From Agromyces albus (GTDB lineage Bacteria; Actinomycetota; Actinomycetes; Actinomycetales; Microbacteriaceae): a stretch of DNA of 64,000 nucleotides. The translations under genes were made by a program, and so were the position numbers. Below, piece after piece: positions 1 through 64,000 of the stretch. Position 1 is the first letter of the stretch. Each line of letters starts with the position of its first letter. Below the pieces are notes generated by a model that did no database searches, was not told the DNA's origin, and was given only the letters and a program-made list of their open reading frames with translations. Location of the stretch: the NCBI RefSeq assembly GCF_030815405.1, contig NZ_JAUSWX010000001.1:744001-808000 (forward strand), read 5' to 3'.

Positions 1-96
1 CTCGATGAGGGAGATGTCGGTGACGTCGGGCCCCCACGGGCGCCGCAACGGCACGCGCACGAGCCGCGTCGACAACCGCCGGATCGAGGTGGTCAC
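1..96 (-). CDS. enolase-superfamily sugar-acid dehydratase, N-terminal piece
   Basis: Only the first 32 codons lie in the window. They read leftwards from a GTG at 96-94, which overlaps the stop of kdgD as GTGA, so the two are translationally coupled. The visible peptide contains RLVRVPLRRPWGPDVTDIS. This resembles the first beta strands of the capping domain in mandelate racemase/muconate lactonizing enzymes (compare the RLEVPLVRPFETSFG segment of the OSBS-like protein at 40410). The family includes glucarate and galactarate dehydratases. Here it follows a uronate dehydrogenase-like gene and a keto-deoxyglucarate dehydratase, so an aldarate dehydratase would fill the missing middle step. No catalytic residue is visible, so the substrate is an inference from context. 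Confidence 0.6.
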   Translation of the reverse strand, partial: MTTSIRRLSTRLVRVPLRRPWGPDVTDISLIE

Positions 97-1094
97 CGCG
101 CGGCCGCCGCCGTCACTGCTGTCGGTCCAGCCGCAGCCGCCGGTGGCGCCGTCACTGCCGCAGCCGCCGCCGTCTCGAGCCGCTCGGCGAGCGCGAGGCC
201 GTCGTCGAGGATCGCCGCGAGCCGGGATTCCTGCTCAGGCGACGGGTCGACGAGCGGCGGGCGCACCGAGCCGACGGGAAGGCCGCGCAAGCGGAGTCCC
301 GCCTTGATGAGCGACACCCCGAAGCCGGGTGTCTCGTCGCGGAGTCGAACGAGGGGCGTGTAGAACTCGCGCAGGAGCGACATCCGTGTCTCCTCATCTC
401 CGTCGGTGTAGGCGCGATAGTGCAGCCCGGCGAGCTCGGGGATCATCGCGAAGGCGGCCGACGAGTAGAGCGGGATGCCGATGCCGCGGTAGGCGCCCTG
501 GCTGAGCTCGGCCGTGAGCAGGCCGTTGAAGAACTGCAGGTCGCGCCCCGTTGCCTGCGCCGCGAGCACGATCTCCTGCGCGAGCCCGATGTCGCCCGTA
601 CCGTCCTTGAAGCCGATGATGCGCGGGTTGCGGACGAGCCGCGTGATCGTGTCGGCGGTGTAGCGCGCGGTGCCGCGGTGGTAGACGATCACAGGCAGCT
701 CGGTCGCCGCAGCGACCGCCTCGACCCACGCGACGAGGCCGTCGGCGGTGCCCGAGACGAGGTACGGCGGAAGGAGCAGCAAGCCGTCGGCTCCGGCGTC
801 GGCCGCGCCCCGCGCGAGCTCGATCGCGTGACCGAGCGGGCCGCCGGTGCCGGCGATCACGGGCACGCGCCCGGCCACGGTCTGCACGGTCGTGCGCACG
901 ACGTCGACGACCTCACCGGCCGCGAGTGCGTGGAACTCGCCGGTGCCGCACGCCGGGAACACCGCGCCGGGGCCGAACGGGAGCCGGCTCTCGACGTGCT
1001 CGGCGAGCAGGTCGAGCTCGACGCCGCCGTCGGCGCCGAACGGCGTGACGGGGAAGAAGAGCACTCCGTCGAATCGGGGAGCGGATGCGGTCAT
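93..1094 (-). CDS. kdgD: 5-dehydro-4-deoxyglucarate dehydratase (KDG dehydratase, DapA superfamily)
   Basis: Product of 333 residues with the DapA/NAL TIM-barrel pattern. It has the GTGEF loop near residues 50-53, Tyr138 in IVYHRG and the Schiff-base Lys163 in GFKDGTGD. The segments FFPVTPF and LQFFNGLLTAE are typical of KdgD rather than of DapA. The family converts 5-keto-4-deoxy-glucarate to 2-oxoglutarate semialdehyde with loss of water and CO2 in the cytoplasm. The ATG at 1094 overlaps the stop of the uronate dehydrogenase-like gene (ATGA), and its own stop overlaps the next dehydratase start, so the three form one coupled operon. The Ala/Thr-rich last 20 or so residues are an unusual extension. 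Confidence in the family is high. Confidence 0.9.
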   Translation of the reverse strand: MTASAPRFDGVLFFPVTPFGADGGVELDLLAEHVESRLPFGPGAVFPACGTGEFHALAAGEVVDVVRTTVQTVAGRVPVIAGTGGPLGHAIELARGAADAGADGLLLLPPYLVSGTADGLVAWVEAVAAATELPVIVYHRGTARYTADTITRLVRNPRIIGFKDGTGDIGLAQEIVLAAQATGRDLQFFNGLLTAELSQGAYRGIGIPLYSSAAFAMIPELAGLHYRAYTDGDEETRMSLLREFYTPLVRLRDETPGFGVSLIKAGLRLRGLPVGSVRPPLVDPSPEQESRLAAILDDGLALAERLETAAAAAVTAPPAAAAGPTAVTAAAAR

Positions 1095-2032
1095 GAGGCC
1101 CTCGTCTCGTGCGGTCGGATGACGGATGCGGCGACGGATGCCTCGGAGGCGACGGATGCCGCGTCGAGCTCGGTGCGCCAGCTGCGCGCCGGCCGCCATC
1201 CGAGCCGCCGTTGGGCCTTGCCGATGTCGAACACGGGCTGCGTGCCCGTGAGCAGCTCGGCGGCCTCGCCGAGACCCGGGGCGAAGTCGCGCCAGAGCTC
1301 GGCCACGGGGCGCACGGCGAGCGAGTCGGCGGCGCCGACGAAGAACCCCTCGCCGTCGATGGCGGCGGCGGGGGCTGCGAGCCACGCGGCGACGAACTCC
1401 GCGGCATCGCGCGCGTCGACGTAGTTGAAGAGGCTCACCGCGGCGAGGGCGGGGTCGGCGAGCCGCTCGGCGATGGTGTGGCCCTGTTGCGTCGGGGCGC
1501 CCGCCCATTCCTCGGGGGAGACGACGTAGCAGGGCCGGAAGAAGCCGAACGCGCCGTTCGACGTGCGGGAGAACATTCGCACGGTGTCTTCGATGACGAC
1601 CTTCGAGAGGGCGTAGGCGTTCGTCGGCGCGACCGCATGGCGTTCGTCGATGGGCACGGATGCCGCATGCCAACCGGGCGAGCCGTAGCCGATCACCGTC
1701 GGACTGCTCGCGGCGAGCACCCTCGCCACTCCGCCCCGAGCTGCGGCGGCGAGCACGATGTGCGCGAGGCTCGTGTTCGTGAGCAGGATGTCGCGCTCTG
1801 GCGCGCTGAAGGGCACGGCGATGCCCGCGAGGTGCACGAGCGCATCGGGTCGCACTTCGTCGAGCAATCGTTGGACGGCTCGATCGTCGGCGAGGTCGAT
1901 CGCCCGCTCGTCGATGCCGTCAAGACCGCCCAACGTGCGGTCGGCGCCCACGACGAGGTGGCCCGCCGCCACGAGGGCGGCGCAGACGCTGCGGCCCAGA
2001 CGACCGGATGCACCGGTGACGACGACGTGCAT
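1091..2032 (-). CDS. NAD-dependent epimerase/dehydratase family protein, probable uronate dehydrogenase
   Basis: A 313-residue extended short-chain dehydrogenase. The nucleotide motif TGASGRLG is at residues 6-13. The catalytic triad is visible as Ser110 (ASSPTVIG), Tyr140 and Lys144 (YALSK). Uronate dehydrogenases of this family oxidise D-galacturonate or D-glucuronate to the aldarolactone. The immediate downstream genes (KDG dehydratase, enolase-superfamily dehydratase) make that role likely; a UDP-sugar epimerase is the alternative. The ATG at 2032 is chosen because it starts at the Rossmann strand MHVVVTG and has GGGAG seven bases upstream. Upstream in-frame codons would extend through the promoter and operator. 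It is transcribed divergently from the LacI gene. Confidence 0.75.
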   Translation of the reverse strand: MHVVVTGASGRLGRSVCAALVAAGHLVVGADRTLGGLDGIDERAIDLADDRAVQRLLDEVRPDALVHLAGIAVPFSAPERDILLTNTSLAHIVLAAAARGGVARVLAASSPTVIGYGSPGWHAASVPIDERHAVAPTNAYALSKVVIEDTVRMFSRTSNGAFGFFRPCYVVSPEEWAGAPTQQGHTIAERLADPALAAVSLFNYVDARDAAEFVAAWLAAPAAAIDGEGFFVGAADSLAVRPVAELWRDFAPGLGEAAELLTGTQPVFDIGKAQRRLGWRPARSWRTELDAASVASEASVAASVIRPHETRAS

Positions 2033-2050
2033 GGCTCGTGCTCCCTTGCT

Positions 2051-2101
2051 GAGAAACCGCTTTCTCGCTGAGAGCCTAGGGGAGGCGCGCGTCTCGGGCA
2101 A
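2051..2101 (-). promoter_or_regulatory. promoter and LacI-type operator for the uronate operon
   Basis: Read on the minus strand, TTGCCC (2101-2096), a 17-base spacer and TAGGCT (2078-2073) make a good promoter. Six bases later lies the palindrome GAGAAACCGCTTTCTC (2051-2066), with arms GAGAAA/TTTCTC around a central CG. The position downstream of the -10 box suggests repression by a LacI-family protein, probably the one encoded next door. Confidence 0.7.
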
Positions 2102-2110
2102 CTTCGGCGC

Positions 2111-2132
2111 TACACTGGGGAACCGATTTCCC
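2111..2132 (+). promoter_or_regulatory. -10 box and LacI-type operator in front of the regulator gene
   Basis: TACACT (2111-2116) is followed after one base by GGGAACCGATTTCCC (2118-2132). The arrangement matches the promoters at 6606-6627 and 10858-10880, so the regulator at 2182 probably represses itself. No convincing -35 box is visible. Confidence 0.65.
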
Positions 2133-2181
2133 GGCGTGTCGGCACGCCGGCATCGCACAGACGACAGCGCCGAGGAGTGAG

Positions 2182-3192
2182 ATGAGCGATCGGAACCGAG
2201 CGGTCACGATCGCCGACGTCGCCGCGCGGGCGGGGGTGTCACAGGCATCCGTCTCCCGCGTGCTCAATGGCAAGCAGTCCGTCGACCCCGCCATCGTGCA
2301 GGCCGTGCAGGCCGCCATCACGGCACTCGGCTACACGCCGAGCGTCGCCGCGCGAAGTCTCGTGCACGGGCGCAACGACACGATCGCGATGGTCGTGCCC
2401 GATCTCGAGAACCCGCTCTTCCAGGGCATCCTCAAGGGACTCAGCCGAGCGGTGGCGGCCGACGGCTATCGGGTGCTCGTCGCCGATACCGCCGAGCAGG
2501 TCGACGAAGAAGAGGTCACTGCGCTCGAAGCGCGCCATCGCTGCGACGCGATCGTGCTGTGCGCGCCGCGCATGCCCGAGGAGCGCCTGCAACGACTCGT
2601 GGCCCGCATCGCGCCGGTCGTCGTCGTGAACCGGCCCCTTCCCGGCGCGCAAGTTCCGATCGTCGGCGTCGACTACGCACGCGGCATCCGCGACCTCGTC
2701 GACCACCTGCACGGCCTTGGCCATCGGCGCCTCGCGTATCTCAGCGGCCCCAGGCTGAGCGCCTCGAACGCCGAGCGCCTGCGCGGCGTCGCCGACGCGG
2801 TGGCGGCCGAGCCCGGCATCGCGATCGACGTCATCGAGGGCGGCTCCCGGCTCGACGACGGCTACGAGGCCGCCGAGTCCGTCGACGCCGCGCGACGTGA
2901 GGGCGTGACCGCGGTCATCGCCTTCAACGACCTCGTCGCGCTCGGGCTCATGACCCGGCTGCGCGAGCTCGGCGTCGAGGTCCCCGGCGACCTCTCCATC
3001 GCGGGATTCGACGACGTGCCGATGGCGAGGTTCGCCACGCCGCGGCTCACGAGCATGTCGGTGCCGCGAGGCGAGATCGGCGCGCAAGTCTGGGCACGGC
3101 TGCGCACGCTCATCGCCGGCGGGCCGATCGAGCACACCGTGCTGTATCGGCCGCGCCTCGAGGCGCGCGAGAGCACCGGGCCCGTGCGATGA
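2182..3192 (+). CDS. LacI-family transcriptional regulator (uronate/galactoside system)
   Basis: A 336-residue LacI/GalR repressor. The N-terminal helix-turn-helix is clear (TIADVAARAGVSQASVSRVLNG, about residues 9-30). The hinge reads GYTPSVAARSL, followed by a periplasmic-binding-protein-like core with FDDVPMARFATPRLTS near the C terminus. GAGGAG six bases upstream supports the ATG at 2182. It is divergent from the uronate operon and overlaps the M24 gene by ATGA. Sites of the type GGGAA(n)CGnTTTCCC flank it and precede five other promoters in 1-12400, and it is the only regulator in that stretch. It is therefore the best candidate for the shared repressor; the inducer is unknown. Confidence 0.9.
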   Translation: MSDRNRAVTIADVAARAGVSQASVSRVLNGKQSVDPAIVQAVQAAITALGYTPSVAARSLVHGRNDTIAMVVPDLENPLFQGILKGLSRAVAADGYRVLVADTAEQVDEEEVTALEARHRCDAIVLCAPRMPEERLQRLVARIAPVVVVNRPLPGAQVPIVGVDYARGIRDLVDHLHGLGHRRLAYLSGPRLSASNAERLRGVADAVAAEPGIAIDVIEGGSRLDDGYEAAESVDAARREGVTAVIAFNDLVALGLMTRLRELGVEVPGDLSIAGFDDVPMARFATPRLTSMSVPRGEIGAQVWARLRTLIAGGPIEHTVLYRPRLEARESTGPVR

Positions 3193-4316
3193 GCAGGGTG
3201 GCGGCGGCGACGTCGGCCCAGACGACCGTGCCGGCGTCATCGGCGCCTTCGGCCGCCGACCGCCGGGTGAAGCGCGAGCGGATGCTGCAACTGCTCGGGC
3301 GCCGCGGCGCCGACTCGATCGTGCTCCACTCGCACGCCGCCGTCGCGTGGTACCTCGACGGAGCGCGGACCCACGTCTCGCTCGCGGGCGATCCCATTGC
3401 GGCCGTCGTCGTGCGGCACGGCGGCGACGAGCTGCGCGTGTTCGCCAACGAGGCCGACCGGCTGCTCGACGAGGAGCTCGGCGCGATCGGCGACCTCGAC
3501 CTCGACGTCACCCGCGTGCCATGGCACGACGTCCTCGCGCCGGCCGGCATCGCCGCGCTCGCCGAAGACGACGTCGCGGCCGAACTGCGAGCGGCGCGGG
3601 CGAGTCTCCTTCCGGCCGAGCTCGCCCGGTACCGAGCGCTCGGGCGCGAGGTCGCCGAGGCGCTGACGGATGCCGCGGACTCCGCCGATCCCGCTGCATC
3701 CGAGCGCGACGTCGCGGCGCGCCTCGGCGGCGACCTCATCGCGCGCGGGATCGACCCGCTCGTGATCCTCGTCGCGGGCCGATCGCGCCTCGGCCACCGG
3801 CATCCGCTGCCCACCGGCTCGCCGATCGGCGACCGCGCCATGCTCGTGGCGTGCGGCCGCCGGCACGGCCTCATCGCGAACGCCACGAGGTGGGTGCGCT
3901 CGGGCGGTCGGAGCGACGCCGACGCCGAGGCCGACGCCGAGCGGCGCATCCTCGAGGTCGAGGCGGCCTTCTTCGCCTCGACGTTGGTCGGCGCGACGAT
4001 CGGCGAGGCGTTCCGCGGCGGCATCGACTCGTATGCACGGCACGGCTTCGGCAGCGACGAGTGGCGCCGTCATCACCAGGGCGGCGCCGCGGGATACGCA
4101 GGGCGCGACCCGCGCGGCACTGCGGTCGTAAGCGACGTGGTACAGCAGGACCACGCCTTCGCGTGGAATCCGACGGCGCCGGGCGCCAAGGTAGAAGACA
4201 CCGTGCTCGTGCGGACGACCGGTGTGGAGGTGCTCACCGTCGATCCCCGCTGGCCGACGATCGAGGTCGCCGGCATCGATCGCCCGATCGAGCTCGAGCG
4301 TGTAGGCTCGGGATAG
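3189..4316 (+). CDS. M24-family (creatinase/aminopeptidase fold) protein with degraded metal site
   Basis: A 375-residue protein with a creatinase-N-like half (about 20-155) and a pita-bread M24 half (about 160-370). The C-terminal half keeps family landmarks such as HRHPLPTGSPIGDRAML and HHQGGAAGYAGRDPRG. Where active M24 enzymes have VDxGxxxxGYxSDxTR, this one reads VACGRRHGLIANATR, so both aspartate metal ligands are missing. It is therefore unlikely to be a normal metallopeptidase. It overlaps the LacI stop (ATGA) and precedes a DUF6807 gene. M24 proteins of this kind occur in sugar-utilisation loci, but their role there is not known to me. A binding or non-peptidase function is an inference. 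Confidence 0.7.
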   Translation: MSRVAAATSAQTTVPASSAPSAADRRVKRERMLQLLGRRGADSIVLHSHAAVAWYLDGARTHVSLAGDPIAAVVVRHGGDELRVFANEADRLLDEELGAIGDLDLDVTRVPWHDVLAPAGIAALAEDDVAAELRAARASLLPAELARYRALGREVAEALTDAADSADPAASERDVAARLGGDLIARGIDPLVILVAGRSRLGHRHPLPTGSPIGDRAMLVACGRRHGLIANATRWVRSGGRSDADAEADAERRILEVEAAFFASTLVGATIGEAFRGGIDSYARHGFGSDEWRRHHQGGAAGYAGRDPRGTAVVSDVVQQDHAFAWNPTAPGAKVEDTVLVRTTGVEVLTVDPRWPTIEVAGIDRPIELERVGSG

Positions 4317-4320
4317 CGCG

Positions 4321-4338
4321 TGGGATAGCGCTTTCCCA
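4321..4338 (+). promoter_or_regulatory. LacI-type operator before the DUF6807 gene
   Basis: TGGGATAGCGCTTTCCCA is an 18-base palindrome with one mismatch, the most symmetric member of the family in this window. A TAGGCT box lies at 4303-4308 inside the end of the M24 gene, so an internal promoter controlled by the same repressor is likely. Confidence 0.65.
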
Positions 4339-4386
4339 ACCAGCTCGACCGATCATGAGACCGACGACGACTCGCAGGAGTTCCAG

Positions 4387-5304
4387 ATGAGCCGCATCCG
4401 CATCGACACCATGGATGGCCGCCTCGGGTTCACGGCTGATTCCGTCGTGCTCGCCGAATACGTGCACCGTCCCGACAACCCGCAGCTCGAGTCCCCGCGG
4501 CCGTACTTCAGCCCCATCCGCACTCGCGCGGGGGAGCTCGTCTCGCTCTACCGCCCGCACGACCACGTCTGGCACAAGGGCATCACCTGGTCGCTGCCGG
4601 TGGTCGGCGACGAGAACTTCTGGGGCGGACCCACGTTCGTCGACCGCCGTGGCTACGTGCAGCTGCCGAACAACGGCACCCAGGGCCACCGCGAATTCCC
4701 GGTGGTCGACGACGAATCCACGGCCCGGTTCGTCGAGGCGCTCGATTGGGTGACCGAGGGCGGCGAGCAGCTCTTCGAGGAGCAGCGCATCGTGGGGGCC
4801 ACCCTCCTCGACGACGACTCGTGGCTCCTCGCCTTCGCGACCAGCATGCGCAACGTCAGCGGCCGCCTGATCCCGATCGGCTCGCCGACCACGCGCGGCC
4901 GGGAGAACGCCGGCTACGGCGGACTGTTCTGGCGAGGCCCCAGGTCGTTCACCGGCGGATCCGTGCTCGCCCCCGGCATCGCCGGCGGCGATGAGCTGCG
5001 CGGAACACGGGCGCCCTGGATGGGGTTCACCGGTCGCCACGACGTCACCGGCGCCGCCTCGACGATCGTCATGATCGACGACCCCGGCAACCTGCAGCAT
5101 CCGCCGCAGTGGTTTGCCCGCAGCGAGGAGTTCGCGTGCCTGTGCCCCGCTCCGTTCTTCAGCGAGGAGCACGAGGTCGAGCCGGGTGCGACCCTCGACC
5201 TTCGCTACGGCGTCGTCATCGCGGATGGCGCGAGCGACCCCGACCGCGCTGCGGCGCTCGCCGCGGCAGGATCGGCCCGGCTGCCCGACCTGCTGAACTC
5301 ATGA
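4387..5304 (+). CDS. DUF6807 (PmoA-like) family protein
   Basis: A 305-residue cytosolic protein without signal peptide. The segment SLYRPHDHVWHKGITW followed by GDENFWGGPTF is typical of the family called PmoA-like or DUF6807, with clustered His residues. GCAGGAG seven bases upstream supports the ATG at 4387. Despite the historical name, members in Actinobacteria and Bacteroidetes sit in polysaccharide-degradation loci next to Gfo/Idh/MocA dehydrogenases, as here (the next gene follows after 40 bases). A role in modifying an oligosaccharide-derived sugar is an inference; the reaction is unknown. Confidence 0.75.
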   Translation: MSRIRIDTMDGRLGFTADSVVLAEYVHRPDNPQLESPRPYFSPIRTRAGELVSLYRPHDHVWHKGITWSLPVVGDENFWGGPTFVDRRGYVQLPNNGTQGHREFPVVDDESTARFVEALDWVTEGGEQLFEEQRIVGATLLDDDSWLLAFATSMRNVSGRLIPIGSPTTRGRENAGYGGLFWRGPRSFTGGSVLAPGIAGGDELRGTRAPWMGFTGRHDVTGAASTIVMIDDPGNLQHPPQWFARSEEFACLCPAPFFSEEHEVEPGATLDLRYGVVIADGASDPDRAAALAAAGSARLPDLLNS

Positions 5305-5344
5305 GCGCCGCCGTGCCCGAGACCGGCCACCCCGAAGGAGCCCG

Positions 5345-6475
5345 ATGACCGAGAAGCCCTCACCCGCGCCGTCCACCACACCCGCCTCGTCCGCCCCGCT
5401 GCGCGCGGCGATCGTCGGCACCGGCGCCATCGCGAACTCCCATGCCGCGGGGCTCGCGGCGACATCCGATGCCGAGCTCGTCGCCGTGGTCGACCGCGAC
5501 CCCGCGCTCGCCCGCGCCTTCGCCGAACGCTGGGGCGGCCCCGCGGTGTTCGATTCGCTCGACGAACTGCTCGCGAGCGGCACGATCGACGTGCTGCACG
5601 TCTGCACGCCTCCGGGCGCCCACGCCGAGCAGTCCATCGCCGCGCTCGACGCAGGAGTGCACGTCGTGTGCGAGAAGCCCGCCGCGCTCTCCCTCGACGA
5701 GCTCGACGCGATGACGGATGCCGCCGAGCGCAACGATCGTCGCTTCGTCGTCGTGTTCCAGCAGCGCACCGGCTCGGCCGCGGCCCACGTGCGCCGCCTG
5801 TTCGACTCCGGCGCGCTCGGGCGCCCCCTCGTCGCGACGTGCCAGACGCTCTGGTACCGCGACCCCTCCTACTTCGCCGTGCCGTGGCGCGGCAAGTGGT
5901 CGACCGAGGGCGGCGGCACCACCCTGGGGCACGGCATCCACCAGATCGACCTGCTCGCGTGGCTCCTCGGCGACTGGGCGAGCGTGCACGGCGGCCTCTG
6001 GCGGCTCGACCGCGAGACCGAGACCGAAGACGTCTCGACGGCGGTCATCACGTTCGCGGGCGGCACCGTGGCATCCGTCATCACGAGCGCCGTGTCGCCG
6101 CGCGAGGTGAGCTCGATCCGCATCGACACCGAGCTCGCGACCGTGACGGTCGACCACCTCTACGGCCACGGTCACGAGCACTGGCGCATCACGCCGGCTC
6201 CGCACGTCGGCGAAGCAGATTCCGCGGCGTGGGCACTTCCCGACCTCGAAGAGGCGAGCGGGCACGAGCCGCTCCTGCGCGACGTCTACGCGGCGCTCCG
6301 CTCAGGCGGCCCGCTGCCGTCGACGGCGTCGGATGCCGCGCGCTCGTTCGAGATCGTGACCGCGATCTACTCCTCGGCCGCGACGGGCCAGACCGTGACG
6401 CCGGCAACGCTCCGTGACGACGTCGACCGGTTGCGCAGCCTCGAGAGCCCGGTCGTCGACCTTCGCCGTGGCTGA
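5345..6475 (+). CDS. Gfo/Idh/MocA-family NAD(P)-dependent sugar oxidoreductase
   Basis: A 376-residue enzyme. The Rossmann motif GTGAIANSH is at about residues 24-32 and the signature CEKPAAL near 110-116. The conserved GGGTTLGHGIHQIDLLAWLLG carries the likely catalytic His of the family. The family oxidises or reduces sugars, sugar acids and inositols in the cytoplasm. GAAGGAG six to eight bases upstream supports the ATG at 5345. It is co-directional with the DUF6807 gene and probably co-transcribed from the operator-controlled promoter near 4320. The first 20 residues (Pro/Ser/Thr-rich) are probably disordered. The exact substrate cannot be read from sequence. Confidence 0.85.
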   Translation: MTEKPSPAPSTTPASSAPLRAAIVGTGAIANSHAAGLAATSDAELVAVVDRDPALARAFAERWGGPAVFDSLDELLASGTIDVLHVCTPPGAHAEQSIAALDAGVHVVCEKPAALSLDELDAMTDAAERNDRRFVVVFQQRTGSAAAHVRRLFDSGALGRPLVATCQTLWYRDPSYFAVPWRGKWSTEGGGTTLGHGIHQIDLLAWLLGDWASVHGGLWRLDRETETEDVSTAVITFAGGTVASVITSAVSPREVSSIRIDTELATVTVDHLYGHGHEHWRITPAPHVGEADSAAWALPDLEEASGHEPLLRDVYAALRSGGPLPSTASDAARSFEIVTAIYSSAATGQTVTPATLRDDVDRLRSLESPVVDLRRG

Positions 6476-6560
6476 CTGACTGACCCTGCGCGTAAACACC
6501 GTCTGACCAGAGCTTCGTATCCACTTCGGCGCCATCCGGACCGCTCGAAGATAACGAATT

Positions 6561-6627
6561 GAAACGATTTTCTGTCTGAGGTTGACTCAGCGCACGAGCG
6601 CGGGTTAGCTTTGGGAAGCGCTTTCCC
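6561..6627 (+). promoter_or_regulatory. promoter with two LacI-type operators for the first ABC importer
   Basis: TTGACT (6582-6587), an 18-base spacer and TAGCTT (6606-6611) form the promoter. GGGAAGCGCTTTCCC (6613-6627) starts one base after the -10 box. A second, weaker site GAAACGATTTTC (6561-6572) lies upstream of the -35 box, centred about 54 bases from the main one, which would allow looping by a tetrameric repressor. Confidence 0.75.
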
Positions 6628-6683
6628 GCACACGACGTGGAATTGCAATCAGGCAGACAGAGACGTTTCCGGGAGGAACAACG

Positions 6684-7997
6684 ATGTTCAACATTCGCAA
6701 GCGCCGCGTCGCGGTCGCCGCAGCGGCACTCACCGCGAGCGCGGCCCTCGTGCTCACGGGCTGCTCGGGCGGCGGGTCGGATGCCGCTGCCGAGTACGAC
6801 CCCGACGAGAAGGTCACGCTCAACCTGGCCTTCTGGGGCAACGACGTGCGCGCCGCCATGTACGAAGAGGCCATCGCCGCGTTCAACGAGGAGTACCCGA
6901 ACATCACGGTGAACTCCTCGTTCCTCGGCTTCCCCGAGTTCTGGGAGAAGCGCCAGACCGAGGCTGCCGGCGGCGGCCTGCCCGACGTCATGCAGTTCGA
7001 CTACTCCTACCTCCGCCAGTACTCCGAGAACGGGCTGCTCCTCGACTTGAGCCCCTACCTCGGCGACATCATCGACACCAAGCCGCTCAGCCAGAACATC
7101 CTCGACATCGGCGTCGTCGGCGACGAGACCACCGGTATCCCGACGTCGACCAACGCCTGGGGCATGTACACGAACCCGAAGCTCCTCGAGCAGCTCGGCA
7201 TCGAGGAGTTCGAGGGCGGCGATTGGGCCGACTACGACTCCTGGATGCAGGAGATCACCGACGCCGCCGCGGCTCAGGGTGTCACGATCTGGGGCGGCAC
7301 CGACTACACCGGCCGCATCCAGAACTTCGAGATCCAGCAGCGCGCCAAGGGCGAAGATCTCTTCACCGACGAGGGTGAGCCGAACTTCACCGAGGAAGAC
7401 CTCGCGGAGTTCTGGGAATCCGGCTCGGGCATCCGTGAAGCCGGCACCGTGATCGACCAGCAGCGCCTCGAGGAGATCTACCCGCTCTCGGCCTTCGATT
7501 CGGCGCTCACCGCGAGCGAGCTCACGTGGGACAACTTCGGCGCCGGCTACCTCGGCAACCTGGGCGCGGAGTACACCGAGCTCGGCCTCGTCGCCCCGCC
7601 CGTCACCGAGGAAGGCGCGAAGGACCTCTACCTGAAGCCCTCGATGCTGCACTCCATCTCCTCGAAGACCGATCACCCCGAAGCGGCGGCCACGCTCGTC
7701 AACTTCCTCGTGAACTCACCCGAGGCCGGCGCGGCGTTCGGCACCAACCGGGGCCTCCCGGCCTCCGAGACGATGCTCGAGGGTGCAGAGCTCGACCCGC
7801 TCGGCGAGCAGATCCGCGAGTACGAGGAGTCGATCTCCGACCGCCTCGGCGACGCACCGCCGGTGCCGATCGTCGGATACGGCTCGCTCGAGGAGAAGTT
7901 CCGCCTGATCGGACAGGAGCTCGCCTATGGCACCCTGACCGTCGACGAGGCCGTGGACCAGTTCTTCGGTGAGCTGGACGTCGTCCTCAACCAGTAG
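6684..7997 (+). CDS. CUT1 ABC importer, sugar-binding lipoprotein
   Basis: A 437-residue extracellular solute-binding protein family 1 member. It begins with basic residues, a hydrophobic helix and the lipobox LVLTGC (Cys27), so it is lipid-anchored on the outer face of the membrane. The mature part has the family segments LAFWGNDVR, FWEKRQTEAAGGGLPDVM and AWGMYTNPKLLEQLG. It is followed by an intercistronic hairpin and two permease genes. It is clearly paralogous to the binding protein at 10934 (shared FNEE.PNIT, EKR..EA.GGGLPDV and PPVPIVGYGSLE patterns), so two receptors may feed one channel. GGGAGGA upstream of the ATG. The ligand is unknown; the context suggests galactoside or uronate-containing oligosaccharides. 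Confidence 0.9.
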   Translation: MFNIRKRRVAVAAAALTASAALVLTGCSGGGSDAAAEYDPDEKVTLNLAFWGNDVRAAMYEEAIAAFNEEYPNITVNSSFLGFPEFWEKRQTEAAGGGLPDVMQFDYSYLRQYSENGLLLDLSPYLGDIIDTKPLSQNILDIGVVGDETTGIPTSTNAWGMYTNPKLLEQLGIEEFEGGDWADYDSWMQEITDAAAAQGVTIWGGTDYTGRIQNFEIQQRAKGEDLFTDEGEPNFTEEDLAEFWESGSGIREAGTVIDQQRLEEIYPLSAFDSALTASELTWDNFGAGYLGNLGAEYTELGLVAPPVTEEGAKDLYLKPSMLHSISSKTDHPEAAATLVNFLVNSPEAGAAFGTNRGLPASETMLEGAELDPLGEQIREYEESISDRLGDAPPVPIVGYGSLEEKFRLIGQELAYGTLTVDEAVDQFFGELDVVLNQ

Positions 7998-8011
7998 CAG
8001 CACGACAGCGA

Positions 8012-8045
8012 CTCCGGGCCCGACGGGCCTGCCCCGGGCCCGGAG
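8012..8045 (+). terminator. intercistronic stem-loop without T-run (attenuating or mRNA-stabilising)
   Basis: A perfect 10-base-pair GC-only stem (CTCCGGGCCC, 8012-8021, with 8036-8045) and a 14-base loop lie between the binding-protein gene and the first permease gene. No T-tract follows, so it is more likely a 3'-end stabiliser or partial terminator than a full stop. That would give an excess of receptor over channel. Confidence 0.65.
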
Positions 8046-8073
8046 CACTGTTCTCGCAAGGACGGAGAACCAC

Positions 8074-9084
8074 GTGAGCACGGAAACCCAATCGATCGTC
8101 ACCGCCGAGGCCGAGTCGACGCGCGTGCGCCAGGCCATGCGCCAGTTGCGTCGCACAGAGCGCGGCAAGGTCCCGACCACCGAGGGCAAGCGATCGCAGA
8201 GTCGTCGGGAGACCGTCGTGGGCTACGGCTTCCTGCTCCCGTGGATGCTCGGCTTCCTCGGGCTCACCGTCGGCCCGATGATCTTCTCGCTCTACCTCGC
8301 CTTCACGAAGTACAACCTCTTCACTGCGCCCGAGTGGGTCGGCCTCGACAACTTCGTGCGCATGTTCACCGAAGACCCGCAGTTCATGCAGTCGGTGCAG
8401 ATCACGCTCGTCTACGTGCTCGTCGGCACCCCCATCAAGCTCGCCGCGGCCCTCGCCGTCGCGATGCTCCTGAACTATCGCAACAAGGGCAGCGGCTTCT
8501 TCCGCTCGTCGTTCTACGCGCCGTCGCTCATCGGGGCATCCGTCTCCGTCGCCATCGTGTGGCGTGCGATGTTCTCCACCGACGGCCCGGTCGACAGCTC
8601 ACTGAGCCTCTTCGGCATCGAGCTCGGTGGATGGGTCGGCAACGTCGACCTCGTCATCCCGATGATGATCCTGCTCGCCGTCTGGCAGTTCGGCGCCCCG
8701 ATGGTCATCTTCCTCGCCGGGCTCAAGCAGATTCCGCAGGAGCTCTACGAGGCGGCCGAGGTCGACGGCGCGGGGCCGGTGCGCAAGTTCCGCAGCGTCA
8801 CGATCCCGATGCTGTCGTCGGTCATCTTCTTCAACCTGCTGCTCGAGACGATCAACGCCTTCCAGGTGTTCGCGTCGGCGTTCATCATCTCCAACGGTTC
8901 GGGCGGCCCCGCCGGCATGACGAACTTCTACACCGTCTACCTCTACAAGCGAGGCTTCGCCGATGGGCAGATGGGCTACGCCGCAGCCATGGCCTGGGTG
9001 CTCGTCATCGTCGTGGCGATCATCGCCTTCATTCTGTTCAAGACCCAGAAGTCCTGGGTGCACTACGCGGGAGAGAACCGATGA
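8074..9084 (+). CDS. CUT1 ABC importer, permease subunit 1 (MalF/UgpA type)
   Basis: A 336-residue inner-membrane protein with six predicted helices and the EAA loop YEAAEVDGAGPVRKFRSVTI near the C-terminal third, the contact site for the ATPase. The GTG at 8074 is chosen because GGAGA lies ten bases before it. Farther upstream in-frame codons would run into the stem-loop. The stop overlaps the next permease start (ATGA). It pairs with that gene and is fed by the binding protein at 6684 and probably by the one at 10934. No ATP-binding gene is nearby, so a shared MsiK-type ATPase encoded elsewhere is inferred. Confidence 0.9.
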   Translation: MSTETQSIVTAEAESTRVRQAMRQLRRTERGKVPTTEGKRSQSRRETVVGYGFLLPWMLGFLGLTVGPMIFSLYLAFTKYNLFTAPEWVGLDNFVRMFTEDPQFMQSVQITLVYVLVGTPIKLAAALAVAMLLNYRNKGSGFFRSSFYAPSLIGASVSVAIVWRAMFSTDGPVDSSLSLFGIELGGWVGNVDLVIPMMILLAVWQFGAPMVIFLAGLKQIPQELYEAAEVDGAGPVRKFRSVTIPMLSSVIFFNLLLETINAFQVFASAFIISNGSGGPAGMTNFYTVYLYKRGFADGQMGYAAAMAWVLVIVVAIIAFILFKTQKSWVHYAGENR

Positions 9085-9995
9085 GCACGATCGAAGTCCC
9101 GCGCGCGGAGTTCCTCGAGGTCGCCACCGAACCGCGGCCCCCGCGGCGCCGGCGCATCAAGAGCAAGACCGTCAACACGATCATCTGGTTCGTGGTGCTG
9201 CTCGCGATCACGGCGGTGATCCTCTACCCGCTCGTCTGGCTCGTGTTCTCGACGTTCAAGCCGTCGAGCGAGTTCGGCCAGAACCCCGGACTCATTCCCG
9301 ACAACCCCACGGTCGACAACTACGTCAAGGTGCTCGAGGGCATCGGCGGCACTCCGCTCTGGCGGTTCTTCGCCAACTCGCTCTTCATCGCCCTGATGGC
9401 CGTGATCGGCACGCTCTTCTCTTCAGCACTTGCCGCGTACGCGTTTGCACGCATCAAGTTCAAGGGCGCCGGGGTGCTGTTCGCAGCGATGATCGGCACG
9501 CTCCTGCTGCCGTTCCACGTCATCATCATCCCGCAGTACATCATCTTCAACCGGCTCGAGCTCGTGGACACGTACTGGCCGTTGATCCTGCCGAAGTTCC
9601 TCGCCACCGAGGCGTTCTTCGTGTTTCTCATCGTGCAGTTCATCCGCAACATCCCGCGCGACATGGACGAGGCGGCGCGCATCGACGGCGCCGGGCACGT
9701 CCGGATCTTCTTCTCGATCATCCTGCCGCTCATCAAGCCGGCCCTCATCACGAGCGCGATCTTCACGTTCATCTGGACCTGGAACGACTTCCTCGGTCCA
9801 CTCCTCTACGTGAACTCACCCGAGAAGTATCCGCTGCCGATCGCGCTGCGTCTCTACAACGACGCGACGAGCACGTCCGACTACGGGGCCACGGTCGCGG
9901 TGTCGTTCCTCGCCCTGCTGCCGATCCTGATCTTCTTCATCGTGTTCCAGCGCTTCCTCGTCGACGGCGTGGCCACGCAGGGTCTGAAGGGCTAG
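9081..9995 (+). CDS. CUT1 ABC importer, permease subunit 2 (MalG/UgpE type)
   Basis: A 304-residue membrane protein with a basic cytoplasmic N terminus (RPPRRRRIKSK), about six transmembrane helices and the EAA loop MDEAARIDGAGHVRIFFSIILPL. It ends in GLKG, as MalG-type subunits often do. It starts inside the stop of the preceding permease gene (ATGA) and is followed after seven bases by the YesL-like gene, so the three are co-translated. Its role is the second half of the transmembrane channel for the oligosaccharide importer. Confidence 0.9.
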   Translation: MSTIEVPRAEFLEVATEPRPPRRRRIKSKTVNTIIWFVVLLAITAVILYPLVWLVFSTFKPSSEFGQNPGLIPDNPTVDNYVKVLEGIGGTPLWRFFANSLFIALMAVIGTLFSSALAAYAFARIKFKGAGVLFAAMIGTLLLPFHVIIIPQYIIFNRLELVDTYWPLILPKFLATEAFFVFLIVQFIRNIPRDMDEAARIDGAGHVRIFFSIILPLIKPALITSAIFTFIWTWNDFLGPLLYVNSPEKYPLPIALRLYNDATSTSDYGATVAVSFLALLPILIFFIVFQRFLVDGVATQGLKG

Positions 9996-10002
9996 GATCC
10001 GG

Positions 10003-10668
10003 ATGTCTCGAGCCGCCGATCGAGCTGCACGCCGGGCCGCCCTCTCGGGCAGCGGGCCGACGCGCGACGACGCCGCGACGACGGCGCGCTTCCCGGGTGC
10101 ACGCAGCGCGTTCGGCCTCCTCGGCGAGGTGCTGCTCGTGGGCATCCTCGTGGCGCTCGTGTCGCTTCCGCTGGTCACGCTGCCGGCGGGGCTCGCCGCG
10201 GGGGCGCGGCACCTCCGCCGGTTCCTCCGCGCCGACGACTCGAGTCTCGAGTGGTTCTGGCGCGACGTGCGGGCAGCACTGCTCGGTGGCCTCGGCGTGG
10301 GCGCGGCATCCGTCGTCATCGCCGCCGTGCTGGCCCTCGACATCGACCTCGCCGCAACCGGCGTGCTGCCCGGAGGCCCGATCGTGGGCGTCGTCGGCTG
10401 GGTCGGACTCGCCGTGCTCGTGCTCGTGCTCTTCGTGGCCGCAGGGCGGTGGACGCCCGAGCACGGCTGGCTCGGTGCGTTGCGTGCAGTGCCGAGCGCA
10501 CTCCGCGACGACCCCGCGGGTGCCGGATACCTCATCGCGACCGCCGCGTTCGCCGTCATCGTCACGTGGCAGCTCATCCCGCTTGTGATCGCCGCACTCG
10601 GCTGCGTCGCGCTCGCCATCGTCGCCGTGCCCGAGCGCCCTCGGCGCGCCCGCGGGGCGGCTCGGTAA
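10003..10668 (+). CDS. DUF624 (YesL-like) membrane protein
   Basis: A 221-residue protein with a disordered Ala/Arg-rich start (1-30), then four or five hydrophobic helices. The pattern LVSLPLVTLPAGLAAGARHLRRFLR resembles the start of DUF624/YesL proteins (normally P.VT.GPA..A...). YesL-type genes accompany rhamnogalacturonan and other CUT1 importers, and this one sits seven bases after the permease pair. The function of the family is unknown; an accessory role in transport is only inferred. The match rests on pattern and context, so the family call is moderate. Confidence 0.55.
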   Translation: MSRAADRAARRAALSGSGPTRDDAATTARFPGARSAFGLLGEVLLVGILVALVSLPLVTLPAGLAAGARHLRRFLRADDSSLEWFWRDVRAALLGGLGVGAASVVIAAVLALDIDLAATGVLPGGPIVGVVGWVGLAVLVLVLFVAAGRWTPEHGWLGALRAVPSALRDDPAGAGYLIATAAFAVIVTWQLIPLVIAALGCVALAIVAVPERPRRARGAAR

Positions 10669-10833
10669 CTCACGCCGTCGAGGTGACGGATGCCGCGTGG
10701 TGGCGCGCCTGGGCCACGCCGACGGAGGCGTTGTGGTCGTCGATGGCGACGCGGCATCCGTGCGGGCCCTCGATGGACGCACCGCGATCGCGGTCTCGTT
10801 GCCGAATCGAGACCTGCTTCACCGGCCGCGGCG

Positions 10834-10880
10834 TTGACCGATTGAATCGTCTCACGCTACGCTGCGGGAAGCGCTTTCCC
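10834..10880 (+). promoter_or_regulatory. promoter and LacI-type operator for the second binding protein
   Basis: TTGACC (10834-10839), an 18-base spacer, TACGCT (10858-10863), and after two bases GGGAAGCGCTTTCCC (10866-10880). Spacing and operator are almost identical to the promoter at 6582-6627, so the two receptors should be induced together. Confidence 0.75.
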
Positions 10881-10933
10881 CCCTGCTATTCCCGGGCCGC
10901 GCCGATCACAGAGAACTGACCTACTGGAGGACG

Positions 10934-12229
10934 ATGATGTTCACGACTGGAGCGCGACGGCGCATGCTCGCCGCTGCGGCGATGACCGGGGCTGCGGTGC
11001 TCGCCCTCACCGGGTGCGCCGGGAGCGCGGGCGACGGCGAGGCGGCCTACGACCCCGAAGAGGAGGTCACGCTGCAGTTCACCTGGTGGGGCAACGACGA
11101 CCGCGCGACGCGGTACCAGTCGCTCATCGACGCGTTCAACGAGGAGCACCCGAACATCACGATCGAGGGCACCTTCACCGACTTCCCCGCGTACTGGGAG
11201 AAGCGGAAGATCGAGGCCACCGGCGGCGGCCTGCCCGACGTGTGGCAGTTCTCCGACTCCTACCTGCGCGAATACGCGGAGCCCGGAATGCTCCTCGACC
11301 TCGGCACGGTGAGCGACTACATCGACTTCGACGCGTTCGAGGAGTCGCTGCAGCAGACCGGGCAGCTCGAGGGCGTGCAGTACTCGCTTCCCACCGGGTA
11401 CAGCTCGTGGGCGGTGTTCCTGAACGACGGCCTGCTCGAGCAGGCGGGCGTCGAGCCCTACGAGGGTGGCACGAGCACCGAGGAGTACACGGCCTGGATG
11501 AAGTCGGTCACGGATGCCACGGGCGGCGCCGTCTACGGCGGCACCGACATGACCCAGCGCATCCAGACCTTCGAGAACGAGCTGCGCCAGCAGGGCAAGA
11601 ACCTCTACACCGATGACGGCGAGCTCGGCTTCACGGAAGACGAGCTCCGCGACTTCTGGAACTCGGGTGCGGAGGCGCGCGATGGCGTCACGGTGCCGCA
11701 GCAGCGCCTTGAGGAGACCTTCCCGAAGTCGGGGTTCGCGTCGAACCTGACGGCGAGCGAGGCGAGCTGGAGCAACTTCCTCGGCGGCTACCTCGCCGAC
11801 TCGGGTGCCGCGAGCGTCACCCTCGTCGCGCCGCCGACCGACGAGCCCGGCTCGAAGGACCTCTACCGTCAGGGCGGTCTCCAGGTCGCGATCTCGGCCG
11901 ACACGGAGCACCCCGAGGCAGCGGCGCTCTGGCTCGACTTCATCGTGAACAGCGAGGCGGCCGGTGAGATCTTCGGCACCACGGTCGGGTTCCCGGCCTC
12001 GAAGACGAAGCTCGCCGGCACGACCCTCGAGGGGATCGACGCCCAGGTCGCCGACTACCTCGAGTCGGTCGCCGACCGCATCGGCGAGGCACCGCCCGTG
12101 CCGGTCGTGGGCTACGGCTCGCTCGAGCAGACCTTCTGGGACCTCGGCAAGTCGATCGGTCTCGGCGCGCTCAGCGTGGATGACGCGGTGGAGCAGTTCT
12201 TCGGCGAAGCCAAGGTGATCCTCGGCTGA
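10934..12229 (+). CDS. second CUT1 sugar-binding lipoprotein of the same system
   Basis: A 431-residue family 1 solute-binding protein with lipobox LALTGC (Cys28). It shares blocks with the protein at 6684 (TWWGNDDR, YWEKRKIEATGGGLPDV, PPVPVVGYGSLEQ). It has its own operator-controlled promoter and its own terminator, and no permease genes follow. The simplest reading is a duplicated receptor that docks on the permeases at 8074-9995 and widens the ligand range. An ATG one codon in (10937) is an equally possible start; CTGGAGG lies upstream. Confidence 0.9.
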   Translation: MMFTTGARRRMLAAAAMTGAAVLALTGCAGSAGDGEAAYDPEEEVTLQFTWWGNDDRATRYQSLIDAFNEEHPNITIEGTFTDFPAYWEKRKIEATGGGLPDVWQFSDSYLREYAEPGMLLDLGTVSDYIDFDAFEESLQQTGQLEGVQYSLPTGYSSWAVFLNDGLLEQAGVEPYEGGTSTEEYTAWMKSVTDATGGAVYGGTDMTQRIQTFENELRQQGKNLYTDDGELGFTEDELRDFWNSGAEARDGVTVPQQRLEETFPKSGFASNLTASEASWSNFLGGYLADSGAASVTLVAPPTDEPGSKDLYRQGGLQVAISADTEHPEAAALWLDFIVNSEAAGEIFGTTVGFPASKTKLAGTTLEGIDAQVADYLESVADRIGEAPPVPVVGYGSLEQTFWDLGKSIGLGALSVDDAVEQFFGEAKVILG

Positions 12230-12244
12230 GCTCGATCGAAGACC

Positions 12245-12287
12245 CCGGGTGTCGGCGCGCAAGGGCGCCGGCACCCGGTTTTCGTTT
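12245..12287 (+). terminator. rho-independent terminator after the second binding-protein gene
   Basis: A 14-base-pair stem (12245-12258 with 12265-12278, one G-U pair) has a 6-base loop and is followed by TTTTCGTTT. This is the clearest intrinsic terminator in the window. Confidence 0.9.
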
Positions 12288-12360
12288 ACTGGCCATTTCG
12301 GGTCGTTCTGGCCCGCCAGAACAGCACAGACTGGTCAGTAGTCACGCGACGACCCGCCAC

Positions 12361-12396
12361 TTCGGTCGGGCGGCCGGGATGGAATACGCTTTCCCA
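12361..12396 (+). promoter_or_regulatory. promoter overlapped by a LacI-type operator, for GH42
   Basis: TTCGGT (12361-12366), an 18-base spacer and TACGCT (12385-12390) form a weak promoter. The -10 box lies inside TGGAATACGCTTTCCCA (12380-12396), another member of the operator family. The overlap also argues that the ATG at 12379 is not the protein start. Confidence 0.6.
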
Positions 12397-12432
12397 GAGC
12401 GAGCAACGGAGCAACGGAGCAACGGAGGACGA

Positions 12433-14418
12433 ATGCACTACGGCGCCGACTACAACCCCGAGCAGTGGCCTGAGGAGATCTGGCCCGACGACGTGGCGCG
12501 CATGCGCGAGGCGGGCGTCACGATGGTCAGCCTCGGCATCTTCTCGTGGTCGCGCATCCAGCCGCGAGAGGGCGAGTTCGACTTCGACTGGCTCGACCGG
12601 GTGATCGACCTGCTGCACGAGGGCGGCATCGCCGTCGACCTCGCGACCGCGACCGCCTCCCCGCCGCCGTGGGCGTCGGCGAGCTACCCCGAGCTCCTTC
12701 CGCAAGACGAGAACGGCGCCGTGTACTGGCCGGGCAGCCGGCAGCAGTTCGCTCCCTCGTCGCCGGTGTACCGCAGGCTCGCCACCGAGCTCGTGACGGC
12801 GATCGCCGAGCGGTATGCGCAGCATCCGGCCGTCGTGATGTGGCACGTCAACAACGAGTACGGCTGCCATGTTCAGCTCGATTACTCGGATGCCGCGCGC
12901 GACGCCTTCCGCGGCTGGCTCGAGCGCCGCTACGTCACGATCGACCGGCTCAACGAGGTCTGGGGCACGAACTTCTGGTCGCAGCGCTACGGGAGTTTCG
13001 CCGAGGTGTTCCCGCCGCGCAAGGCGCCCTACAGCCACAATCCGGGCCAGATGCTCGACTTCCGGCGGTTCACGAGCGACATGCTCCTCGAGTGCTACCT
13101 CATGGAGCGCGAGATCATCCGTGCCGCGGGCGCGACGCAGCCGATCACGACGAACTTCATGGGCGCGTTCAAGCCCGCGAACTACGCCCAGTGGGCCGAG
13201 CACATAGATGTCGTGAGCGACGACTGCTACCCCGATCCGAACGACCCCGAGAGCTTCCGCGCCGCGGCATTCCAGCGCGACCTCATGCGGTCGATGAAGC
13301 CCGACGTGCCCTGGATCCTCATGGAGCAGGCCACGAACGCCCTCAACTGGCGGCCCACGAACGCCCCGAAGGCTCCCGGCCAGATGGCCGCGCTCAGCGC
13401 GCAGGCGATCGGCCGAGGCGCCGATGGCATCCTCTTCTTCCAGTGGCGGCAATCGCGGGCGGGCGCCGAGAAGTTCCACTCGGCGATGCTCCCGTACGCG
13501 GGTACGCGCACTCGCACGTGGCGTGAGGTCACCGCGTTCGGCGAGCAGCTCGCGGCCCTGCCCGAGCTGCCGGCGGGCGCTCGCGACGCCCGCGTCGCGC
13601 TCGTCTTCGATTGGGAGAACTGGTGGGCCGTCGAGGCTTCCGACCACCCGATGAACGAGCTCGACTACGTCGCCGTCGTGCAGCGCTGGTACCGGGCACT
13701 GCACCGCCGCCATGTGCAGGTCGACATCGTGCCGCCCGAACGCGTCGACGGCCAGTACGCGCTCGCGATCGCCCCGCTCCTCTACCTCCTGCGCGACGAG
13801 GGTGCCGCCGCGCTCACGACGTTCGTCGAGGGCGGCGGACACCTGGTCGCGGGCCCATTCACCGACGTGGTCGACGAGTTCGACCGGTTCCGCGACGGCG
13901 GATTCCTCACGCAGCTCGGCGAGCTCTACGGCATCCGCCTCGACGACTTCGGAGCCCTCGTCGCACCAGGCGCCGCCGGCCCGGGCGAGCGCGAGGCGCG
14001 ATTCGCGGGCGACGCGCTCGGCGAGTCGGTCGGCACGCTCGTCGCCGAGGAGATCGAGATCGAGGCAGCGGATGCCACGGTCGAGGCGTCGTTCACGAGC
14101 GGCCGCCTGGCGGGGCATCCGGCCCTCACGGTGCGCCGCACCGGAAACGGCACCGCCCGCTACCTCGCGACCGTGCCCGACGAGGCGGGCGCCCAAGCCG
14201 TGATCGACCACGTCCTCGCCGACGCGGGCGTCGCACCGGTGCTCGCCGACCTTCCCGAGCACGTCGAGGCGGCGCGCCGCGGGGAGCTCCTCACACTCGT
14301 GAATCACGGCGACGACGAGGTCGAGGTCGTGGTCGTCGGCACCGATGCCGTGACGGGCGCTCCGGTCGAGCGCGTCATGCTCGGCCGTTTCGACTGGGCG
14401 ATGGTGCTCGATGCGTGA
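12433..14418 (+). CDS. GH42 beta-galactosidase
   Basis: A 661-residue cytosolic glycoside hydrolase family 42 enzyme. It begins HYGADYNPEQWPEE, the family's usual first strand. The acid/base Glu142 is in HVNNEYG and the nucleophile Glu298 in LMEQATNALNW. The trimerisation domain with VALVFDWENWWA and a C-terminal beta domain follow. It releases terminal beta-galactose from short galactosides taken up by the importer. The ATG at 12433 is preferred over an in-frame ATG at 12379: GGAGGA sits directly upstream, the family starts here, and 12379 falls in the operator. There is no signal peptide. It is the likely first catabolic enzyme for the imported oligosaccharide. Confidence 0.95.
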   Translation: MHYGADYNPEQWPEEIWPDDVARMREAGVTMVSLGIFSWSRIQPREGEFDFDWLDRVIDLLHEGGIAVDLATATASPPPWASASYPELLPQDENGAVYWPGSRQQFAPSSPVYRRLATELVTAIAERYAQHPAVVMWHVNNEYGCHVQLDYSDAARDAFRGWLERRYVTIDRLNEVWGTNFWSQRYGSFAEVFPPRKAPYSHNPGQMLDFRRFTSDMLLECYLMEREIIRAAGATQPITTNFMGAFKPANYAQWAEHIDVVSDDCYPDPNDPESFRAAAFQRDLMRSMKPDVPWILMEQATNALNWRPTNAPKAPGQMAALSAQAIGRGADGILFFQWRQSRAGAEKFHSAMLPYAGTRTRTWREVTAFGEQLAALPELPAGARDARVALVFDWENWWAVEASDHPMNELDYVAVVQRWYRALHRRHVQVDIVPPERVDGQYALAIAPLLYLLRDEGAAALTTFVEGGGHLVAGPFTDVVDEFDRFRDGGFLTQLGELYGIRLDDFGALVAPGAAGPGEREARFAGDALGESVGTLVAEEIEIEAADATVEASFTSGRLAGHPALTVRRTGNGTARYLATVPDEAGAQAVIDHVLADAGVAPVLADLPEHVEAARRGELLTLVNHGDDEVEVVVVGTDAVTGAPVERVMLGRFDWAMVLDA

Positions 14419-14516
14419 GACCGGGTGCGCAAGCGGTGCAGGTCACGGTGGCCGCACCGGCCACGGCGTGGCAGTCTGGGGCGACGGGCGACAGTGACGG
14501 CGATGAAGGAGCGACG

Positions 14517-15218
14517 ATGACGAAGGCGATCATCCTGAGCGGAGCCGGCCGGTACGCCGATCCGTGGCATCCCTATCCCGAGACGAGCGCCGTGCTCGCA
14601 GAGCTCGCGCGAGCGGCCGGGTTCACGGTCGAGATCTCCGAGGATCCCGACGCCGCGCTCGCCGGCCTCGCCGACGACGTCACCCTGCTCGTCGTGAACG
14701 CGGGCGACCCCGAGGGGCCAGACGACACCGCACGCGTGCAGCCCGCGGCATCCGTCACCACCGAGGCGAACGCCGCGCTCGACGCCGCGATCGATCGCGG
14801 CGTCGGCATCCTCGCGCTGCATGCCGCGGCGGCGAGCCTGCGCGCCTACCCGGCGTACGGGCGGGCGCTCGGTGCGCGCTGGGTGCGCGGCGAGTCGTGG
14901 CATCCGCCGATCGACGAGGCGCACGTGCACGTCGTCGGCAACCACGCCATCGCCGAGGGGCTCGGCGACTTCACGGTGTTCGACGAGCGATACACCGACT
15001 TCCACCTGCACGACGTCATCGAGCCGATCGCCGAGCACGAGGAAGGCGGCGGCCGTCACCCGCTCGTGTGGGCGCGAGAGTTCGGCCGGTCGCGCCTCGT
15101 GTACGACGGGCTCGGGCACGACACCCGCTCCTACGAGTCGGCGGAGCATCGCGAACTCATCACGCGATCGCTCGAGTGGCTCTCGCACGTTCCGGCGGCC
15201 ACGGCGGAGGTGGAGTGA
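14517..15218 (+). CDS. ThuA-like (trehalose-utilisation type) class I glutamine-amidotransferase-fold protein
   Basis: A 233-residue protein with the ThuA pattern. It starts KAIILSGAGRYADPWHPYPET, has GVGILALHAAAASLRAYPAYG at about 97-117, then HPLVWAREFGRSRLVYDGLGHD. ThuA-family members occur in many sugar loci; some are linked to 3-keto-glucoside or trehalose metabolism, and most are uncharacterised. GAAGGAG (14505-14511) supports the ATG at 14517. The stop overlaps the GTG of the glycerate kinase gene. Its partner gene and location suggest a role in the same galactoside/uronate island. No signal peptide is visible. Confidence 0.75.
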   Translation: MTKAIILSGAGRYADPWHPYPETSAVLAELARAAGFTVEISEDPDAALAGLADDVTLLVVNAGDPEGPDDTARVQPAASVTTEANAALDAAIDRGVGILALHAAAASLRAYPAYGRALGARWVRGESWHPPIDEAHVHVVGNHAIAEGLGDFTVFDERYTDFHLHDVIEPIAEHEEGGGRHPLVWAREFGRSRLVYDGLGHDTRSYESAEHRELITRSLEWLSHVPAATAEVE

Positions 15219-16306
15219 GCCGCATCGTCGTCGCGCCCGACTCGTTCAAGGGAACGGCGAGCGCAGCGGATGCCGCTGCCGCCCTCGCGCGCGGCTGGCA
15301 CGCGGTGCGCCCCGGCGACGACCTCGTGCTGCGCCCCATGGCCGACGGCGGCGAGGGCACGCTCGACGCGTTCGCAGCGGCGGTGCCCGATGCTCGGCGG
15401 ATGCCGGTGACGGTGCGCGGCCCGGTCTCCGAACCGGTCGAGTCGCACTGGCTGCTGCTGCCCGGCGACCGCCCGGCCGCCGTCGTCGAGCTCGCCGCGA
15501 CCTCGGGCATCACGTTGCTCGACCCGCTCGCGCCGCTCGACGCGCACACCGCCGGATTCGGCGAGGCGATCGCCGCGGCGCTCGACCATGGCGTCGACCG
15601 CCTTCTGCTCGCGCTCGGCGGCAGCGCCTCGACCGACGGCGGGGTGGGCGCGCTCGCGGTGCTCGGCGGGCGATTCCTCGATGCGTCGGGCCGGCCCATC
15701 AAGCTCGGCAATCGGGGACTGGGCGCGCTCGCGCGCGTCGATCTCTCCGGGCTTCGGTCGCTGCCGCCCGGCGGGGCCGTGATCCTCGGCGATGTCACCA
15801 ATCCGCTGCTCGGCCCGCTCGGCGCTGCCGCGGTCTTCGGGCCGCAGAAGGGGGCGGATGCCGCGGGCGTCGAGGTGCTCGAGTCGAACCTCGCGCGGCT
15901 CGCACGGCTCCTGCCCGCGAACCCCGAGACACCCGGTGCGGGCGCGGCCGGCGGCGCGGGCTTCGGCCTGCTCGCCTGGGGCGCCGAGATGGGCGGTGGC
16001 GCGGCGCTCGTCGCGCACACCGTCGGCCTCGCCGACGTGCTGCAGGGAGCCGACCTCGTGATCACGGGGGAGGGGCGTTTCGACGGGCAGTCCGAGGCGG
16101 GCAAGGCGCCGACCGTCGTGGCTGCGCTCGCGGGCGACGCGGGCGTGCCGACGGCGCTCGTCGCCGGGGCGATCACGGCCGATCCGCGAGGCTTCGCGGC
16201 ATCCGTCGCCCTCGCGGCCATCGCCGGCGGCAGCGCGCCCGCCATGGCGGAGCCGTTGCGCTGGCTCCAGGCGGCGGGGGCCGAACTCGCACGCTCGCGC
16301 GGCTGA
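15215..16306 (+). CDS. glycerate kinase (GckA/GlxK type II family)
   Basis: A 363-residue kinase with family blocks IVVAPDSFKGTASAADAA, PMADGGEGTLDAF, LGGSASTDGG and GPQKGA, then ITGEGRFDGQSEAGKAP. It phosphorylates glycerate, feeding it into glycolysis. That fits a sugar-acid route in which tartronate semialdehyde or glycerate is formed. The GTG start is embedded in the ThuA stop (GTGA). It is the last gene of the leftward galactoside/uronate group and is followed at once by a leaderless LacI gene. Confidence 0.95.
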   Translation: MSRIVVAPDSFKGTASAADAAAALARGWHAVRPGDDLVLRPMADGGEGTLDAFAAAVPDARRMPVTVRGPVSEPVESHWLLLPGDRPAAVVELAATSGITLLDPLAPLDAHTAGFGEAIAAALDHGVDRLLLALGGSASTDGGVGALAVLGGRFLDASGRPIKLGNRGLGALARVDLSGLRSLPPGGAVILGDVTNPLLGPLGAAAVFGPQKGADAAGVEVLESNLARLARLLPANPETPGAGAAGGAGFGLLAWGAEMGGGAALVAHTVGLADVLQGADLVITGEGRFDGQSEAGKAPTVVAALAGDAGVPTALVAGAITADPRGFAASVALAAIAGGSAPAMAEPLRWLQAAGAELARSRG

Positions 16307-16312
16307 CCGCAA

Positions 16313-16335
16313 GTTTCGGGCTTAGAATTCGAAAC
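16313..16335 (+). promoter_or_regulatory. TTTCG..CGAAA inverted repeat and -10 box of the second LacI gene
   Basis: GTTTCG (16313-16318) and CGAAAC (16330-16335) form an inverted repeat around TAGAAT (16323-16328). The -10 box ends seven bases before the ATG, so the mRNA is probably leaderless. The half-sites match those upstream of the GH3/ABC operon (23137-23163), which suggests autoregulation. Confidence 0.6.
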
Positions 16336-17406
16336 ATGGAAGCGGATGTCGTGGGGGAGCGGGTCACCCTCGCAAGCGTGGCCGAGGAGGCGGGCGTCTC
16401 GCTGTCCACCATCTCGAAGGTCCTGAACGGCCGGGCGGATGTCTCGCCACCCACGCGCGCCCGCGTCGAGCAGCTCCTCGCCGAGCGCGGCTACCGTCGC
16501 CGCGGCGGCGGGCGCTCGGAGTCACGCGCCGAGCTCATCGAGCTCGTGTTCCACGAACTCGACCCGATCTGGTCGATGGAGCTCATCGGCGGCGTCGAGC
16601 AGGTGGCCAAGGAGCACGGGCTCAGCGTCGTGCTCACGGTGAGCGGCAGCCGTCATGCGCCCGACCCCGACTGGATCGAGGGGGTCATGCGACGCCGGCC
16701 CGTCGGCGTCATCCTCGTCTTCTCCGAGTTGGCGCCCGAATACCGGGAGCGGCTGCACTCGCGGGCCATCTCGTTCGTCATCGTCGACCCGGCCGGCGAC
16801 CCCTCGCCCGACGCGCCCTCGGTCGGTTCGGCGAACTGGTCGGGGGGCCTCGCGGCCACCCGGCACCTCATCGAGCTCGGCCACACGCGCATCGCCGCGA
16901 TCACCGGCCCTGAAGACATGATGTGCTCGCTCGCCCGGGTCGACGGCTATCGCTCGGCGATGAACTCCGCAGGACTCGCCATCGACCCCGACTGGATCCG
17001 CTTCGGGGACTTCCACGTCAGCGGCGGCCGCGAACGAGCCCGCGAGCTGCTCGGCCGATCCGACCGGCCGACCGCGATCTTCGCCGGCAGCGACATGCAG
17101 GCGCTCGGTGTCATGGAAGCGGCCCGCGAGCGCGGCATCCGCGTGCCCGAGGAGCTCTCGATCGTCGGCTACGACGACATCCCGCTCGCCCGCTGGCTCA
17201 CCCCTCGGCTCACGACCGTGCACCAGCCCCTTCGCCGCATGGGTGAGGAGGCCGCCAGGCTCGCGATCCGGCTCGCCGACGAATACGACGAGCCCGCCGC
17301 GACGGTTGACGGGTCGGGCGAGCCCCGATCGGCGCCCACGCCGCGCATGGACCTCGCCACGAGCCTCGTCGTGCGCGAGAGCACGGCACCGCCGGCCGCG
17401 AGTTGA
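16336..17406 (+). CDS. LacI-family transcriptional regulator (GH3/ABC system)
   Basis: A 356-residue repressor with the DNA-binding helices VTLASVAEEAGVSLSTISKVLNG (about residues 10-32) and a ligand core ending YDDIPLARWLTPRLTTV. A Pro/Ser/Thr-rich insert of about 15 residues before the last strand (residues 320-336) is unusual. No Shine-Dalgarno sequence precedes the ATG; a TAGAAT box ends seven bases before it, which indicates a leaderless transcript. It is convergent with the GH3 gene that ends 64 bases downstream. TCGAAA/TTTCGA sites in its own promoter and at 23137-23163 mark it as the likely repressor of that operon. Confidence 0.9.
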   Translation: MEADVVGERVTLASVAEEAGVSLSTISKVLNGRADVSPPTRARVEQLLAERGYRRRGGGRSESRAELIELVFHELDPIWSMELIGGVEQVAKEHGLSVVLTVSGSRHAPDPDWIEGVMRRRPVGVILVFSELAPEYRERLHSRAISFVIVDPAGDPSPDAPSVGSANWSGGLAATRHLIELGHTRIAAITGPEDMMCSLARVDGYRSAMNSAGLAIDPDWIRFGDFHVSGGRERARELLGRSDRPTAIFAGSDMQALGVMEAARERGIRVPEELSIVGYDDIPLARWLTPRLTTVHQPLRRMGEEAARLAIRLADEYDEPAATVDGSGEPRSAPTPRMDLATSLVVRESTAPPAAS

Positions 17407-17438
17407 GGCTCCGCCTGCCGCGAGTTGAGGCGCCGCCT
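17395..17438 (+). repeat. 22-base tandem duplication across the LacI stop codon
   Basis: Two copies (17395-17416 and 17417-17438) differ at one base. Each contains the codons for the last residues plus TGA, so the second copy carries a spare C terminus and stop outside the gene. A slipped-strand duplication is the simple explanation. Confidence 0.85.
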
Positions 17439-17459
17439 GCCGGGGGGACCACCCCGGCA
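17438..17459. terminator. hairpin between convergent LacI and GH3 genes
   Basis: Stem TGCCGGGG/CCCCGGCA (17438-17445 with 17452-17459) and a 6-base loop lie between two genes that end towards each other. It lacks a T-run but is placed as a bidirectional terminator. Confidence 0.5.
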
Positions 17460-17470
17460 CGCGGCATCCG

Positions 17471-19909
17471 TCATCCGACGACGGCCCACACGGGATGCAG
17501 CGCCCGGGTGTGGTCGACCACCCGCACCGGCCCGACGAGGTCGACCCTCGCCTGCAGCGGCAGGTCGGCGCTCGACCGCCCGAAGCCCAGCACGAGCGAC
17601 CCCGGCTCGACGATGCGGCGGCCGTCGCGCCCCGTGAATGCGGCGAGGTCGGCGGGCACCTCGACGCTCAGGCGCACGGATGCTCCGGGCTCGAGCTCGA
17701 CGCGGCGGAATCCGACCAGCCGCTGCACCGGTCGCACGACGGATGCCACGGGGTCGTGCAGGTACAGTTGCACGATCTCGGCGCCCGCCCGGTCACCGGT
17801 GTTCTCCACCGTGAGCGACAGCACGACCGTGCCCTCGGTCGTCACCTCGGGCACCCCTACCTGCAGGTCGCTCCACGCGAACGACGCGTAGCCGAGTCCG
17901 TGGCCGAAGGGATATCGAGCCGTCGGATCGATGTTCGACACGCTGTTGCGCCGGGCGAGCGTCGATGCCAGGTACGTCGACGGCTGCGCACCCGGCGTCG
18001 ACGGCACGCTCACGGGCAGGCGTCCGCTCGGGTTCACGCGTCCCCCGAGGATGGCGGCGAGCGCGCGGGTGCCCTCTTCGCCAGGGAAGAACGCCTGCAG
18101 GATGCCGGCAGCGCGGTCGGGTGCCGTGCCGAGCACGTACGGGCGACCCGCGAGCAGGGTGAGCACCGTCGGCGTGCCGGCGTCGAGCACGGCCTCGAGC
18201 AGGGTCGCCTGCGCACCGGGCAGGTCGAGGGTCTCGGCGTCGCAGCCCTCGCCACTCGTGCCCCGGCCGAACAGGCCCGCGCGGTCGCCGAGTGCGAGCA
18301 CCACGACGTCGGCGGATGCCGCGACCGCGACCGCGTGCGCGATGCCATCGGTCTCGCCGCCGTCGATCGAGGTGCCCGGTGCCAGGGCGATCTCGGCCGA
18401 GGGGAACTCGGCGCGCACGGCCTCGACAAGGGTGGGAAGCTCGATTCCCGCTCCGCTTCCGGGATGGTGCACGCCCACGTGCGTCGGGAAGGCGTAGCAG
18501 CCGAGCACGGCGAGCGGGTCGTCGGCGGTCGGGCCGATCACCGCGATACGGGCGGGTTCGGCGAGGGGCAGCGTGCCGTCGTTGTGGAGGAGCACGATCG
18601 CCCGCTCGGCGATGCGGCGCGCGAGGGCGCGGTTCTCCACCGGGTCGAGATCGACCGCGCCCTTCGCGGCTGTGGCCGCGGCCGGCGCCGTGGGGTCGTC
18701 AAGCAGCCCCGCTTCGATCTTCTGCACGAGCACACGGCGGAGGGCCTGATCGATGACCTCCTCGTCGACGCGGCCGTCGGCCACCGCCCGCACGAGCGGC
18801 TCGCCGAACGCGTGCACCGTGGGCAGTTCCACGTCGATGCCCGCCTCGAGCGCCGCAGCGGCCGCATCGCCCAGGTCGCCGGCCGTGCCGTGCAGGGTCT
18901 CGAGGAAGGCCACCGAGAAGTAGTCGGCGACGACGGTGCCCTCGAAGGCCCAGGTCTCGCGCAGCAGGCCCGTGAGCAGGTCGCGGTCAGCAGCGGTGGG
19001 CACGCCGTCGAGATCGGTGTACGCGTTCATCACCGAACGCGGCTTGGCATCTCGGACCACCATCTCGAATGGCGGCAGCAGCACGTCGGCGAGCTCCCTG
19101 GCGCCGACCGACACCGGCGCCAGGTTGCGGCCCGCTCGCGATGCCGAGTACCCGACGAAGTGCTTGAGGGTCGCGATGATGCCGGATGCCTCGAGCCCCC
19201 GCACGTACGCCGTGCCGAGGGTGCCGACGAGGTACGGATCTTCGCCCATGGTCTCTTCGACGCGGCCCCACCGGGCGTCGCGCACGACGTCGAGCACTGG
19301 AGCGAGTCCCTGATGGACGCCGACCGAGCGCATGTCGGCGCCGATGCGGCGCGCCATCTGCTCGATGAGCTCGGGGTCGAACGTCGCGCCCCACGACAGC
19401 GGCACCGGGTAGGCGGTCGCGCCGTAGGCGGCGAAGCCCGCCAGGCACTCCTCGTGCACGAGCGCCGGGATGCCGAACCTGCCCGACGCGACGATGCGCT
19501 CCTGCAGCCGGGCGAGCGACTGGGCTCCGACCGCCGCATCGACCGGCGCGGTGCCGAAGGCCCGCGTGATCTGGCCGAGCCCCTTGGGCAGCAGCTCGTC
19601 GAGATCCACTTCGCTGCTCATGTCGTGCTGGTGCGGCGCCACGTCGGCGCCGTCATCGGAGGCGCCGATCCAGATGCCGTAGAGCTGGGCGATCTTCTCT
19701 TCGAGCGTGAGTTCGGCGATGAGCGCACCCGCGCGCGCACCGGCAGGCAGCGACCGGTCGCGCCACGGCGCATGGGTCGCCGTGGCATCCGTCGCCGTCG
19801 TATCGGTCATCTGGGCTTCCGTCATCGTGCCGGCCTCTCGCTCTGTCGGGGCATTCGTCATCGTGGCGGCATCCGTCGCGCCCGCAGCATCCGTCACCGG
19901 CTCGCTCAT
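17471..19909 (-). CDS. GH3 beta-glucosidase/beta-xylosidase
   Basis: An approximately 812-residue glycoside hydrolase family 3 enzyme. The N-terminal barrel has IPALVHEECLAGF, VGVHQGLAPVLDVVRDARWGRVEETMGEDP and LKHFVGYSASRAGRNLAPVSV. The nucleophile Asp is in GTVVADYFSV. The second alpha/beta domain has AIVLLHNDGTLPL and VIGPTADD, and a C-terminal fibronectin-III-like domain ends the protein. There is no signal peptide, so it acts on imported oligomers. The GKHF-type and EE(T)MGEDP patterns suit beta-xylosidases and beta-glucosidases, which cannot be separated here. The ATG at 19909 overlaps the permease stop (ATGA). The first 55 residues are repetitive Thr/Ala/Asp and an internal ATG is possible. 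It is the last gene of the operon. Confidence 0.9.
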   Translation of the reverse strand: MSEPVTDAAGATDAATMTNAPTEREAGTMTEAQMTDTTATDATATHAPWRDRSLPAGARAGALIAELTLEEKIAQLYGIWIGASDDGADVAPHQHDMSSEVDLDELLPKGLGQITRAFGTAPVDAAVGAQSLARLQERIVASGRFGIPALVHEECLAGFAAYGATAYPVPLSWGATFDPELIEQMARRIGADMRSVGVHQGLAPVLDVVRDARWGRVEETMGEDPYLVGTLGTAYVRGLEASGIIATLKHFVGYSASRAGRNLAPVSVGARELADVLLPPFEMVVRDAKPRSVMNAYTDLDGVPTAADRDLLTGLLRETWAFEGTVVADYFSVAFLETLHGTAGDLGDAAAAALEAGIDVELPTVHAFGEPLVRAVADGRVDEEVIDQALRRVLVQKIEAGLLDDPTAPAAATAAKGAVDLDPVENRALARRIAERAIVLLHNDGTLPLAEPARIAVIGPTADDPLAVLGCYAFPTHVGVHHPGSGAGIELPTLVEAVRAEFPSAEIALAPGTSIDGGETDGIAHAVAVAASADVVVLALGDRAGLFGRGTSGEGCDAETLDLPGAQATLLEAVLDAGTPTVLTLLAGRPYVLGTAPDRAAGILQAFFPGEEGTRALAAILGGRVNPSGRLPVSVPSTPGAQPSTYLASTLARRNSVSNIDPTARYPFGHGLGYASFAWSDLQVGVPEVTTEGTVVLSLTVENTGDRAGAEIVQLYLHDPVASVVRPVQRLVGFRRVELEPGASVRLSVEVPADLAAFTGRDGRRIVEPGSLVLGFGRSSADLPLQARVDLVGPVRVVDHTRALHPVWAVVG

Positions 19910-20778
19910 CCCTTCACTGCCCCGGTCAGGCCGCCGACGATGCGGCGCTCGAAGATGCTGAAGAAGATGAGCGCGGGAATCATCGACAGTGAGGTGAAGG
20001 CGAGCACCTTGGCGGTGTCGACGGAGTACTGCGAGGCGAAGGCCTGCACGCCGAGCGGCAGTGTGTAGCTCGCCTCGTGGTTGAGGATGAACAGCGGCAG
20101 CATGTAGCTGTTCCAGCTCGCGATGAAGGCGAGGATGCCGACGGTGATGACGCCGGGCATCGCCAACGGCACCACCATCCTCCAGAAGAAGCCGAGGCGC
20201 GAGCATCCGTCGATCGAGGCGGCCTCCTCGAGCTCGTCGGGGATGGCGCGCAGGAACGGCACGAGGATGATGATCGTGGCCGGCAGCGCGAAGGCGATCT
20301 GGGGCAGGATGATGCCCGCGAGCGAGTTCGTCAGGCCGAGGTTGCGCACGACGAGGTACAGGGGCGTGATCGCGACCGTCATCGGGAACATGAGTCCGGC
20401 AGCGAAGGTCGCGTAGAGCAGGCCGCGCGCACGGAACCGGTACCGCGCGAGCACGTAGCTGGCCATGAGGCCGAGCGCGACGACCCCGACCGTGGTGGCG
20501 ACCGCGGCGACCGTGGAGTTCGCCACCTCGCCCCAGAACGTCGTGCTGGCGAGCACGTCGGCGTTGTTCTCGATCACCCATGGCGAGGGCAGCCCTGACG
20601 GATCGGCGGTGATCTGCGCGTTGGTGCGGAAGCCGCCGATGATGATGTACGCGATCGGCGCCAGCATGAGCCCGATGACGACGAGGGCGCCGAAGTAGGT
20701 GGCGGGGCTGCCCCAGGGGAGCCGGCCGTTGCCGCGCGGCCGCCTGGCCTGCGGGATGGCGATGGTCGAGGCGGTCAT
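19906..20778 (-). CDS. CUT1 ABC importer, permease subunit 2 (GH3 system)
   Basis: A 290-residue membrane protein with about six helices. The EAA loop is LEEAASIDGCSRLGFFWRMVVPL and the protein ends GLTGAVKG, as is common for MalG-type subunits. Its start overlaps the stop of the first permease gene and its stop overlaps the GH3 start, so translation is coupled along the operon. It forms the second half of the channel for the beta-glucoside or xyloside importer. The ATPase is not encoded nearby. Confidence 0.9.
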   Translation of the reverse strand: MTASTIAIPQARRPRGNGRLPWGSPATYFGALVVIGLMLAPIAYIIIGGFRTNAQITADPSGLPSPWVIENNADVLASTTFWGEVANSTVAAVATTVGVVALGLMASYVLARYRFRARGLLYATFAAGLMFPMTVAITPLYLVVRNLGLTNSLAGIILPQIAFALPATIIILVPFLRAIPDELEEAASIDGCSRLGFFWRMVVPLAMPGVITVGILAFIASWNSYMLPLFILNHEASYTLPLGVQAFASQYSVDTAKVLAFTSLSMIPALIFFSIFERRIVGGLTGAVKG

Positions 20779-21815
20779 CGCTCGCTCCGTTCGGTGAGGG
20801 CGCCCGCCGTGTCACGGCGCAGCACGTAGCGCTGGTAGATGAGGGCGACGACGAGCGAGATGACGAATAGCACGACCGCCACGGCGTTGCCGTAGCCGAA
20901 GTTGCCGGCGTTGCGGCCGTTGGCCACCATGTACGTCGCCATCGTCGAGGTGCCCGCGGTCGAGGCGATGTATTGGCCCCAGATGATGTAGACGAGATCG
21001 AACAGTTGCAGTGACCCGATGATCGAGAGGAACGCCCAGATACGCAGCGTCGGGCCGAGCAGCGGGAGCGTGATCCTGCGCTGGATCTGCCAGTAGGAGG
21101 CGCCGTCGATCTGTGCCGCCTCGGTGAGCTCCTGGGGGATGCCTTGCAGACCCGCCAGGAAGAGGATGACGGCGAAGCCGATGTACTTCCAGGTGATGAT
21201 CCCCATCAGGGTCCAGATCGCCAGGTCGGGGTTCGAGAGCCAGTCCTGGGCGAGAGCGCCGAGGCCGACCTTCTCGAGCAATCCGTTGACCGCGCCATTG
21301 CTCTGGAGCATGAGGCTCCAGCCGGTGCCGACGACGACCTCGGCGAGCACGTAGGGCACGAAGATGAGCACTCGGATCACCGACTGCCCTCGCATCGGGC
21401 GGTTCAGCAGCAGCGCCAGCAGCAGCGCGAGCGGCCCCTGCAGTACGAGCGACATCACGACGATGACGGCGTTGTGCCAGAGGGCCTCGTGGAACGTCGG
21501 GTCCTGGAGGATCGTGACGTAGTTCTGCAGGCCGACGAAGTCGGTCGGGGGGCCGTAGCCCTTCCAGCTGAAGAACCCGTAGTAGCCGGCCATGACGACC
21601 GGGAAGATGACGAAGCCGAGGAAGACGACGAGGGCCGGGCCGACGAGCAAGGCGATCTCGAAGGCCTTCCGCCAGTCCGGTCGGCCTCGCCGTGCGGCCG
21701 CCGGCGCCGGGGCGGTGACCCGGCGCGGGGTCGGGGACGACTCGTCGTCCCCGACCCGCACGCCGTCCGCCAGGGCTCCTCGCTTCGGTGCGGGAGTGCT
21801 GGTGCGAACATTCAT
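20775..21815 (-). CDS. CUT1 ABC importer, permease subunit 1 (GH3 system)
   Basis: A 346-residue protein. A 50-residue cytoplasmic Pro/Arg-rich start (to RRGRPDWRKAFE) precedes six hydrophobic helices, with the EAA loop LTEAAQIDGASYWQIQRRITLPLLGP. The ATG at 21815 is preceded by GAGAGG. It begins 14 bases after the binding-protein stop, and no hairpin intervenes, in contrast to the other two importers in the window. The stop overlaps the next permease gene. Confidence 0.9.
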   Translation of the reverse strand: MNVRTSTPAPKRGALADGVRVGDDESSPTPRRVTAPAPAAARRGRPDWRKAFEIALLVGPALVVFLGFVIFPVVMAGYYGFFSWKGYGPPTDFVGLQNYVTILQDPTFHEALWHNAVIVVMSLVLQGPLALLLALLLNRPMRGQSVIRVLIFVPYVLAEVVVGTGWSLMLQSNGAVNGLLEKVGLGALAQDWLSNPDLAIWTLMGIITWKYIGFAVILFLAGLQGIPQELTEAAQIDGASYWQIQRRITLPLLGPTLRIWAFLSIIGSLQLFDLVYIIWGQYIASTAGTSTMATYMVANGRNAGNFGYGNAVAVVLFVISLVVALIYQRYVLRRDTAGALTERSER

Positions 21816-21829
21816 GTTGCGAGGGCCTC

Positions 21830-23125
21830 TCAGCCCTTCTTGATGGCGTCTTCGACGGCGTCGACGATGCCCTGGGCGTCGCCCTTGCCGGCGAGCAGGT
21901 CGACGACGCCGACGTTGAGCGCGTTGCCGACGTTCTGGCCGAGCAGCGTGTCGAGCCACACCGAGACATATGGTGCGTCGTTGTACGAGGCGAGGACCTC
22001 CTGCAGCGCGGGATCGGTGACGACGCTCTGGGCGTCCTTGTTGGCCGGGAGCGTCACGAACGCCTCGGCGTAGGCCTCCTGCTGCTCCTTCTGCGAGGCG
22101 AACTCGAGGAACTCGCCGCATTCCTTGGGCGCGTCGACGAAGCAGCTGTAGCCGTCGACGCCGCCCATCATCGCGCCGGCCTCGCCGTCGCCGCCGTTCA
22201 CGGCGGGGAAGGGGAACCATCCGAGGTCGGCGAGCGGCTGCTCGTCGGGCGTCAGCGAGGCGATCACACCGGGATCCCATGCGCCCATGAGCTCCATGGC
22301 GGCCTTGTGGTTGGCGAGCAGACCCGCGGAGGAGCCGGCACCCTGCTGTGCGGAGGTGGTGAGGAAGCCATCGTTGTACGGCTCGGTGGCGGCGAAGTCC
22401 GCGAGGTCCTCGCCGGCGCGCAGGAAGCACTCGTCGCTGAAGCTCGGGTCCGACGCGAGCTCGGCCACGACATCTTGCGAGCACTCGCGGAGCACGAAGA
22501 AGTAGTACCAGTGAGCGGCGGGCCAGGCATCCTTGGCGCCGAGGGCGATCGGGGCGACGCCGGCCGACTTGAGCTTGTCGACGGCCTCACTCAGTTCGTC
22601 GAAGGTGGCCGGCGGCGCGGTGATGCCGGCCTGGGCGAACAGGTCCTTGCTGTAGTAGATGCCGCCCGGCAGCACTGAAGACGGCACGCCGTAGACCTTG
22701 TCGTCGACGGAGAGCGCGGCGAGCGATGCTTCGCCGAGTGCGGCCTTCGTGTCGTCGGAGAGCGCGTCGGTGAGGTCCTGCACCTGACCCGCCTCGACGA
22801 CGGCCGCGAGCTTGCCGCCACCACGGGCCATGAAGATGTCTGGCGCATCGCCGGAGTTCAGGGCGGTTTGGAGCTTGCCGTCCATGTCCTCGTTCTGGAT
22901 GGCCTGGATCTTGATGTCGACGCCGGGGTGCTCCGCCTCGAAGTCCTTGGCGGTCTGCTCCCAATAGGCCTTGCCGGGGCCGGTGGTGGAGTTGTGCCAG
23001 AAGCTCAGCTCGGCCGAGCCGTCCCCCGTGTCACCGCTTGCGGCACTGCACCCGGCGAGGGTGCCGAGGGCCAGCGCGGCCACGGCACCCAGCGTGACGA
23101 GCCGTGGGATGCTGCGTCTGTTCAT
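21830..23125 (-). CDS. CUT1 ABC importer, sugar-binding lipoprotein (GH3 system)
   Basis: A 431-residue family 1 solute-binding protein with lipobox GTLAGC (Cys26). Typical blocks are LSFWHNSTTGPGKAYWEQTAKDFEAEHPGVDIKI, DAPDIFMARGGGKLAAVVEAGQV and VYGVPSSVLPGGIYYSKDLFAQAG. It is the first gene of the operon binding protein, two permeases, GH3. The ATG at 23125 is chosen because it directly precedes the signal peptide; an in-frame ATG nine codons upstream would lie in the operator region. AGAGG lies upstream. The ligand is unknown; the linked GH3 enzyme points to beta-gluco- or xylo-oligosaccharides. Confidence 0.9.
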   Translation of the reverse strand: MNRRSIPRLVTLGAVAALALGTLAGCSAASGDTGDGSAELSFWHNSTTGPGKAYWEQTAKDFEAEHPGVDIKIQAIQNEDMDGKLQTALNSGDAPDIFMARGGGKLAAVVEAGQVQDLTDALSDDTKAALGEASLAALSVDDKVYGVPSSVLPGGIYYSKDLFAQAGITAPPATFDELSEAVDKLKSAGVAPIALGAKDAWPAAHWYYFFVLRECSQDVVAELASDPSFSDECFLRAGEDLADFAATEPYNDGFLTTSAQQGAGSSAGLLANHKAAMELMGAWDPGVIASLTPDEQPLADLGWFPFPAVNGGDGEAGAMMGGVDGYSCFVDAPKECGEFLEFASQKEQQEAYAEAFVTLPANKDAQSVVTDPALQEVLASYNDAPYVSVWLDTLLGQNVGNALNVGVVDLLAGKGDAQGIVDAVEDAIKKG

Positions 23126-23136
23126 CTTTGAACCTC

Positions 23137-23210
23137 TCGAAAGTTTCGACACCTGCGTCGAAAGTGGTCTGGACGTCTCGAATATACGGCGAAGGCAGAT
23201 ATGCCGTCAA
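23137..23210 (-). promoter_or_regulatory. promoter and TCGAAA/TTTCGA operators of the GH3/ABC operon
   Basis: On the minus strand, TTGACG (23210-23205), an 18-base spacer and TATATT (23186-23181) form a strong promoter. Between it and the gene lie TCGAAAGTTTCGA (23137-23149, a perfect palindrome around one G) and a half-site TCGAAAG (23158-23164). A regulator bound there would block elongation or promoter clearance. Confidence 0.75.
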
Positions 23211-23298
23211 GCGCAACATATTCGGCGCATTTTTAGGGCATCGTTCGCCGAAACCTCTCGAAAGTGCTTCGCAAGGTGTGCGGACCATCGATTCGAAC

Positions 23299-23329
23299 TT
23301 GATCTGCTCCGGGGGGCGCGCGCTAGACT
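23299..23329 (+). promoter_or_regulatory. putative promoter of the efflux gene
   Basis: TTGATC (23299-23304), a 19-base spacer and TAGACT (23324-23329). The resulting leader would be about 125 bases, long enough for regulation. Confidence 0.45.
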
Positions 23330-23377
23330 GGACCGCAGTCGAATCGATTCGAGGCCGCGCGAGCCTGAGATCGAACA

Positions 23378-23411
23378 CTGACGGCGCCCGAGGGTGCCGT
23401 CAGTCCTGTTT
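23378..23411 (+). terminator. leader hairpin before the efflux gene (possible attenuator)
   Basis: CTGACGGCGCCC (23378-23389) pairs with 23392-23403 (one G-U). It closes on a very short loop and is followed by TCCTGTTTC. It sits in the leader, 60 bases before the ATG. A weak intrinsic terminator acting as an attenuator is possible but unproven. Confidence 0.45.
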
Positions 23412-23463
23412 CCCGGTGCCCGAGGGCGTGCGCCGCCGCATCCGAGCACGCCCAGGAATACGC

Positions 23464-24738
23464 ATGTCGAGCACGTCATCCATCCCCATCATCCGTCCCG
23501 ACGACTACGGTCGTCCGTCGCACCCCGGCGACCTCCTCAGCCGCCGCCAGCGACTCGTCTACGTGCTCGTGCTCGGCGCGCTCACCGCGCTCGGCCCGTT
23601 CACCGTCGACCTCTACCTGCCCGCGTTCCCCGTGCTGCAGGACGAACTCGGCGTCTCAGCTGCCGCCGTCCAGCTCACGCTCACGGGCACCATGATCGGG
23701 TTCGGCTTCGGCCAGCTCATCGTCGGCCCGTGGAGCGACAAGGTCGGTCGTCGACTGCCGCTCATCCTCGCCACAGTGCTGCACATCGCGGCATCCGTCG
23801 CCGCCGCCCTCGCGCCCGACATCGCGTGGCTCATGGTGTTCCGCCTGCTGCAGGGCTTCGGCGCGGCCGCCGGCGGCGTCGTTGCCATGGCGATGGTGCG
23901 CGACCTCTTCGGCGGCAAGCCGCTCGTGCGCATGCTCTCGCGCCTCGCGCTCGTCAACGGCCTGGCCCCGGTGCTCGCGCCCGTGATCGGGTCGCAGCTG
24001 CTCGCCTTCATGGACTGGCGGGGCGTGTTCGTCGTGCTCGCGATCTACGCCGCCGTCGTCGTCGTCGCCGTCTCGTTCTTCATCGTCGAGACGCTGCCCG
24101 AGTCGCGCCGCCACGTCGCCGGACACTCGACGCTGCGCGACCGGTATGCGGCCCTCTTCCGCGACCGCGTGTACCTCGGCGCCGTGCTCGTCGGCGGCAT
24201 GACCTTCACGGGCCTCTTCGGCTACCTCTCCACGTCGTCATTCCTCTTCCAGGAGCTTTACGCGTTCACCGCGCAGCAGTACGGCTTGCTCTTCGCGGTG
24301 AACTCCGTCGGTATCATCATCGGCGTGCAGGCGAGCTCGCGGCTCATGCGCGGCCCGGTGCAGCCGCAGTGGATCCTCGCCATCACGACGATCGTGCACC
24401 TCGCCATGGCGATCGCGATCATGGTGCTCGACAGCACGGGCGCCGGCTTCTGGGGCATCGCGATCCCGCTGTGGATCTACATCCTCGCGTGCGGCTTCTC
24501 GTTCCCGGCAGTGCAGGTGCTCGCCCTCGCGCGACACGGCGCCGAGGCCGGCACCGCGGCGTCGCTGCTCGGCGCGCTGAACTTCGGACTCGCCGGCCTG
24601 ATCTCGCCGCTCATCGGACTCCTGGGCGTCGGCAGCGCCGTGCCCATGGCGTTCGTGATGCTGTGCGCAGCCGCCGTCGCGATCACGGCGCTGTGGTGGC
24701 TCGTGCGCCCGAGCACGGTGCCGCCGCTGAGCGACTGA
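23464..24738 (+). CDS. MFS multidrug efflux transporter, Bcr/CflA family
   Basis: A 424-residue protein with 12 hydrophobic helices. Family signatures are ALGPFTVDLYLPAFPVLQDELG in helix 1 and GPWSDKVGRRLPLILAT in the loop 2-3 motif. RLLQGFGAAAGGVVAMAMVRDLF, the proton antiporter motif region, also matches. Bcr/CflA pumps export chloramphenicol-, bicyclomycin- or sulfonamide-type drugs by proton antiport. AGGA six bases upstream supports the ATG at 23464. It stands alone, divergent from the sugar operon. A leader hairpin hints at conditional expression. The substrate cannot be predicted. Confidence 0.9.
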   Translation: MSSTSSIPIIRPDDYGRPSHPGDLLSRRQRLVYVLVLGALTALGPFTVDLYLPAFPVLQDELGVSAAAVQLTLTGTMIGFGFGQLIVGPWSDKVGRRLPLILATVLHIAASVAAALAPDIAWLMVFRLLQGFGAAAGGVVAMAMVRDLFGGKPLVRMLSRLALVNGLAPVLAPVIGSQLLAFMDWRGVFVVLAIYAAVVVVAVSFFIVETLPESRRHVAGHSTLRDRYAALFRDRVYLGAVLVGGMTFTGLFGYLSTSSFLFQELYAFTAQQYGLLFAVNSVGIIIGVQASSRLMRGPVQPQWILAITTIVHLAMAIAIMVLDSTGAGFWGIAIPLWIYILACGFSFPAVQVLALARHGAEAGTAASLLGALNFGLAGLISPLIGLLGVGSAVPMAFVMLCAAAVAITALWWLVRPSTVPPLSD

Positions 24739-24813
24739 GCCGGGCGAGCGGATGCCGCGTGCCGCGTGCAGTGTGCCGGTGCATCCGCTGGCCTCCCGCG
24801 TTAGCGTTGAACG

Positions 24814-25635
24814 ATGACCGGCCGCGACGACGCTCCCACGATGCCGCCACCGGAGGCACCTGACACCGCGCAGGAGGCAAACGGCCACGACACCACGGCG
24901 ACGGTCGCCGACGACCTGAGACCCGCCCAGCGCGAGGCGAAGGCGCGGCGGCTCGGTCGTCGCGTCCCGCTCGTGAGCGGGACTTCCGGGATCGTCGTCG
25001 CAGCACTGCTCGGTGTGGTCGTCATGGCGCGCTCCGGAGGCCTGCCCTTCGAGTTCGACGAGGAGTGGGCTGAAGACCTGGTCGAGATCCGCGGCCCGGT
25101 CGGCGACGTGTTCGGGTACTTCATGAACATGCTCGGCGGCGGCGTGGCCGGGGTGTTCGTCGTCCCAGTCGTGACGGCCGTGATCCTCCTCGTCGTCAGA
25201 CGCCCATGGGCGGCGTTGTACTTCCTCGTGGCATCGGCCGCGAGCGCCGGCGTGGTGCAGATCCTCAAGCGCTCATTCATGCGGGCCCGCCCGCCGGACA
25301 TCCTCGTCACGTCAGATACGGGTTCGTTCCCGTCGGGGCATGTCGGGAATGCCGCGACCATCGCCCTCGCCCTGGCCGTGATCATCCCCTACGTCTGGAT
25401 GTGGGTCCTGGGCGCCGCCTACACCGTGCTGATGGCGATCAGCCGCACGTACCTCGGCGCGCACTGGCTCTCCGACACGATCGGCGGCCTGCTCGTCGGC
25501 GCGGGGGTCGCCCTCGTGCTGTGGGCGGTGTTCGCGGCGCCCCTCGAACGCGAACGGCTCGCTCGGCTCGCGCATATCTCGGCACGCAACGCCGAGCGCG
25601 CGCAGGCGCACGTCACGCCACCGGCGCGGGCGTGA
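24814..25635 (+). CDS. PAP2-family membrane phosphatase
   Basis: A 273-residue integral membrane protein. An acidic cytoplasmic tail (1-45) is followed by about five helices. The three PAP2 motifs are complete: KRSFMRARP (motif 1), PSGH (motif 2) and SRTYLGAHWLSD (motif 3). Such enzymes dephosphorylate phosphatidic acid, undecaprenyl pyrophosphate or related lipids on the outer face. A TAGCGT box (24802-24807) ends six bases before the ATG and there is no Shine-Dalgarno sequence, so a leaderless mRNA is likely. It is unlinked in function to its sugar-related neighbours. Confidence 0.9.
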   Translation: MTGRDDAPTMPPPEAPDTAQEANGHDTTATVADDLRPAQREAKARRLGRRVPLVSGTSGIVVAALLGVVVMARSGGLPFEFDEEWAEDLVEIRGPVGDVFGYFMNMLGGGVAGVFVVPVVTAVILLVVRRPWAALYFLVASAASAGVVQILKRSFMRARPPDILVTSDTGSFPSGHVGNAATIALALAVIIPYVWMWVLGAAYTVLMAISRTYLGAHWLSDTIGGLLVGAGVALVLWAVFAAPLERERLARLAHISARNAERAQAHVTPPARA

Positions 25636-25687
25636 TGCAGGGCTCGGGCGCCCAGCGCCCGACCGCATTGCGGAGAAGCCCCGCCAC

Positions 25688-25701
25688 CTACAACGTTGTA
25701 G
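25688..25701. promoter_or_regulatory. perfect palindrome, operator of the arabinan regulator
   Basis: CTACAACGTTGTAG is fully symmetric and lies 27 bases before the LacI gene. The same sequence recurs upstream of the binding-protein gene at 26840-26851. It is therefore very probably the operator of the regulator at 25729, including for autoregulation. Confidence 0.85.
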
Positions 25702-25728
25702 AGTGGCGGCATCGGCTGAGGAGGCACC

Positions 25729-26757
25729 ATGGCGTCGACGCTGCATGACGTGGCCCGTCTGGCGGGGGTTTCCATCAAGACCGTCTCGAACGTCATCAAC
25801 GATTACCCGCACATCCGGCCGGCGACGAAGGCCAAGGTGGAGCAGGCGATCGCCGATCTCGGATACACCCCGAACCTCACGGCCCGCAGCCTGAGGTCGG
25901 GCCGCACCGGAGCCATCGCGCTCGCGGTGCCCGAACTGGCCCTCAGCTACTTCGCCGAGCTCGCGGCCGCCGTCATCGAAGCCGCCGACGAGGCAGGTGT
26001 GGTCGTGCTCGTCGAGCAGACGGGCGGCGACCGCGATCGCGAGATCGAACTGCTGCGCAGTCCGCGGCTGCAGATGACCGACGGTCTCATCTTCAGCGCA
26101 CTCGGCATGGGCCAGGACGATGCCGCTCACCTCGAGCGACCGTACCCGCTCGTGCTCCTCGGTGAGCGCATCTTCGATGCCCCCGTCGACCACGTCACGA
26201 TGCGAAACGTCGAGGCTGCGCGGGCCGCGACGGAGTACCTGCTCGCCTCCGGGCGGCGGCGGATCGCCGTCGTCGGAGCGCACCCGGGCGAGGTCATCGG
26301 TTCGGCAGGCCTGCGACTGCGCGGCTACCGCGAGGCCCTCGAGGCGGCTGGCGTGCCCTACGACGACTCGATCATCAGCGAGACCACCACGTGGCACCGT
26401 GCCAACGGCGCCCGCGGCATGCGCGACCTCCTCGACCGCAGCGTCACCTTCGATGCGGTGTTCGGGCTCAACGACACGCTCGCGCTCGGCGCGATGCGCG
26501 TGCTGCAGGAGGCCGGCATCCGGGTGCCCACTGATGTGGCCGTCATCGGGTTCGACGGTCTCGACGAGGCGAAGTACTCCATTCCGTCGCTCACGACCGT
26601 CGACCCGGGCCAGCGCTGGATCGCCCGCACCGCCGTGGCGACACTCCTCGAGCGGATCCGGCGAACGGATGCCGCAGGCGAGCCGAGGCTTCTCCTTGCC
26701 GACTTCCACGTGGTCGAACGCGAGTCAGCTCCATCGAGGGCGATGATCGGCGCATAG
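25729..26757 (+). CDS. LacI-family regulator of the arabinan-utilisation system
   Basis: A 342-residue repressor starting ASTLHDVARLAGVSIKTVSNVINDYPHIRP, the LacI helix-turn-helix with its hinge. The effector core ends IGFDGLDEAKYSIPSLTTVDPG. GAGGCACC precedes the ATG at 25729. It is upstream of, and co-directional with, an arabino-oligosaccharide importer and two arabinan hydrolases. Palindromic TACAACGTTGTA sites are found in front of itself and of that operon and nowhere else noticed in the window, so the pairing is well supported. The likely inducer is arabinose or an arabino-oligosaccharide (inference). Confidence 0.92.
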   Translation: MASTLHDVARLAGVSIKTVSNVINDYPHIRPATKAKVEQAIADLGYTPNLTARSLRSGRTGAIALAVPELALSYFAELAAAVIEAADEAGVVVLVEQTGGDRDREIELLRSPRLQMTDGLIFSALGMGQDDAAHLERPYPLVLLGERIFDAPVDHVTMRNVEAARAATEYLLASGRRRIAVVGAHPGEVIGSAGLRLRGYREALEAAGVPYDDSIISETTTWHRANGARGMRDLLDRSVTFDAVFGLNDTLALGAMRVLQEAGIRVPTDVAVIGFDGLDEAKYSIPSLTTVDPGQRWIARTAVATLLERIRRTDAAGEPRLLLADFHVVERESAPSRAMIGA

Positions 26758-26791
26758 CCGGGGCTCTATCCGGCACGCGTCCGGTTCGAAC

Positions 26792-26851
26792 TTGACATCA
26801 CGCGGATGCCACGGCACCATGTCTCTACAACGTTTACTTTACAACGTTGTA
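26792..26851 (+). promoter_or_regulatory. promoter with two TACAACGTT operators for the arabinan operon
   Basis: TTGACA (26792-26797) followed after 17 bases by CACCAT (26815-26820) is the probable promoter. TACAACGTTTAC (26826-26837) and the perfect TACAACGTTGTA (26840-26851) follow. Their centres are 14 bases apart, covering the start site and early transcribed region. Confidence 0.75.
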
Positions 26852-26952
26852 GAAGACTCGGAACTCGCCGCGGAGCCCCTGCTGTGCGACGGTGCACGAG
26901 CCTCCATCGCCAGAGACAACGGTGTCCAACACCGCGAGAGGAAGCACAGCAA

Positions 26953-28281
26953 ATGAGATCCAAGCTCCTTGCCGCGAGCGGCGTCGTCGCCGTCGCCGCA
27001 GCCGCACTCACCGGCTGCACGCCCGGTGCCAGCGCAGAATCCTGCACCAACGAGATCCTCCAGCCCGACGCCACCCAGGTGAGCGTCTGGGCCTGGTATC
27101 CGGCCTTCGAGCAGGTCGTCGACCTGTTCAACGAGACCCACGACGAGGTGCAGATCTGCTGGACCAACGCCGGCCAGGGCAACGACGAGTACACGAAGTT
27201 CTCGACTGCGATCGAATCGGGCTCCGGCGCACCTGACGTGATCATGCTCGAGTCCGAGGTGCTCTCGAGCTTCAGCATCCGCGACTCGCTCGTCGACCTC
27301 ACCGAGTACGGCGCGGACGACGTCAAGGGCGACTACTCGGAAGGCGCCTGGAAAGACGTCTCGAGCGGCGACGCGGTCTACGCGATCCCGGTCGACGGCG
27401 GCCCCATGGGCATGCTCTACCGGCAGGACATCCTCGACGAGTACGGCATCCCTGTGCCCACCACGTGGGACGAATTCGCGGCGGCCGCGCAGACCCTGAA
27501 GGACGCCGGGGCGCCCGGCGTGCTCGCCGACTTCCCGACCAACGGCCGCGCCTACAACCAGGCCCTCTTCGCCCAGGTCGGCTCGACGCCGTTCGTCTAC
27601 GACAACGCGAAGCCGACCGAGATCGGCATCGAGGTCAACGACCAGCCCTCCAAGGACGTGCTCGCGTACTGGGAGAAGCTCGCAGCAGACGGCCTCGTCG
27701 GCACTGAAGACGCCTTCACGGCCGACTACAACACCAAGCTCGTCGACGGCTCGTACGCCATCTACATCGCGGCGGCCTGGGGCCCCGGCTACCTCGGCGG
27801 TCTCTCCGACGCCGACGCCGACGCCGTCTGGCGCGCAGCGCCGGTTCCCCAGTGGGACCCGGCCAACCCGGTGCAGATCAACTGGGGCGGCTCCACGTTC
27901 GCCGTGACGACGCAGGCGAAGGACCCCGAGGCCGCGGCGCTCGTCGCCAAGGAGGTCTTCGGCACCGAGGAGGCCTGGAAGATCGGCATCGAGGAGGCGG
28001 CGCTCTTCCCGCTGTGGAAGCCGATCCTCGAGTCCGACTACTTCCGCGACCTCGAGTACCCGTTCTTCGGCGGGCAGCAGATCAACAAGGACGTGTTCCT
28101 CGAAGCGGCATCCGGCTACACCGGATTCACGTTCAGCCCCTTCCAGAACTACGCCTACGACCAGCTGACTGAACAGCTGTACGCGATGGTGCAGGGCGAG
28201 AAGGATGCCTCGAAGGCGCTCGACGACCTGCAGGCCTCGCTCGAGGCGTACGCCACCGAGCAGGGCTTCACGCTCCAGTAG
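26953..28281 (+). CDS. CUT1 ABC importer, arabino-oligosaccharide-binding lipoprotein
   Basis: A 442-residue family 1 solute-binding protein with lipobox AALTGC (Cys22). Blocks include VSVWAWYPAFEQVVDLFNETHDEVQICW, SGSGAPDVIMLESEVL and YAIPVDGGPMGMLYRQDILDEYGIPVPTTWDEF, as in AraN-like receptors. GAGAGGAAG lies about ten bases before the ATG. It is the first gene of the operon receptor, permease, permease, GH51, GH43. A 16-base-pair hairpin follows the stop codon. Arabinan fragments are the likely ligand, from the hydrolases in the operon. Confidence 0.92.
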   Translation: MRSKLLAASGVVAVAAAALTGCTPGASAESCTNEILQPDATQVSVWAWYPAFEQVVDLFNETHDEVQICWTNAGQGNDEYTKFSTAIESGSGAPDVIMLESEVLSSFSIRDSLVDLTEYGADDVKGDYSEGAWKDVSSGDAVYAIPVDGGPMGMLYRQDILDEYGIPVPTTWDEFAAAAQTLKDAGAPGVLADFPTNGRAYNQALFAQVGSTPFVYDNAKPTEIGIEVNDQPSKDVLAYWEKLAADGLVGTEDAFTADYNTKLVDGSYAIYIAAAWGPGYLGGLSDADADAVWRAAPVPQWDPANPVQINWGGSTFAVTTQAKDPEAAALVAKEVFGTEEAWKIGIEEAALFPLWKPILESDYFRDLEYPFFGGQQINKDVFLEAASGYTGFTFSPFQNYAYDQLTEQLYAMVQGEKDASKALDDLQASLEAYATEQGFTLQ

Positions 28282-28290
28282 CCTTCCCGC

Positions 28291-28328
28291 GGCCCGCGTC
28301 CGGTGATCTCCCTCACCGGACGCGGGCC
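28291..28328 (+). terminator. perfect 16-base-pair intercistronic hairpin
   Basis: Positions 28291-28306 pair without mismatch with 28313-28328 over a 6-base loop, between the receptor gene and the first permease. No T-run follows. It probably protects the receptor mRNA end or partly terminates, giving more receptor than permease. Confidence 0.75.
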
Positions 28329-28363
28329 CACCTCCGACCGACGACTCGACGAAGAGAGCAACG

Positions 28364-29326
28364 ATGACCAGCAACACCATGGAGGCGGCCGCGACATCCG
28401 CAGTCCGGTCGCGGCGCGACGCGCCTCCACGCCCGGGCGGAGGTGCCCGCCTCGTTCGTCGCCGCCAGCGCTGGGGCTGGCTGTTCGTCGCCCCGTTCGC
28501 GGTCGTCTTCGCGATCTTCCTCGTGCTCCCGCTCGGCTACGCGTTCGGCATGAGCCTGTTCACCTCGACGCTCGCGACCGGCACCGAGTTCACGGGTCTC
28601 GCGAACTACGCGAAGGCGTTCACCGATCCGCTCTTCCTCGAGGGGATGCTGCGGGTGCTCGCGTACGCGGTCGTCATGATCCCGGCGCAGCTGCTCGTCG
28701 CCCTCGTCGCGGCGCTCGTGCTCGACACGCTCGCGACGCGCGTGTCGAAGCTCTCGCGGCTGCTCATCTTCGTGCCGTACGCGATTCCGGTCGTCATCGG
28801 CGCCCTCATGTGGAGCTTCCTCTACAGCCCCCGCTTCGGCCCCGCGGCGACGATCTTCAGCATGGTCGGCCTCGACGCCCCCAACTTCCTCGCCGCCGAC
28901 AGCATCTTCGGCAGCCTCGTGAACATCGTCACGTGGCAGTGGGCGGGGTACTACATGATCGTCATCTACGCGGCCCTCCGCTCGATCGACCCCACGATCT
29001 ACGAGGCGGCGCGCATCGACGGAGCGAACGGCTGGCAGACCGCCACGCGCATCAAGCTGCCGATGATCTCGTCGTCGATGGTGATGGTGATCACGTTCGC
29101 GCTCATCGGCACGCTCCAGTTCTTCACCGAGCCGGTCGTGCTCCGCAGCGTCGCCCAAGGGGCGATCGACGCGGCGTACACGCCGAACATGTACGCGTTC
29201 TCGCTGGCGTTCTCCTACAGCCAGTTCAACTACGCCTCGGCGATCGCCTTCTCGCTCGGTGCGCTCGTGTTCGCCGGGTCGACCGTGTTCCTCTTCCTCA
29301 CGCGCAAGCAGAGCGGACTGAAGTGA
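28364..29326 (+). CDS. CUT1 ABC importer, permease subunit 1 (arabinan system)
   Basis: A 320-residue membrane protein with an Arg-rich start, six helices and the EAA loop YEAARIDGANGWQTATRIKLP. GAGAGCAACG precedes the ATG at 28364. The stop shares bases with the following start (TGATG). It resembles AraP-like subunits. No ATPase gene accompanies it, as in the other two importers of the window. Confidence 0.9.
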   Translation: MTSNTMEAAATSAVRSRRDAPPRPGGGARLVRRRQRWGWLFVAPFAVVFAIFLVLPLGYAFGMSLFTSTLATGTEFTGLANYAKAFTDPLFLEGMLRVLAYAVVMIPAQLLVALVAALVLDTLATRVSKLSRLLIFVPYAIPVVIGALMWSFLYSPRFGPAATIFSMVGLDAPNFLAADSIFGSLVNIVTWQWAGYYMIVIYAALRSIDPTIYEAARIDGANGWQTATRIKLPMISSSMVMVITFALIGTLQFFTEPVVLRSVAQGAIDAAYTPNMYAFSLAFSYSQFNYASAIAFSLGALVFAGSTVFLFLTRKQSGLK

Positions 29327-30276
29327 TGTCCTCCACGACCTCGACTCGCGCCACGGCGCCCACCGACCTCACCGTCGCGACCGGAGTGCCGGCGCACCAG
29401 CCGCGCCGCGGCGACGGCCGCGGTCGCTCGGGCGGCCGGCGCATCGGCTCGCATGTCTTCCTCATCATCCTCGCGATCTACTTCATCACGCCGCTGTGGT
29501 GGCTCATCGTCGCGGCGACGAAGAGCAACTCGGGCCTCTTCACGGGCACGGGCGGGCCGCTGTGGTTCGACGACCAGTTCGCGTTCTTCGACAACATCGC
29601 GGGACTCTTCACCCACCAGGGCGGCGTCTACTGGCGCTGGTTCGCGAACTCGTTCCTCTATGCGTTCGCGGGTGGAGCCGGGGCCACCATCCTCGCGATC
29701 CTCGCGGGCTACGGTTTCGCCAAGTACCGGTTCCGCGGTCGCGGTCCGTTCTTCACGATCGTGCTCGCGTCGGTGATGGTGCCGCTCACCGCGCTCGTCA
29801 TCCCCACGTTCATGCTGCTCAGCCAGATGGGCCTCATCAACACGCCATGGGCCGTGATCCTGCCGTCGCTCCTGAATCCATTCGGGGTGTACCTCATGCG
29901 CGTCTACGCGCAAGACGCCGTGCCCGACGAGTTGCTCGAGGCGGCACGCATCGACGGCGCCGGCGAGCTGCGCACGTTCGCGCAAGTGGCGCTGCCCCTC
30001 CTGAAGCCGGCGATCGTGACGGTGCTCCTGCTCTCCGTCGTCGGCACGTGGAACAACTTCTTCCTGCCGCTCGCCGTGCTCACGGACCCCGAGCTGTTGC
30101 CCGTGACCCTCGGACTGAATCGCTGGACCGCGCTCTCGAACGCGGGTGCCGGCGGCGAGCAGGTGTGGAACCTGATCACGACGGGCTCCTTCATCTCGAT
30201 CATCCCGCTCATCCTCTCGTTTCTCTTCCTGCAGCGGTACTGGCAGGGCGGGCTCGCGATCGGCAGCGTGAAGTAG
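29326..30276 (+). CDS. CUT1 ABC importer, permease subunit 2 (arabinan system)
   Basis: A 316-residue membrane protein of the AraQ/MalG type, with the EAA loop LEAARIDGAGELRTFAQVALPLLKP and the C terminus QGGLAIGSVK. The first 45 residues are basic and disordered. The ATG overlaps the preceding stop by one base, indicating translational coupling. It completes the channel for arabino-oligosaccharides. Confidence 0.9.
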   Translation: MSSTTSTRATAPTDLTVATGVPAHQPRRGDGRGRSGGRRIGSHVFLIILAIYFITPLWWLIVAATKSNSGLFTGTGGPLWFDDQFAFFDNIAGLFTHQGGVYWRWFANSFLYAFAGGAGATILAILAGYGFAKYRFRGRGPFFTIVLASVMVPLTALVIPTFMLLSQMGLINTPWAVILPSLLNPFGVYLMRVYAQDAVPDELLEAARIDGAGELRTFAQVALPLLKPAIVTVLLLSVVGTWNNFFLPLAVLTDPELLPVTLGLNRWTALSNAGAGGEQVWNLITTGSFISIIPLILSFLFLQRYWQGGLAIGSVK

Positions 30277-30299
30277 CCGACGCGAACGACGACCAATGA

Positions 30300-30324
30300 C
30301 GGATGCCGCGAGCGGCGGCATCCG
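30300..30324 (+). repeat. hairpin built from two inverted CGGATGCCGC motifs
   Basis: CGGATGCCGC (30300-30309) and its exact inverse (30315-30324) enclose a 5-base loop in the 80-base gap between the permease and GH51 genes. It lies 33 bases before the GH51 start, so it could modulate readthrough. It is one instance of the motif that recurs across the window. Confidence 0.7.
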
Positions 30325-30356
30325 CAGACCGTACACCTCATCACAGAAAGACCGTT

Positions 30357-31871
30357 ATGCCCACCGCACGCCTCACCATCGACCCTCAGTTCTCGGTCGG
30401 ACCCATCAACCGCCGCGTCTTCGGCTCCTTCGTGGAGCACCTCGGGCGATGCATGTACGACGGGATCTACGAGCCCGGACATCCGACCGCCGACGAAGAG
30501 GGGTTCCGCCAAGACGTCATCGACCTCGTGAAGGAGCTCGGCGTCTCGACGATCCGGTACCCGGGCGGCAACTTCGTCTCGGGGTTCCGCTGGGAGGACT
30601 CGGTCGGCCCGCGCGCGGAGCGCCCCCGCCGCCTCGACCTCGCGTGGCACTCGACCGAGACGAACGAGATCGGGCTGCACGAGTTCGCCTCGTGGCTCGA
30701 CAAGGTCGACAGTGAGCTCATGCTCGCCGTGAACCTCGGCACGCGGGGGCCGCTCGAGGCGCTCGACCTGCTCGAGTACTCGAACGTCGCGGGCGGTTCG
30801 GCGCTCGCCGACCGGCGCATCGCCAACGGCCGTACCGACGCATTCGGCGTGAAGATGTGGTGCCTCGGCAACGAGATGGACGGCCCGTGGCAGCTCGGCC
30901 ACCGCTCGGCCGACGACTACGGCAAGATCGCCTCGCAGACGGCGAAGGCCATGCGCCAGCTCGACCCGTCGGTCGAACTCGTCGTGTGCGGGTCGTCGAG
31001 CGCGCACATGCCCACGTTCGCCGAGTGGGAGCGCGTCGTGCTCACGCACACCTACGACGACGTCGACTACATCTCGTGCCACGCCTACTACGAGGAGAAG
31101 AACGGCGACCTCGGCTCGTTCCTCGCGTCGGCCGTCGACATGGACCACTTCATCGAGACGGTCGTCGCCACCGCCGACCACGTGAAGGCCGTCGTCGGCA
31201 GCGACAAGACGATCGACATCTCGTTCGACGAGTGGAACGTCTGGTACATCGAGCGCTTCCACAACGTCGACAAGATCGACGGCATCGACAACTGGCCGGT
31301 CGCGCCGCGCCTCCTCGAAGACGTCTACTCGGTCGCCGACGCGGTGGTCTTCGGCAGCCTCATGATCTCGCTCCTGAAGCACGCCGATCGCGTCACGAGC
31401 GCGTCGCTCGCGCAGCTCGTGAACGTGATCGCGCCGATCATGACCGAGCCCGGCGGCCCGGCGTGGCGGCAGGCCACGTTCTTCCCGTTCGCGCTCACGT
31501 CGCAACTCGCGACGGGCAAGGCACTCGAAGTCAGGCTCGACGCCCCCACGTACGAGACGGAGGTCTACGGCGTCGTGCCGCTCGTCGACGCGGTCGCGAC
31601 GCACGACGCTGAGACGGGCCGAGCCGCGGTGTTCCTCGTGAACCGCAGCCAGGGCGAGCCCATCTCGGTGACGATCGACGTCTCGGCGCTCGGCGAGATC
31701 ACGGTGCTCGATGCGCAGACCCTCGCCGACGACGACGTGTACGCGAAGAACACGCTCGACGAGCCCGAGCGCGTCGGCCTGCGCGCCAACGACAGCGCTG
31801 AGCTCGCCGACGGGCAGCTCACGCTCGTGCTGCCCGCCGTGTCGTGGACCGCCGTCTCGCTCGGCGCATGA
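30357..31871 (+). CDS. GH51 alpha-L-arabinofuranosidase
   Basis: A 504-residue cytosolic retaining hydrolase. The start LTIDPQFSVGPINRRVFGSFVEHLGR is diagnostic of intracellular GH51. The acid/base Glu173 is in CLGNEMDGPWQ and the nucleophile Glu292 in SFDEWNVWY. A C-terminal beta-sandwich follows. It removes terminal alpha-L-arabinofuranose from imported arabinan or arabinoxylan fragments. The ATG at 30357 is chosen over an in-frame ATG at 30303 because the family begins here and GAAAG lies upstream; the other would lie in the hairpin. The stop overlaps the GH43 gene (ATGA). Confidence 0.96.
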   Translation: MPTARLTIDPQFSVGPINRRVFGSFVEHLGRCMYDGIYEPGHPTADEEGFRQDVIDLVKELGVSTIRYPGGNFVSGFRWEDSVGPRAERPRRLDLAWHSTETNEIGLHEFASWLDKVDSELMLAVNLGTRGPLEALDLLEYSNVAGGSALADRRIANGRTDAFGVKMWCLGNEMDGPWQLGHRSADDYGKIASQTAKAMRQLDPSVELVVCGSSSAHMPTFAEWERVVLTHTYDDVDYISCHAYYEEKNGDLGSFLASAVDMDHFIETVVATADHVKAVVGSDKTIDISFDEWNVWYIERFHNVDKIDGIDNWPVAPRLLEDVYSVADAVVFGSLMISLLKHADRVTSASLAQLVNVIAPIMTEPGGPAWRQATFFPFALTSQLATGKALEVRLDAPTYETEVYGVVPLVDAVATHDAETGRAAVFLVNRSQGEPISVTIDVSALGEITVLDAQTLADDDVYAKNTLDEPERVGLRANDSAELADGQLTLVLPAVSWTAVSLGA

Positions 31872-32899
31872 GCAGCGGGGCGCGCCGGTCGTCCATGACG
31901 GCGCGCCCCGCCCTTCTCGTCAGAACGCTGCGCTCGGTCGTCGCGCTCGTCTCCGTCGTCTCGCTCGCCGCGCTCGCCGGTTGCTCGAGCGGCGGCGCGC
32001 GAGAGCTCACGGGCGACCTGATGACGCATGATCCGGCGCTCGCCGTCGAAGACGGCACGAGCTACGTGTACTCGACGGGCAGCGAAACCGTGGCCGACGG
32101 CAACATCCAGATCCGCAGCTCGACCGACGGCTCGTCGTGGCGCCACCGCGGCGAGGTGTGGCCCGAGAAGCCCGAATGGCTCGACGAGGCCGTGCCCGGA
32201 GTTTCGAACCTCTGGGCGCCCGAGCTCATCGAGCACGACGGCACGTGGTTCCTGTACTACTCGGCGTCGACGTTCGGATCGAACACCTCGGTGATCGCCC
32301 TGGCGACCAACGAGACGCTCGATCCCGATGCCGCGGAGTACGAGTGGGTCGATCGCGGACCCGTGATCTCCTCGGCCCGCTCCGACGACTTCAACGCCAT
32401 CGACCCGGGCATCGCCGTCGATGGCGACGGGCAGCCGTGGATGTCATTCGGGTCGTTCTGGAGCGGCATCCGCATGGTGGCGCTCGAATGGCCGAGCGGA
32501 ATGCGAGCGGATGCCGCGGAGCCGCTGCGGCTCGCCGACCGCCAGTTGCCGCCCAACGCGATCGAAGCCCCGTACATCGTCGAGCACGAAGGCGAGTACT
32601 TCCTCTTCGTCTCCCGTGACTCGTGCTGCCGCGGACTCGAGAGCACCTACAACATCGCGGTCGGCCGCGCCGACGAGATCACCGGCCCCTACGTCGATCG
32701 CGACGGTGTTTCGCTCCTCGAGGGCGGCGGCACGCTCCTGCTGGCCGCCGACGGAGATCGCGTCGGCCCGGGCGGCCAATCGGTCGCGGGGGAGACGCTC
32801 GCCCTGCACTACTACGATCGACGCCTGGACGGCGCGTTCCAGCTCGCGCTCATCGAGCTCGAGTGGGACGCCGAGGGCTGGCCCGTGGCGCACTGGTGA
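31868..32899 (+). CDS. GH43 endo-1,5-alpha-L-arabinanase-like lipoprotein
   Basis: A 343-residue surface lipoprotein. It has an Arg-rich start, a hydrophobic helix and lipobox AALAGC (Cys39). The five-bladed propeller carries the GH43 catalytic carboxylates Asp55 (MTHDPAL), Asp179 (NAIDPGI) and Glu233 (IEAPYI). The segments VSNLWAPELIEHDGTWFLYYSAST and FGSFWSGIRM resemble endo-arabinanases. Anchored outside the cell, it would cut arabinan to oligomers that the receptor binds and GH51 finishes. The ATG overlaps the GH51 stop; an alternative start nine codons in would still keep the lipobox. Confidence 0.92.
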   Translation: MSSGARRSSMTARPALLVRTLRSVVALVSVVSLAALAGCSSGGARELTGDLMTHDPALAVEDGTSYVYSTGSETVADGNIQIRSSTDGSSWRHRGEVWPEKPEWLDEAVPGVSNLWAPELIEHDGTWFLYYSASTFGSNTSVIALATNETLDPDAAEYEWVDRGPVISSARSDDFNAIDPGIAVDGDGQPWMSFGSFWSGIRMVALEWPSGMRADAAEPLRLADRQLPPNAIEAPYIVEHEGEYFLFVSRDSCCRGLESTYNIAVGRADEITGPYVDRDGVSLLEGGGTLLLAADGDRVGPGGQSVAGETLALHYYDRRLDGAFQLALIELEWDAEGWPVAHW

Positions 32900-33037
32900 T
32901 CATCCATCGTCGAACTCCTTGTCTCGGGAGACTGCGCCGCGACGTTCCGCATGTTCCGGTTACGCTGCGAGCGCTTCTGCGCCAAGATGAGAGGAACTCA
33001 GCGTGTGGACCATCACCCGGGAGGGAGCGGCTGCCGC

Positions 33038-34636
33038 ATGACGATCGAGATCGCGAATGCCACCGACGTCGAGGGCGGCGAGGAGATCCTCACGAGAGAC
33101 TCGCTGGCCTTCGTCGAGGAACTGCATCGCCGCTTCGATCCGCGACGCCGTGAGCTGCTCGCCGCCCGCGGCGGCCGGCGCGAGCGGATCGCCGGGGGCG
33201 AGCGCCTGGACTTCCTCCCCGAGACGCGGGAGGTCCGTGAGGGCGACTGGCGCGTGCCGCCCGCACCCGAGGCGCTGCTCGACCGGCGGGTGGAGATCAC
33301 GGGGCCTGCGTCTCCCGCGAAGATGGCGATCAACGCCCTGAACTCCGGCGCCCGCGTGTGGCTCGCCGACCTCGAGGACGCGTCGAGTCCGACGTGGGCG
33401 AACGTCGTGGGAAGCATCCGGAACCTCCGCGATGCGGCACTGGGCACGCTCGCGTTCACCTCGCCCGAGGGCAAGGACTACGCGCTTCGCGACGACATCC
33501 GCCGCCCGACCGTCGTCACCAGGCCGCGCGGCTGGCACCTCCCCGAACGGCACGTGCTCGTCGACGGCGAACGAGGATCAGGGTCGCTCGTCGACTTCGG
33601 GCTGCACGTCTTCCACACCGCGGCCCGGCTCATCGACAACGGCCACGGCCCGTTCTACTACCTGCCGAAGCTCGAGAGTCACCTCGAGGCGCGGCTCTGG
33701 AACGACGTGTTCGCCTTCACCGAGGGGCAGCTCGGCCTCCCGGCCGGCAGCATCCGTGCCACCGTGCTCATCGAGACCGTTCCCGCCGCGTTCGAGATGG
33801 ACGAGATCCTCTTCGAGCTTCGAGACCACGCGTCGGGCCTCAACGCCGGCCGCTGGGACTACCTGTTCAGCATGATCAAGCTGTTCCGCGACGCCGGGCC
33901 CGAGTTCATCGTGCCCGACCGCGCCTCGGTCTCGATGACGGCACCATTCATGCGGGCCTACACCGAACTGCTCGTGAAGACCTGCCATCGGCGCGGTGCC
34001 GCCGCGATGGGCGGCATGGCGGCGTTCGTGCCGAACCGCGCCGACCCCGAGGTGACGGCGGCCGCGTTCGAGAAGGTCCGTGCCGACAAGGCCCGTGAGG
34101 CGAGTGACGGGTTCGACGGATCATGGGTGGCGCACCCCGACCTCGTGCCGGTATGCCGCGAGGTGTTCGACGGCGTGCTCGGCGACCGCCCCAACCAGTT
34201 CGATCGCCAGCGACCCGAGGTCGAGGTCACCGCCCGCGAACTGCTCGACGTCGCCTCGGCAGGCGGCGAGGTCACCGAGGCGGGGCTTCGCACCAATCTC
34301 TCCGTCGGCGTGGCCTACACCGCCGTGTGGCTCTCGGGCAATGGTGCGGTCGCCCTGCACAACCTCATGGAGGATGCCGCCACGGCCGAGATCTCCCGCT
34401 CCCAGGTGTGGCAGCAGCTGCAGCACCGGGTCGTGCTCGCCGACACGGGCCGCACGATGACGCCCGAACTCGTGCGCCAGGTGCTGGCCGAAGAGGTGGA
34501 GGCCCTCCGAACCGACGTGACGCCCGAGCGGTTCGCCGCCTACTACGAGCCCGCCTCGCGATTGATCGCCGAGCTCTGCCTCTCCGACGACTACGTCGAC
34601 TTCCTCACCCTGCCCGCCTACGAACTGCTGGAATGA
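33038..34636 (+). CDS. aceB: malate synthase A
   Basis: A 532-residue enzyme of the AceB type. Characteristic blocks are PASPAKMAINALNSGARVWLADLEDASSPTW, RPRGWHLPERHV, YYLPKLESHLEARLWNDVF and IRATVLIETVPAAFEMDEILFELRDH. NAGRWDYLFS and WVAHPDLVPVC also match. It condenses glyoxylate with acetyl-CoA to malate. No isocitrate lyase is nearby. It is coupled (ATGA) to a DUF6986 gene and an allantoin-pathway gene, so here it probably handles glyoxylate from purine breakdown. GAGGGAG (33021-33027) supports the ATG at 33038; an upstream in-frame ATG lacks a ribosome site and family similarity. Confidence 0.95.
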   Translation: MTIEIANATDVEGGEEILTRDSLAFVEELHRRFDPRRRELLAARGGRRERIAGGERLDFLPETREVREGDWRVPPAPEALLDRRVEITGPASPAKMAINALNSGARVWLADLEDASSPTWANVVGSIRNLRDAALGTLAFTSPEGKDYALRDDIRRPTVVTRPRGWHLPERHVLVDGERGSGSLVDFGLHVFHTAARLIDNGHGPFYYLPKLESHLEARLWNDVFAFTEGQLGLPAGSIRATVLIETVPAAFEMDEILFELRDHASGLNAGRWDYLFSMIKLFRDAGPEFIVPDRASVSMTAPFMRAYTELLVKTCHRRGAAAMGGMAAFVPNRADPEVTAAAFEKVRADKAREASDGFDGSWVAHPDLVPVCREVFDGVLGDRPNQFDRQRPEVEVTARELLDVASAGGEVTEAGLRTNLSVGVAYTAVWLSGNGAVALHNLMEDAATAEISRSQVWQQLQHRVVLADTGRTMTPELVRQVLAEEVEALRTDVTPERFAAYYEPASRLIAELCLSDDYVDFLTLPAYELLE

Positions 34637-35895
34637 GGATGCGCACCGCACTGACCCGAACCGACCTCGCTGCGATCGACGCCCGCCTCGCCGCGACCGA
34701 CGAGCTGCTCGCCACCGCGTATCCCGGCGACGACGGCTCGCGACAGCCCGTGCACACCGTGTACGTGGCCGCCGACCGGTACACGCCGGAGCTTCCCTTC
34801 ATCTGGGGACGCGCCGCGCTCGCCGCCGCCGATTCGGCGGGAGGGATCGAGGCGCTCGCGGGCCTGGTCGGCATCGACGCCGCCGTCACGGCCGCCGTCG
34901 CACCACGCGTGCTCGAGAAGCTCGAACGCGAGCCGATCGAAGACCTTCGGATCGACTTCGAAGACGGCTACGGCGTGCGCAACGACGAGGTCGAAGACGC
35001 CGACGCGGTGCGCGCCGCCAAGCGGATCGTCGCCGCGGCGGGCGCGGGCTTCGCCCCGCCGTTCATCGGCATCCGCTTCAAGTCGTTCGAGGCGGCGACG
35101 CGAGCTCGCGGCATCCGCACCCTCGACCTGTTCGTGACCGAGCTCGTCGCGCACGGCGCGCTGCCCGACGGCCTCGCGCTCACGCTGCCCAAGGTGTCGA
35201 CGGTCGCGCAGGTCGAGGCGATGGCGGATGTCGCGGCCGCGCTCGAACGCGCCCTCGGCCTGCCCGACGGCCGGCTCACGTTCGAGGTGCAGGTCGAGAC
35301 GCCGCAGCTCATCCTCGGCGCCGACGGCCGTTCGCCCGTGGCACGCCTGCCCCTCGCGGTGCCCGGCCGCATCAGCGCGCTGCACTACGGCACCTACGAC
35401 TACAGTGCGTCCCTGCAGATCGCAGCGCCGTACCAGTCGATGGAGCACCCCGCTGCGGATGTCGCGAAGGAGCTCATGCAGCTCGCGGTCGCGGGCACCT
35501 CCATTCGCCTCTCCGACGGATCGACGAACCTCCTGCCGATCGGCGATCGCGCAGGGGAGGCATGGCGGCAGCACGCTCGGCTCGTGCGCCGGTCGCTCGA
35601 GCGCGGGTTCCCCCAAGGCTGGGATCTGCACGCGCATCAGCTCCCCACTCGGTTCATCGCGACGTACGCGTTCTATCGCGAGGGCTACCCCGAGGCATCC
35701 GCTCGCCTTCGCGATCACCGCGCGCGCATCGCAAGCGCGGTGCTGGACGAACCCGCCACGGTGCGTGCCCTCGCCGCGTTCGTGCTGCGCGGCGTGCAGT
35801 GCGGCGCGATCTCGGCCGCCGAGGTCGCCGACGACACGGGCATCGACGAGTCGGAGCTCGCTGCGCTCGCGCATCCGAGGAGGTCGGAACCGTGA
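34633..35895 (+). CDS. DUF6986 family protein (CitE/HpcH-like aldolase fold)
   Basis: A 420-residue protein. The pattern DLRIDFEDGYG (about 115), ALTLPKVSTVAQVEAM, FEVQVETPQLILG and ALHYGTYDYSASL follows the layout of citrate-lyase-beta/malyl-CoA-lyase/malate-synthase barrels. That layout has an acidic loop, an E-T-P glutamate and a G.YD aspartate for the metal. It is therefore probably a metal-dependent C-C lyase or condensing enzyme on a keto acid. It is coupled by ATGA to malate synthase and lies 40 bases before ureidoglycine aminohydrolase. The reaction is unknown; the setting points to glyoxylate or ureide catabolism. ATGs at 34633 and 34639 are both possible starts. Confidence 0.75.
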   Translation: MRMRTALTRTDLAAIDARLAATDELLATAYPGDDGSRQPVHTVYVAADRYTPELPFIWGRAALAAADSAGGIEALAGLVGIDAAVTAAVAPRVLEKLEREPIEDLRIDFEDGYGVRNDEVEDADAVRAAKRIVAAAGAGFAPPFIGIRFKSFEAATRARGIRTLDLFVTELVAHGALPDGLALTLPKVSTVAQVEAMADVAAALERALGLPDGRLTFEVQVETPQLILGADGRSPVARLPLAVPGRISALHYGTYDYSASLQIAAPYQSMEHPAADVAKELMQLAVAGTSIRLSDGSTNLLPIGDRAGEAWRQHARLVRRSLERGFPQGWDLHAHQLPTRFIATYAFYREGYPEASARLRDHRARIASAVLDEPATVRALAAFVLRGVQCGAISAAEVADDTGIDESELAALAHPRRSEP

Positions 35896-35935
35896 ACGGA
35901 TGCCGCACCGCGGCCATCACCGATCAGGAGGGCCC

Positions 35936-36835
35936 ATGAGCTACTTCACCCCGCTGGGCGGACTGCCCGCGCAGACCGAGCTCCTCACGGATCGTGCGAT
36001 CGTGACGGCGGCCTACACGGTGATCCCGAAGGGCGTGCTGCGCGACATCGTCACGAGCAACCTGCCGGGCTTCACGAACACCCGCGCGTGGATCATCGCC
36101 CGGCCCATCGCCGGGTTCGCGACGACGTTCTCGCAGCTCATCGTCGAGATCGCGCCCGGCGGCGGAGCGGAGCATCCCGAGCAGGAGCCGGGGGTCGAGG
36201 GCGTCTTGTTCGTGACGTCGGGCGAGCTCACCCTCACGCTCGAGCGAGAGAGCGAGCGGCACGTGCTCGAGGCGGGCGGCTACGCGTATCTCGCGGCGGG
36301 GGAGCGCTGGTCGATCGCGAACGAGGCTGCGGCGCTCACGAGCTTCCACTGGATCCGCAAGGCGTATGAACCACTCGAGGGTCATACGGCCATCTCGTTC
36401 GTCACCAGCGATGCGGAGGTCGCGCCCCAGGAGATGCCCGGCACGAACGGCGCATGGGCGACGACCCGGTTCGTGGATCCCGACGATCTCGCGCACGACA
36501 TGCACGTGAACATCGTGACGTTCCAGCCGGGCGGCTCACTCCCGTTCGCCGAGACGCACGTGATGGAGCACGGGCTCTTCGTGCTCGAAGGCAAGGGCGT
36601 GTACCGGCTGAACGACGACTGGGTCGAGGTCGAGGCAGGCGACTTCATGTGGCTGAGGGCCTTCTGCCCGCAGGCCTGTTATGCGGGCGGGCCGGGCCCG
36701 TTCCGCTATCTCCTCTACAAGGACGTGAATCGCCAGGTGCGGCTGACCGAGCCGCTTCCCCGCGGACAGTTCCCGAGCGGCCAGCTCTCGAGCGGACTGT
36801 TCTCGGGGGGTGACGTCTCGAGCGGGCTGCGATGA
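35936..36835 (+). CDS. allE: (S)-ureidoglycine aminohydrolase, bicupin
   Basis: A 299-residue protein of two cupin domains. The start YFTPLGGLPAQTELLTDRAIVTAAYTVIP and the phrase NLPGFTNTRAWIIARP are typical of AllE/YlbA. The second cupin (FQPGGSLPFAETHVMEHGLFVLEGKGVYRLND) carries the metal ligands (E, H, H, E). The enzyme releases ammonia from ureidoglycine to give ureidoglycolate in allantoin degradation, which ends in glyoxylate. Strong GGAGGG before the ATG. It ends with Ser/Gly-rich short repeats (QFPSGQLSSGLFSGG..SSGLR) that look like local duplication. Confidence 0.93.
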   Translation: MSYFTPLGGLPAQTELLTDRAIVTAAYTVIPKGVLRDIVTSNLPGFTNTRAWIIARPIAGFATTFSQLIVEIAPGGGAEHPEQEPGVEGVLFVTSGELTLTLERESERHVLEAGGYAYLAAGERWSIANEAAALTSFHWIRKAYEPLEGHTAISFVTSDAEVAPQEMPGTNGAWATTRFVDPDDLAHDMHVNIVTFQPGGSLPFAETHVMEHGLFVLEGKGVYRLNDDWVEVEAGDFMWLRAFCPQACYAGGPGPFRYLLYKDVNRQVRLTEPLPRGQFPSGQLSSGLFSGGDVSSGLR

Positions 36836-36934
36836 CGGATGCCGCGCCCCTCGATGACGCCCAGGTGCGTGTCGTCGCGAGGAATCCGCGCGTCAACCGA
36901 GCCCGCGATGGACACGTACGGCAGGCTTGACCCC

Positions 36935-38227
36935 ATGACCCCCGCCCCCACGACGATCCAGCCAAGCGCCAGCAACTGGGCCGGCAACCTCCGCTACGCC
37001 GCCCGCGGCGTCGCCGCCCCGCGCGACCTCGACGAACTGCGACGCCTGCTCGCCGACGCCGAACTCGCCGGCGAACGCGTGCGTCCGCTCGGCACCAGGC
37101 ACTCGTTCAACGACATCGCCGACACCGACGGCCTGCTCGTGTCGACTGCGGCGCTGCCTGCCGACATCGAGATCGACGCCGAGCGACGCCTCGTGCGTGT
37201 GAGCGGGGGCATGCGCTACGGAGACCTCGCCGTCCGGCTCGAGGAGTCCGGCTGGGCGGTCGGCAACCTCGCCTCCCTGCCGCATATCTCGGTGGCGGGC
37301 GCCGTGAGCACGGGAACGCACGGCTCCGGCGATCGCAACGGCTCGCTCGCGGCATCCGTCGCCGCAGTCGAGCTGCTGACCGCGGCGGGCGATCTTGTGA
37401 CGCTCCGCCGCGGCGATGCGGAATTCGACGCGGTCGTGGTGGGGCTCGGCGCGTTCGGCGTCGTCACGCAGGTGACGCTCGACATCGAGCCGAGCTTCCA
37501 GGTCGAGCAGACCGTGTACGAGCGTCTTCCGGTCGACGCCGTGCTCGCCGACCTCGACGCCGTGACCGGGCTCGGCTATTCGGTGAGCCTGTTCACCACC
37601 TGGCGGGATCCCGAGGTCATCGACCAGCTGTGGGTCAAGCGGCGGCCCGACCGCGACCGCCCGGCGCTCGCGGACGTCGTCGGTGCGCGCCCGGCGACGG
37701 GTCCGCGGCATCCGCTGCCCGGGGTGTCGGCGGAGTACTGCACCGAACAGGGCGGCGCCGCGGGCCCGTGGCTCGAGCGGCTCGCGCACTTCAGGATGGG
37801 CTTCACGCCCTCGAACGGCGAGGAGCTCCAGTCGGAGTACCTCGTGCCGCGCGAGCATGCCGTCGCGGCAATCGGGGCGGTGCGGGGGCTCGCCGCCGAG
37901 ATCGCGCCGCTGCTGTTCGTGAGCGAGGTGCGCACGGTCGCCGCCGACGCCCTGTGGTTGAGCCCCGCGTTCGGTCGCGACGTCGTCGGGCTGCACTTCA
38001 CCTGGCGACCCATGCAGGCCGAGGTGGTCGCGCTGCTCCCGCGACTTGAGGCAGCCCTCGCCGTGTTCGAGGCACGACCGCACTGGGGCAAGCTCTTCGC
38101 AGCGGATGCCGCGGCGCTCGCCCCGCTCTACCCTCGCTTCGACGCGTTCACCGCGCTCGCAGCGCAGTACGACCCCAAGGGCCGGTTCCGGAACGCGTTC
38201 ACCGAGCGGGTGCTGTTCGGGGCCTGA
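36935..38227 (+). CDS. FAD-dependent alditol (xylitol/sorbitol) oxidase
   Basis: A 430-residue VAO-family oxidase resembling Streptomyces AldO and xylitol oxidase. It starts NWAGNLRYAAR, has RPLGTRHSFNDIADT with His56 at the covalent-FAD position, and GNLASLPHISVAGAVSTGTHGSG for the FAD pyrophosphate. The C terminus has LYPRFDAFTALAAQYDPKGRFRNAFTERVLF, as in aldonolactone and alditol oxidases. It oxidises the terminal hydroxyl of sugar alcohols with O2, giving an aldose and H2O2. The ATG at 36935 is chosen because the family starts there and GCAGG lies nine bases upstream; one at 36908 is possible. It stands alone between two operons. Confidence 0.88.
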   Translation: MTPAPTTIQPSASNWAGNLRYAARGVAAPRDLDELRRLLADAELAGERVRPLGTRHSFNDIADTDGLLVSTAALPADIEIDAERRLVRVSGGMRYGDLAVRLEESGWAVGNLASLPHISVAGAVSTGTHGSGDRNGSLAASVAAVELLTAAGDLVTLRRGDAEFDAVVVGLGAFGVVTQVTLDIEPSFQVEQTVYERLPVDAVLADLDAVTGLGYSVSLFTTWRDPEVIDQLWVKRRPDRDRPALADVVGARPATGPRHPLPGVSAEYCTEQGGAAGPWLERLAHFRMGFTPSNGEELQSEYLVPREHAVAAIGAVRGLAAEIAPLLFVSEVRTVAADALWLSPAFGRDVVGLHFTWRPMQAEVVALLPRLEAALAVFEARPHWGKLFAADAAALAPLYPRFDAFTALAAQYDPKGRFRNAFTERVLFGA

Positions 38228-38275
38228 CGGCATCCCGCCGTCGACGTGCCGCGCCCGCCACGATAGCGTCGTGGG

Positions 38276-39550
38276 ATGCGGATCCTCCTCGTCGGCGCCG
38301 GCGGCGTCGGAGACGCCATTGCCAAGATCGCGGCCCGTCGAAAGTTCTTCGAGCTCCTCGTCGTGAGCGACTACGACGAGTCGCGAGCGCAGCGCACGGT
38401 CGACTGGATCCGGGCGAAGCACGGCGACGAGGTGGCCGCCCGCTTCGCCACGACGCAGATCGATGCGAGCGATCCCGACATCGTGGCATCCGTCGCCCGT
38501 GAACACGGCGCGACCCACGTGATGAACGCGGTCGAGCCGAAGTTCGTGCAGGCGATCTTCGCGGGCGCGCTCGCGGCGGGAGCCGACTACCTCGACATGG
38601 CGATGAGCCTCTCCGAGCCGCATCCGTCCGACCCGTACACGCAGACCGGCGTGAAGCTCGGTGACGACCAGTTCGCGCAAGGCCCCGATTGGGATGCCGC
38701 GGGCCGCCTCGCCCTCGTGGGCATGGGCGTCGAGCCGGGCCTCTCCGACGTCTTCGCGCGGTTCGCTGCCGACCACCTCTTCAGCGAGATCGACGAGCTC
38801 GGTGTGCGCGACGGCGCGAACCTCGTGGTCACCGACGAGGAGGGCAACGAGATCTTCGCGCCGTCGTTCTCGATCTGGACGACGATCGAGGAGTGCCTGA
38901 ACCCGCCCGTCATCTGGGAGGAGGAGGCCGGCTGGTTCACGACGGCGCCGTTCTCGGAGCCCGAGGTGTTCGAGTTCCCCGAGGGCATCGGCCCGGTCGA
39001 GTGCGTGAACGTCGAGCACGAGGAGGTGCTCCTCATGCCGCGCTGGATCGACGCGAAGCGCGTCACCTTCAAGTACGGACTCGGTGCGGAGTTCATCAAC
39101 GTGTTGCGCACCCTCCACATGCTGGGCCTCGACTCGACGACGCCGGTGCGGGTGCGGAGTGACGACGGCCCCGTGCACGTCGCACCGCGCGATGTCGTGG
39201 CGGCATCGCTGCCCGATCCGGCGACCATCGGGCCGCGGATGACGGGCAAGACGTGCGCCGGCCTGTGGGTCACGGGCACCGGCACCGACGGCGGCGCCCG
39301 CGAGGCGTACCTCTACCACGTGAGCGACAACGAGTGGACGATGCGCGAGTACGAGGCGCAGTGCGTCGTGTGGCAGACCGCGCTGAACCCCGTCATCGCG
39401 CTCGAGCTGCTCGCCACCGGCGTCTGGCAGGGCCGCGGCGTGCTCGGCCCCGAGGCGTTCGACGCGGCGCCCTACCTCGATCTCATGGCGCGACCCGAGT
39501 TCGACGGCGGCTACGGCCAGCCCTGGCACGTGGAAGACCGGCTGGCGTGA
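38276..39550 (+). CDS. saccharopine dehydrogenase family protein
   Basis: A 424-residue protein starting MRILLVGAGGVGDAIAKIAARR, the NAD(P) motif. DYLDMAMSL and GVEPGLSDVFARFAADHLF follow, typical of saccharopine/carboxynorspermidine dehydrogenase-type oxidoreductases. It has no second Lys-ketoglutarate reductase domain. A TAGCGT box (38264-38269) ends six bases before the ATG without a ribosome site, so a leaderless mRNA is likely. The stop overlaps the GTG of the GNAT gene, starting a three-gene coupled operon. An amino-acid substrate is likely from the neighbours; which one is unknown. Confidence 0.85.
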   Translation: MRILLVGAGGVGDAIAKIAARRKFFELLVVSDYDESRAQRTVDWIRAKHGDEVAARFATTQIDASDPDIVASVAREHGATHVMNAVEPKFVQAIFAGALAAGADYLDMAMSLSEPHPSDPYTQTGVKLGDDQFAQGPDWDAAGRLALVGMGVEPGLSDVFARFAADHLFSEIDELGVRDGANLVVTDEEGNEIFAPSFSIWTTIEECLNPPVIWEEEAGWFTTAPFSEPEVFEFPEGIGPVECVNVEHEEVLLMPRWIDAKRVTFKYGLGAEFINVLRTLHMLGLDSTTPVRVRSDDGPVHVAPRDVVAASLPDPATIGPRMTGKTCAGLWVTGTGTDGGAREAYLYHVSDNEWTMREYEAQCVVWQTALNPVIALELLATGVWQGRGVLGPEAFDAAPYLDLMARPEFDGGYGQPWHVEDRLA

Positions 39551-40413
39551 GCAGCTCGCTCGAGCGGGTGCCGGCGTCGCTCATCGCCGAGGCCGAGGCG
39601 ACGGCGGATGCCGCAGACGCGCGCGGCGGCATCCACACCCGTCCGGCCGATCCGAGCGAACTCGGCGGCGTGCTCGCCCGCTTCGAGGCGACGTGGGGCG
39701 AGGGGCGCGGACCCGACCGCTCGATGCTCCAGGCGCTCGAGCACGCGGGCAACACCGTGCTCGTCGCCGTGCCTGCCACCGAGTGGGCGGATGCGCCAAC
39801 CCAGTGGCCGGATGCCGCTGCCGAGCCCACCGCGTCGGGTGACACGCCGCTTGGCGCGACGCTCGGCTTCCTCGGCTGGACCGGCGGACTGCACCTGCAC
39901 TCGCACATGAACGCCGTCGACCCCGGCGCGCGCGGGCGCGGCATCGGCGTCGCGCTGAAGCTGCGCCAGCGCGCCGTGTGCCTCGCCCACGGAGTGACCG
40001 AGATGCGCTGGACCTACGATCCGCTGATCCGCCGCAACGCCCACCTGAACCTCGTGCGACTCGGCGCGGAGGTCGACCGGTTCCTGCCCGACTTCTACGG
40101 CGAGCTGCGCGACGCGATCACCGGCGCCGACCGCAGCGACCGGTTCGAGGTGCTGTGGCGGCTCGACTCCCGCCGCACCGCTCGGGCGATCGCCCGCCGC
40201 CCGGTGCCCGAGTGGCGAGCCGAGGGCGGACTCGCGCTCGTCGCCGATTACGAGCGCGTTCGGGCCGAGGATCCCGAGGTCGCAGCACGCCTGCGCGATG
40301 CCTCGCGCGAGGCGTTCGCCGCGCTCGCCGACGGCCGCGGCCTGCGCGCCGAGCTCGACGCGAACGGCGACTACGTCTTCACCCGCGACGACCCCGATCG
40401 GGAGGCACCATGA
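39547..40413 (+). CDS. GNAT acyltransferase (COG3375-like), probable amino-acid N-succinyl/acyltransferase
   Basis: A 288-residue GNAT protein with a long acceptor domain. The acyl-CoA loop is GARGRGIGVALKLRQRAVCLAHGV, and MRWTYDPLIRRNAHLNLVRLGAEVDRFLPDFYGELRD is typical of COG3375-like proteins. Relatives next to N-succinylamino-acid racemases succinylate D-amino acids in a D-to-L conversion route described in Geobacillus. Here the racemase-like gene follows directly (ATGA). GTG start inside the preceding stop. An internal Pro/Ala/Thr insert (residues 78-100) is probably a loop. Confidence 0.8.
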   Translation: MSSSLERVPASLIAEAEATADAADARGGIHTRPADPSELGGVLARFEATWGEGRGPDRSMLQALEHAGNTVLVAVPATEWADAPTQWPDAAAEPTASGDTPLGATLGFLGWTGGLHLHSHMNAVDPGARGRGIGVALKLRQRAVCLAHGVTEMRWTYDPLIRRNAHLNLVRLGAEVDRFLPDFYGELRDAITGADRSDRFEVLWRLDSRRTARAIARRPVPEWRAEGGLALVADYERVRAEDPEVAARLRDASREAFAALADGRGLRAELDANGDYVFTRDDPDREAP

Positions 40414-41738
40414 CCGAGCCGACGAATGCTGCGCGTGACGGCGGGCGCAGCGGGCGCCTCGCCCGCATCGAGCGCATCGAGTTGCACCGCCTCGAGGTGC
40501 CGCTCGTGCGGCCGTTCGAGACGTCCTTCGGGCGCGAGACCGTGCGCGAGGTGCTCCTCGTGCACGTCGTGACCGGCGCCGGCGAGGGCTGGGGCGAGTG
40601 CGTCGCCGGTCGCGACCCGTTCTACTCGGGGGAGTTCGTCGACGGAGCGGCATCCGTCATCGAACGCTACTTGGCGCCGGCGCTGTTGCGGCGCCACGCC
40701 GCGGAGTTCGAGGCCGACGGGCGCATGGCCGGCGTGCTCATCGATGACCCGTCCCACTCGGTGGGCCTCTGGGTCGACGATCGGGAGCAGCACGTTGCCG
40801 GCGACGCGCGGGCCGCCGCCGCGGCGGGCGGTGCGGCGGCGTCGATCGCGAGCGTGCCGCTCGCGGCATCCGTCTCCGGCACGCTGGCGTTCGTGGCCGG
40901 GCACCGCATGGCCAAGGGTGCCCTCGAGGCCGCAGTGCTCGATGCCGAGCTCCGAGCCCAGGGCCGATCGATGGGCCAGGCGTTCGGCGCCGTGCGCGAG
41001 TGGGTCGACTGCGGCGTCTCGGTGGGCATCGCACCCACGCTCGACGAGCTGCTCGACGAGGTCTCGGGCTACGTCGAGCAGGGCTACCGGCGCATCAAGC
41101 TGAAGATCAAGCCCGGCTGGGACCTCGTGCCGGTCGGCGCGGTGCGCGAGCTCCTCGGCCGCGACGGGCTGCTGCAGGTCGACGCGAACACGGCCTACAC
41201 GGCAGACGACATCCCGCTGCTCGCGAGCCTCGACGCGTTCGGCCTGCTGCTCATCGAGCAGCCGTTCGCCGAAGAGGACATCGCCACCAACGCCCGCCTC
41301 GCGGAGGCGTGCGAGACACCCGTCTGCCTCGACGAGTCGATCCTCGGCGTCGGCACGGCGGTCGACGCGATCGAGCGCGGCGCCACCTCCGTCGTCAACA
41401 TCAAGCCGGGACGCATGGGCGGCTACCTCGAGGCGCTGCGCGTGCACGACGCGTGCGTCGCCCTCGACGTTCCGGTGTGGTGCGGCGGCATGCTCGAGAC
41501 GGGGGTCGGGCGGGCCGCCAACGTCGCGCTTGCAGCGTTGCCCGGATTCCTGCTCCCCGGCGACACCTCGGCTTCGTCGCGCTACTACGCCGAAGACATC
41601 ACCGAGCCGTTCGTGCTCGGCTCCGGCGAGCACCGCGGCCAGCTTCGGGTTCCGGATGCCCCGGGCTCGGGCGTCACCGTGCGCGAGGAGCTCGTGCGCG
41701 AGTGGGCGACCATGCCCCCAGTCGTGCTCACCCCCTGA
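40410..41738 (+). CDS. o-succinylbenzoate synthase / N-succinylamino-acid racemase-like enzyme
   Basis: A 442-residue enolase-superfamily enzyme of the NSAR/OSBS group. The capping domain is RIELHRLEVPLVRPFETSFG. Catalytic lysines are in RRIKLKIKPG and VNIKPGRMGG, and the metal ligands in VDANTAY, IEQPFAEED and CLDES. GGMLETGVGRAANVALAALPGF follows. The group makes o-succinylbenzoate for menaquinone or racemises N-acylamino acids. No other men gene is nearby and a GNAT is coupled to it, so the racemase role is favoured. A roughly 45-residue Ala-rich insert with DDREQHVAGDARA (residues 118-160) is unusual for the family. Confidence 0.82.
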   Translation: MTEPTNAARDGGRSGRLARIERIELHRLEVPLVRPFETSFGRETVREVLLVHVVTGAGEGWGECVAGRDPFYSGEFVDGAASVIERYLAPALLRRHAAEFEADGRMAGVLIDDPSHSVGLWVDDREQHVAGDARAAAAAGGAAASIASVPLAASVSGTLAFVAGHRMAKGALEAAVLDAELRAQGRSMGQAFGAVREWVDCGVSVGIAPTLDELLDEVSGYVEQGYRRIKLKIKPGWDLVPVGAVRELLGRDGLLQVDANTAYTADDIPLLASLDAFGLLLIEQPFAEEDIATNARLAEACETPVCLDESILGVGTAVDAIERGATSVVNIKPGRMGGYLEALRVHDACVALDVPVWCGGMLETGVGRAANVALAALPGFLLPGDTSASSRYYAEDITEPFVLGSGEHRGQLRVPDAPGSGVTVREELVREWATMPPVVLTP

Positions 41739-41781
41739 CGTCGCCCGGCGCATTCGCGTTCGCCCTGCCCCCCGTCATCGC

Positions 41782-41838
41782 CGAGAGTGCGCGTCGTGTC
41801 GGAATCCGCCGCGCATTCCGACACGACGCGCACTCTCG
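41782..41838. repeat. 24-base-pair perfect hairpin repeat, copy 1
   Basis: Positions 41782-41805 pair with 41815-41838 without mismatch, enclosing a 9-base loop CCGCCGCGC. The arms begin CGAGAGTGCGCGTCG and end GTCGGAAT. A related copy lies at 42856-42912, on the other side of the nuclease gene. No T-run follows on either strand. Confidence 0.9.
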
Positions 41839-41934
41839 ACGTCGGTCTGCCGTGTGGCGGGCTGTGGAGAACCACGGATGGCGTCCACAGGGTGACGGAT
41901 TCGGGGAATCGACGGATGCCGCCGACGGCAGAGT

Positions 41935-42840
41935 GTGCTCATTCGCCCTCCGAACCCGCTTCCCTCGCCGTTCGACCGCACCGCCTTCACGATCAGCTCG
42001 GCCGACGCCGTCGGCGTATCGACTCGGCGATTGCGCGCCCTCGACCTGTCAACACCGTTTCGGGGCATCCGTTTGCCGCAATCGCTCAGGGGTTCGCGCG
42101 TAGCGACGTGTCGCGCGTACGCCCTCCGCAGGGGTCCGCGTGGGGCGTTCAGCCACGCGACTGCCGCAGAGCTGTGGGGACTCCCGTTGCCGTGGCGTCT
42201 CCAGGCGGATCCGCGGCTGCACGACGTGGTGTGGGACGGCGGCCATCCATCCAGAGCTTCGGCGATCGTCGGCCATCGCATGGCGTCTGAGCCCGAGCTC
42301 CGCCGCCGCTTCGGTCTCCGCGTCGTGGCTCCGGCCGACGCCTGGTGCCAACTCTCGGCCGAGCTGGACGAACGCGACCTCGTCGTCGCCGGCGACCGGC
42401 TGCTCGGTCTTCCCAGACCGCTCGCCACCGAAGACGAGATCGACGCGGCAATCGTGCGGCACGGTGGTCGGCGCGGCGCACGACGTCTCCGGAGGGCACG
42501 GGCGCGTCTTCGACCGAGGTCGGAATCACCGCGCGAGACGAAGCTTCGCCTCGATCTCCTCGACGAGGGGTTCCCCGAACCCGAGCCGAACGGGATCGTC
42601 CTACTCAGGTCCGGGCGTTCGACTCGCGCCGATCTCGTCTTCCGTGCGTTCAGGGTGATCGTGGAGTACGACGGCCAGCATCACCGGGAGCACGCACGGC
42701 AATGGGCGAAGGACGTCGACCGGCTCAACGAGCTCGCCGCCAACGGCTGGATGGTCATCCGCGTCAACAAGGACACCGACCTCGCCGTGGTCTTCGGCCT
42801 CCTTCGCGACGCCCTGAGCTCGCGCGGCTGGCGGTCGTAG
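41935..42840 (+). CDS. DUF559/AbiEi-like protein with a Vsr-type PD-(D/E)XK nuclease domain
   Basis: A 301-residue protein. The N-terminal part (10-60: FTISSADAVGVSTRRLRALDLSTPFRGIR) resembles the winged-helix start of AbiEi-type antitoxin proteins. The C-terminal 110 residues show a nuclease core: ETKLRLDLLDEGFPEPEPN, RADLVFRAFRVIVEYDGQHH (the D and ExD catalytic pattern) and WMVIRVNKDTD. Such DUF559 proteins are frequent in Microbacteriaceae and have no known role. The GTG start has no clear ribosome site. No AbiEii toxin is adjacent. The gene is enclosed by two copies of a hairpin repeat, which suggests it moves or is maintained with them. Confidence 0.75.
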   Translation: MLIRPPNPLPSPFDRTAFTISSADAVGVSTRRLRALDLSTPFRGIRLPQSLRGSRVATCRAYALRRGPRGAFSHATAAELWGLPLPWRLQADPRLHDVVWDGGHPSRASAIVGHRMASEPELRRRFGLRVVAPADAWCQLSAELDERDLVVAGDRLLGLPRPLATEDEIDAAIVRHGGRRGARRLRRARARLRPRSESPRETKLRLDLLDEGFPEPEPNGIVLLRSGRSTRADLVFRAFRVIVEYDGQHHREHARQWAKDVDRLNELAANGWMVIRVNKDTDLAVVFGLLRDALSSRGWRS

Positions 42841-42855
42841 CCGGGTGGGAGCTTT

Positions 42856-42912
42856 CGAGAGTGCGCAAGATGTCGGAATCCGTGGATCATTCCGACACGA
42901 CGCGCACTTTCG
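42856..42912. repeat. hairpin repeat, copy 2 (imperfect)
   Basis: Positions 42856-42879 and 42889-42912 match the arms of copy 1, with the same 9-base spacing. Four adjacent bases plus one more no longer pair. Length, orientation and outer bases are identical to the copy at 41782, so both belong to one repeat family. Confidence 0.85.
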
Positions 42913-42947
42913 GCGGGCGGCGGCACGCGGTGGGTGCGGGTGGGCGG

Positions 42948-43820
42948 TCAGTCGAGCGCGAGCGGGATGGCGCGCTCGCCGATGCGGATCATGGATTCCG
43001 CCACGGCGTCGTCCCCGTCGAGCGTCGACCACGTCGACGACAGCGCACACCATGCCACGAGCCAGCGCGCGAGACGGTCGGGCGGCAATGCGGCGGCATC
43101 CGTCACCTGGGCGAAGCGCGCCTCGAGGCGGCCGGGCTCGAGCGCGAGCTCGGGCGATGGGTTGCAGAACAGGTTGCAGTAGTCGAACGCGCGGTCGCCG
43201 AGCAATCCCTTCGGATCGATCGCGAGCCAGCCGCGCTCGCCGAAGTCGAGCACGTTGGCGTGGTGCACGTCCCCGTGCAGGGCGACGACGTCGCGCTCGT
43301 CGTCGAGGAGTGCCAGGGCGAGGTCGGCGCCACGCCGATGGAACGCAGTGAACTCGTCGGCGTGTGAGAAGAGGTTGCGGAACCAGGTGCGAAGCGGCAC
43401 GAGCTCGGGCGGCTCGGGGGAGTCGAGCACGTCGGCGGATGCCGCGTGCAGCACGGCTGCGGTCTCGCAGAGCACCTCGGTGGCCGCGGCATCCGCCCCC
43501 GACACCGACAGGTGCGCGAGCGATCGCGGACCGGTCGCCCGCTCCATGAGGACGGCGTCGCCCTCGTGTTCGAGCACGCGCGCTGCGCCGTGACCCGACC
43601 ATGCGGCGAGGAGGTGGGAGCCACGTTGCTCTTCGTCGACGTGCGAGATCTTCAGCATCACGGCCTGCCCGGTCGCCGTGTAGGCGGGTGCGAGCGTCGA
43701 GGTCGCGGTCTGGAACACGGCGCCGTCGAGGCTGAGGCGCCAGCGCTCGAGCCATTCGGTCGCGACGGCGAGATCCGTCGTCGTTCCGTCCTCCGCGGGC
43801 TGGGTGTCGTTGTCGAGCAT
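42948..43820 (-). CDS. aminoglycoside phosphotransferase family kinase (streptomycin 6-kinase-like)
   Basis: A 290-residue kinase-fold protein. The catalytic loop is VALHGDVHHANVLDF (HGDxxxxN) and the metal loop AIDPKGLLGDRAFDYCN. The start WLERWRLSLDGAVFQTATSTLAPAY and GSHLLAAWSGHGAARVLEHEGDAVLMER match APH(6)-like proteins. A resistance role is possible, but chromosomal homologues may phosphorylate other hydroxylated metabolites. ATG 43820 has GGGGAAGG seven bases upstream, inside the end of the LigD gene. A GTG at 43826 would overlap that stop. It is co-transcribed with the LigD polymerase gene. Confidence 0.85.
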   Translation of the reverse strand: MLDNDTQPAEDGTTTDLAVATEWLERWRLSLDGAVFQTATSTLAPAYTATGQAVMLKISHVDEEQRGSHLLAAWSGHGAARVLEHEGDAVLMERATGPRSLAHLSVSGADAAATEVLCETAAVLHAASADVLDSPEPPELVPLRTWFRNLFSHADEFTAFHRRGADLALALLDDERDVVALHGDVHHANVLDFGERGWLAIDPKGLLGDRAFDYCNLFCNPSPELALEPGRLEARFAQVTDAAALPPDRLARWLVAWCALSSTWSTLDGDDAVAESMIRIGERAIPLALD

Positions 43821-43822
43821 GT

Positions 43823-45046
43823 TCACGCCTTCCCCGCCCACGGGTCGTAGTCCACTTCGAGCTCCTCCTGTTTCGGCCGTTTCGTCTCGGGAACGTGCTG
43901 CAGGTTCACCCGGATGCGATACCAGAGCGAGCTCGAGCCTCTCATGCCGTCGACGAGCACATCGGCCGGCTGCAGGAGCGGCACGACATCGGGGTGCTTG
44001 GCCTTCCAGCGTTCGAGTCCTTCGAGCGCCTCGGGCTTCGTCTCGGCGCGCGCGATCTCGATGAGCGGCATCGTGGACTTCCTGCGACCGGAGCCGTCGG
44101 ATGACGTCGGCGCCTTCTCGGCCGGCCCGAGCTCCTCGGCGAGTCGGAGCAGCGCGTCGAGGCTGCCGGCGGCGTCGTCGATTCCGGATGCCGCATCACC
44201 GCGTTCCTCGAACCGGCGCAGCACCGTCGGCACCGTGAACTGCTCGGGATCGCTGTCGCGCACCTCGGCCCAGTCGAGCGGAGTGGACACGCGAGCGTCG
44301 GGCAGGGCGCGCACCGAGTAGGCCGACGCGACGGTGCGGTCCTTCGCGTTCTGGTTGAAGTCGACGAAGACGCTCTCGCCGCGCTCCTCCTTCCACCATC
44401 TCGCGCTCGCGAGACCGGGTGCACGATTCTCGATCTCGCGGGCCAGCGTCTCGGCGGCGAGCCGAACGTCGTGGTAGCTCCACCGCGGCTCGATGCGGGC
44501 GTAGATATGCATGCCGCGCGACCCCGAGGTCTTGGGCCAGCCGATCAGGCCGTGGTCGGCGAGCACCTCCCGCGCGATGAGCGCAACGTCGACGATCTGG
44601 GCCCACTCGACGCCGGGCATCGGGTCGAGGTCGACGCGCAGCTCGTCGGGATGATCGAGGTCGTCAGCGCGCACCGGGTGCGGGTTGAGGTCGATGCATC
44701 CGAGGTTCACGACCCACGCGAGCGCCGCGGCGTCGCGCACCACGACCTCTTCGGCCGAGTTGCCCGAGGCGTACTGGAGGGTCGCCGTCTCGATCCACTC
44801 GGGCCGCTTCTCGGGCGCCCGCTTCTGGAAGAACGCCTCCTGGTCGATGCCCTTGACGAAGCGCTTGAGCACCATCGGCCGGCCGGCAACTCCACGAAGC
44901 GCCCCGTCGGCCACCGTGAGGTAGTAGTTCACGAGGTCGAGTTTGGTGAGCCCCAGCTCGGGGAACACGATCTTCTCGGGGCTCGAGATGCGCACCTCGC
45001 GGCCGCCGATCTCCAGCACCTGGGCCGCGCTCGTCTTCGGGCTCAC
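43823..45046 (-). CDS. stand-alone LigD-type DNA/RNA polymerase (PolDom, AEP primase family)
   Basis: A 407-residue archaeo-eukaryotic primase. ISSPEKIVFPELGLTKLDLVNYYLTVA is the usual start, and the metal motif is RVDLDPMPGVEW. PKTSGSRGMHIYARI and ARWWKEERGESVFVDFNQNAKDRTVASAYSVR complete the polymerase core. A C-terminal 110-residue tail has RGSSSLWYRIRVNLQHVP. It lacks ligase and nuclease domains, so it would act with a separate LigD/Ku in end joining or in repair patch synthesis. GTG start at 45046 with TAGAGT (45058-45053) six bases before, so probably leaderless. Followed by the kinase gene on the same transcript. Confidence 0.9.
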   Translation of the reverse strand: MSPKTSAAQVLEIGGREVRISSPEKIVFPELGLTKLDLVNYYLTVADGALRGVAGRPMVLKRFVKGIDQEAFFQKRAPEKRPEWIETATLQYASGNSAEEVVVRDAAALAWVVNLGCIDLNPHPVRADDLDHPDELRVDLDPMPGVEWAQIVDVALIAREVLADHGLIGWPKTSGSRGMHIYARIEPRWSYHDVRLAAETLAREIENRAPGLASARWWKEERGESVFVDFNQNAKDRTVASAYSVRALPDARVSTPLDWAEVRDSDPEQFTVPTVLRRFEERGDAASGIDDAAGSLDALLRLAEELGPAEKAPTSSDGSGRRKSTMPLIEIARAETKPEALEGLERWKAKHPDVVPLLQPADVLVDGMRGSSSLWYRIRVNLQHVPETKRPKQEELEVDYDPWAGKA

Positions 45047-45235
45047 GCTTTCACTCTAAGGCGGGGTGCGCGGAAAGGGGAGCCCTTCTCCGGGGCGGGC
45101 AGCGCGCGGGGGCCGGCGCGGTACCGGCGCGGGAGCGGGCGCCAGATCCGGGCTGGGCCTGGTCGGCGACGACGCGCCGAGCGTCGCGTGAATCTGCCTC
45201 ATCCGGCGCGCGGTGCTCAGTCATAGGATCGGCTC

Positions 45236-47125
45236 ATGGCCGATGACGCAGTGACGCGAGCTCAAGAGGCGGCCGCTGCTGCGGCCGAGGCAGCCGAAGC
45301 GCTGCAGGTGCAGGCGCAGGAGGCCATCAAGAAGGCCGAGGAGGCCGCGGAGCTCGCCCGCGCTGCGCTCGAGTCGCACCAGCGAGTGACAGAGGCCGCG
45401 GATGCCGCTGTCGAGGGTGGTCTCGATACGCCTGCTTCGCGGGCTACTCAACCACCGGCGCCGGCCGGTCCGCTCGACGCCGACCAGGTCGCGGTGATCA
45501 AGAGCGGCTACGCGTTCGAGGGCGCCGCCCTCGAGATGGGCGCCCTCGTCAACGGCGAGGCGATTCCAGATGTCCCGGTGCGCATCCCGCTCGCGATGAC
45601 GAACCGGCACGGACTCGTCGCGGGCGCCACCGGCACGGGCAAGACGCGCACGCTCCAGGTGCTCGCCGAGCAGCTCTCCGCGGCGGGCGTCGCGGTGTTC
45701 GCCGCCGACATCAAGGGCGACCTCTCTGGCATGGCGACGCCCGGCGAAGGCAACGAGAAATTGCTGCAGCGCACCGACGGCATCGGGCAGGCGTGGACCG
45801 CAGCATCCTTCCCGGTCGAGTTCTTCTCGCTCGGCGGCATCGGCAAGGGCGTGCCGATCAGGGCCACGGTGGCTGGGTTCGGCCCCCTCCTCCTCAGCAA
45901 GGTGCTCGGACTCAACGACACGCAGGAGTCGAGTCTCGGTCTCGTCTTCCACTACGCCGAGAACGCGGGCCTCGCCCTGCTCGACCTCGCCGACCTGCGC
46001 GCGGTGCTGCAGTACCTCGTGAGCGACGACGGCAAGGGCGAGCTCGAGGGCCTCGGCGGCTTGAGCAAGGCGACGGTGGGCGTCATCCTGCGCGAACTCG
46101 TCACGTTCGCCGAGGCGGGAGCCGACGTCTTCTTCGGCGAACCCGAGATCGATACGGCCGAGTTCCTGCGAGTGGCATCCGACGGTCGCGGCATCGTGAG
46201 CCTGCTCGAGGTGCCGGGCGTCGCCGATCGGCCGGCGCTCTACTCGACGTTCCTCATGTGGCTGCTCGCCGACCTCTTCAACGACCTGCCCGAGGTCGGC
46301 GACCTCGACCAGCCGAAGCTCGTGTTCTTCTTCGACGAGGCGCACCTGCTCTTCACCGGCGCCTCGAAGGACTTCCTCGCGCAGGTCGTGCAGACCGTAC
46401 GACTCATCCGTTCGAAGGGCGTCGGTATCTTCTTCGTCACGCAGACGCCGAAAGACGTGCCCGCCGACGTGCTCGCCCAGCTCGGCTCGCGTGTGCAGCA
46501 CCAGCTGCGGGCGTTCACTCCCGATGACGCGAAGGCGCTGCGAGCGACGGTGTCGACGTATCCGAGGTCGGGCTACGACCTCGAGGAGGTGCTCACGACC
46601 CTCGGCACCGGGGAGGCGATCGTCACCGTCATGAATGAGAAGGGCGCACCGAGCCCCGTCGCCTGGACCCGGCTGCGCGCCCCGCAAGCGCTCATGAATC
46701 CGTCGACGGATGCCGCGATCGACGCCCTCATCGGTGCCTCGCCGCTGCTCCCGAAGTACGGCACACCGCTCGACCGCGAGAGTGCCGGCGAGATCCTCAC
46801 GGCGAAGATGAACGAGGCGGCAGCGGCGGCGAAGGCGGCTGATGACGCGACCGCGCAGGCGAAGGCCGATGCCGACTTCGCCAAGCAGCAGGCGGCCATC
46901 GAGAAGCAGCAGGAGAAGGAGCGCAGGGCGGCGCAAGCCGAGTACGACCGGCTCATGAAACGCACCTCCGGCACGTCGCGTTCCTCGGGGTCGAGTTCGC
47001 GCTCGACGTCGCGCTCGACGGGCGGATCGAAGTCGACGCTCGAGCAGGTGCTCGGCTCCAAGGCGGCCCGCGACGTGCTCACGACCGTCGTCGAGGGCAT
47101 TTTCGGCACGCGGCGGCGCAAGTGA
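45236..47125 (+). CDS. HerA-like helicase/ATPase (DUF853 family)
   Basis: A 629-residue P-loop ATPase. An Ala/Glu-rich coiled coil (residues 5-50) precedes HGLVAGATGTGKTRTLQVLAEQL (Walker A). ADIKGDLSGMA, the Walker B KLVFFFDEAHLLF, IFFVTQTPKDVPADVLAQLGSRVQHQLRAFTP and a second coiled coil with a Ser-rich tail follow. The DUF853 group is HerA-related, and its cellular job is not established. A TAGGAT box ends six bases before the ATG (leaderless). Residues 61-74 are encoded by a palindromic repeat inserted in frame. The stop overlaps the next GNAT gene (GTGA). Confidence 0.9.
   Translation: MADDAVTRAQEAAAAAAEAAEALQVQAQEAIKKAEEAAELARAALESHQRVTEAADAAVEGGLDTPASRATQPPAPAGPLDADQVAVIKSGYAFEGAALEMGALVNGEAIPDVPVRIPLAMTNRHGLVAGATGTGKTRTLQVLAEQLSAAGVAVFAADIKGDLSGMATPGEGNEKLLQRTDGIGQAWTAASFPVEFFSLGGIGKGVPIRATVAGFGPLLLSKVLGLNDTQESSLGLVFHYAENAGLALLDLADLRAVLQYLVSDDGKGELEGLGGLSKATVGVILRELVTFAEAGADVFFGEPEIDTAEFLRVASDGRGIVSLLEVPGVADRPALYSTFLMWLLADLFNDLPEVGDLDQPKLVFFFDEAHLLFTGASKDFLAQVVQTVRLIRSKGVGIFFVTQTPKDVPADVLAQLGSRVQHQLRAFTPDDAKALRATVSTYPRSGYDLEEVLTTLGTGEAIVTVMNEKGAPSPVAWTRLRAPQALMNPSTDAAIDALIGASPLLPKYGTPLDRESAGEILTAKMNEAAAAAKAADDATAQAKADADFAKQQAAIEKQQEKERRAAQAEYDRLMKRTSGTSRSSGSSSRSTSRSTGGSKSTLEQVLGSKAARDVLTTVVEGIFGTRRRK
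45416..45456. repeat. palindromic REP-like element inserted in the HerA-like gene
   Basis: Outer arms GGTGGT (45416-45421) and ACCACC (45451-45456) enclose CTCGATACGCC..GGGCTACTCA. I recall near-identical GGT(G/T)..TCGATACGC..GCTACTCAACC elements from intergenic regions of Microbacteriaceae genomes. This one is read through in frame as GGLDTPASRATQPP. Confidence 0.7.
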
Positions 47126-47784
47126 GCGCGGAGCGAACGGATGCCCCGACGAGGGGGGCGGGCGCGCCGCATCCGCTGATCCGCCGCTACCAGCCCGCCG
47201 ACCGGCACGGCATCGCCGAGGTGTGCCTGCGCACAGCGGCAAGCGGTGGCGACGCCACCGGCGTGTACTCCGACGACACGCTCATGCCGGAGGTCTTCGC
47301 GCTGCCCTATGTGGAGTACGCGCCCGAGCTCACCTTCGTCGTGAGCGACGGGCACCGCGTGCTCGGCTATGTGCTCGGCGTCGCCGACACGGCGGCCTTC
47401 GTCGAGTGGTGGCGGCGCGAATGGGCGCCGGAGTTCCGGAAGCGGCATCCGGCGCCGGGACCGCCCACCGGGCACGACCCGAAGTTCTCCGAGGAAGCGC
47501 TCATCCAAGCGGGCGTCGAACCCGATCGCATGCTCATCGCGGAGCTCGACGAGTACCCGGCGCACCTCCACATCGACCTGTTGCCCGAACTGCAGGGGCA
47601 GGGGTTCGGTCGCAAGCTCATCGACGTGTTCCGTGCGGCGCTCGCGAGCCGCGAGGTTCCGGCCGTGCACCTCGGATTGGATGCCGCGAACACGGACGCT
47701 CGAGCGTTCTACGACCGGCTCGGGTTCCACGAGCTGCCCTCGAGCCGCCCCGAAGCGCCACTGCTCGGCATCGCGACGCGCTGA
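47122..47784 (+). CDS. GNAT-family N-acetyltransferase
   Basis: A 220-residue protein with a GNAT core. LIRRYQPADRHGIAEVCLRTA is at the start. The acetyl-CoA loop is HLHIDLLPELQGQGFGRKLIDVFRAAL, then VHLGLDAANTDARAFYDRLGFHEL. The family resembles the acetyltransferase-like proteins related to the C-terminal domain of O-GlcNAcase. The acceptor is unknown. The GTG start lies in the stop of the HerA-like gene, so they are co-translated. It converges with the next gene after 22 bases. Confidence 0.85.
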   Translation: MSAERTDAPTRGAGAPHPLIRRYQPADRHGIAEVCLRTAASGGDATGVYSDDTLMPEVFALPYVEYAPELTFVVSDGHRVLGYVLGVADTAAFVEWWRREWAPEFRKRHPAPGPPTGHDPKFSEEALIQAGVEPDRMLIAELDEYPAHLHIDLLPELQGQGFGRKLIDVFRAALASREVPAVHLGLDAANTDARAFYDRLGFHELPSSRPEAPLLGIATR

Positions 47785-47806
47785 CACGCCGGGCCATCGC
47801 GGCGCG

Positions 47807-48433
47807 CTACGTGAGCGTGACCGGCCTGCGGGCGAGCGATCGGCGCTCGAACCAGTAGAGCAACTGGGGGTCGGTCTGGCGCAGTTCGGCAAGCGTCACG
47901 GGCTCGTCGCGCCTCGTCTCCTCCACACCGAGGATGGGAGCGACGCGCGACATCGTGCGCTCGTCCCAGAATCGGCCGCGCATGCGGAAGGAACAATGGC
48001 CGTCTCGGCACACCACGAACAGCTGCTCGGTCGTGTCGAGGCTGTTCGATCGGTAGATCTGCACACGGAGCACCCCGGTGATGTCCCGAGCAGCGACCAC
48101 TGAGATGAAGCCGAAGAAGCCGCGCTCCACGATGCCATGCCGGCTGAGCGACGCATTCGTGCGGCGGTACGCGAGCCAGGCCGTCACGAAGAGGAGCGCG
48201 ACAACCACCGCCGACGCGGCGACGATCGGCCACTCGCCGAGCGGATCGAGGGCCCAGAGCAGCACGGTCAGCAGCGGCAGGAAGAGCATGACGACCGGAA
48301 GGCCGATGCTCCAACCGAGAGTGCGACGCGGCCTCAGGGTTGAGACCCTGAGGCCATCGCCCCCTACTGCCGCCGGTCCGGTGGAGACACCCCCTGTGTC
48401 CCCACTTCTCATCTCCACCTGCGCCGCTGACAT
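47807..48433 (-). CDS. membrane protein with PH-like cytoplasmic domain
   Basis: A 208-residue protein. A basic N-terminal stretch (about 1-38), two transmembrane helices in the segment GWSIGLPVVMLFLPLLTVLLWAL..VAASAVVVALLFVTAWLAYRR, and a beta-rich soluble domain (GIVERGFFGFISVVAARDITGVLRVQIYRSNSLDTTEQLFVV). The layout recalls bacterial PH-domain membrane proteins, but no motif proves it. The start is uncertain: GTG 48436, ATG 48433 and ATG 48412 are all possible. No neighbour gives a functional hint. Confidence 0.6.
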   Translation of the reverse strand: MSAAQVEMRSGDTGGVSTGPAAVGGDGLRVSTLRPRRTLGWSIGLPVVMLFLPLLTVLLWALDPLGEWPIVAASAVVVALLFVTAWLAYRRTNASLSRHGIVERGFFGFISVVAARDITGVLRVQIYRSNSLDTTEQLFVVCRDGHCSFRMRGRFWDERTMSRVAPILGVEETRRDEPVTLAELRQTDPQLLYWFERRSLARRPVTLT

Positions 48434-48545
48434 CACTCACATCATGGAGTGCGCCCGAAGACCGCGCTATTCGGCATTAAGGAGGACACGTCCGTGCGCG
48501 AACGGCGAGACATCCGCGCGCGAATGAGGAGCGGGCCGGAAACAG

Positions 48546-48581
48546 CTCCGCCGCGGGCATGGGAACATGCTCGCGGCGGAG
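48546..48581 (-). terminator. hairpin downstream of the tRNA-Ser gene
   Basis: A 16-base-pair stem (48546-48561 with 48566-48581, one G-U) with loop GGAA starts 6 bases after the CCA end of the tRNA on the minus strand. CTGTTTCC follows its outer arm. The position fits a tRNA terminator. Confidence 0.75.
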
Positions 48582-48587
48582 ACCAAC

Positions 48588-48675
48588 TGGCGGAGGATGG
48601 GGGATTCGAACCCCCGAGGGCTTGCACCCAACACGCTTTCCAAGCGTGCGCCATAGGCCACTAGGCGAATCCTCC
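48588..48675 (-). tRNA. tRNA-Ser, anticodon GGA
   Basis: Read on the minus strand, the 88 bases fold as a class II tRNA. The acceptor stem is GGAGGAT/ATCCTCC, the anticodon loop CTTGGAAAG gives GGA, a long variable arm follows, and the T arm is GGGGGTTCGAATCCCCC. The CCA end is encoded (48590-48588). It reads UCC/UCU serine codons. Confidence 0.97.
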
Positions 48676-48775
48676 ACGGGACGCGGCACTCGAAAGCGCG
48701 TGCGACCTCATGAAATCGTACCCGACTTCCGAACGCCCGCCGTTCGCGCGATCGGTCGAGCCGATGCGACAGGGC

Positions 48776-48803
48776 TTCACCCGAGCTCGAGAACGGGTAG
48801 AAT
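48776..48803 (+). promoter_or_regulatory. promoter of the SRP RNA
   Basis: TTCACC (48776-48781), a 16-base spacer and TAGAAT (48798-48803), seven bases before the expected RNA start. Confidence 0.65.
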
Positions 48804-48810
48804 GGACGAC

Positions 48811-48898
48811 GGCTCCCCGCGTGGCGCCATCCAGGCCAACTCCCCCAGGGCGGAAACGCAGCAAGGGTAACCCGGCTCTGGCGGGTGCGCGGGGGGTC
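48811..48898 (+). ncRNA. ffs: signal recognition particle RNA (4.5S, small bacterial type)
   Basis: The conserved domain IV hairpin is recognisable as CCAGGGCGGAAACGCAGC followed by AAGGGTAA. The outer helix pairs GGCTCCCCGCG at the 5' end with CGCGGGGGGTC at the 3' end. A run TTTCTT follows as terminator, and a TAGAAT promoter box precedes. The RNA binds Ffh and targets membrane proteins to the translocon. Ends are estimated from the helix and may be off by a few bases. Confidence 0.93.
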
Positions 48899-48940
48899 TT
48901 TCTTATGCCCGCCGCGATGCCCGCCCAATAGGCTGGGCGG

Positions 48941-51100
48941 GTGGCGCACCGCATCTACATCTGCTCGGCTGAGGGCAACACCGGCAAGTCCACGGTCGCG
49001 CTCGGAACTCTCGACACCCTGAGCCGGCGCGCGACGCGCGTGGGCGTGTTCCGTCCGATCGCCCGATCGACCGCCGAGCGCGACTACGTGCTCGAGTTGC
49101 TGCTCAGCCACGAGGGCGTGGTCGAGCTCGACTACGACGACGCGATCGGCGTGCGCTACGACGACGTGCACGCGAACCCCGATGCCGCGCTCGCCACGAT
49201 CGTGCGCCGCTTCAAGGCCGTCGAAGACCGCTGCGATGCCGTGGTCGTGCTCGGTTCCGACTTCACGGATGTCGGCAGTCCCACCGAGCTCGCCTACAAC
49301 GCGCGCATCGCGGCGAACCTCGGTGCCCCCGTGCTGCTCGTGCTCGGCGGCCGCGTCGGCGAGGGCCGCGGCCGCTCGGAGCGACTCGGCTACTCCGACG
49401 CGCGAACCCCCGACGAGCTCGCCCAGCTCACCGAGCTCGCCGTCGAGGAGCTCGGACGTGAGCACGCGAGTCTCCTCGGCATCGTGGCCAATCGCGCCGA
49501 TCCCGATCGGCTCATCGAGATCGTCGAGGCCGTGCGGGAGGCCGCCGGCTCGGGAGCGGATGCCGCGGGCACCGAGGTGCTGGCCGAGACATCCGTCGCC
49601 GTGTGGGCCATTCCCGAAGACCCGTTCCTCGTCGCCCCCTCGATGCGCACGATCATGTCGGCGGTCGACGGCGAGTTGTACGCGGGCGATCCCGACCTCC
49701 TGAACCGCGAGGCGCTCGGCGTGGTCGTCGCGGCGATGTCGATGGAGAACGTGCTCACGCGGCTCATCGAGGGGTCGGTCGTCGTGGTGCCGGGCGATCG
49801 CAGCGAAGTGCTCATCGGCGTGCTCACGGCGCACGCCTCGGCGACGTTCCCGTCGATCTCGGGCATCGTGCTGAACGGCGGCTTCCCGCTCGCCGAACAG
49901 GTGGAGCGACTCGTCGACGGGCTGCAGGCGGGCCTGCCCATCATCCGCACCGAGTTCGGCAGCTACGACACCGCGCTCGCGATCACGCATGCCCGCGGGC
50001 GGCTCGCGGCGGAGTCGCAGCGCAAGCGCGACACGGCGCTCTCGCTCTTCGAGAAGCACGTCGACGGGCAGGGCCTGCTCGACCTGCTCGACGTCGCGCG
50101 CGCCGAGGTCGTCACGCCGCTCATGTTCGAGTACGGCCTCCTCGAACGGGCGCGTGGGGTGCGCAAGCACATCGTGCTCCCCGAGGGCGACGACGACCGC
50201 ATCCTGCGCGCAGCAGCCACCTTGCTCGCGCGTGACGTGGCGGAGCTCACGATCCTCGGCGAGGAGATCGAGGTGCGTTCCCGCGCGATCGGCCTCGGCC
50301 TCGACATCTCACGCGCGACCGTGCTCTCGAACCACGACCACGTGCTCGTCTACCGTTTCGCCGACGAGTACCAGCGGCTCCGCGCGCACAAGGGCGTCAG
50401 CCTCGAGCAGGCGCGGGAGACCGTCAGCGACGTCTCGTACTTCGGCACGATGATGGTGCACCTGGGTCTCGCCGACGGCATGGTGTCGGGCGCAGCGCAC
50501 ACGACGGCGCACACGATCCGGCCGGCATTCGAGATCATCAAGACGAAGCCCGGGGTCGAGGTCGTCTCGAGCGTGTTCCTGATGGCACTCGCCGACCGCG
50601 TGCTCGTCTACGGCGATTGTGCCGTCGTGCCTGATCCCACCGCCGAGCAGCTCGCCGACATCGCCGTCTCATCGGCCGAGACGGCGGCGCAGTTCGACAT
50701 CGAGCCGCGCATCGCGATGCTCTCGTACTCGACCGGCGAGTCGGGCTCGGGCGCCGAGGTCGACAAGGTGCGCCGTGCGACCCAGCTCGTGCGCGAGCGC
50801 GCGCCGCAGCTCGCGGTCGAGGGGCCGATCCAGTACGACGCCGCCGCCGATGCCGCGGTCGCGCGCACGAAGCTTCCCGATTCCGAGGTCGCCGGCCGGG
50901 CCACCGTGTTCATCTTTCCCGACCTCAACACGGGCAACAACACCTACAAGGCAGTGCAGCGCTCGTCGGGCGCAGTAGCGATCGGGCCGGTGCTGCAGGG
51001 CCTGCGAAAGCCGATCAACGACCTCTCGCGCGGCGCCCTCGTGCAGGACATCGTGAACACCGTGGCCATCACGGCGATCCAGGCGGCGGATGCCTCGTGA
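48941..51100 (+). CDS. pta: phosphate acetyltransferase
   Basis: A 719-residue Pta of the long type. An N-terminal CobB/DRTGG-like region (IYICSAEGNTGKSTVALGTLD, a P-loop-like start) is followed by the catalytic domain from about residue 390 (RKHIVLPEGDDDRILRAA). MVSGAAHTTAHTIRPAFEIIKT, SYSTGESGSGAEVDKVRRAT and FPDLNTGNNTYKAVQRSSGA match the family. It interconverts acetyl-CoA and acetyl phosphate. The GTG is leaderless: TAGGCT (48929-48934) ends six bases before it. The stop overlaps the ackA start (GTGA), the usual pta-ackA arrangement. Confidence 0.97.
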   Translation: MAHRIYICSAEGNTGKSTVALGTLDTLSRRATRVGVFRPIARSTAERDYVLELLLSHEGVVELDYDDAIGVRYDDVHANPDAALATIVRRFKAVEDRCDAVVVLGSDFTDVGSPTELAYNARIAANLGAPVLLVLGGRVGEGRGRSERLGYSDARTPDELAQLTELAVEELGREHASLLGIVANRADPDRLIEIVEAVREAAGSGADAAGTEVLAETSVAVWAIPEDPFLVAPSMRTIMSAVDGELYAGDPDLLNREALGVVVAAMSMENVLTRLIEGSVVVVPGDRSEVLIGVLTAHASATFPSISGIVLNGGFPLAEQVERLVDGLQAGLPIIRTEFGSYDTALAITHARGRLAAESQRKRDTALSLFEKHVDGQGLLDLLDVARAEVVTPLMFEYGLLERARGVRKHIVLPEGDDDRILRAAATLLARDVAELTILGEEIEVRSRAIGLGLDISRATVLSNHDHVLVYRFADEYQRLRAHKGVSLEQARETVSDVSYFGTMMVHLGLADGMVSGAAHTTAHTIRPAFEIIKTKPGVEVVSSVFLMALADRVLVYGDCAVVPDPTAEQLADIAVSSAETAAQFDIEPRIAMLSYSTGESGSGAEVDKVRRATQLVRERAPQLAVEGPIQYDAAADAAVARTKLPDSEVAGRATVFIFPDLNTGNNTYKAVQRSSGAVAIGPVLQGLRKPINDLSRGALVQDIVNTVAITAIQAADAS

Positions 51101-52302
51101 GCATCGTCCTCGTCGTCAACTCGGGTTCCTCGTCGCTGAAGTACCAGCTGATCGACGTCGAGGCCGGGCGCGCGCTCGCGAACGGCCTCATCGAGCGGAT
51201 CGGGCAGGCCGAGGGGCACGTGCAGCATCGCCGTGAAGATGCCGAGAACGACCACGACACGTGGGACACCGACGAGGAGATCCCAGATCACGACGCGGCG
51301 TTCAAGCTCATGCTCGACGCGTTCGAGGAGCACGGGCCGTCGCTCGAGTCGCATTCGCCGGTCGCGGTGGGGCACCGCGTCGTGCAGGGCGGCTCGCGCT
51401 TCGTCGAGCCGACGGTCGTGACCGACCAGGTGAAGCGCGAGATCGAACAGCTCGAGGAGCTCGCGCCGTTGCACAACCCCGCGAACCTCGCGGGCATCGT
51501 CGCCGCGCAGCAGGCCTTTCCCGACGTGCCGCACATCGCGGTGTTCGACACGGCCTTCCACCAGACGCTGCCGCCCGCGGCCTACACGTACGCGATCGAC
51601 CGTGAGCTCGCAGCGAAGCACCGGGTGCGGCGTTATGGCTTCCATGGCACCTCCCACCGGTTCGTGTCTCGAGCGGCGGCGGAGTTCCTCGGGCAACCGG
51701 TCGAGGAGCTGCGGACGATCGTGCTGCACCTCGGCAACGGGGCATCCGCGTGCGCCGTCTCGGGCGGGCGCTCGGTGGAGACGAGCATGGGCATGACGCC
51801 GCTCGAGGGGCTCGTGATGGGCACGCGGTCGGGCGACATCGACCCCGCGGTGCTCCTGCACCTCCAGCGGGTGGCCGGGCTCGACACGGATGCCACCGAT
51901 AAGCTCCTGAACTCGCAGAGCGGCGTGCTCGGGCTCAGCGGCCATCGCGACATGCGCGACCTCGTCGGCGCGTTCGAGTCGGGTGACGAAGCGGCCACCC
52001 TCGCGCTCGAGGTGTACACGCACCGCATCCGCGCCTACGTCGGCGCCTATGCCGCCCAGCTGGGCCGCGTCGATGCCATCGCGTTCACCGCGGGTGTGGG
52101 CGAGAACTCGCCGATCGTGCGCGAATGGTCGCTCGCGGGACTCGAGGGCTTCGGCGTCGAGCTCGACGCCGACCGCAACCGGGCGCGGGCGAGCCACGCG
52201 CGCCGTATCTCGACCGATGCCTCGCGCACCGCGGTGCTCGTCGTGCCCACGAACGAGGAGCTCGAGATCGCGCGCCAGACGCTCGCGGCCGTCGAGGCAT
52301 GA
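51097..52302 (+). CDS. ackA: acetate kinase
   Basis: A 401-residue ASKHA-fold kinase. It starts VLVVNSGSSSLKYQLID and has PVAVGHRVVQGG, AVFDTAFHQTLPPAAYTYAI and RRYGFHGTSHRFVS. LHLGNGASACAVSGGRSVETSMGMTPLEGLVMGTRSGDIDPA and FTAGVGENSPIVR complete the signature. It transfers phosphate between acetyl phosphate and ADP. GTG start inside the pta stop. Converges with the SipW operon 15 bases downstream. Confidence 0.98.
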   Translation: MSIVLVVNSGSSSLKYQLIDVEAGRALANGLIERIGQAEGHVQHRREDAENDHDTWDTDEEIPDHDAAFKLMLDAFEEHGPSLESHSPVAVGHRVVQGGSRFVEPTVVTDQVKREIEQLEELAPLHNPANLAGIVAAQQAFPDVPHIAVFDTAFHQTLPPAAYTYAIDRELAAKHRVRRYGFHGTSHRFVSRAAAEFLGQPVEELRTIVLHLGNGASACAVSGGRSVETSMGMTPLEGLVMGTRSGDIDPAVLLHLQRVAGLDTDATDKLLNSQSGVLGLSGHRDMRDLVGAFESGDEAATLALEVYTHRIRAYVGAYAAQLGRVDAIAFTAGVGENSPIVREWSLAGLEGFGVELDADRNRARASHARRISTDASRTAVLVVPTNEELEIARQTLAAVEA

Positions 52303-52317
52303 GCGGACCTCCTCGGC

Positions 52318-52818
52318 TTAGTTGACCGTGCACGAATTCGAGCCGATGAGCGGCCACCTCGCCAGCGCAGTCGCGCGCGTGAAGGAGGTCCAGCCATTCA
52401 CCGTGGTCTCGAAGCCGATGGCCGCTTGCCTGTTCAACACGCCGCCGAGCAGGCCGATGTTGTATGTCGTCGTGTAGACACCACTGCCGTTCGGGCCGCT
52501 CGTCGAGGCGCCGGCGCCGATCAGCACGAGATTCGAAAGCAGGCCGTCGTTCGAGTAATAGAGGTTGATGTTCGTTGGCGCGGTGTAGCCACTCCCGACG
52601 GGGAACGACCATTGTGCGGTGAGGGTCGGCGAGAGGTCGGTGCCGCCCGCCGTGCACCCCAAGATTGTCGGCGCAACGACGGTCAGCGCGAAGAACTCGC
52701 CCTTCGCTACGGTCGCTTCGCTCCACCCTGCGTCGGTCGCGGTCGACTGCGCCGAGAAGGTGAGAACGGCGCCGAGTGCGAGTACCGCTCCGACCATGGG
52801 GTACCGGAGGCGCGTCAT
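52318..52818 (-). CDS. exported protein of the SipW operon, third substrate-like protein
   Basis: A 166-residue secreted protein. A basic start and hydrophobic helix (YPMVGAVLALGAVLTFSAQS) are followed by TDAGWSEATVAKGEFFAL, which parallels the AWxDxExATGxF cleavage region of the two SipW-type substrates upstream. The mature part is Ser/Thr/Gly-rich, has two Cys (TILGCTAGG and SNSCTVN) that may form a disulfide, and no recognised domain. It ends with TAA, rare here. The ATG overlaps the stop of the signal peptidase fusion. A structural or minor fibre subunit is an inference. Confidence 0.75.
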   Translation of the reverse strand: MTRLRYPMVGAVLALGAVLTFSAQSTATDAGWSEATVAKGEFFALTVVAPTILGCTAGGTDLSPTLTAQWSFPVGSGYTAPTNINLYYSNDGLLSNLVLIGAGASTSGPNGSGVYTTTYNIGLLGGVLNRQAAIGFETTVNGWTSFTRATALARWPLIGSNSCTVN

Positions 52819-54176
52819 CCGTTCCTCCCGTCTGGCCGCTCGCGCGGACGCCGGATCAGCGCGGCGCTTCCGGCGGCGATGAGCAGCAATGCCGCTATCA
52901 CGAGTGCGCCGGGTGCGAAGGGGAGACCCGTGCGGGCGATCCCGTCAGCCGGTGGACCCGTGCGGGCGATCCCGTCAGCCGGTGGACCCGTGCGGGCGAT
53001 CCCGTCATCCGGTGGACCCGTGCGGGCGATCCCGTAATCCGGGGGACCCGTGCGGGCGATCCGGTCATCCGGCGGACCCTTGCGGAGGATCCCGTCACCA
53101 CCTGGTCCGATGCCCGACGACTCGCCGAATCCGCTGGCACGTACGACGAGGTCTCGCCACCCCGCAGCGATCGACTCGGCGCCGCTGTCGGCCAAGCCGA
53201 CCGACAGCCGGAGCCAGCGCTCCTCGCTCGTCGACATCTCGTCGAGACGGTGGCTCGCTGCCACATCGGTCGCGGTCACGTCGAGGAGATCGCGCTGTCC
53301 CGAAGAGCAGCCGGCATCCGTCCAGCGTACGTCGCACGCGGCGACCGAAATGGTGAGCGCCGGTTCGTCGGCGGCGAACTCGAGGTCGATGTCGATGGCG
53401 CCCGGCTCGTCGGTGATCGCCTCGACTCCGACGATCCAGACGGACTCGACTCCCGGCTCGAGGTTCCGGGCCTGCTCGGCGTCGAGGATCGAGGTGAGCC
53501 GGATCACTTCGCCCTGCACGATGTGCTCGGTGGTCGCTGCGGTCGCGGGCTGGGGTGTCGTGGTCACGCCGATGAGCGCGGCCGCCACGACGACCGCGGC
53601 CGCGCCGACATGGCGCGCTCCCGTCGATCGGCGCATGCGCTCCCGGCGCTTCGAGCTGCGTGCGGGCGCTGCGCCACCCGGCGGCTCCCGCCGCGGCCAG
53701 AACGCCCACGTCACGAGGCCGGCCATGAGCACCGTCACGGTCGCCAGCGGCACGGGATTCCCTGCTGCGTCGATGGCGGATGCGATGCCCGGCACGGAGA
53801 AGATGACCTCTCGAACGTGGGAGACCGAGTAGGGGAACGGATCGTCCGTCGGATTCGCATCGCCTCGAAGCGTGAGCTCGCGAACGGCGCCGGTGCCCTC
53901 GATCGCGACCACTCGGTGGGTGATGGGCAGCGCGTCCGGGCGATCGACCGTCACGACATCACCCACCTCGACCTCGCTTGCGGGGATCTCGCGCACGAGC
54001 GCCGCTGAGCCGGCGGGGATCGTCGGCGTCATCGAGCCCGTGCTGAAGAGGATGACCGAGGCACCGAACCACACCGCGGCGAGCACGAGCAGGATGCACG
54101 CCGCACCGCCCGCGGCGAGCAGGGTGAGCACGACCTCGCCAGATACGTGCAGCGCCTTTCGTGCGATCGAGGTCAT
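52815..54176 (-). CDS. SipW-type signal peptidase fused to an IARTG-repeat, membrane-anchored extracellular domain
   Basis: A 453-residue open frame with two parts. Residues 1-160 are an ER/archaeal-type signal peptidase. TM helix 14-44 is followed by the nucleophile Ser48 (STGSMTPTIP), His87 in place of Lys (ITHRVVAI), Asp106 (RGDANPTDD) and a second TM (142-160). After a basic loop (PRREPP..SSKRRER) a third helix starts at M181. A 150-residue extracellular beta-rich region then runs to about 350 (IVQGEVIRL, CDVRWTDAGCSSG). Five GPP(A/D)DGIART-like decapeptides (367-416), a hydrophobic helix (424-441) and the basic tail RRPRERPDGRNG end the protein. Topology is consistent with one fused protein. 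M181 could also start a separate product. The gene starts 3 bases after the preceding stop. Confidence 0.8.
   Translation of the reverse strand: MTSIARKALHVSGEVVLTLLAAGGAACILLVLAAVWFGASVILFSTGSMTPTIPAGSAALVREIPASEVEVGDVVTVDRPDALPITHRVVAIEGTGAVRELTLRGDANPTDDPFPYSVSHVREVIFSVPGIASAIDAAGNPVPLATVTVLMAGLVTWAFWPRREPPGGAAPARSSKRRERMRRSTGARHVGAAAVVVAAALIGVTTTPQPATAATTEHIVQGEVIRLTSILDAEQARNLEPGVESVWIVGVEAITDEPGAIDIDLEFAADEPALTISVAACDVRWTDAGCSSGQRDLLDVTATDVAASHRLDEMSTSEERWLRLSVGLADSGAESIAAGWRDLVVRASGFGESSGIGPGGDGILRKGPPDDRIARTGPPDYGIARTGPPDDGIARTGPPADGIARTGPPADGIARTGLPFAPGALVIAALLLIAAGSAALIRRPRERPDGRNG
52921..53100 (-). repeat. six 30-base tandem repeats encoding IARTG decapeptides
   Basis: Six consecutive 30-base units (52921, 52951, 52981, 53011, 53041, 53071), with the outermost two diverged. 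They keep the reading frame. The translated unit GPPADGIART contains IARTG, like the LAxTG sorting motif of actinobacterial class E sortases. The four inner units are nearly identical, which indicates recent expansion. Confidence 0.9.
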
Positions 54177-54179
54177 GGT

Positions 54180-54812
54180 CTATCCAGAGGTTCCGGTGAA
54201 GGTCCACGTAGCTGAAGCGCTCTGGCCTTGGAAGCTGTTCGCGGCGCCCGCCATCACCCGCACATCGAAGCAGAAGCCGATCGATGCCCCAGCGGCGCCG
54301 ATGGGGTTCGACACCCCCGCTGGCGGTGCGTTCGAGAGCGGCACCCACGTCGTCGTGCCGCCGACGATGAAGGTCGAGGGAGCAGCGAACGCTGCCGCGG
54401 TACACGCAATCCCGGGATTCGGTGACGACGTGCGCACGGCGCGGTACTCGAGTGCCGTCTCCAGTCCGCCGCTGCGGTCGAGCCCGGTGAGCACGATGTC
54501 GCCGCCCACGGTGGAGGCGGGCGTCGTGCGCACATTCAGCCATGCGTAGTGCGAGACGCCGGGCGACATCGCGCTCGCAGTGAACGTCAGGCTTGCGCCG
54601 GGCGCTGCCAGGTTGTCGGCATAGGTCGGGCTTCCCGCGCTCTGCGACTGCACGTCGAAGACGCTCGAGCCGAAGTCGCCCGTTGCGACCTCAGTGTCGG
54701 TCCACGCGGCGAGCGTCGCCGTCGCACCTGCGCCGAGCACCAGCCCGCCGGCGAGCACCGCCCGCCATCGGGCGGCACCGCGCCGGCGTCGCCGTTCGGC
54801 GTGCCGTGGCAT
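54180..54812 (-). CDS. SipW-dependent-type exported protein (TasA/camelysin-like), second of operon
   Basis: A 210-residue protein with a SipW-type signal: Arg-rich start, WRAVLAGGLVLGAGATATLAAWTDTEVATGDFGSSVFDVQS. In this class cleavage occurs near TLAAW and the mature chain starts WTDTE. The mature part is a Thr/Ser/Gly-rich beta sandwich with SMSPGVSHYAWLNVRTT and a closing ASATWTFTGTSG, and two Cys. It is related to the protein at 54816. It starts 3 bases after that gene's stop. A secreted, possibly fibre-forming surface protein is inferred by analogy with TasA. Confidence 0.82.
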   Translation of the reverse strand: MPRHAERRRRRGAARWRAVLAGGLVLGAGATATLAAWTDTEVATGDFGSSVFDVQSQSAGSPTYADNLAAPGASLTFTASAMSPGVSHYAWLNVRTTPASTVGGDIVLTGLDRSGGLETALEYRAVRTSSPNPGIACTAAAFAAPSTFIVGGTTTWVPLSNAPPAGVSNPIGAAGASIGFCFDVRVMAGAANSFQGQSASATWTFTGTSG

Positions 54813-54815
54813 CCG

Positions 54816-55442
54816 CTACTCCGACGAGAGCGGATCCGTCGACGTTCCGACGAATTCCCAAGTGACTGTACCCGTGAGGTTCTGATCGATGTCAGGGCCC
54901 GCTGTCACGACGAAGCACAGGTTCAATGGCTCTTCTGTGGCCGTGAATGACGGGAGCGCAGTCGGTCCGCTCTCCGTCGTGGCGGCGCTGGGGACGAGTG
55001 TGGTCCCCGCCGTCGCCTCATCGCAGCCGGCGACGAAGGTGCCCGTGTCGACGACTTCGTAGGTGAGGTCGGCGGCGATCGGGTCGCCGCTCACCGCCTC
55101 GATCGTGAGGTCCGCCTCGTAGGTCGAGTCTGCGGAGAGCTGCACGGCGAACGGCACGGCGACGACGTCGCCAGGCGACAGCGCATCGGCGTCGACCACG
55201 AAGCTCAGGGTCTTTCCTGGAGCCACCAGGTCGCTCGAGAATGTCGTGCCGTTGGTGCTCCCCTCGAGATCGAAGGTGCCGGATCCGAAGCTGCCGGTCG
55301 CGAACTCGGAGTCGTTCCAGGCCGCGAGCGTGATCGCGGCGCCGACGCCGAGCACGAGCCCGCCGGCGATCACCGCCATCGCCTTGCGACGCCGTCCGGA
55401 CGCATTGACCTGCGCTGTTGCCTGCTCGAGTGGAGTTTCCAT
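54816..55442 (-). CDS. SipW-dependent-type exported protein (TasA/camelysin-like), first of operon
   Basis: A 208-residue protein with the signal MAVIAGGLVLGVGAAITLAAWNDSEFATGSFGSGTFDLEGS. The mature domain has APGKTLSFVVDADALSPGDVVAVPFAVQL and ends LTGTVTWEFVGTS, the same fold pattern as the next gene. The ATG at 55442 is chosen because GGGGGA lies five bases before it. In-frame ATGs upstream run into one of the GTCCCC repeats. It is the first gene of a four-gene operon that includes its own signal peptidase. Confidence 0.85.
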   Translation of the reverse strand: METPLEQATAQVNASGRRRKAMAVIAGGLVLGVGAAITLAAWNDSEFATGSFGSGTFDLEGSTNGTTFSSDLVAPGKTLSFVVDADALSPGDVVAVPFAVQLSADSTYEADLTIEAVSGDPIAADLTYEVVDTGTFVAGCDEATAGTTLVPSAATTESGPTALPSFTATEEPLNLCFVVTAGPDIDQNLTGTVTWEFVGTSTDPLSSE

Positions 55443-55443
55443 T

Positions 55444-55466
55444 GTGTCCCCCATTTGATGGGATCC
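55444..55466. promoter_or_regulatory. degenerate fourth GTGTCCCCC repeat at the start of the SipW operon
   Basis: GTGTCCCCCATTTGATGGGATCC resembles the three upstream repeats (arms GTCCC and GGGATC) and overlaps the ribosome-binding region of the first gene. Confidence 0.45.
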
Positions 55467-55531
55467 GGCCATGCGTCCCATGACTGGTGAGCCCGAGCGT
55501 AAGCGCGTTCTGAGGAGATAGCGAGCTTCGC

Positions 55532-55633
55532 GTGTCCCCCCTTACGGGGACCGGGCAAGCGAGGGTGCGTGTCCTCCCATATGGGGACTGGGCAAGCGTG
55601 GAGTACGCGTGTCCCCCGAATTGGGACAAAGCG
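55532..55633. promoter_or_regulatory. three tandem GTCCCC..GGGGAC inverted repeats upstream of the SipW operon
   Basis: Units begin GTGTCC at 55532, 55569 and 55609 (spacing 37 and 40). The cores are GTCCCCCCTTACGGGGAC, GTCCTCCCATATGGGGAC and GTCCCCCGAATTGGGAC. The first two continue with (C/T)GGGCAAGCG and the third with a degraded AAAGCGG, so the units are direct repeats as well as dyads. They lie 90-190 bases upstream of the first gene on the minus strand. A multi-site operator for an unknown regulator is likely. Confidence 0.65.
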
Positions 55634-55699
55634 GTCGAAACAGGGCTCGCCAGCGAGCCGGAACCGTGCTCAGCTCAGCGGAGAGCCCTCGGCCAAGGC

Positions 55700-56071
55700 T
55701 CAGCCGACGAGCCGGGCGCAGTCGATGCAGAGTTCCGCGGTGGGCCGCGCCTCGAGCCGGGCGACGGCGATGCGCTTGCCGCAACGCGAGCAGATGCCGT
55801 AGCTCCCATCGGCGATACGGGCGAGCGCCCGATCCACGTTGCTCAGTTCGGCTCGCGCATCGGCGAGCACGGCGCTGCGCTGCGACCACTCCTGCGTCAT
55901 CGTCGGGCCCTCGGGGTCGTGCTCGTCGTCGGCGGAGGCGCCCGAGCGGGCGGCACGGACCTCGCTCATCACAACGCCGAACTCGGCGAACCGTTCCTCG
56001 GCGTCGGCTCGCTCCTTCAGGAGTTTCACTTGGAAGCGTTCGAGCTGAGTCGGGGTCATCGTCGTGGACAT
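55700..56071 (-). CDS. DksA/TraR-family C4 zinc-finger protein
   Basis: A 123-residue protein. A helical coiled-coil part (1-85: QLERFQVKLLKERADAEERFAEF..RAELSNVDRALARIADGSYG) is followed by the zinc finger CSRCGKRIA..CIDCARLVG with C-x2-C-x17-C-x2-C spacing. Family members enter the RNA polymerase secondary channel or act as general regulators. The actinobacterial ones are less studied. GAAGGAG seven bases upstream supports the ATG at 56071. It is just upstream of the SipW operon control region and co-directional with it, but separated by repeats. Confidence 0.88.
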   Translation of the reverse strand: MSTTMTPTQLERFQVKLLKERADAEERFAEFGVVMSEVRAARSGASADDEHDPEGPTMTQEWSQRSAVLADARAELSNVDRALARIADGSYGICSRCGKRIAVARLEARPTAELCIDCARLVG

Positions 56072-56184
56072 GGCGCTCCTTCCGGTTCCCGAATGGTACG
56101 CCTGCCACATCGGTTTGGAGCGTTCGGCATCGCCGACAGCGAATTATTGCGTGCGGAGGCGCAACCTCGACTAGGTTCGGTCGC

Positions 56185-57660
56185 GTGTCAGGCGTCGCGA
56201 TCGTCGGAAGCGGACCGAACGGCTTGGCCGCCGCGGTCACCCTCGCTCGCGCCGGCGTGCACGTGCGGGTGTTCGAGGCCGAACCGACGATCGGCGGGGG
56301 CGCGCGCACGCTGCCCCTCACCGAGCCCGGCTTCCTGCACGACTGGGGCTCAGCGGTGCATCCGATGGCGATCGCCTCGCCGTTCTTCCGCGAGTTCGGG
56401 CTGACTGATCGCGTGCGCTTCGCGATTCCGGATGCCTCCTACGCGCAAGCGATGCCCGGTCGATCCGCGATCGCGTGGCGCTCGCTCGAGCGGACGGCCG
56501 ACGATCTCGGTCGTGACGGGCGAGCGTGGCAACGACTGTTCGCTCCGCTCGTGCGGCAGCGTGATCGGCTCGTGGAGTCGGTGCTCGGGTCGATGCTGCC
56601 GCCGCGGCATCCGCTGATCACCGCTCGCTTCGGCGCTCGCGTGCTGCTGCACGCCACGCGAGCCGGAGCCCGCACGTTCAGGGAGGCGAATGCACCTGCC
56701 CTCATCGCCGGCGCGGCAGCGCACGCGAGCGGGCCGATGCCCTCGTTCGGCTCGGCGGCGACCGGACTGATGCTCGCGACGCTCGCGCACGGCGACGGCT
56801 GGCCGATCCCGATCGGCGGATCGCAGGCGATCGTCGATGCGCTCGTGGCCGAGCTCGAGTCGCTCGGGGGAGTCGTCGAGACGGATGCCCGGGTGACGTC
56901 GATCGCTGAGCTCGGCGACGTCGATGCCGTGGTGCTCGACATCGGGCTGGCGCGATTGCCCGGCCTCATCGGAGATCGCCTGCCGGATTCGGCCTCGCGC
57001 TCGCTCCGGCGGTACGTCGGCGGCGGCGGTCGCCCGGGCAACGGGCTCAGCAAGGTGGACTTCGCGCTCTCCGCGCCGGTGCCCTGGAGTGACGAACGGC
57101 TCGCCGAGGCCGGCACCGTGCACCTCGGCGGCACGGCACAGGAGGTGTGGGCCGCGGAACGCGAGGTGACGGCCGGGCGGCCGGCGAGGCATCCGTATGT
57201 CCTGCTCTCGCAGCCGAGCCTCTTCGACCCGTCGCGGGCGCCCACCGGGCGGCACACGGTCTGGGCGTACATTCACGTGCCTCACGGGTCGACGCTCGAT
57301 GCGACCGAACACGTCACCGCACGCATCGAGGAGTTCGCACCGGGCTTCCGCGACACCGTGCTGGCATCGAGGGCGACGACCGCGGCCGAGCTCGAAGCGC
57401 ACGATGCGAACCTCATCGGCGGCGACATCGGGTCGGGCTCCCTCACGCTGCGCAGCATGCTCGCGCGGCCGGTGCTCGCCCGGCGGCCCTGGCGAACGCC
57501 GATGCCGGGGGTGTACCTGTGCTCGGCTTCGACGGTTCCCGGGCCGGGCGTGCACGGCATGGCCGGCCATCTGGCGGCGAAGACCGTGCTGCGCGACGTG
57601 TTCGGCCATCCCCGGTTCGCCGGATCCGGCGATCGTGTCGGCGGCGCGAACTACGATTGA
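56185..57660 (+). CDS. FAD-dependent oxidoreductase, phytoene-dehydrogenase/CrtI-like
   Basis: A 491-residue flavoprotein. The ADP-binding motif is VAIVGSGPNGLAAAVTLARAGVHVRVFEAEPTIGGGART, and the C-terminal FAD motif is PGVYLCSASTVPGPGVHGMAGHLAAKTVL, as in CrtI-like amine oxidases. GDGWPIPIGGSQAIVDALVAELESLGG is a typical internal block. No carotenoid gene lies nearby, so the substrate is unknown. A TAGGTT box ends seven bases before the GTG, indicating a leaderless mRNA. Followed after three bases by dnaX. Confidence 0.85.
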   Translation: MSGVAIVGSGPNGLAAAVTLARAGVHVRVFEAEPTIGGGARTLPLTEPGFLHDWGSAVHPMAIASPFFREFGLTDRVRFAIPDASYAQAMPGRSAIAWRSLERTADDLGRDGRAWQRLFAPLVRQRDRLVESVLGSMLPPRHPLITARFGARVLLHATRAGARTFREANAPALIAGAAAHASGPMPSFGSAATGLMLATLAHGDGWPIPIGGSQAIVDALVAELESLGGVVETDARVTSIAELGDVDAVVLDIGLARLPGLIGDRLPDSASRSLRRYVGGGGRPGNGLSKVDFALSAPVPWSDERLAEAGTVHLGGTAQEVWAAEREVTAGRPARHPYVLLSQPSLFDPSRAPTGRHTVWAYIHVPHGSTLDATEHVTARIEEFAPGFRDTVLASRATTAAELEAHDANLIGGDIGSGSLTLRSMLARPVLARRPWRTPMPGVYLCSASTVPGPGVHGMAGHLAAKTVLRDVFGHPRFAGSGDRVGGANYD

Positions 57661-57663
57661 GGC

Positions 57664-60123
57664 GTGGTCACCGCCCTGTATCGCCGCTACCGGCCTGAGA
57701 CGTTCGCCGAGATGATCGGCCAGTCCCAGGTGACCGAGCCACTCATGACCGCGCTTCGAACCGACCGGGTGAACCACGCCTACCTCTTCAGCGGCCCGCG
57801 CGGCTGCGGCAAGACCACCTCGGCTCGCATTCTCGCGCGGTGCCTCAACTGCGCAGAGGGCCCCACCGACACCCCGTGCGGCGTGTGCCCGAGCTGCGTC
57901 GAGCTCTCCCGAGGCGGCAGCGGATCGCTCGACGTCGTCGAGATCGACGCGGCGAGTCACAATGGCGTCGACGACGCGCGCGACCTGCGCGAGCGTGCGG
58001 TGTTCGCACCGGCTCGCGACCGCTACAAGATCTTCATCCTCGACGAGGCGCACATGGTGACGCCGCAGGGCTTCAACGCGTTGCTCAAGCTCGTCGAAGA
58101 GCCGCCAGAGCACATCAAGTTCATCTTCGCCACGACCGAGCCCGACAAGGTGCTCGGCACCATCCGCTCGCGCACCCACCACTACCCGTTCCGCCTCGTA
58201 CCGCCCGGCCCGATGCTCGAGTACGTGCAGCAGCTCTGCACCGAAGAGGGCGTCGAGGTCGCGCCCGGTGTGCTGCCGCTCGTCGTGCGCGCCGGCGGCG
58301 GGTCGCCGCGAGACACCCTGTCGCTCCTCGATCAGCTCATCGCCGGTTCCGAGGGGCCCACCATCGACTACGAGCGTGCCGTCGCGCTGCTCGGCTACAC
58401 GCACGCGGCCCTCCTCGACGAGGTCGTCGATGCGATCGGCGCGAGCGATGCCGCCGGTGCCTTCGCCGCCGCCGATCGTGTCGTGCAGACGGGGCAAGAC
58501 CCGCGCCGTTTCGTCGAAGACCTGCTCGAGCGCCTGCGCGACCTCATCGTGGTGGCGGCGTCGTCGCCCGAGGCCGCGGCTGCGGTGTTCCGCGGCATCC
58601 CGACCGACGAGCTCGCCCGCATGGCCGCGCAGGCGAAGGCCTTCGGCTCGGCCGAGCTCTCGCGCGTCGCCGACCTCGTGAACCAGACCCTCACCGAGAT
58701 GACCGGCGCCACGTCGCCGCGCCTGCACCTCGAGCTCATGCTCGCCCGCGTGCTCGTGCCCTCGAGCGACGACACCGAGCGCGGCGCCCTCGCGCGGGTC
58801 GAGCGCCTCGAGCGCCGGGTCGGCGTGACTGATTCGGCGACGGATGCCGCGAGCCCGGCGCCGCCCGTGCGTGCGGCTGCGCTGGCGCCCTCTGCACCTG
58901 CTGCGCCCGTTGCGCCGCCCGCCCCTGCGCGTGCTTCCGCGGAGGCTCCGGGCCCCGCCGGCGCCGATGGCGCGGGCGCCGCTGCCGCGACCGAACCCTC
59001 GCGTGCGCCGGCCACGGCAGTCCCGGTTTCGAAGCCCTCACGAACTCCGGCGGAAGCGCCGGCCGCGTCGGGGGAACCGCAGGCCGCAGCGGCACCTTCC
59101 GCGGCATCCGCGCCCGTGAAACCGGTCGGCCCGGTCACCCTCCAGCAGGTGCGCGACGCCTGGCCCGAGGTGCTGGCGTCGTTGCAGCGCACCAAGCGCA
59201 GTGCGTGGATGGTCGCGTTCACGGCGCAAGTACGCGAGTTCCGCGACGACGACGTGCTCGTGCTCGCGTTCCCGAGTGAACACGACGTCGCCGGATTCCG
59301 TGGCGGCGCTCCCGGCCAGAGCGTGAGCGAGCTCCTGCGCGGCGCGATCATCGAGGTGCTCGGCGTGCGCGTGAAGTTCATCGCCAAGGTCGAGGGGCCA
59401 GGTTCCGCGGCGCCTCGCAGCGGCGCGGCGCCGCAGTCCGACGCACCGTCGCCGGCGCCGGGTGTCGGCGGCGGCATCGGCGACACCGGCGCGAGCTCCG
59501 CTGCCACCGGCGCCCCGACCGGGGCAACCGCCACTCCCGCCGCGGCAGTTGCTGGTGCGTCTGCCGCTCCGACACCCTCGGTGCCGCCACGCGCAGACGA
59601 CGCCCAAGCTCGTGCCGCGAGCCCGACAGCCCAGCGCACGCCGAACACGGCGACCAAGCGACCGGCTACGGCCGCGCCTGCCGCCACGGTCGACTCCTGG
59701 GCGACGGTCGCCATCCCCAACGATGCGAGCGAGCTCGACGAGACACCTGCTGATCCGGTCTCCGGCTCGCGCTCAGAGCCAGCCGACTCGGCATCCGACA
59801 CGGTCGCGGCCGATCCCACGACCGCGTCCGCGGCCAGCGCTGCTGCCGCATCCGTCACCTCCGTCGTCCTGGCCGACGTCTCTTCCGCAGACGTGCCCGA
59901 TGACGCCGATGCGCCTCCCGAAGACTTCGAGCCGCCGTTCGACCCGGGTCCGGTGCCCGACATCGTGACCGAGACATCCGTGCCCGACGCTGCGCCTGCC
60001 GGTGCGACCACCGGCGGTGGCATCCAGCGCTACGGCGAGTCGGTCGTGCGCGAGGTGCTCGGCGCCACCTTCCTCGAAGAGGTCGAGGCGCCCTCGCGGC
60101 CCGGCTTCGGGGAGCGTGGGTAA
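57664..60123 (+). CDS. dnaX: DNA polymerase III subunits gamma/tau
   Basis: An 819-residue clamp-loader ATPase. YRRYRPETFAEMIGQSQV starts the protein and Walker A GPRGCGKTTSARILARCL is near 44-61. A zinc cluster has CLNC..CGVCPSC, then DEAHMVTPQGFNALLKLVEEPP, and the SRC-type block is TTEPDKVLGTIRSRTHHYPF. After domain III (to about 380) comes an Ala/Pro-rich linker, a conserved tau-like domain (VTLQQVRDAWPEVLASLQRTKRSAWMVAFT, about 490-580) and another long Ala/Thr/Ser-rich tail. It loads the beta clamp. The GTG is preceded by TACGAT six bases upstream. Confidence 0.97.
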   Translation: MVTALYRRYRPETFAEMIGQSQVTEPLMTALRTDRVNHAYLFSGPRGCGKTTSARILARCLNCAEGPTDTPCGVCPSCVELSRGGSGSLDVVEIDAASHNGVDDARDLRERAVFAPARDRYKIFILDEAHMVTPQGFNALLKLVEEPPEHIKFIFATTEPDKVLGTIRSRTHHYPFRLVPPGPMLEYVQQLCTEEGVEVAPGVLPLVVRAGGGSPRDTLSLLDQLIAGSEGPTIDYERAVALLGYTHAALLDEVVDAIGASDAAGAFAAADRVVQTGQDPRRFVEDLLERLRDLIVVAASSPEAAAAVFRGIPTDELARMAAQAKAFGSAELSRVADLVNQTLTEMTGATSPRLHLELMLARVLVPSSDDTERGALARVERLERRVGVTDSATDAASPAPPVRAAALAPSAPAAPVAPPAPARASAEAPGPAGADGAGAAAATEPSRAPATAVPVSKPSRTPAEAPAASGEPQAAAAPSAASAPVKPVGPVTLQQVRDAWPEVLASLQRTKRSAWMVAFTAQVREFRDDDVLVLAFPSEHDVAGFRGGAPGQSVSELLRGAIIEVLGVRVKFIAKVEGPGSAAPRSGAAPQSDAPSPAPGVGGGIGDTGASSAATGAPTGATATPAAAVAGASAAPTPSVPPRADDAQARAASPTAQRTPNTATKRPATAAPAATVDSWATVAIPNDASELDETPADPVSGSRSEPADSASDTVAADPTTASAASAAAASVTSVVLADVSSADVPDDADAPPEDFEPPFDPGPVPDIVTETSVPDAAPAGATTGGGIQRYGESVVREVLGATFLEEVEAPSRPGFGERG

Positions 60124-60126
60124 CGC

Positions 60127-60723
60127 GTGTACGAAGGCATCGTCCAAGAGCTGATCGACGAACTCGGCCGCCTCCCCGGCATCGGCCCGAAGTCGGCACA
60201 GCGCATCGCGTTCCACATCGTGCAGACCGAGCACTTCGACGTCACCCGGCTCGCCGAGATCCTCGCCGAGGTGCGCGAGAAGGTGCGCTTCTGCGAGATC
60301 TGCGGCAATGTCTCCGAGCAGGCAACATGCTCCATCTGTCGTGACCCACGCCGCGACCCCGCGCTCATCTGCGTCGTCGAAGAGGCGAAAGACGTGGTCG
60401 CGATCGAGCGCACTCGCGAGTTCCGCGGTCTCTACCACGTGCTCGGCGGCGCCATCAGCCCGATCGACGGCATCGGCCCCGACGAGCTCCGTATCCGCCA
60501 GCTCATGCAGCGCCTCGCCGACGGAACCGTCACCGAGGTCATCATCGCCACCGACCCCAACCTCGAGGGCGAAGCGACCGCGACCTACCTCAGCCGCCTG
60601 CTCACCACCCTCGAGATCCGGGTCACCCGCCTCGCCTCGGGTCTTCCCGTCGGCGGCGACCTCGAGTACGCCGACGAGGTCACTCTCGGTCGCGCCTTCG
60701 AGGGCCGCAGGGTCGTCGGCTAG
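60127..60723 (+). CDS. recR: recombination mediator RecR
   Basis: A 198-residue protein with the N-terminal HhH ([18 protein letters not shown]), zinc finger CEICGN..CSICRD (about 58-72) and TOPRIM domain [44 protein letters not shown] follows. It works with RecO/RecF to load RecA on gapped DNA. The GTG start lies three bases after dnaX, the standard dnaX-recR pairing. Confidence 0.97.
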
Positions 60724-60874
60724 TCGCGCGAACGGATGCCGCGGCAGCCGGGCCCATCCAGCCGGGCCCATCCGCCCGCAGTGGAGGCACCGTGTTCGCG
60801 CCGAGGCGCGAATTCACTCACTCCAGCCGAACACGGATGCTCCTGCGCAGTCGGACCGCGCAGTCGCACATCGC

Positions 60875-60904
60875 TTGACGGCGCCGTCGTGGCGCGCGTA
60901 GAAC
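60875..60904 (+). promoter_or_regulatory. promoter of the SnoaL-like gene
   Basis: TTGACG (60875-60880), an 18-base spacer and TAGAAC (60899-60904), which ends seven bases before the GTG start. Confidence 0.7.
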
Positions 60905-60911
60905 AGAACCC

Positions 60912-61265
60912 GTGGCGAGCGCAGGAGCGGAGTGGGTCGCGAACTACGTCGCGGCGTGGGAATCGAACGATCCCGAGCAGATCGGCGCGTTGTTCACCGA
61001 TGACGCCGCGTACCTTCCGAACCCCGATGACGAGCCGCGGCGAGGCCGCGACGCGATCATCGCCGGCTGGCTGGAGGATCGCGACGAGCCGGGCACGTGG
61101 TCGTTCGACTGGAAGATCCTGCACGAAGACGAGGGCTTCGTGGTCGTGCAGGGGCGCACGGAGTATCCGGCCGAGAAGGACTATCTGAACCTGTGGATCG
61201 TCCGGCTCGACCCAGACGGTCGCGCGACCGAGTTCACCGAGTGGTACATGCCGCGGCCGCACTGA
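60912..61265 (+). CDS. SnoaL-like (NTF2 superfamily) protein
   Basis: A 117-residue single-domain protein. The start AEWVANYVAAWESNDPEQIGALFTDDAAYLPNP, then GRDAIIAGWLEDRDEPGTWSFDWKI and [20 protein letters not shown], is the SnoaL/NTF2-like cone fold. Such proteins act as isomerases, hydrolases or dimer modules; the ligand is unknown. The GTG at 60912 has a clear promoter whose -10 box ends seven bases upstream, so it is leaderless. Its 3' end is overlapped by a possible small gene on the other strand. Confidence 0.82.
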   Translation: MASAGAEWVANYVAAWESNDPEQIGALFTDDAAYLPNPDDEPRRGRDAIIAGWLEDRDEPGTWSFDWKILHEDEGFVVVQGRTEYPAEKDYLNLWIVRLDPDGRATEFTEWYMPRPH

Positions 61266-61408
61266 TCGGTTCGAGGCATCCGTCTCCCCGGCTGCGAGCG
61301 GTCGACCGTCGAAACCCGAGCCTCGCGGGAGATGACCCGAATCGCGTGCCACTGGAATGCGGCAGCCACCAGGGTGGCGACGAGCACCCCCACCCCGTAG
61401 GCCGGCAT
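61181..61408 (-). CDS. possible small membrane protein, leaderless
   Basis: A 75-residue frame. Residues 1-26 ([26 protein letters not shown]) form a likely transmembrane helix with a charged cytoplasmic tail. On the minus strand TAGAGT (61420-61415) ends exactly six bases before the ATG, the same leaderless arrangement seen in nine other genes here. Its last 85 bases lie opposite the SnoaL gene, and the tail has no recognisable features, so translation is uncertain. No homologous family recognised. Confidence 0.4.
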
Positions 61409-61433
61409 GAGCGCACTCTACCCCGCCGTCACA

Positions 61434-61465
61434 TTGCCGGGAGCGTATACGCGCCGCCGTATGAT
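61434..61465 (+). promoter_or_regulatory. putative lysC promoter
   Basis: TTGCCG (61434-61439) and TATGAT (61460-61465) are 20 bases apart, a wide spacing. The palindrome GCGTATACGC (61443-61452) lies between them. A leader of about 40 bases follows, too short for a lysine riboswitch. Confidence 0.4.
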
Positions 61466-61511
61466 TGGGTCTCCGGGCGCGACGGCGCCGGCAATCACCC
61501 TGGGAGACCAC

Positions 61512-62786
61512 GTGAGCTTGATCGTGCAGAAATACGGCGGATCGTCTGTCGCCGACGCAGAGAGCATCAAGCGGGTCGCCAAGCGCATCGTCGAGACCCG
61601 CAAGGCGGGCAACGACGTCGTCGTGGCTGTCTCCGCGATGGGCGACACGACCGATGAGCTGCTCGATCTCGCGAACGAGGTCACGCCCATTCCGGCGCCC
61701 CGCGAACTCGACATGCTGCTCTCGGCGGGCGAGCGCATCTCCATGGCGCTGCTCGCGATGGCGATCAAGAGCATGGGCCACGAGGCGCGTTCGTTCACGG
61801 GCAGCCAGGCCGGCATGATCACGGATGCCACGCACGGCGCTGCTCGCATCGTCGACGTCACCCCGGTTCGGCTGCGCGAGGCGCTCGACGACGGCGCCAT
61901 CGTCATCGTCGCCGGCTTCCAGGGCTTCAACCGCGACACCCGCGACATCACGACCCTCGGCCGCGGCGGCAGCGACACCACGGCGGTGGCGCTCGCGGCG
62001 GCTCTGGAGGCCGACATCTGCGAGATCTACACTGATGTAGACGGCGTGTTCACGTCCGACCCGCGCGTGGTGAAGAAGGCCCGCAAGCTCGACCGCATCA
62101 CGAGCGAGGAGATGCTCGAGCTCGCGGCATCCGGAGCCAAGGTCTTGCACATCAGGGCCGTCGAGTTCGCTCGCCGGCACGGCGTGACCCTGCACGTGCG
62201 TTCGTCGTTCAACAACAGTGAGGGCACGATCGTCTACGATCCCTCGCGTCTTCCCGAAGGAGAAACTGTGGAAGAGTCCGTCATCGCCGGTGTCGCGGTC
62301 GACCTCACCGAGGCCAAGATCACGATCGTCGGCGTGCCCGACGTGCCCGGCGTCGCCGCGAAGATCTTCAAGATCGTCGCCAACACGAACGCGAACGTCG
62401 ACATGATCGTGCAGAACGTCTCGGCCGCCTCCACGGGTCGCACCGACATCTCGTTCACCCTGCCGAAGACCGACGGCCAGCGGGCGCTCACCGCGCTCTC
62501 GAGCGCGCAAGAGGCCGTGGGCTTCACCTCGTTGCAGTACGACGACCAGATCGGCAAGGTCTCGCTCGTCGGCGCCGCCATGCGCTCGGCAGCGGGTGTC
62601 TCGGCGCGACTCTTCGAGGCGCTCTACGAAGCGGGCATCAACATCGAGATGATCTCCACGAGCGAGATCCGCATCTCGGTCGTCACGCGCGCCGACAGCG
62701 TGCACGCCGCCGCGCGCGCCGTGCACACGGCGTTCGAGCTCGACGGCGAAGACGACGCGGTCGTGCACGCCGGCACCGGCCGCTGA
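61512..62786 (+). CDS. lysC: aspartate kinase (alpha subunit; beta from internal start)
   Basis: A 424-residue enzyme. [22 protein letters not shown] is the kinase start. [30 protein letters not shown] and [15 protein letters not shown] complete the catalytic domain (to about 250). Two ACT domains follow ([26 protein letters not shown] and [23 protein letters not shown]). It phosphorylates aspartate for lysine, threonine, methionine and DAP synthesis. GTG 61512 has GGGAG six bases upstream. An in-frame ATG 35 codons earlier lies in the promoter. An internal start makes the beta subunit. Followed by asd. Confidence 0.97.
62256..62270 (+). promoter_or_regulatory. internal ribosome-binding site and GTG for the LysC beta subunit
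   Basis: GAAGGAG (62256-62262), five bases, then GTG (62268-62270). The product would be 172 residues starting [13 protein letters not shown], matching the known beta-subunit start of Corynebacterium aspartokinase (MEES..). It contains both ACT domains. Confidence 0.85.
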
Positions 62787-62861
62787 TCGCGGCATCCGAG
62801 GGCGAGCGGATGCCGCATCCGCTCGATTCGCGGTGAAGCACGACACCGAATCCCTGCCGCT

Positions 62862-64000
<1,139 letters not shown>

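Follow-up and report, generated by a model that had tools for sequence, protein, structure and literature searches.

In Bacillus, as far as the available excerpts of the papers describe it, the accessory subunit TapA uses strand complementation to start TasA filaments, and the tapA and sipW genes are joined by a stop-start overlap (PMC10151520), while TapA is also thought to anchor TasA to the cell wall (PMC9674648). A dedicated SipW likewise lies beside fibre proteins in the sipW-calY system of Bacillus cereus and the sipW-bsaA system of Clostridium perfringens, where, by the text available from these sources, SipW is a gene of its own (PMC10151520, PMC7395162). For BsaA the same partial text reports no predicted LPXTG-like sequence, and a nearby srtB that is dispensable for polymerisation (PMC7395162). 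A further signal peptidase-like protein, SipA of Streptococcus pyogenes, belongs to a surface-fibre system and is described in the title of the paper as essential for pilus polymerisation (PMC4049620).

Here we describe an operon within a window of 64,000 nucleotides from the genome of Agromyces albus that resembles tapA-sipW-tasA, with the order A-B-[SipW::Ecto]-C. As in the Bacillus system, in the part of its description available, a SipW-type peptidase adjoins secreted subunits, here putatively of the jelly-roll/Ig type, and the gene for an accessory subunit is coupled to sipW (PMC10151520). In contrast to that system, the putative accessory subunit is here fused to the C terminus of SipW and ends in a sorting-type signal; this also sets the gene apart from the separate sipW of the calY and bsaA loci. 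Unlike SipA, the fused protein combines intact catalytic residues with a subunit-like domain. Among the open-licence PMC papers listed by our literature searches, we recognised none whose title or opening lines of the abstract describe a fusion of SipW with a wall-anchored domain.

The fused gene and its operon

The original prediction, that a signal peptidase, a third hydrophobic segment, an ectodomain and a sortase-like C terminus are encoded in one uninterrupted frame at 52815..54176 (minus strand, as are all parts of the operon), was exact in coordinates and frame, and the combination, 453 aa in all, is present and conserved. Residues 1-161 (53694..54176) form a SipW/SEC11-type peptidase module with TM1 and TM2. 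Its Ser48, His87 and Asp106, which had been named at the outset, are invariant in 120/120 listed homologues, as are Trp160 and Pro161 in the same alignment; we take Ser, His and Asp to be the ER-type catalytic residues of signal peptidase. The module conforms to the SEC11 fold, and the fused protein matches TIGR02228 (SipW/SEC11-type, S26) at 53.6 bits, above the curated cut-off of 51.85, and PF10502 at 28.1 bits (cut-off 22.9); its score against the Bacillus SipW equivalog NF046067, 29.1 bits, is below the curated cut-off of 190. At E <= 0.001 the genome holds no second match to TIGR02228.

The module is followed by a basic cytoplasmic linker (residues 162-189; 53610..53693) of poor conservation and low model confidence, a third hydrophobic segment that we read as a predicted internal signal peptide (residues 190-213; 53538..53609) ending in Ala211-x-Ala213, the ectodomain (residues 214-360; 53097..53537), a degenerate ILRKG at residue 363 with five IARTG decapeptides (residues 363-417; 52926..53090), and a hydrophobic helix with a basic tail (residues 418-453 and stop; 52815..52925). 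The hydrophobic segments (approximately 11-44, 142-160, 190-208 and 423-441, with a weaker one at 124-142) are flanked by net positive charge on their predicted inner sides; the topology originally proposed is self-consistent and conserved. In comparisons with A. albus dN/dS was below 1 in all six segments, at 0.14 for SipW, 0.24 for the ectodomain and 0.84 for the linker (161-190), whose fast evolution fits the expectation for a spacer.

Two genes lie upstream: gene A (54816..55481; 221 aa, start uncertain) and gene B (54180..54812; 210 aa), which encode secreted proteins of the SipW-dependent type (TIGR04088, 32.2 and 28.7 bits respectively, cut-off 19) and are the only two TIGR04088 matches in the genome at E <= 0.001. 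Gene C (52318..52818; 166 aa) lies downstream. It returned no family of note from NCBIfam and Pfam, and has by eye a SipW-substrate-like N terminus; its family shares a T-x-A-x-W pattern at the N terminus that looks like a SipW-dependent-type signal. Gaps of 3 nt each separate A from B and B from the fused gene, and the start of C overlaps the fused-gene stop by 4 nt, a spacing from which we infer one four-gene operon. The fused protein itself has no TIGR04088 match at E <= 1, and carries a plain AxA site instead. Directly upstream of gene A, at 55530-55617, there is a 37-bp tandem repeat (2.3 copies, 82%), possibly regulatory. Two ORFs on the plus strand at 48941-52302, which by eye resemble pta and ackA, converge on the operon.

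Modelled alone with AF2, the ectodomain is a confidently predicted beta-sandwich (pLDDT 89.2, pTM 0.82) with conserved Cys281 and Cys290. Fold matches were middling and tied with unrelated proteins: Foldseek ranked diphtheria-toxin-type chains first for the full model and virus capsid chains first for the ectodomain, both of which we read as common beta-sandwich similarity, and TapA was not among the fold matches listed. The ectodomain profile gave 0 matches at E <= 1 to sequences of solved structures, gene A gave one weak, irrelevant match to the same set, and hhalign gave weak results when the ectodomain was compared with A and with B (probabilities 2-51%). The ectodomain profile A3 does find proteins on loci that have a SipW match, at per-genome E of 5e-10 to 2e-4. 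Gene order and domain type, on which the likeness to TapA rests, suggest that the ectodomain may be a TapA-like subunit from which fibres start to grow or by which they are anchored.

Fused, split and ectodomain-free relatives

A homologue search that scored 7998 candidates and excluded proteins below 0.55 of the query length, and with them bare SipW, yielded 407 homologues, and the 120 of these that were listed are 358-578 aa long. Where these proteins carry a name in their source, it is most often 'signal peptidase (I)' or 'hypothetical protein', which keeps the surface half largely out of view; one exception, P0058, is named for its LPXTG anchor. A frame spanning the junction is common to A. 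albus and many other genera, isolate genomes included. Homologues are thus not always encoded as two genes, the arrangement against which the original prediction was to be checked: fused forms are many, and split forms do exist.

We then compared loci on GTDB contigs, MAGs included, taking the best 80 of 276 as ranked against the fused query, a choice that favours fused forms. SipW and ectodomain share a frame in 74 of the 80 loci. Among the 80, L083 and L085 seem to be the same locus copied. The gene set with two A/B-type genes before the peptidase gene and one C gene after it was found at 66/80, and 6 of the other 14, which lack the full set, are near a contig end. Other arrangements occur too. 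The two parts are in different frames in one MAG (L106) and are two genes in Arthrobacter bambusae (L111), and at L122 the ectodomain gene is upstream of SipW. At L096 and L116 SipW is found with A, B and C, and the ectodomain is absent from the operon; ORFs similar to the pta/ackA-like pair come after the C gene at both. In a Glaciihabitans MAG (L046, 1493-7589) the whole A-B-[SipW::Ecto]-C operon is present twice in tandem.

Gene C can be joined as well. SipW is joined directly to a C-type protein with a LAAWTD-type signal in Leifsonia ALI-44-B (L119, 5362-6972); in a genome of another family (L132) a 354-aa SipW ORF is in frame with a C-type protein and the ectodomain is a separate gene; and in [Zimmermannella] faecalis (L050, 4897-6684) and Leucobacter UBA1945 (L060, 2274-4103) the frame runs from the sorting signal on into C. 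Because such joins are seen at several loci, the joining of peptidase with secreted protein probably arose more than once. Changes between joined and unjoined states numbered about 10 in a rough count on a tree of 126 rows, which was built by a quick method and has 54 of 123 inner branches open and many weak.

A survey of 249 Microbacteriaceae genomes, less biased towards fusion than the 80 loci, found a SipW match in 154 and an ectodomain match in 62. Among the 53 of these 62 that were looked at for fusion (the other 9 have weak ectodomain matches), the ectodomain is fused in the SipW frame in 25 genomes and is a separate gene adjoining SipW in 26, and two genomes (G488, with locus L200, and G513) have no SipW match in the 5 kb fetched. 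A re-count by script confirmed the 25 and the 26. Among the 26 genomes with an ectodomain score >= 76 bits, 24 are fused. The adjacent two-gene arrangement is therefore common too, and is found mainly where the SipW/ectodomain pair is more distant. The system is patchy, with an ectodomain in 2/6 genomes of the same genus. A class-wide survey with TIGR02228 matched 212/296 genomes at E <= 0.001, 85 above the cut-off; the open frames that it gave differ widely in length, and it was left out of these counts. At four split loci (L226, L229, L232, L233) a long ORF comes after the ectodomain gene; part of it matches the A/B/C profiles, and it may encode a large SipW-dependent surface protein.

The junction and the C-terminal signal

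The third hydrophobic segment had been taken for a membrane helix. The hydrophobicity is there, but its conservation is better read as that of an internal signal peptide. The sequence varies across residues 190-210, with no column in which any residue exceeds 61/120, and the stretch is followed by a conserved Ala-x-Ala (A211 in 112/120 listed homologues, A213 in 117/120). In the structure model pLDDT is below 50 at residues 205-213, which gives no hint that the ectodomain needs the Ala pair for its fold. Moreover, in the split relatives L126, L127 and L122 a Met-(basic)-hydrophobic-AxA sequence stands immediately before the ectodomain. This conserved AxA behind a variable stretch, N-terminal in several unfused relatives, leads us to read the segment (190-213) as probably an internal cleavable signal peptide, from which it follows that the 453-aa chain is most likely a precursor, a peptidase and a TasA/TapA-like subunit that are cut apart, and not a mature machine. 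A regular-expression count of AxA near the junction, which hits in 81/87 fused and 23/32 unfused rows and fails in 6/87 and 9/32, is only supportive, as the sequence is Ala-rich.

The family C terminus consists of (L/I/V/M)-(A/P)-x-(T/S)-G, a hydrophobic helix and a basic tail. Across the 120 homologues the motif columns hold L 74 and I 30, A 82 and P 28, T 99 and S 20, and G 119; the motif Gly417 is thus found in 119/120 and Gly436 of the helix in 118/120. With its LAxTG-type motif, helix and basic tail (IARTG-helix-RRPRER), and with the single sortase detected in the genome (E <= 0.001) being of class E, the protein has the pattern of class E sortase substrates (chaplins; LAXTG). It departs from them in two ways: its first motif residue is Ile, and the sorting signal stands behind a peptidase in the same frame. 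According to the available part of its description, SrtE1 cleaves LPXTG peptides as well as LAXTG ones, preferring Ala 2-fold (PMC5148588), and this fits the LASTG, LAATG or LPATG endings, each with a helix, of 5/8 other LPXTG-type candidates that we read in the genome.

The five IARTG decapeptides predicted at the outset are there as exact copies (residues 373, 383, 393, 403 and 413), and only the last adjoins the hydrophobic helix. We considered and rejected a functional repeat family, because the repeat columns are gaps in 116-119/120 homologues. The IARTG motif occurs once in P0004 and P0005, and P0002 and P0003 have other duplications at this place. At the DNA level the array (52925-53097; 30 bp, 5.8 copies, 93%) is a local minisatellite expansion at the sorting signal, and its score of 283 is the highest in the list of 15 tandem repeats from the window.

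A proposed path from fused chain to fibre anchor

We propose, with moderate confidence, that the best explanation is a cleaved precursor with class E wall linkage, acting as anchor or starter of fibres made of A, B and C. One chain would be made, with the SipW module and the ectodomain both ending up outside. The SipW module would process the signal peptides of A, B and C, as operon and signal type suggest, and a cut near Ala213, by the SipW module or by a housekeeping signal peptidase, would free the N terminus of the ectodomain. Since the genome encodes one canonical signal peptidase I, self-cleavage by the SipW module is not required. Through its (I/L)AxTG-hydrophobic-basic tail the ectodomain would then be attached to the wall by the class E sortase, and there it may anchor or start the A/B/C fibres, the part played by TapA in Bacillus. 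Several results count against this reading: the tail has no match to TIGR01167 (LPXTG_anchor), either in the genome search at E <= 10 or in the NCBIfam search at E <= 1, the fold matches are middling and the profile comparison with A and B is weak, the ectodomain has no SipW-type signal, the AxA count fails in some rows, and the system is patchy within the genus. The earlier idea that substrate cleavage is tied to surface display is thus plausible; what does not hold is one intact machine, as the chain is probably a precursor. More tentatively, the chain may be a self-processing polyprotein, in which SipW cuts the signal peptide of its own subunit in cis to give one wall anchor per peptidase, for the fibre built from the subunits that this peptidase matures. 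In [Zimmermannella] faecalis and one Leucobacter MAG the chain includes a C-type secreted protein as well.

It is unlikely, in our view, that the chain stays uncut as a four-helix membrane protein in which the peptidase sits beside an ectodomain that holds freshly cut subunits and the C-terminal helix is a plain anchor. The open frame, the self-consistent topology and the absence of the tail from the LPXTG_anchor (TIGR01167) matches, of which the genome itself has 15 at E <= 10, agree with this, but it does not account for an AxA kept while the preceding stretch varies, for the N-terminal position of the segment in split relatives, or for the conservation of Gly417 and Gly436. We think it improbable that the ectodomain serves the peptidase for docking or regulation and is not a structural subunit. 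It does usually come directly after SipW, fused or as the next gene; against a docking role, there are SipW operons with A, B and C that are free of it, namely L096, L116 and those of six genomes (G372, G432, G482, G526, G455 and G400; L201-L203, L205-L207), and two ectodomain genes (L200, L237) have no SipW match in the 5 kb fetched. These six genomes have a distant SipW/ectodomain pair elsewhere (L235, L231, L230, L227, L226 and L233), and so may not lack the ectodomain function. At L200 (G488:C1:2567500-2572500) the ectodomain gene has a sorting-type tail.

That Met181 might act as an internal start, so that one frame gives two products, had also been left open, and we regard this as very improbable. 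Met181 precedes the signal-like segment and has a GGGAG stretch upstream; in L111 the ATG of the separate ectodomain gene overlaps the SipW stop, and in its sister L114, which is read through, that Met is kept inside the frame. However, 104/120 homologues have a gap at the position of Met181, M is not one of the commonest residues there, and GGGAG means little as the stretch is GC-rich. The prospect of a frameshift or assembly artefact is negligible: L106, a MAG with SipW and ectodomain in different frames, speaks for it, but the same fused frame in many genera, isolates included, and dN/dS below 1 in every segment compared refute it for the window, and the specific worry of a sequencing error at 53630-53640 is ruled out by the shared junction frame.

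Together with the preferred reading of a cleaved, wall-linked precursor, these data point to a widespread actinobacterial variant of the SipW/TasA-type system, in which a single gene product comprises the peptidase and the wall-anchored subunit. The SipW/TasA-type work that we met in the literature, in the parts available, concerns Bacillus and Clostridium. Here, relatives occur in nature that are fused, split or free of the ectodomain, and with them both cis-processing and fibre anchoring can be put to a direct test.
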